From the NCBI GenBank assembly GCA_021788565.1, contig JAJYKO010000099.1:1-11078 (forward strand): a stretch of 11,078 nucleotides of DNA. Direction: 5' to 3'. The position numbers and the translations under genes are program-made. Of the stretch, positions 1-11,078 are shown piece after piece. Source of the DNA: Chloroflexota bacterium (GTDB taxonomy: Bacteria; Chloroflexota; UBA6077). Position 1 is the first letter of the stretch. Each line of letters begins with the position of its first letter. The notes beneath the pieces are model-generated. The model was not told where the DNA came from. It was given only the letters and a program-made list of their open reading frames with translations, and ran no database searches.

Positions 1-287
1 CCTTCAAGGTGGTCGACATGGTGGATAGGTGTCTCATCGTGCTCGTGACTCCGTTCATTGCTCCCTGAAAGCCATCTGGTCACGGGAGAGGCGAATTCCT
101 TGGCCGAAGTACCTCGAAAAGGTGCCAGGCAGCCGCCCTTTCAGCGTGGCAGGCCGGAGGAGTGTGAAAGCCCTCGATGGTGACGATGGCCGCGGGCCTT
201 CCGTGATCAGGCCCAGAGGCAAAGCGGGCTCTCGCTGGCTCACGGAGAAGTGGGAACAAGCGAGAGGCTGGCGAGAGCAGACAAGGG
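1..287. other. Left chromosomal flank, no gene assigned
   Basis: No reading frame here has a convincing start, ribosome site or recognisable family motif; overlapping frames on both strands are typical of GC-rich noncoding DNA. Two small inverted repeats are visible: GGGCCT/AGGCCC (194-199 and 209-214) and GCTCTCGC/GCGAGAGC (228-235 and 271-278). Because the stretch lies outside the left att repeat, it is inferred to be host DNA that once lay directly downstream of the tRNA-Met gene. Confidence 0.5.
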
Positions 288-341
288 AAAGTGGCGGGGG
301 ACAGATTTGAACTGTCGACCAAGGGCTTATGAGTCCCCTGC
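288..341. repeat. attL: left copy of the 54-bp att core
   Basis: Base-for-base identical to 10729-10782. It contains, on the minus strand, the tRNA 3' part: anticodon arm with CAT, T-arm and 3' acceptor strand, plus AAA/TTT beyond the discriminator base. Identity stops at 287/288 on the left and 341/342 on the right. It is inferred to be the tRNA 3' end displaced when the element integrated. Confidence 0.85.
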
Positions 342-398
342 GACTGCGTGCGTCTAGCTTCGCGATACGCACACTGCCACTGAGCTACCCTGATTGCC
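292..398 (-). pseudogene. tRNA-Met-like remnant with a hairpin insertion
   Basis: Read on the minus strand, the block has a normal tRNA-Met 3' half (292-341). It also has a 17-base match (374-390) to the start of the intact tRNA, covering the acceptor end and D-arm. The two are separated by 32 bases (342-373) where the intact gene has one. The insert holds the stem GTGCGT/ACGCAC. The 5' acceptor strand is degenerate (AATCAGGG region in place of GGCGGGG), so no acceptor stem can form. It cannot be a working tRNA. It may be an old tRNA fragment carried in the element's attP or debris of an earlier integration. Confidence 0.6.
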
Positions 399-399
399 T

Positions 400-437
400 A
401 CATCTTGTGTCTGTGACTGGTCTAGGGCACAAGATGT
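400..437. repeat. 10-bp inverted repeat inside attL
   Basis: ACATCTTGTG at 400-409 and its exact complement CACAAGATGT at 428-437, separated by 18 bases. It lies about 60 bp inside the left core, where tyrosine-recombinase elements often carry excisionase, host-factor or arm-binding sites. A protein-binding role is inference; no T-tract follows to suggest a terminator. Confidence 0.45.
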
Positions 438-497
438 CACCCACTCAGACGACCGTTCTTTTCTGTCCTTGTCCTCTCTGGAGCCACAGCACCAGCT

Positions 498-519
498 GAT
501 ACTGTCGTGATGCTGTCAG
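498..519 (+). repeat. Left candidate integrase arm site (22-bp repeat)
   Basis: The block GATACTGTCGT plus GATGCTGTCAG matches 10589-10610 at 20 of 22 bases in the same orientation. Each copy is itself a tandem of a roughly 11-base GATGCTGTCA-type unit. Placement near both element ends fits arm-type binding sites of the split integrase. A dispersed operator is the alternative. Confidence 0.6.
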
Positions 520-551
520 GCTCTGGACTGCATTGCTGCGACTATGCGTAC

Positions 552-557
552 TATAAT
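552..557 (+). promoter_or_regulatory. Possible -10 box upstream of the membrane protein gene
   Basis: A perfect TATAAT points toward the gene starting at 848, in the otherwise gene-free stretch 399-847. No good -35 hexamer lies 16-18 bases upstream and there is no extended -10 TG, so it is only a weak candidate. Confidence 0.2.
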
Positions 558-847
558 GGTGAGGTTACTCCATATCCCAGTTCCTGCACAAGTCGGTTGC
601 CGACATTGATGTCTGGCTCACGAGGCACCCAGGATCTACTCCTGACTTTTCAAGGCCCGCGCTCAACGGATTATGAGTATCGGGGCGTTCTGCCCCTGAC
701 TATATTAGCTGTGCCTGGGGCAACGGGTAGCAGGCCTTTCGCTGAAGCAACTGTGTAAGTTAGGTCAACTCGCTCTTTCGGAACACGTGGCTCTTAGGTT
801 GTCGTTCATATGGGCCGTCGTCGTTCAGGCTCAAGAGGGAGGTTCCT

Positions 848-2293
848 GTGAAGCGAAACCTCGAACTACAGGTGTCAGCCTTACTGGTGGCACTGACAGC
901 GACTGGTGCTTTGCTCGTGCATGCTTACCTTGGAACGTTTTCTCGTTACGTAGCCGACGACTTTTGCACGGCTGGCATATTGAGGACAATGGGTTTCGTC
1001 GACTCCCAGTTATACTGGTACGCTTCATGGTCTGGGCGCTTCTCATTTACTTTCATCGTTAACCTGCTTGAGATGCTAGGACCGTGGACTACCTCCATCG
1101 TACCCGCACTGGTAATAGTCGCCCTCGCGCTGGTGTTGGGATGGGCAGCGCACCAGATCACTCTGCTTGCTAGTCTTCCCTCGCCACGACTGTCGGCGTT
1201 CGCCCTCTCGACCCTTGCCGTGTTTGCCACAATTGATGGCACGATGAGCGTTGACGAGTCGGTCTACTGGCAGACTGGAGTGGTGACCTACAGTCTGCCA
1301 CTTGTCTTCTTGGCTGGGTTCGCAGGATTGCTGGCCTACTCCCTGAGGTCTGCGCTCCCTACAAGCCGTAGGCGGATGATCATGTCTGCTGCTTTGGCCG
1401 GTTCCTTCGTAGCAGGAGGCTTGAACGAGACTATCTTGGCTGTCAACTTGGTCGCTTCGGGCTTGGCGCTCGTGCTGGTAGTACTGTTGCTGCGTGGCCC
1501 AGCACAAGGACGCGTGTCCAGGGTGCTGCTCGCGCTGGTCATTGGGACAATTCTGTCCACGGTGGTCGTATTCTCTGCGCCTGGCAACGCGCGCAGAGTA
1601 GAGTCTTCGAGCGCGGAAGGGATAGCGGCAAATCACACTCCCGTGTCTCTCGTCAGGTCTATTGCAGCTAATGACCTGTACTTCTATCGTTTCTCACTCC
1701 GCCGCGTCACCCTAGCCTCCGCAGCGGCGTCTCTCTTCTTGGGTACCGTCGCTGGAAGTCTGGCCGGATACGCGGCAGCTCGAAGGCGCAGGGCGCTGGT
1801 GTGGGCGGTCGTGATTGCGGGCGTGGTGCAGTTCGTCATGGTCACAGCCTCCATTGCGCCTGTAACGTACATTATGGAAGGCTTGCCGTTTGGTCGCGTG
1901 CTTGTCATTTCCCGCTTTGTATTCGAATGCTTCCTTGTTTCCACATCTTACGTAGTCGGACTTGCCATTGGGCAAGAGTTGCCGCTGGTGCTTCGACGCC
2001 GGAAAAGCACCCGAATACTGCTCGTCGCCTCACTCGCTGCCTTGGTAGCGGTCGGACCTGTGCTGTCGATGAGCCGGGCGGCTCTTCGAGCCGACACGCT
2101 TAAGGATTTTGCCGTGGAGTGGGATGAGTCCAATGCGCATATTGAACAGGCCCGAAACAGTGGTGTGCGCAGCCTCACCGTCTCACTGCTACAGCATCCT
2201 GCTGGTATGCGGCCGATTGGCAGGGATGAGAAGGACTGGGTCAATACCTGCGCTGCTTCTTACTACGGCCTCGACTCGATAGTAGCGAAGTGA
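848..2293 (+). CDS. Polytopic membrane protein, DUF6056-like
   Basis: An integral membrane protein of 481 residues, of unknown function. The GTG start is chosen because GAGGGAGG ends five bases upstream. An N-terminal membrane helix (about 8-28) precedes a polar loop with RYVADDFC (33-40) and the motif WYASWSGRFS (57-66). About nine or ten further hydrophobic segments follow (roughly 66-103, 116-130, 150-168, 178-213, 227-245, 290-340, 352-380, 388-408). Other marks are GGLNET (190-195), APGNARR (244-250) and a C-terminal soluble tail with WVNTCAASYYG (464-474). From recall, DDFC/WSGRF near the N-terminus, PGN-R in the middle and W-V-N-x-C near the end fit the DUF6056 group, whose members resemble glycosyltransferase-like cell-surface membrane proteins; no reaction can be assigned. 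It stands alone as apparent cargo at the left end of the element and is not needed for integration or replication. Confidence 0.75.
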   Translation: MKRNLELQVSALLVALTATGALLVHAYLGTFSRYVADDFCTAGILRTMGFVDSQLYWYASWSGRFSFTFIVNLLEMLGPWTTSIVPALVIVALALVLGWAAHQITLLASLPSPRLSAFALSTLAVFATIDGTMSVDESVYWQTGVVTYSLPLVFLAGFAGLLAYSLRSALPTSRRRMIMSAALAGSFVAGGLNETILAVNLVASGLALVLVVLLLRGPAQGRVSRVLLALVIGTILSTVVVFSAPGNARRVESSSAEGIAANHTPVSLVRSIAANDLYFYRFSLRRVTLASAAASLFLGTVAGSLAGYAAARRRRALVWAVVIAGVVQFVMVTASIAPVTYIMEGLPFGRVLVISRFVFECFLVSTSYVVGLAIGQELPLVLRRRKSTRILLVASLAALVAVGPVLSMSRAALRADTLKDFAVEWDESNAHIEQARNSGVRSLTVSLLQHPAGMRPIGRDEKDWVNTCAASYYGLDSIVAK

Positions 2294-2634
2294 CCGCAAG
2301 TTCGAAGGGCTCTTCCTTCCGGCTTAGCCACGGCGATGTCGTGATGCCTCGCTGGCTTGGTCCTTTGTTCGAGTGAGTGGCCCAATTGGCAGGTCAACAT
2401 ACTCGCGATACTCGCCTCTCCGCTAACAGTCGCAGCCGTTCTCTGAAGATCTTAAAAATTCGAGGGTGGGTAAGAGCAAGCTCAGAAGATGCAGAGGGAA
2501 GGCAGGGGGGAGTTGGTAGGGCAAGCCTAGCGTGGGCAGAGCGGGCAGGGCAAGCCCGCCGCGCCCGATACCCACACCCCTCACCATGCGCAGCGGGGGT
2601 GCCGGTCAGCTTGCCTGTAGGCCGTGACCGCCGC
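2294..2634. other. Intergenic region between convergent genes
   Basis: No gene is supported. The stretch separates the convergent membrane protein and recombinase genes. It contains a short hairpin, GCGGGC/GCCCGC (2541-2546 and 2554-2559) with loop AGGGCAA, which could help end transcription from either side but lacks a T-tract. Confidence 0.4.
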
Positions 2635-3603
2635 TTACCCCGCTCGCGAGTATGGCACATGGAGCAGGTGTGCTGCCTTCTTCTTGGCTGCTTCCCCGCG
2701 ACGGTCGTACCTCGCTGTAGTCTGGACGTTGGAGTGGCCGGCCATGTGCTGCACAGTAACGATGTCTGCTCCCGAGTCCAGCAGGTCGCCGATGAAGGTC
2801 CGGCGCAGGTCGTGTGGCGAGCAGTCCTTCACCCCTGCCTGCTTCGCCCGCTTGACCAGCATGAACCGGACTACCTGAGGGGTCATCTGCTGCATCAGGA
2901 GTCGCCCACCCTTATTGATCGGGCAAAACAAGGGCCCTGGCTCGTCGCCCCTTACCTTCAGCCAGTCAGCTAGGGCGTCTAGGCTTCCGTTGTTCGCGTA
3001 GACTGTCCTGTCCTTGTGGCCTTTGGCTGCACGGATACGAAGCTCTCCCGTCTCCACGTCCACGTCGTTCAGGTCCAGGGCGGCAATCTCTGATCGTCTC
3101 AAGCCCGCCGCATAGAGCAGCGCAAAGATCGCTGCGTCTCTGTATCCTGCCAGCTTCTCATCGGCACAGCAGGCCGACAGGATAGCTCCGATCTCCCTGT
3201 GTTGAAGGGCACGGCCTCGAGGCAGTGTAGTCCCCTTGACAGTCTCCAAATCGACTGCCCTGTGGTACTCCTCCGCTCCCATCTGCCCGAGGCGCCACGA
3301 CTCCTTCAGCACACCACGCAGAGCTGCGAGCATCTTGTTGGCGGTGGCGGGAGCATATCTCTCGGCCAGTGATGTTCGCACAGCCTGTGTATGCTGGTAG
3401 CGCAGGAGGTGCCAGGGCAGAGACTCAGCGTTGCTTGCTCTGCCGCTGAGGATGACAGCAATGGTATCCAGAGCCTCACGCATGGTGCGGCGGCTACCAG
3501 GGGCCAGCCTGGCGATGTAAACGGCAGCAGGGTGCTGGTCGGCAGAAACCTGCCCCCCTGCCAGGAGTTCTTGGGACTGAACCGCGGCAAGCTCCGTATC
3601 CAT
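2635..3603 (-). CDS. Tyrosine recombinase (XerC/D-like), intact
   Basis: Site-specific DNA recombinase of 322 residues. It should cut and rejoin DNA at paired sites through a tyrosine-phosphodiester intermediate. The N-terminal half (about 25-125) is the helical core-binding domain; the C-terminal half holds the complete catalytic set: R169 (in AAGLRRSE), K194, H264 and R267 (HDLRRT), H290 (GHS) and Y299. Length and architecture resemble Xer-type enzymes; it lacks the N-terminal arm-binding domain seen in the split integrase elsewhere in the element. The ATG at 3603 is preferred because GGAGGG lies five bases upstream. A longer frame back to 3690 is excluded since it would begin upstream of the promoter. 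A TTGACA-N17-TATAAT promoter drives it. It may resolve multimers of the replicating form, invert DNA, or help mobility. It is the only intact recombinase of the element besides the IS transposase. Confidence 0.9.
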   Translation of the reverse strand: MDTELAAVQSQELLAGGQVSADQHPAAVYIARLAPGSRRTMREALDTIAVILSGRASNAESLPWHLLRYQHTQAVRTSLAERYAPATANKMLAALRGVLKESWRLGQMGAEEYHRAVDLETVKGTTLPRGRALQHREIGAILSACCADEKLAGYRDAAIFALLYAAGLRRSEIAALDLNDVDVETGELRIRAAKGHKDRTVYANNGSLDALADWLKVRGDEPGPLFCPINKGGRLLMQQMTPQVVRFMLVKRAKQAGVKDCSPHDLRRTFIGDLLDSGADIVTVQHMAGHSNVQTTARYDRRGEAAKKKAAHLLHVPYSRAG

Positions 3604-3623
3604 CGTTACCCTCCGTCCATATT

Positions 3624-3639
3624 GAGAAGAGACCTTCTC
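3624..3639 (-). promoter_or_regulatory. 5'-leader hairpin of the tyrosine recombinase mRNA
   Basis: GAGAAG-GTCT-CTTCTC forms a perfect 6-bp stem with a 4-base loop. It lies between the predicted transcription start (about 3651) and the GGAGGG ribosome site (3609-3614). It could be a repressor operator or an mRNA stabiliser; nothing in the sequence decides which. Confidence 0.4.
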
Positions 3640-3657
3640 GTTATCTATTATGTGCCC

Positions 3658-3686
3658 ATTATAGCTATCAAGAGAGTAGATGTCAA
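3658..3686 (-). promoter_or_regulatory. Consensus sigma70-type promoter for the tyrosine recombinase
   Basis: Read on the minus strand, TTGACA (3686-3681) and TATAAT (3663-3658) are separated by exactly 17 bases, so both hexamers are perfect. Initiation is expected near 3651, about 48 bases before the ATG. Confidence 0.8.
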
Positions 3687-4000
3687 TCATTTGGATCGGG
3701 AATGAGTAGCAGAATGTGGCCCCCGCGCGGCTTGGCCCGACCCGATGAGGTGAGCGCTGGCCTTCTAGGTCCCATTTTGGGTGCTCGCGACCTGCTGATT
3801 GTTTCGCGGGTTACTGCCGGAGACTCAAGTCGTCACCACGCGCAGAGAGGTGCGAGTTCCAGTAGGCGGTATGATTTATCTCAGGCATGTGCGCTAGATA
3901 CTTTAGCTGTGCGGTAAGGCCAATAGAGTGAAGAAAGTATCTGACGCATACGTGCTGGATATTAGGCTAGAATGCGATACAGGGATTATAAAGATGCCTA

Positions 4001-4029
4001 TTGACATGACAAGAAATCGCCTGTATGGT
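4001..4029 (+). promoter_or_regulatory. Promoter-like site TTGACA-N17-TATGGT
   Basis: A perfect -35 hexamer (4001-4006), 17-base spacer and 4-of-6 -10 hexamer (4024-4029) point rightward. It lies about 700 bp before the primase start, so it could give a long leader, a small RNA through the structured block, or transcription of the short frame at 4213. Confidence 0.45.
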
Positions 4030-4212
4030 TAGCACCGGCAACAAGAGTTCAGCTAGTGCTGTATGGCCCCGTAAGTTATTAGTGCGATCTATGATCACGC
4101 GTCACGCCGAGATGTTCCGTCTTCTCCCTCTTCACTGCTGTAGTTCGGAGGAAGAATAGGACGCCATCTTCGGCGATTGGGTGGTGACTCTTTGAGGAAA
4201 GAGGTGAACAAC

Positions 4213-4305
4213 ATGAAAGCGGTCGGGCCGGTACTCTTCGCAACCATGACCGGAGTTGGGGGAAGGCTGTGGCCAACCGCGCTGGATCAGTCCAGATGTC
4301 TCTAG
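4213..4305 (+). CDS. Possible 30-residue small protein
   Basis: An ATG frame of 30 codons begins MKAVGPVLFATMTGVGG and is preceded by GAGGAAAGAGG with suitable spacing. An in-frame GTG at 4204 is an alternative start. It lies downstream of the promoter-like site at 4001-4029. No family is recognised and there are no clear motifs. It may be chance. Confidence 0.2.
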   Translation: MKAVGPVLFATMTGVGGRLWPTALDQSRCL

Positions 4306-4339
4306 TTGGTCAGCGAGCAGCGACGCACGCCCTTAGCCC

Positions 4340-4434
4340 ACGCCTGCGCAAGCACGCCTGCGGTCTGCCACAATCTCCTGCCCCTTCGCTGCTGAGCCTC
4401 GGGCTGCGGCGCGCAGGACTGCCGTAGACCGCAG
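4340..4434. repeat. Direct repeats followed by a nested stem-loop
   Basis: ACGCCTGCG occurs at 4340-4348 and 4354-4362 (14-base period). The second copy runs into a nested inverted repeat: outer arms CTGCGGTCT/AGACCGCAG (4358-4366 and 4426-4434), inner arms TCCTGC/GCAGGA (4376-4381 and 4413-4418), and an innermost AGCC-TCG-GGCT hairpin. The arms are colinear, so one elongated structure could fold in RNA or single-stranded DNA. It could be a replication origin, a structured RNA or a regulator-binding block. Confidence 0.45.
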
Positions 4435-4504
4435 CTAACCCACAACCCATCAGACACCAATCTTCTAGGTTCCTAACCGCGCACACTACTGGCTATCCAG
4501 GCAG

Positions 4505-4539
4505 TATCTCAGTCGGTTGCGCCCTAACTCCGTGAGATA
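4505..4539. repeat. 7-bp inverted repeat TATCTCA/TGAGATA
   Basis: Perfect arms at 4505-4511 and 4533-4539, 21 bases apart, about 200 bp upstream of the primase start. The arm spacing is wider than for a typical repressor dimer; the role is unknown. Confidence 0.3.
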
Positions 4540-4574
4540 GAGCTTGAGACTTCGGCGCGAGTGTGCCCTTCGTA

Positions 4575-4606
4575 GGCGTGGACCACGCCCTTGCATCGAG
4601 CGCTCG
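4575..4606. promoter_or_regulatory. Two adjacent palindromes, candidate operator
   Basis: GGCGTGG-A-CCACGCC (4575-4589) is a perfect 7-bp-arm palindrome around one base. The 10-base palindrome CGAGCGCTCG (4597-4606) follows seven bases later. Both lie about 130-160 bp upstream of the primase start. Compact dyads like these suit homodimeric regulators. The primase's own winged-helix domain is a possible ligand, by inference. Confidence 0.4.
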
Positions 4607-4738
4607 GCGCAATTTAGTCTCCTTTTCTGTCTTTTTCAGAGAGGATAGACACGATAGGCATATGGATTTCGATCTGGCCCGTGCCAGGCATTTAGTGTGA
4701 GGAGGCAACCCATCATAAATTCGCGAGAGGACTGCATA

Positions 4739-6235
4739 ATGGACGACAAAGCCACTTTAGCGGCTGTTCCCACAACGGAGATGCGTCAGCCTGCTTCTGT
4801 TCGTCCGGATGCCTCGGGTCAGCCCGGAGCCCAGAAGGACGAGAGCCGCAGGTTGGCGGTTGCCTTGTGGGATGCCTTCGTGCCGGAGGGACCGACGGTG
4901 CTCGGGCAGAAGGGGAGGTGGTCGATACGGAACAAGAAGATGACCTATGGCGACTACGTTCAGCTTCAGCTGAAGGACCTCGTTTCGCATGTGCATGGTC
5001 ACAGCTACCTGGCGCTCAGGCCGCTGCAGGAGGAGCGTGCCTGGTGGCTTGGGATAGATGTGGACACCACAGTGCTCGCCGTTGTCGAGGAAGTTTCCCG
5101 GAAGCTGGATGAGGTGGGCCTTCCGTTCATCCTGAATTTCTCGGGAAACAAGGGCTATCACTTCTATATCCTGTTCGCTTCGCCACTGGAGGAATTGCGG
5201 TACGCAAGGTTCCGGAAACAGGTCTATGACCTTGTCGGCGACAAGGCCGACGTGGTAACAACCGGCAAGCAACGTCTATCTCTACCATGTGGCGTCCATC
5301 CAGGCACCGGCAAGGGGTCAGGCTTCGTAGATAGGTACACCTTGGAATTGCTTTCGCAAGAGCAACAGATACAGCTTCTGCAAAGCGGGCCACGGGCGGA
5401 TGTGGTGGAATGCGTAGCCAACTCCATGTTCGTAGAAAGCACGGAGCCAGGAGCGAAGGAACTCAAGGTCATTGAGAGGCTCCATCCATTTCGCGAGTGC
5501 ATCAACGTCTTGTGGCGCGATGGGTTGCAGGAGCCTGACACCAGGCATTACGCCTCGTTGGCAATCATAGCCGCTGTCAATAACAGTCCGGAGATACCCG
5601 AGCCTGACCGGCTGAACTACGTGCTGGACTGGGTTGCCCCCAATCACGTGACGGCGGAGAAGTCAGGGCTTGTGGAGTCCGACCTCAAGTTCGCTTTGGA
5701 AGAGGCCGAGCGGCTTATGCACTACGTTGGTACACAGTACAAGCCGACCTGCCACAACTCTCTCTTTGCAAAAGGCTTGAAGAGCGCCTGCACTCCCGAG
5801 TTCGCTGTCAAATGCACGAAGCGGAGTGCGGATATGGTAGGGAAGGAAGCCCCCTGGGTGGTGGCGCTTCAACATTCCAAGATTTGGGGCAAGCTTGGAT
5901 GGGCAACGGGTGCCGTGTACAGCACTATTGCGTCCATCGCCCTAGACAGCGGCAACAAGTGGGACGGCATGCCGGTCATGCAGCTTCACCAGACCACGTT
6001 GGCGGAGGATGTAGGCGTGCATGCAAACACGGTCAGGGAGTCGCTCAGGAAGCTCCGGGAGGTCGGATTGATCATGCCAGTCCCAGCCGGTGCATTGCCT
6101 GAGCGCAGCTTCGGCAGCAAGAAGCCCGCAAAGGCTTATGCCGTACCAGAGGTGACGGAAGAGACGATGGCTGAGATAGTAGGGCGAGTTCTCTTTCGTC
6201 CTCGCCCTACTCTACTACGGACTACTACTAGGTAG
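4739..6235 (+). CDS. Archaeo-eukaryotic-type primase-polymerase with winged helix
   Basis: Likely replication primase-polymerase of the element, 498 residues. The ATG at 4739 is chosen because AGAGG lies eight bases upstream; the in-frame GTG at 4697 has no ribosome site. The first part (about 60-215) carries the three signatures of the AEP fold: metal-binding D107-x-D109 in WLGIDVD, SGNKGYH with H141, and LPCGVHPGTGKG, matching the LP-x-x-x-H-x-x-TG pattern of archaeal PriS. The middle (about 245-365) is helical, with FRECI, RHYASLAI and four cysteines at 254, 338, 351 and 359. This recalls the iron-sulfur C-terminal domain of primase large subunits, though the last spacing is short. The third part (about 375-480) is a winged-helix DNA-binding domain with its HTH near 414-450. 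It stands alone downstream of a structured noncoding region and is convergent with the integrase. Such stand-alone AEPs are known on plasmids and integrated elements. Confidence 0.85.
   Translation: MDDKATLAAVPTTEMRQPASVRPDASGQPGAQKDESRRLAVALWDAFVPEGPTVLGQKGRWSIRNKKMTYGDYVQLQLKDLVSHVHGHSYLALRPLQEERAWWLGIDVDTTVLAVVEEVSRKLDEVGLPFILNFSGNKGYHFYILFASPLEELRYARFRKQVYDLVGDKADVVTTGKQRLSLPCGVHPGTGKGSGFVDRYTLELLSQEQQIQLLQSGPRADVVECVANSMFVESTEPGAKELKVIERLHPFRECINVLWRDGLQEPDTRHYASLAIIAAVNNSPEIPEPDRLNYVLDWVAPNHVTAEKSGLVESDLKFALEEAERLMHYVGTQYKPTCHNSLFAKGLKSACTPEFAVKCTKRSADMVGKEAPWVVALQHSKIWGKLGWATGAVYSTIASIALDSGNKWDGMPVMQLHQTTLAEDVGVHANTVRESLRKLREVGLIMPVPAGALPERSFGSKKPAKAYAVPEVTEETMAEIVGRVLFRPRPTLLRTTTR
6178..6211 (+). 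terminator. Stem-loop at the 3' end of the primase gene
   Basis: Perfect 11-bp arms AGTAGGGCGAG (6178-6188) and CTCGCCCTACT (6201-6211) with a 12-base loop, inside the last codons. Smaller hairpins follow at 6220-6237 (GACTAC/GTAGTC) and 6239-6262. None has a clean T-tract, so this may protect the mRNA 3' end rather than terminate it. Confidence 0.4.
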
Positions 6236-6270
6236 TCTTCCCGTATTATAAATATACAGGGAGTGTGATT

Positions 6271-6302
6271 TGGCCCCTCCAGGTTTACATCCTGGGGGGC
6301 CA
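6271..6302. terminator. Strong hairpin between convergent primase and integrase
   Basis: TGGCCCCTCCAGG (6271-6283) pairs with CCTGGGGGGCCA (6291-6302) with one mismatch/bulge and a 7-base loop. It lies 35 bases after the primase stop, so transcription ending there is likely. No T-run follows on the plus strand. Confidence 0.45.
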
Positions 6303-6407
6303 GTTGCTAGTCAATGGCTGGTCAACCGGCAATTGTCTCCCTGCTGCAGAGACTCGTACTTACTGATCTGGCCATGGTGTGGCTGTGATGGCCTCGCCAT
6401 GGTGGGA

Positions 6408-6443
6408 AGTGGCAGAGCGGCAGTCACGCCGCTCCGCGCCACT
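6408..6443 (-). terminator. Hairpin just beyond the integrase stop codon
   Basis: Arms AGTGGCAGAGCGGC (6408-6421) and GCCGCTCCGCGCCACT (6428-6443) form about 14 bp with a 2-base bulge and a 6-base loop. On the minus strand it begins 10 bases after the integrase TGA. It fits a transcript end for the ancestral integrase gene, although a T-tract is missing. Confidence 0.5.
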
Positions 6444-6453
6444 GATACCGGTG

Positions 6454-6619
6454 TCATACGGTGCCGCCTGCCATCCGCTGGAGGGCTTGGGCGGCTAGTT
6501 GATCAGCACCCCCCAGAACATGACTGTACACCCTCATGGTTATCATTGGGCTGCTGTGTCCGGCTCTCGCCTGCGCCATACGCGCTGGCACGCCGGACAT
6601 TGCCAGGATAGAGATGTGG
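6454..6619 (-). pseudogene. Integrase 3' fragment cut off by the IS21 element
   Basis: On the minus strand from 6619 the frame reads on from residue 322 of the split integrase to a TGA at 6456-6454. It includes the catalytic GHSS (H343) and the nucleophile in RVYSH (Y353), and ends ALQRMAGGTV at residue 376. Joining 10566-9602 to 6619-6454 gives 1,131 bases, exactly 377 codons including the stop. The fragment has no start of its own and is presumably untranslated. Confidence 0.92.
6614..6619. repeat. Left target-site duplication of the IS21 element (ATGTGG)
   Basis: ATGTGG occurs here and at 9596-9601, immediately outside the two IS ends. Six bases is within the 4-8 bp usual for IS21-family insertions. 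The duplication is intact on both sides, so the insertion has not been rearranged since. Confidence 0.9.
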
Positions 6620-6673
6620 TGTCAGCAACGGTGAGAAACTCCCGAAAAGCACCGGTTTGAAATTCCCCACCCG
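6620..6673 (+). repeat. IS21 left end with two 24-bp terminal repeats
   Basis: After the terminal TGTCAG come two 24-base units, 6626-6649 (CAACGGTGAGAAACTCCC...) and 6650-6673 (CACCGGTTTGAAATTCCC...), the first diverged. They match the inverted units at the right end and are expected to be transposase-binding sites. Confidence 0.8.
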
Positions 6674-6683
6674 AGTAGACTTT

Positions 6684-6701
6684 CCAGCCAGTAATGGCTG
6701 G
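6684..6701 (+). promoter_or_regulatory. GUAA-tetraloop hairpin overlapping the istA ribosome site
   Basis: CCAGCCA-GTAA-TGGCTGG gives a perfect 7-bp stem closed by a GNRA-class tetraloop. G-U and A-U pairs (to about 6681/6704) can extend it over the GGAGG at 6701-6705. It could hold istA translation down. The ATG at 6694 lies inside it and lacks its own ribosome site. Confidence 0.45.
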
Positions 6702-6711
6702 GAGGAGAGGA

Positions 6712-7977
6712 GTGCTAAGGGTGGACGAATGGGTGGCCATCCGAGAGATGGCGAGGCAAGGGGTATCGCTCAGCGAGATTTCGCGGCGGACTGGGAGGGA
6801 CCCGAAGACGATCAGAAAGGTGCTGGAGGAGACGACGCCGAGGACGCACCGGAGGATCGAGAGGCCGAGGGCGACCAGGCTTGCGCCATTCAGGGATTAC
6901 CTGCTGGAGCGCATCGAGCAGGGGTGCACCAACGGGGTGGTGCTCCTGGAGGAGATCACCAGGCGGGGATACGCCGGCAAGATCACGGTGCTTCGCGAGT
7001 TTCTGCACCCGATCAGGCAGGAAATCGTTCGCAAGAGGGAGGCGGCGGAGCGGTTCGAGACCGCTCCTGGCAAGCAGGCTCAGGTGGACTGGGGGGAGTT
7101 CGGGAAGATCTACGACTCACGTGATCGCCGCTGGAGGAAGCTGTACGGGTTCGTCTTGACGCTGTCCTACTCGCGGGCAGCGTATCTGGAGTTCACCACC
7201 TCGGCCGACATGGAGCACTTCCTTGCCTGCCACATCCATGCCTTCGAGGCCCTCGGCATCGCCGAGACGGTGCTCTACGACAACCTCAAGACGGCCATTC
7301 TGGGCAGGAGGGCCGACGGGAGCCCCATCTTCCCTGGGCGTTTCCTCGACTTCGCCCTGTACTACGGCTTCAGCCCTCGCTTCTGTGCCCCCTACCGAGC
7401 GAGAACTAAGGGGAAGGTGGAGCGGACGATAGGCTACGTGCGCGGCAACTTCTGGGTAAGGGTTGCCAGGGAGGTGGAGAGCGGAGAGCTGGGGCTTGCC
7501 TGCTTGAACGAGCGGGCCGCCGAGTGGGCGCTGGGCGTCGCCAACCAGCGCGTCCACGGGACTCACGGGCTTGTGGTGGCCGAGCGGTATGCGGAGGAGG
7601 AGCCGATGCTCGGCCAGACGTACGGCCGGCCCGCCTACGACACCGATTACTGCGCCGTTCGCCGCGTGGGACGGGATGGCCGCTTCTCCTATCGGGGAAG
7701 GCTCTATCAACTCGGCCTCGTCCACGCCCTGTCCGAGGTGGAGGTGGCCGAGAGCTTGGAGGGGGCTCTCACCGTTCGCGCTAGCGATGGGCAGCATCTC
7801 AGATGCCGAGCAGTGGAAGGGGAGCAGGCGATGGAGCGAGCGCGGGCGCCGAGGCGGGAGGGGAATGGGACGGCGGAGGGTGAGCTGCTCCACCTCCTCG
7901 ACGGAAGCCAGGAGGTGGAGCTTCGCGATCTGGCTGTCTATGAGGAGGTGGCTCATGCAGCAGCCTGTGCTCGTTGA
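6712..7977 (+). CDS. istA: IS21-family transposase IstA
   Basis: DDE-type transposase that cuts and joins the IS ends, with IstB as partner; about 421 residues. GTG 6712 is chosen because GGAGG (6701-6705) is six bases upstream and the protein then starts near the usual family N-terminus. ATG 6694 and GTG 6721 are in-frame alternatives. An N-terminal HTH (about 4-40) carries VSLSEISRRTGRDPKTIRKV. The catalytic triad is D126 (QVDWGEF), D190 (LYDNLKTA) and E237 (KGKVERTIGY), normal for IS21, followed by a beta-barrel C-terminal region. The last 23 bases overlap the start of istB, indicating coupled translation. No frameshift or stop is seen. Confidence 0.95.
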   Translation: MLRVDEWVAIREMARQGVSLSEISRRTGRDPKTIRKVLEETTPRTHRRIERPRATRLAPFRDYLLERIEQGCTNGVVLLEEITRRGYAGKITVLREFLHPIRQEIVRKREAAERFETAPGKQAQVDWGEFGKIYDSRDRRWRKLYGFVLTLSYSRAAYLEFTTSADMEHFLACHIHAFEALGIAETVLYDNLKTAILGRRADGSPIFPGRFLDFALYYGFSPRFCAPYRARTKGKVERTIGYVRGNFWVRVAREVESGELGLACLNERAAEWALGVANQRVHGTHGLVVAERYAEEEPMLGQTYGRPAYDTDYCAVRRVGRDGRFSYRGRLYQLGLVHALSEVEVAESLEGALTVRASDGQHLRCRAVEGEQAMERARAPRREGNGTAEGELLHLLDGSQEVELRDLAVYEEVAHAAACAR

Positions 7978-8749
7978 GGAGCGTGTCCGAGCGGGGCTCG
8001 ACCGCTTGCGCTTGGTCAGGATCGCTGAGGTGCTAGATAGGGTGTGCCAGGAGGCGACGAGGGAGAACAGGAGCTACCTGGAGTTCCTGGACGAACTGCT
8101 GGGCGAGGAGCAATCCTCCAGGTACGAGCGCAACGTGGCGATCAAGACTAGATTAGCGCATCTGCCCTACCACAAGACGATGGTCGACTTTGATTATTCC
8201 TTCCAGCCGAGCATCGACAAGCGTCAGATCGCCGAGCTGCTCAGCCTTCGCTTCGTCGAGTATATGGAGAACGTGGTGCTGCTCGGCCCTCCCGGGGTGG
8301 GTAAGACCCACATAGCGGTGGCGCTTGCGCTGGAGACGATCAAGCGGGGATACACCGCGTACTTCGTGACCATGCAGCGGCTCATCGACTACCTCTCCGA
8401 GGCTGATGCCGCGGAGCCACTCAGGGTGCGCATGGGGGTGCTGTTGCGGCCCAAGCTCTTGGTGATCGATGAGGTGGGCTATCTTCCCCTGGATAGAAGG
8501 GCCGCCAACTGGTTCTTCGAGCTGGTCTCAAGGAGATATGAGCGCGGCTCGGTGGTGCTCACAAGCAACAAGAGCTTCGGAGATTGGGCGAGCCTCTTCC
8601 CTGATGTGGCGATAGCATCCGCCATCCTGGACAGATTGCTGCACCACTCGACCACCATCAACATCAGGGGCGGGGAGAGCTACCGGCTCAAGGAGAAGCG
8701 GCGGGCGGGACTCCTGTCCAGGGTGGAGGGGGAGAGCAGCCATGACTGA
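7955..8749 (+). CDS. istB: IS21 helper ATPase IstB
   Basis: AAA+ ATPase that assembles on target DNA and regulates IstA during IS21 transposition; 264 residues, about the family's usual length. ATG 7955 is chosen for AGGAGG (7943-7948) six bases upstream; the upstream in-frame ATG at 7940 overlaps that site. Walker A is GPPGVGKT (111-118), Walker B LLVIDE (168-173), sensor 1 TSN (203-205), and an arginine sits in DRLLHHS (R227). The N-terminal helical part (1-100) is typical of IstB. It overlaps istA by 23 bases and the next gene by 8. Confidence 0.95.
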   Translation: MQQPVLVEERVRAGLDRLRLVRIAEVLDRVCQEATRENRSYLEFLDELLGEEQSSRYERNVAIKTRLAHLPYHKTMVDFDYSFQPSIDKRQIAELLSLRFVEYMENVVLLGPPGVGKTHIAVALALETIKRGYTAYFVTMQRLIDYLSEADAAEPLRVRMGVLLRPKLLVIDEVGYLPLDRRAANWFFELVSRRYERGSVVLTSNKSFGDWASLFPDVAIASAILDRLLHHSTTINIRGGESYRLKEKRRAGLLSRVEGESSHD

Positions 8750-9131
8750 CAGGCAAGCCGAGGAGAGCGCCACCATGGCCGAGCACTTCTGCCCGTCGCG
8801 TAACGATGGCGTAACGATCAGTCAGGTGAACTGTCTGGTGTGCGGCCAGCCATTCCATCCATCAGGCCGGCGCCGCTTCTGCTCGGATGCCTGCCGGCAG
8901 GCCGCCTGGCGACATCGCCACTCCAACTTGAAGGAGCTGACGCCGCTGGCGAATGGCGTGCCTCGGTCAGGGACCGTCTACGAGTGCCCGTCCTGCGGAT
9001 CTCGCTACCTCGGCGAGCAACGCTGTCCGGACTGCCAGCTCTTCTGCCGGAGGATAGGTCCGGGCGGCCGCTGTCCCCACTGCGACGAGCCGGTGGCCAT
9101 CGCCGATCTCGTTGCCGAGGGGGAAGGGTGA
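8742..9131 (+). CDS. Zinc-ribbon protein carried as third gene of the IS21 element
   Basis: A 129-residue protein of unknown function with three cysteine clusters: C31-x2-C34 with FCSDAC (C47, C51), C82-x2-C85 with C95-x2-C98, and C111-x2-C114. The first resembles the CxxCGxxF...FCSxxCR zinc finger common in small bacterial proteins. The ATG overlaps the istB stop by eight bases and follows a GGGGGAGAG ribosome site, so it is translated in the IS operon. An in-frame ATG at 8775 is an alternative. It lies inside the IS boundaries and moves with it. It might be a DNA-binding accessory or regulator, which is inference. Confidence 0.75.
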   Translation: MTDRQAEESATMAEHFCPSRNDGVTISQVNCLVCGQPFHPSGRRRFCSDACRQAAWRHRHSNLKELTPLANGVPRSGTVYECPSCGSRYLGEQRCPDCQLFCRRIGPGGRCPHCDEPVAIADLVAEGEG

Positions 9132-9517
9132 TGCCATCCGGCCAACCAGAAAGGAGAAACCGCAGGTCGGGGCGCCAAGCGACGGGCTGTTACGTCCCCC
9201 GGGGGCGGGATGCTGCACGCGCTCGTTCCCTGGCTCTGAGTCTCGGGTATGCTGGGAAGGGCTTTGGGTTTATCGCTTTTCGGCCGTGGTATCTGAAAGG
9301 GAAGCGGAGCGGGAGAGTCCTGCCCTACCCCTCGCACGGCCCCTGGGTCGGCGCTCGGGTCCGTCCGCAGCGGGCGACGGCGAAGCCGCGCTCGTCACGA
9401 CTGCCCTATCCTCCGCCAAGGCTCGGCCATGATGCCACAAGGCAGGCCCGAGCAGACAGACCTCGCCACATCTCAAATTGGGAGATGCCCGCCGATCAAG
9501 AGCCGCCGGCGATGGCA
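9132..9517. other. Noncoding tail of the IS21 element
   Basis: No confident gene. A plus frame continues from an ATG overlapping the zinc-ribbon stop (9131) but reads through the terminal repeats and off the IS end to 9640, so it is not accepted. A small hairpin CATCTC/GAGATG (9469-9474 and 9482-9487) lies near the end and may stop transcription before the transposase-binding repeats. Confidence 0.45.
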
Positions 9518-9595
9518 AAGCTAGGGAATTTCAAACCGGCGATTTTGGGGAAATTCAAAGCGGTGATTTCACGGAATTTCAATCCGGTGTTGACA
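9518..9595 (-). repeat. IS21 right end with three 24-bp terminal repeats
   Basis: Read from the end inward on the complement: TGTCAA, then units starting CACCGGATTGAAATTCC (9589-9566), CACCGCTTTGAATTTCCCC (9565-9542) and CGCCGGTTTGAAATTCCC (9541-9518), at exact 24-base period. On the plus strand the last six bases read TTGACA, an outward -35 hexamer. Confidence 0.85.
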
Positions 9596-9601
9596 ATGTG
9601 G
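9596..9601. repeat. Right target-site duplication of the IS21 element (ATGTGG)
   Basis: Second copy of the 6-base duplication, immediately after the IS right end and inside the codons following HDLRH of the integrase. Confidence 0.9.
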
Positions 9602-10566
9602 AGGTGCCGAAGGTCGTGGACGCGTATCGCGGGTAACTGAAGGTTGCTACAGAGCGCCTGGAGGCTTCTTCGTAGATTGGATGGGCTGGGCGCACTGCCG
9701 GCATTGCTTGGGAAAACCTGGTCACCGCCTAGCCAGCCTGCTCCGGCTTTCAGCCGCCACTCCGCTACGAGCGCCCGCTGCTGGTGCAAGAGAGCCATCC
9801 CCCATTCAGGGATGGTAAGGCTGCGCACCCCGCTCTTGGTCTTCGTAGGTAGCTGCACAGGCTTGTTGCTGACCCATGTCGTCTGCCGCTCGATGCTCAC
9901 CCTCTTTGACTCCCAGTCTATGTCCGTCCAGAGTAGGCCCAATGCTTCTCCCTCCCTGCAGCCACTCGCCAGCAAGAACCCGAACATCGCTGAGTACTGT
10001 CCGCCGACACCTTCACCAACGGCTCTAATTAAGGTAGTCACCTGTCCCAGAGTCCACAGTTCCGGCTCTTCGGCGTCCGGTCTAGGGGCTTCCACTTGCT
10101 CCGTCACGTTGCTGGCTATAAGGCCCCAGCGCACAGCGTCTCCAAGGGCCTTGTGCAGAAGGCGGTGCACCATCTGGACGCGCCGTGGACTCAGGTTGGA
10201 CTTTGAGAGACTGGAATAGAGGTTGGCCAGTTGGAGTGGCTGAAGCTTGGACAGCTTCATGTGGCCGAGGTTGGGGAGAACGTGGCATCTGTTGATTGCT
10301 TTGTAGCTTGCCGCAGTTCCAGGGCGAAGCCGTGACTCGGACTGTGTGATCCAGTCCTCCATGAACCCCGATAAGGTCAGCTTGCCTGCCGATGGGAGCC
10401 TTCCTGAGCCTCGAATCTGCTCGGTCAGCTTGCGCAGCTTCTCAACAACTTCGGTTCGTGTCCGTCCGTAGACCTGCTGGCGCTTGCCTCCTACCTGGAG
10501 GCCGGCTGTCCACCGACCGTCGGCTCTCTGGTAAATGCTGCCTTCTCCACTACTGCGACGAGCCAT
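9596..10566 (-). pseudogene. int: Element integrase (tyrosine recombinase), split by the IS21 element
   Basis: 5' part of the element's integrase, which would join attP to the tRNA-Met site. From the ATG at 10566 it has an N-terminal arm-binding domain (GSIYQRADGRWTAGL, about 9-24), a SAM-like core-binding domain (about 63-150) and the catalytic domain, with R204 (SGCREGE), K244, and H317 and R320 in HDLRH. At residue 323-324 the frame enters the IS end and continues as IS-encoded sequence to 9496 (356 residues), lacking the H343 and Y353 now at 6454-6619. Without the tyrosine it should be catalytically dead. Removing the IS and one TSD copy restores 376 residues in frame. It sits beside the tRNA and behind a 22-bp repeat 22 bases upstream of its start. 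Confidence 0.93.
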
Positions 10567-10588
10567 CCTTCACTCTTTCCGTCGCAGC

Positions 10589-10610
10589 GATGCTGTCATG
10601 ATGCTGTCAG
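10589..10610 (+). repeat. Right candidate integrase arm site or int operator
   Basis: GATGCTGTCAT plus GATGCTGTCAG, a tandem of two 11-base units, matching 498-519 at 20 of 22 bases. It lies 22 bases upstream of the integrase ATG and 119 bp from the right core, so bound integrase could both assemble the att complex and repress its own gene. Confidence 0.6.
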
Positions 10611-10728
10611 CAGGAGGTCAGCAGACCGTGGATGCTTGGCTCAGAAGAGGTTGCCACTAGAAGGTTGGCCCCTCAGTGATAATCCTGCTCAAACCTGCGA
10701 AGCAGAACTAACTGTCAAAGCCAACAAA

Positions 10729-10782
10729 AAAGTGGCGGGGGACAGATTTGAACTGTCGACCAAGGGCTTATGAGTCCCCTGC
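10729..10782. repeat. attR: right copy of the 54-bp att core
   Basis: Identical to 288-341. Here the core is contiguous with the tRNA 5' half, so the gene remains whole after integration. The minus-strand T-run directly after the tRNA 3' end can serve as its transcript end. Confidence 0.85.
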
Positions 10783-10804
10783 TCTGCCACTGAGCTACCC
10801 CGCC
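10733..10804 (-). tRNA. tRNA-Met (CAT), elongator type, intact
   Basis: A 72-base cloverleaf on the minus strand: acceptor GGCGGGG/CCCCGCC perfect, D-stem GCTC/GAGC, anticodon loop CTCATAA with CAT, T-arm GACAG-TTCAAAT-CTGTC perfect, discriminator A, CCA not encoded. The anticodon stem has an A-G mismatch next to the loop. The CAT anticodon could also mark a lysidine-modified tRNA-Ile, but the overall sequence is closer to elongator Met; the 1-72 pair is G-C, unlike initiators. It is the integration target of the element. Confidence 0.92.
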
Positions 10805-10832
10805 ACGATGCCGCTGTGGTGCGGCAGGAGGG

Positions 10833-10862
10833 ATTATATCAAGGCGGCGACGAACCTCGCAA
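10833..10862 (-). promoter_or_regulatory. tRNA-Met promoter
   Basis: On the minus strand, TTGCGA (10862-10857), an 18-base spacer and a perfect TATAAT (10838-10833) lie 29 bases before the tRNA 5' end. A GCCGC/GCGGC hairpin (10810-10825) sits in the short leader. Confidence 0.65.
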
Positions 10863-10916
10863 GCGAAGCCGCCGATACGGCGGGTCTTTCAGTTCGGTAT
10901 CCCACCCTCACCCCGA

Positions 10917-11003
10917 CCCTCTCCCAGAGGGAGAGGGGCTTCGGGCAGGGTGTCTCCCAGAGGGAGAGGGGCTTCGGGCAGGGTGTCTCCCAGAGGGAGA
11001 GGG
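10917..11003. repeat. Palindromic 33-bp tandem repeats in the right flank
   Basis: Two identical 33-base units (10921-10953 and 10954-10986) and a 17-base partial third (10987-11003). Each contains CTCCC-AGA-GGGAG, and the first extends to 9-bp arms (10917-10925 and 10929-10937). Related hairpins follow at 11017-11035 and around 11038-11050. This resembles dispersed CCCTCTCCC/GGGAGAGGG intergenic repeats of some bacterial genomes. It lies outside the element. Confidence 0.7.
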
Positions 11004-11078
11004 CGCCTGGGAAACGCCTCTCCCAAGGGGAGAGGCCGCCCGAAGGGCGGGATAGGGCGTGCTCTGCCGCAGAACTAA

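Follow-up and report, generated by a model that had tools for sequence, protein, structure and literature searches.

An AEP-type primase with a four-cysteine PriCT/PriL-like domain and a winged helix on a small tRNA-integrated element of Chloroflexota

Can the catalytic part of a primase and an iron-sulfur-type domain of its large subunit occur in one chain on a small bacterial element, and what would such a protein do there? The question is raised by a gene in an 11,078-nt stretch of DNA from a Chloroflexota bacterium (the window). From the letters alone, the initial annotation had described its product as a PriS-like archaeo-eukaryotic primase (AEP) domain followed by a PriL-like cysteine domain and a winged helix, and had called such a natural small/large-subunit fusion on a bacterial mobile element notable. 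In this study, the order of an AEP, a four-cysteine domain of the PriL Fe-S type and a winged helix, in a single protein on a mobile element, is supported, while the likeness to PriS gave way to another affiliation. The protein may tie together two primase parts that are usually treated separately.

The primase gene and its catalytic domain

4739..6235, + strand: primase gene, 498 aa, consisting of an AEP, a four-cysteine PriCT/PriL-like domain and a winged helix (ORF list, Pfam, homology to L081, Foldseek)
4835..5428, + strand: AEP (Prim-Pol) catalytic domain, residues ~33-230, with D107, D109, H141 (in SGNKGYH) and D198 as candidate third acid (Pfam, NCBIfam, PDB, Foldseek, alignments)

The gene is an intact open reading frame, and the frame, catalytic motifs and cysteine positions given in the initial annotation were all found in its translation. 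GAGAGG lies at 4725-4730, upstream of the ATG (read by eye), and an alternative GTG start at 4697 would give a product of 512 aa. The catalytic motifs are D107-x-D109, SGNKGYH from residue 135 and LPCGVHPGTG at residues 182-191; D198 was picked as the candidate third acid by eye, from alignments to the PDB CAPP chains and to the Chloroflexota homologue L081, which is described below. With hhhDhD and SxH motifs and a Prim-Pol fold, the core belongs to the AEP superfamily.

Within this superfamily, the domain is closest to CRISPR-associated Prim-Pol (CAPP) and AEP-TOTE, and not to PriS as had first been suggested. CAPP (PMC8211822; PDB 7nqd/7nqe/7nqf/7p9j) is the nearest AEP both by sequence and by predicted fold: the PDB CAPP chains scored 22.8 bits, and the structure model had its best Foldseek match in CAPP (E 3.1e-8). 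The Pfam family AEP-TOTE (PF22548) scored 26.7 bits, just below its cut-off of 27, and reached 45.9 bits in L081. The PriS profile DNA_primase_S (PF01896) gave no match to the window primase at E<=1 in the Pfam scan. In the published description, the AEP of CAPP is also followed by a PriCT-type domain with conserved cysteine residues (PMC8211822). Unlike CAPP, the window primase carries a C-terminal winged helix and resides in a tRNA-integrated element, the scanned window ORFs hold no recognised TPR or cas gene, and the NCBIfam CAPP model NF040561 scored only 37.2 bits, against a cut-off of 200.

The four-cysteine domain and its relation to PriL

5456..5854, + strand: four-cysteine helical domain, residues 240-372 (alignments, profile and spacing comparisons)
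5498..5500, + strand: codon of Cys254, candidate cluster ligand 1 (L081 alignment, pattern read)
5750..5752, + strand: codon of Cys338, candidate ligand 2 (L081 alignment, pattern read)
5789..5791, + strand: codon of Cys351, candidate ligand 3 (L081 alignment, pattern read)
5813..5815, + strand: codon of Cys359, candidate ligand 4, two residues off in L081 (L081 alignment, pattern read)

The cysteines of the protein are residues 184, 225, 254, 338, 351 and 359. The first two lie inside the AEP or just past it, and the other four fall within residues 250-365, with the step of 84 residues from C254 to C338 that had been pointed out before. Since a C-x-C-C-C arrangement arose by chance in 3.3% of shuffled primase tails under loose spacing ranges and in 0.9% under tight ones (5000 shuffles), the four cysteines by themselves are only mildly unusual, and their conservation in L081 is the stronger point. 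This homologue (E 1.1e-27, 32% identity, aligned over residues 76-451) came from a search of 400 Chloroflexota genomes, 12 of which matched at E<=0.01, the other 11 at E 0.001 or worse. C254, C338 and C351 occupy identical columns in the two proteins and the fourth cysteine stands two residues earlier in L081; R269-H270 and W298 are identical as well. Structure prediction of residues 240-370 was of low confidence throughout (pLDDT 29-66), and the fold search with the window model was filled by AEP matches.

Profile searches extended the family. A profile of the window and L081 matched 6 of 393 genomes of the class of L081; four cysteines follow the AEP in L081, L099, L100 and L101, the last three having matched over AEP columns only, and L102, a frame interrupted by stops, was left out of the cysteine reading. 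A wider profile found 44 matches at 30 loci in 30 of 400 genomes (E<=1e-5), and a motif script recovered the AEP ORF in three of these loci (L104, which is L081 again, L105 and L133). Another wider profile search matched 19 of 386 genomes at 20 loci; of the 16 that went through the motif script (L182-L197) it recovered five, of which L182, L183 and L197 show the pattern. A search in the Paenibacillus phylum matched 17 of 169 genomes at 15 loci, with three recovered and the pattern in L204, and among 14 loci in viral contigs it is present in L138, L143 and L144. Relatives with C-x69/70-C-x8-C-x3/4-C are spread over Chloroflexota, Bacillota and viral contigs. The pattern is absent from the viral loci L134-137, L140 and L141, from Staphylococcus plasmid proteins and from L103/L184, L105/L185, L205, L207 and L215; the viral loci L139 and L145-147 stop too early for it to be read, and the viral L142, which resembles HCTV-1 by eye, has it in loose form only. 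Because the motif script overlooked many ORFs, these counts give no overall frequency of the pattern. The cysteines, whose loss in homologues would have told against the initial annotation, are kept in L081 and in a subset of the wider relatives.

Some members of this wider set differ in build. L138, L143, L144 and L204, from viral contigs or the Paenibacillus phylum, combine the AEP and four cysteines with a long C-terminal region that resembles a helicase (mostly by eye). L215, a 448-aa frame from the Paenibacillus phylum, has by eye an AEP-like segment, followed by a PriCT-like one that lacks the cysteines and an end resembling a winged helix. A loose cysteine pattern in L080 was taken as chance, the tail having 13 cysteines and failing the tight pattern.

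Other searches returned less. With the window protein as query, genome_contigs and viral_contigs yielded no relative, and neither did viral_contigs with A1, L081 or L100. In the protein database, the window's own protein was the sole match (1 of 7997 and 1 of 2937 scored candidates), also with a two-row alignment (1 of 7998 candidates); these protein-database negatives are weak, because the two-row alignment returned no L081-like protein either.

The order of the four conserved cysteines is 1 + 3 in the window, in L081 and in a subset of the relatives. Across the 11 domains of A5/A6, nine have spacings of 69/70-8-3/4, L081 has 79-12-5 and the window 83-12-7, a departure from the wider family in which the spacing is expanded in both the window and L081. 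Archaeal PriL was sampled from 60 genomes, 58 of which matched PF04104; 30 loci were taken, and in 29 of them a motif defined by PPC plus four cysteines, with generous limits, reads as C-x67-71-C-x8-C-x5-7-C (70-8-6 in 17 domains, 71-8-6 in nine, and 67-8-6, 70-8-5 and 71-8-7 in one each). From its sixth row on, A5 consists of domains picked for four cysteines, which makes cysteine invariance there not independent; R269 and W298, which were not selected for, are invariant in A5 as well.

Profile comparison with hhalign aligned the 11-row family, window and L081 included, with PriL at 78% and E 1.7e-5 over 83 columns (reversed PriL, 0.15), the first cysteine falling on the first cysteine. The nine rows without the window and L081 gave 44% and E 2.4e-4 (reversed, 0.21), the window together with L081 4.4% and E 0.0093 (reversed, 0.27), and the window domain alone 0.7% and E 0.076 (reversed, 0.19); an earlier domain cut gave similar values. 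The wider family profile therefore matches the PriL Fe-S domain and the window's own does not: the direct profile match to PriL that the initial annotation had proposed to look for was not obtained, and the Pfam family for the PriL Fe-S domain (PF04104) was not matched by the window's domain. Against the other nine family domains, the window and L081 together were not significant (E 0.3). Column shuffles (2000) gave 0.11 for the window, 0.0035 for L081 and 0.004 jointly against the family HMM, and 0.17, 0.08 and 0.07, respectively, against the PriL HMM. With the HMM of the window and L081, p was at most 0.045 for the family domains L099, L100, L101 and L144 and 0.115-0.405 for the remaining five, while among 12 of the 29 PriL domains three had p 0.04-0.05 and the rest 0.06-0.545.

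As the window's own domain is not significant against either PriL or the family, the case for it rests on a chain of sequence comparisons, in which the step from the window to L081 is strong, that from L081 to the family moderate and that from the family to PriL good. The middle step is helped by the collinear position of the domain behind a homologous AEP. Via these intermediates, an Fe-S domain in the window primase is probable. Only the C-terminal Fe-S half of PriL is represented, no counterpart of the N-terminal half having been recognised. What stands of the proposed small/large-subunit fusion is an AEP joined to a PriL Fe-S-type domain. A strict PriS-PriL fusion was rejected, because the AEP is CAPP-like and no N-terminal half of PriL was recognised.

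The same cysteines might bind zinc, or have a purely structural role, the domain being an ordinary one of PriCT type with a chance resemblance to the PriL spacing. Zinc modules are described as common among AEP proteins (PMC5862659), metals are indistinguishable from sequence, and the window itself shows an altered spacing and a PriL signal that is not significant. However, nine family domains place the first cysteine 69-70 residues before C-x8-C-x3/4-C, which is the PriL Fe-S layout, and the family profile matches PriL. We consider the zinc reading unlikely and favour a cluster-binding domain.

Pfam PriCT_1 (PF08708) covers the four-cysteine region above its cut-off in L099, L100, L182, L138 (49.7 bits) and L143; in L183 and L144 the score falls short of it, and Pfam listed no such match for L101, L081 or the window. 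In a model of L182, residues 231-300 are helical (pLDDT 71-90) and residues 301-331, with the last cysteines, are at 35-62; the fold search with this model had no PriL Fe-S chain among the rows shown, most of which cover residues 7-213 only and barely sample the cysteine domain. Homology between PriCT domains and the PriL Fe-S region has been proposed by Kazlauskas et al., with PriCT-2 aligning two of the four cysteines (PMC5862659). Proteins with all four PriL-spaced cysteines flanking the PriCT_1 region are the sort of intermediate to be expected on this proposal. Among the titles and abstracts listed by our literature searches, none dealt with four-cysteine PriCT_1 domains in bacterial elements. 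We give even chances to the broader view that PriCT-1 is the PriL Fe-S domain, that bacterial mobile elements hold a broad pool of single-chain primases in the cluster-binding form, that PriCT-1 domains without cysteines arose after cluster loss, and that the window-like subset combines this domain with a winged helix for origin binding, in very small elements integrated at tRNAs.

The winged helix and the integrative element

288..341: left att repeat, 54 bp, in which the tRNA-Met 3' part is duplicated (repeat search)
498..519: candidate arm-type integrase site with putative role, 22 nt, 91% identical to 10589-10610 (repeat search)
848-2293, + strand: DUF6056 gene, apparent cargo (Pfam)
2635..3690, - strand: second tyrosine recombinase (ORF list, Pfam)
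5876..6148, + strand: winged-helix region of the primase, residues ~380-470 (Pfam, structure model, Foldseek)
~6454..6579, - strand: separate piece like a tyrosine-recombinase C-terminus, beyond the insertion (limits approximate, by eye)
6606..9585, + strand: IS21-type insertion (ORF list, Pfam, repeats)
6606-6667 and 9524-9585: inverted arms of the insertion (repeat search)
6694-7977, + strand: IstA, within the insertion
7955-8749, + strand: IstB, within the insertion (start chosen by eye)
8742-9131, + strand: zinc-ribbon-like ORF, 129 aa, cysteine-rich, at the end of the insertion (weak zinc-ribbon hits below the Pfam cut-off)
9496..10566, - strand: tyrosine integrase ORF with IS21-type end sequence in place of its own C-terminal end (ORF list, Pfam, repeats)
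10589..10610: candidate arm-type integrase site with putative role (repeat search)
10729..10782: right att repeat, 54 bp, overlapping tRNA-Met (repeat search)
10732..10804, - strand: tRNA-Met (cat), integration target (tRNA prediction)

Several Pfam HTH models fall on residues ~413-449 of the primase, all below cut-off. The modelled winged-helix part (pLDDT 57-83) matched domains of plasmid initiators (5kbj, 4pql, 4pt7) and regulators such as CodY in Foldseek, at E above 0.01. The gene resides in an integrative element at tRNA-Met, bounded by identical direct att repeats and carrying a tyrosine integrase. Relatives of the integrase were found at 3 loci in viral_contigs (27-35% identity), and those of IstB at 70 loci in many phyla, with best segments 41-96% identical. 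On the minus strand at 292-378, the left att repeat and the next bases give a weak tRNA score of 29.4 bits (cut-off 29), by which the element end partly mimics a tRNA 5' half. Outside the right att site, a 50-nt repeat occurs at 10920-11035 in three direct copies that overlap at a spacing of 33 nt, the third being 76% identical.

No replication origin was found in the element and no iteron-like array near the primase gene, the sole three-copy family there (18 nt, 72-78%) having its copies 61 and 567 nt apart. Two promoter-like and three terminator-like sequences were counted, close to what shuffled DNA gives (means 1.2 and 2.3).

L081 resides in a comparable setting, an element of 9.5 kb at tRNA-Lys (G053, L093) with 53-nt repeats that are 98% identical and genes for an integrase, NERD, PH-like, zinc-ribbon and terminase-small-subunit-like proteins. 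The terminase-small-subunit-like gene (L093:8959-9453, - strand) stands beside the L081 primase. Such a gene in a small tRNA element recalls some phage satellites. Serine recombinases are carried by two further relatives, L198 and L203.

Proposed function and known systems

We consider it fairly likely that the window primase is the replication initiator-primase of this small integrative element, with a 4Fe-4S cluster in its cysteine domain. Once the integrase had excised the element at the tRNA, the winged helix would bind the element's origin and the AEP would synthesise a primer. The four-cysteine PriCT/PriL-type domain, stapled together by the cluster, would act as a lid on the catalytic core and grip the first nucleotide by its triphosphate, a role assigned to it here as proposed for Pri2/PriX and for the C-terminal domain of CAPP, for which a model with a Pri2/PriX-like role is reported (PMC10345425). 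Replication would then be completed by the host's helicase and polymerase. No helicase-type gene besides the IstB ATPase was recognised by Pfam in the seven window ORFs scanned; since ColE2 Rep is described as unwinding DNA with PriCT-1 and HTH alone (PMC5862659), helicase-free unwinding may also be open to the window primase. Counted against the initiator-primase reading are the missing origin, the interrupted integrase and the several AEP relatives without cysteines (Staphylococcus plasmids, L103/L184, L105/L185, L215). With a single-chain enzyme of ~440-500 residues, what the Fe-S cluster does in a primase could be tested directly, no separate PriL subunit being needed.

The primase could instead be a CAPP-like repair or defence enzyme carried as cargo and not the element's replication protein. 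Its AEP does score with CAPP and TOTE conflict-system models, and PADLOC gave RT_UG10_large as best (E 3.2e-6, residues 111-163 only) along with an adaptation PrimPol (E 1.6e-5, residues 115-214). However, neither cas nor any other defence protein was recognised in the seven window ORFs scanned (Pfam; PADLOC on the primase alone), and L081 shares both the winged helix and the tRNA-integrated setting; the relative L198 adjoins RusA, UvrD-type helicase and PD-(D/E)XK genes, and L200 a UvrD-type helicase gene. We regard carriage as cargo as improbable. That gene and element are decaying relics, their product no longer made or used, is suggested by the IS21-type insertion in the integrase and by protein-database searches yielding the window's own protein only, but is equally improbable given an intact ORF, kept catalytic motifs and cysteines conserved with L081.

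The initiator-primase has precedents. PolpTN2 of the Thermococcus plasmid pTN2, compared here by its description (PMC3973330, PMC5862659), likewise joins an AEP, a PriL-like four-cysteine domain and a winged helix on a mobile element; the purified protein is reported as light brown and as an AEP-PriL-type fusion (PMC3973330). In contrast to the window primase, PolpTN2 is archaeal and of ~923 aa (as judged from the name of a deletion), carries PriCT-1 as a domain of its own and positions that match both halves of PriL, where the window has one compact domain, and is described with a glutamine where the CAPP/TOTE-type AEP of the window keeps the motif II histidine. The AEP of the PolpTN2-like family is of the PrimPol-PV1 type. 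N. equitans and the Bacillus provirus phBC6A51 are also named as fusions (PMC3973330). Thermus phage TSP4 QAY18124.1 and halovirus HCTV-1 gp95 are, like the window protein, compact, with AEP-type motifs (by eye) and a C-terminal PriL-type Fe-S region. TSP4 has a bacterial host, but its protein of 338 aa stops after the cysteine domain, and both viruses are large and tailed, whereas the window holds a small tRNA element. Given PolpTN2, phBC6A51 and TSP4, together with the cysteines in the PriCT of CAPP, the window protein is a variant and no new category of AEP/PriL-type fusion; a fusion of this kind does lie on a mobile element, whose residence in a bacterium is judged from homologues, but PolpTN2 and TSP4 precede it and its architecture is not unique.

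Two further groups share parts of this build. RepE/RepS, PrimHYQ and ColE2-type initiators, as described in PMC5862659, combine an AEP, PriCT-1 and HTH with no helicase, as in the window, and that description of them makes no mention of Fe-S cysteines. The AEP-TOTE proteins of Staphylococcus plasmids (WP_063278522.1 and relatives; AEP-TOTE 47.3 bits) are similar in length to the window primase and weakly similar in the AEP (E 0.1), but unlike it do not have the four-cysteine pattern. Finally, an archaeal 879-aa frame (G761:C1:944959-945255) matches only positions 91-204 of the 266 of PF04104 (E 1e-7) and may be a PolpTN2-like fusion.
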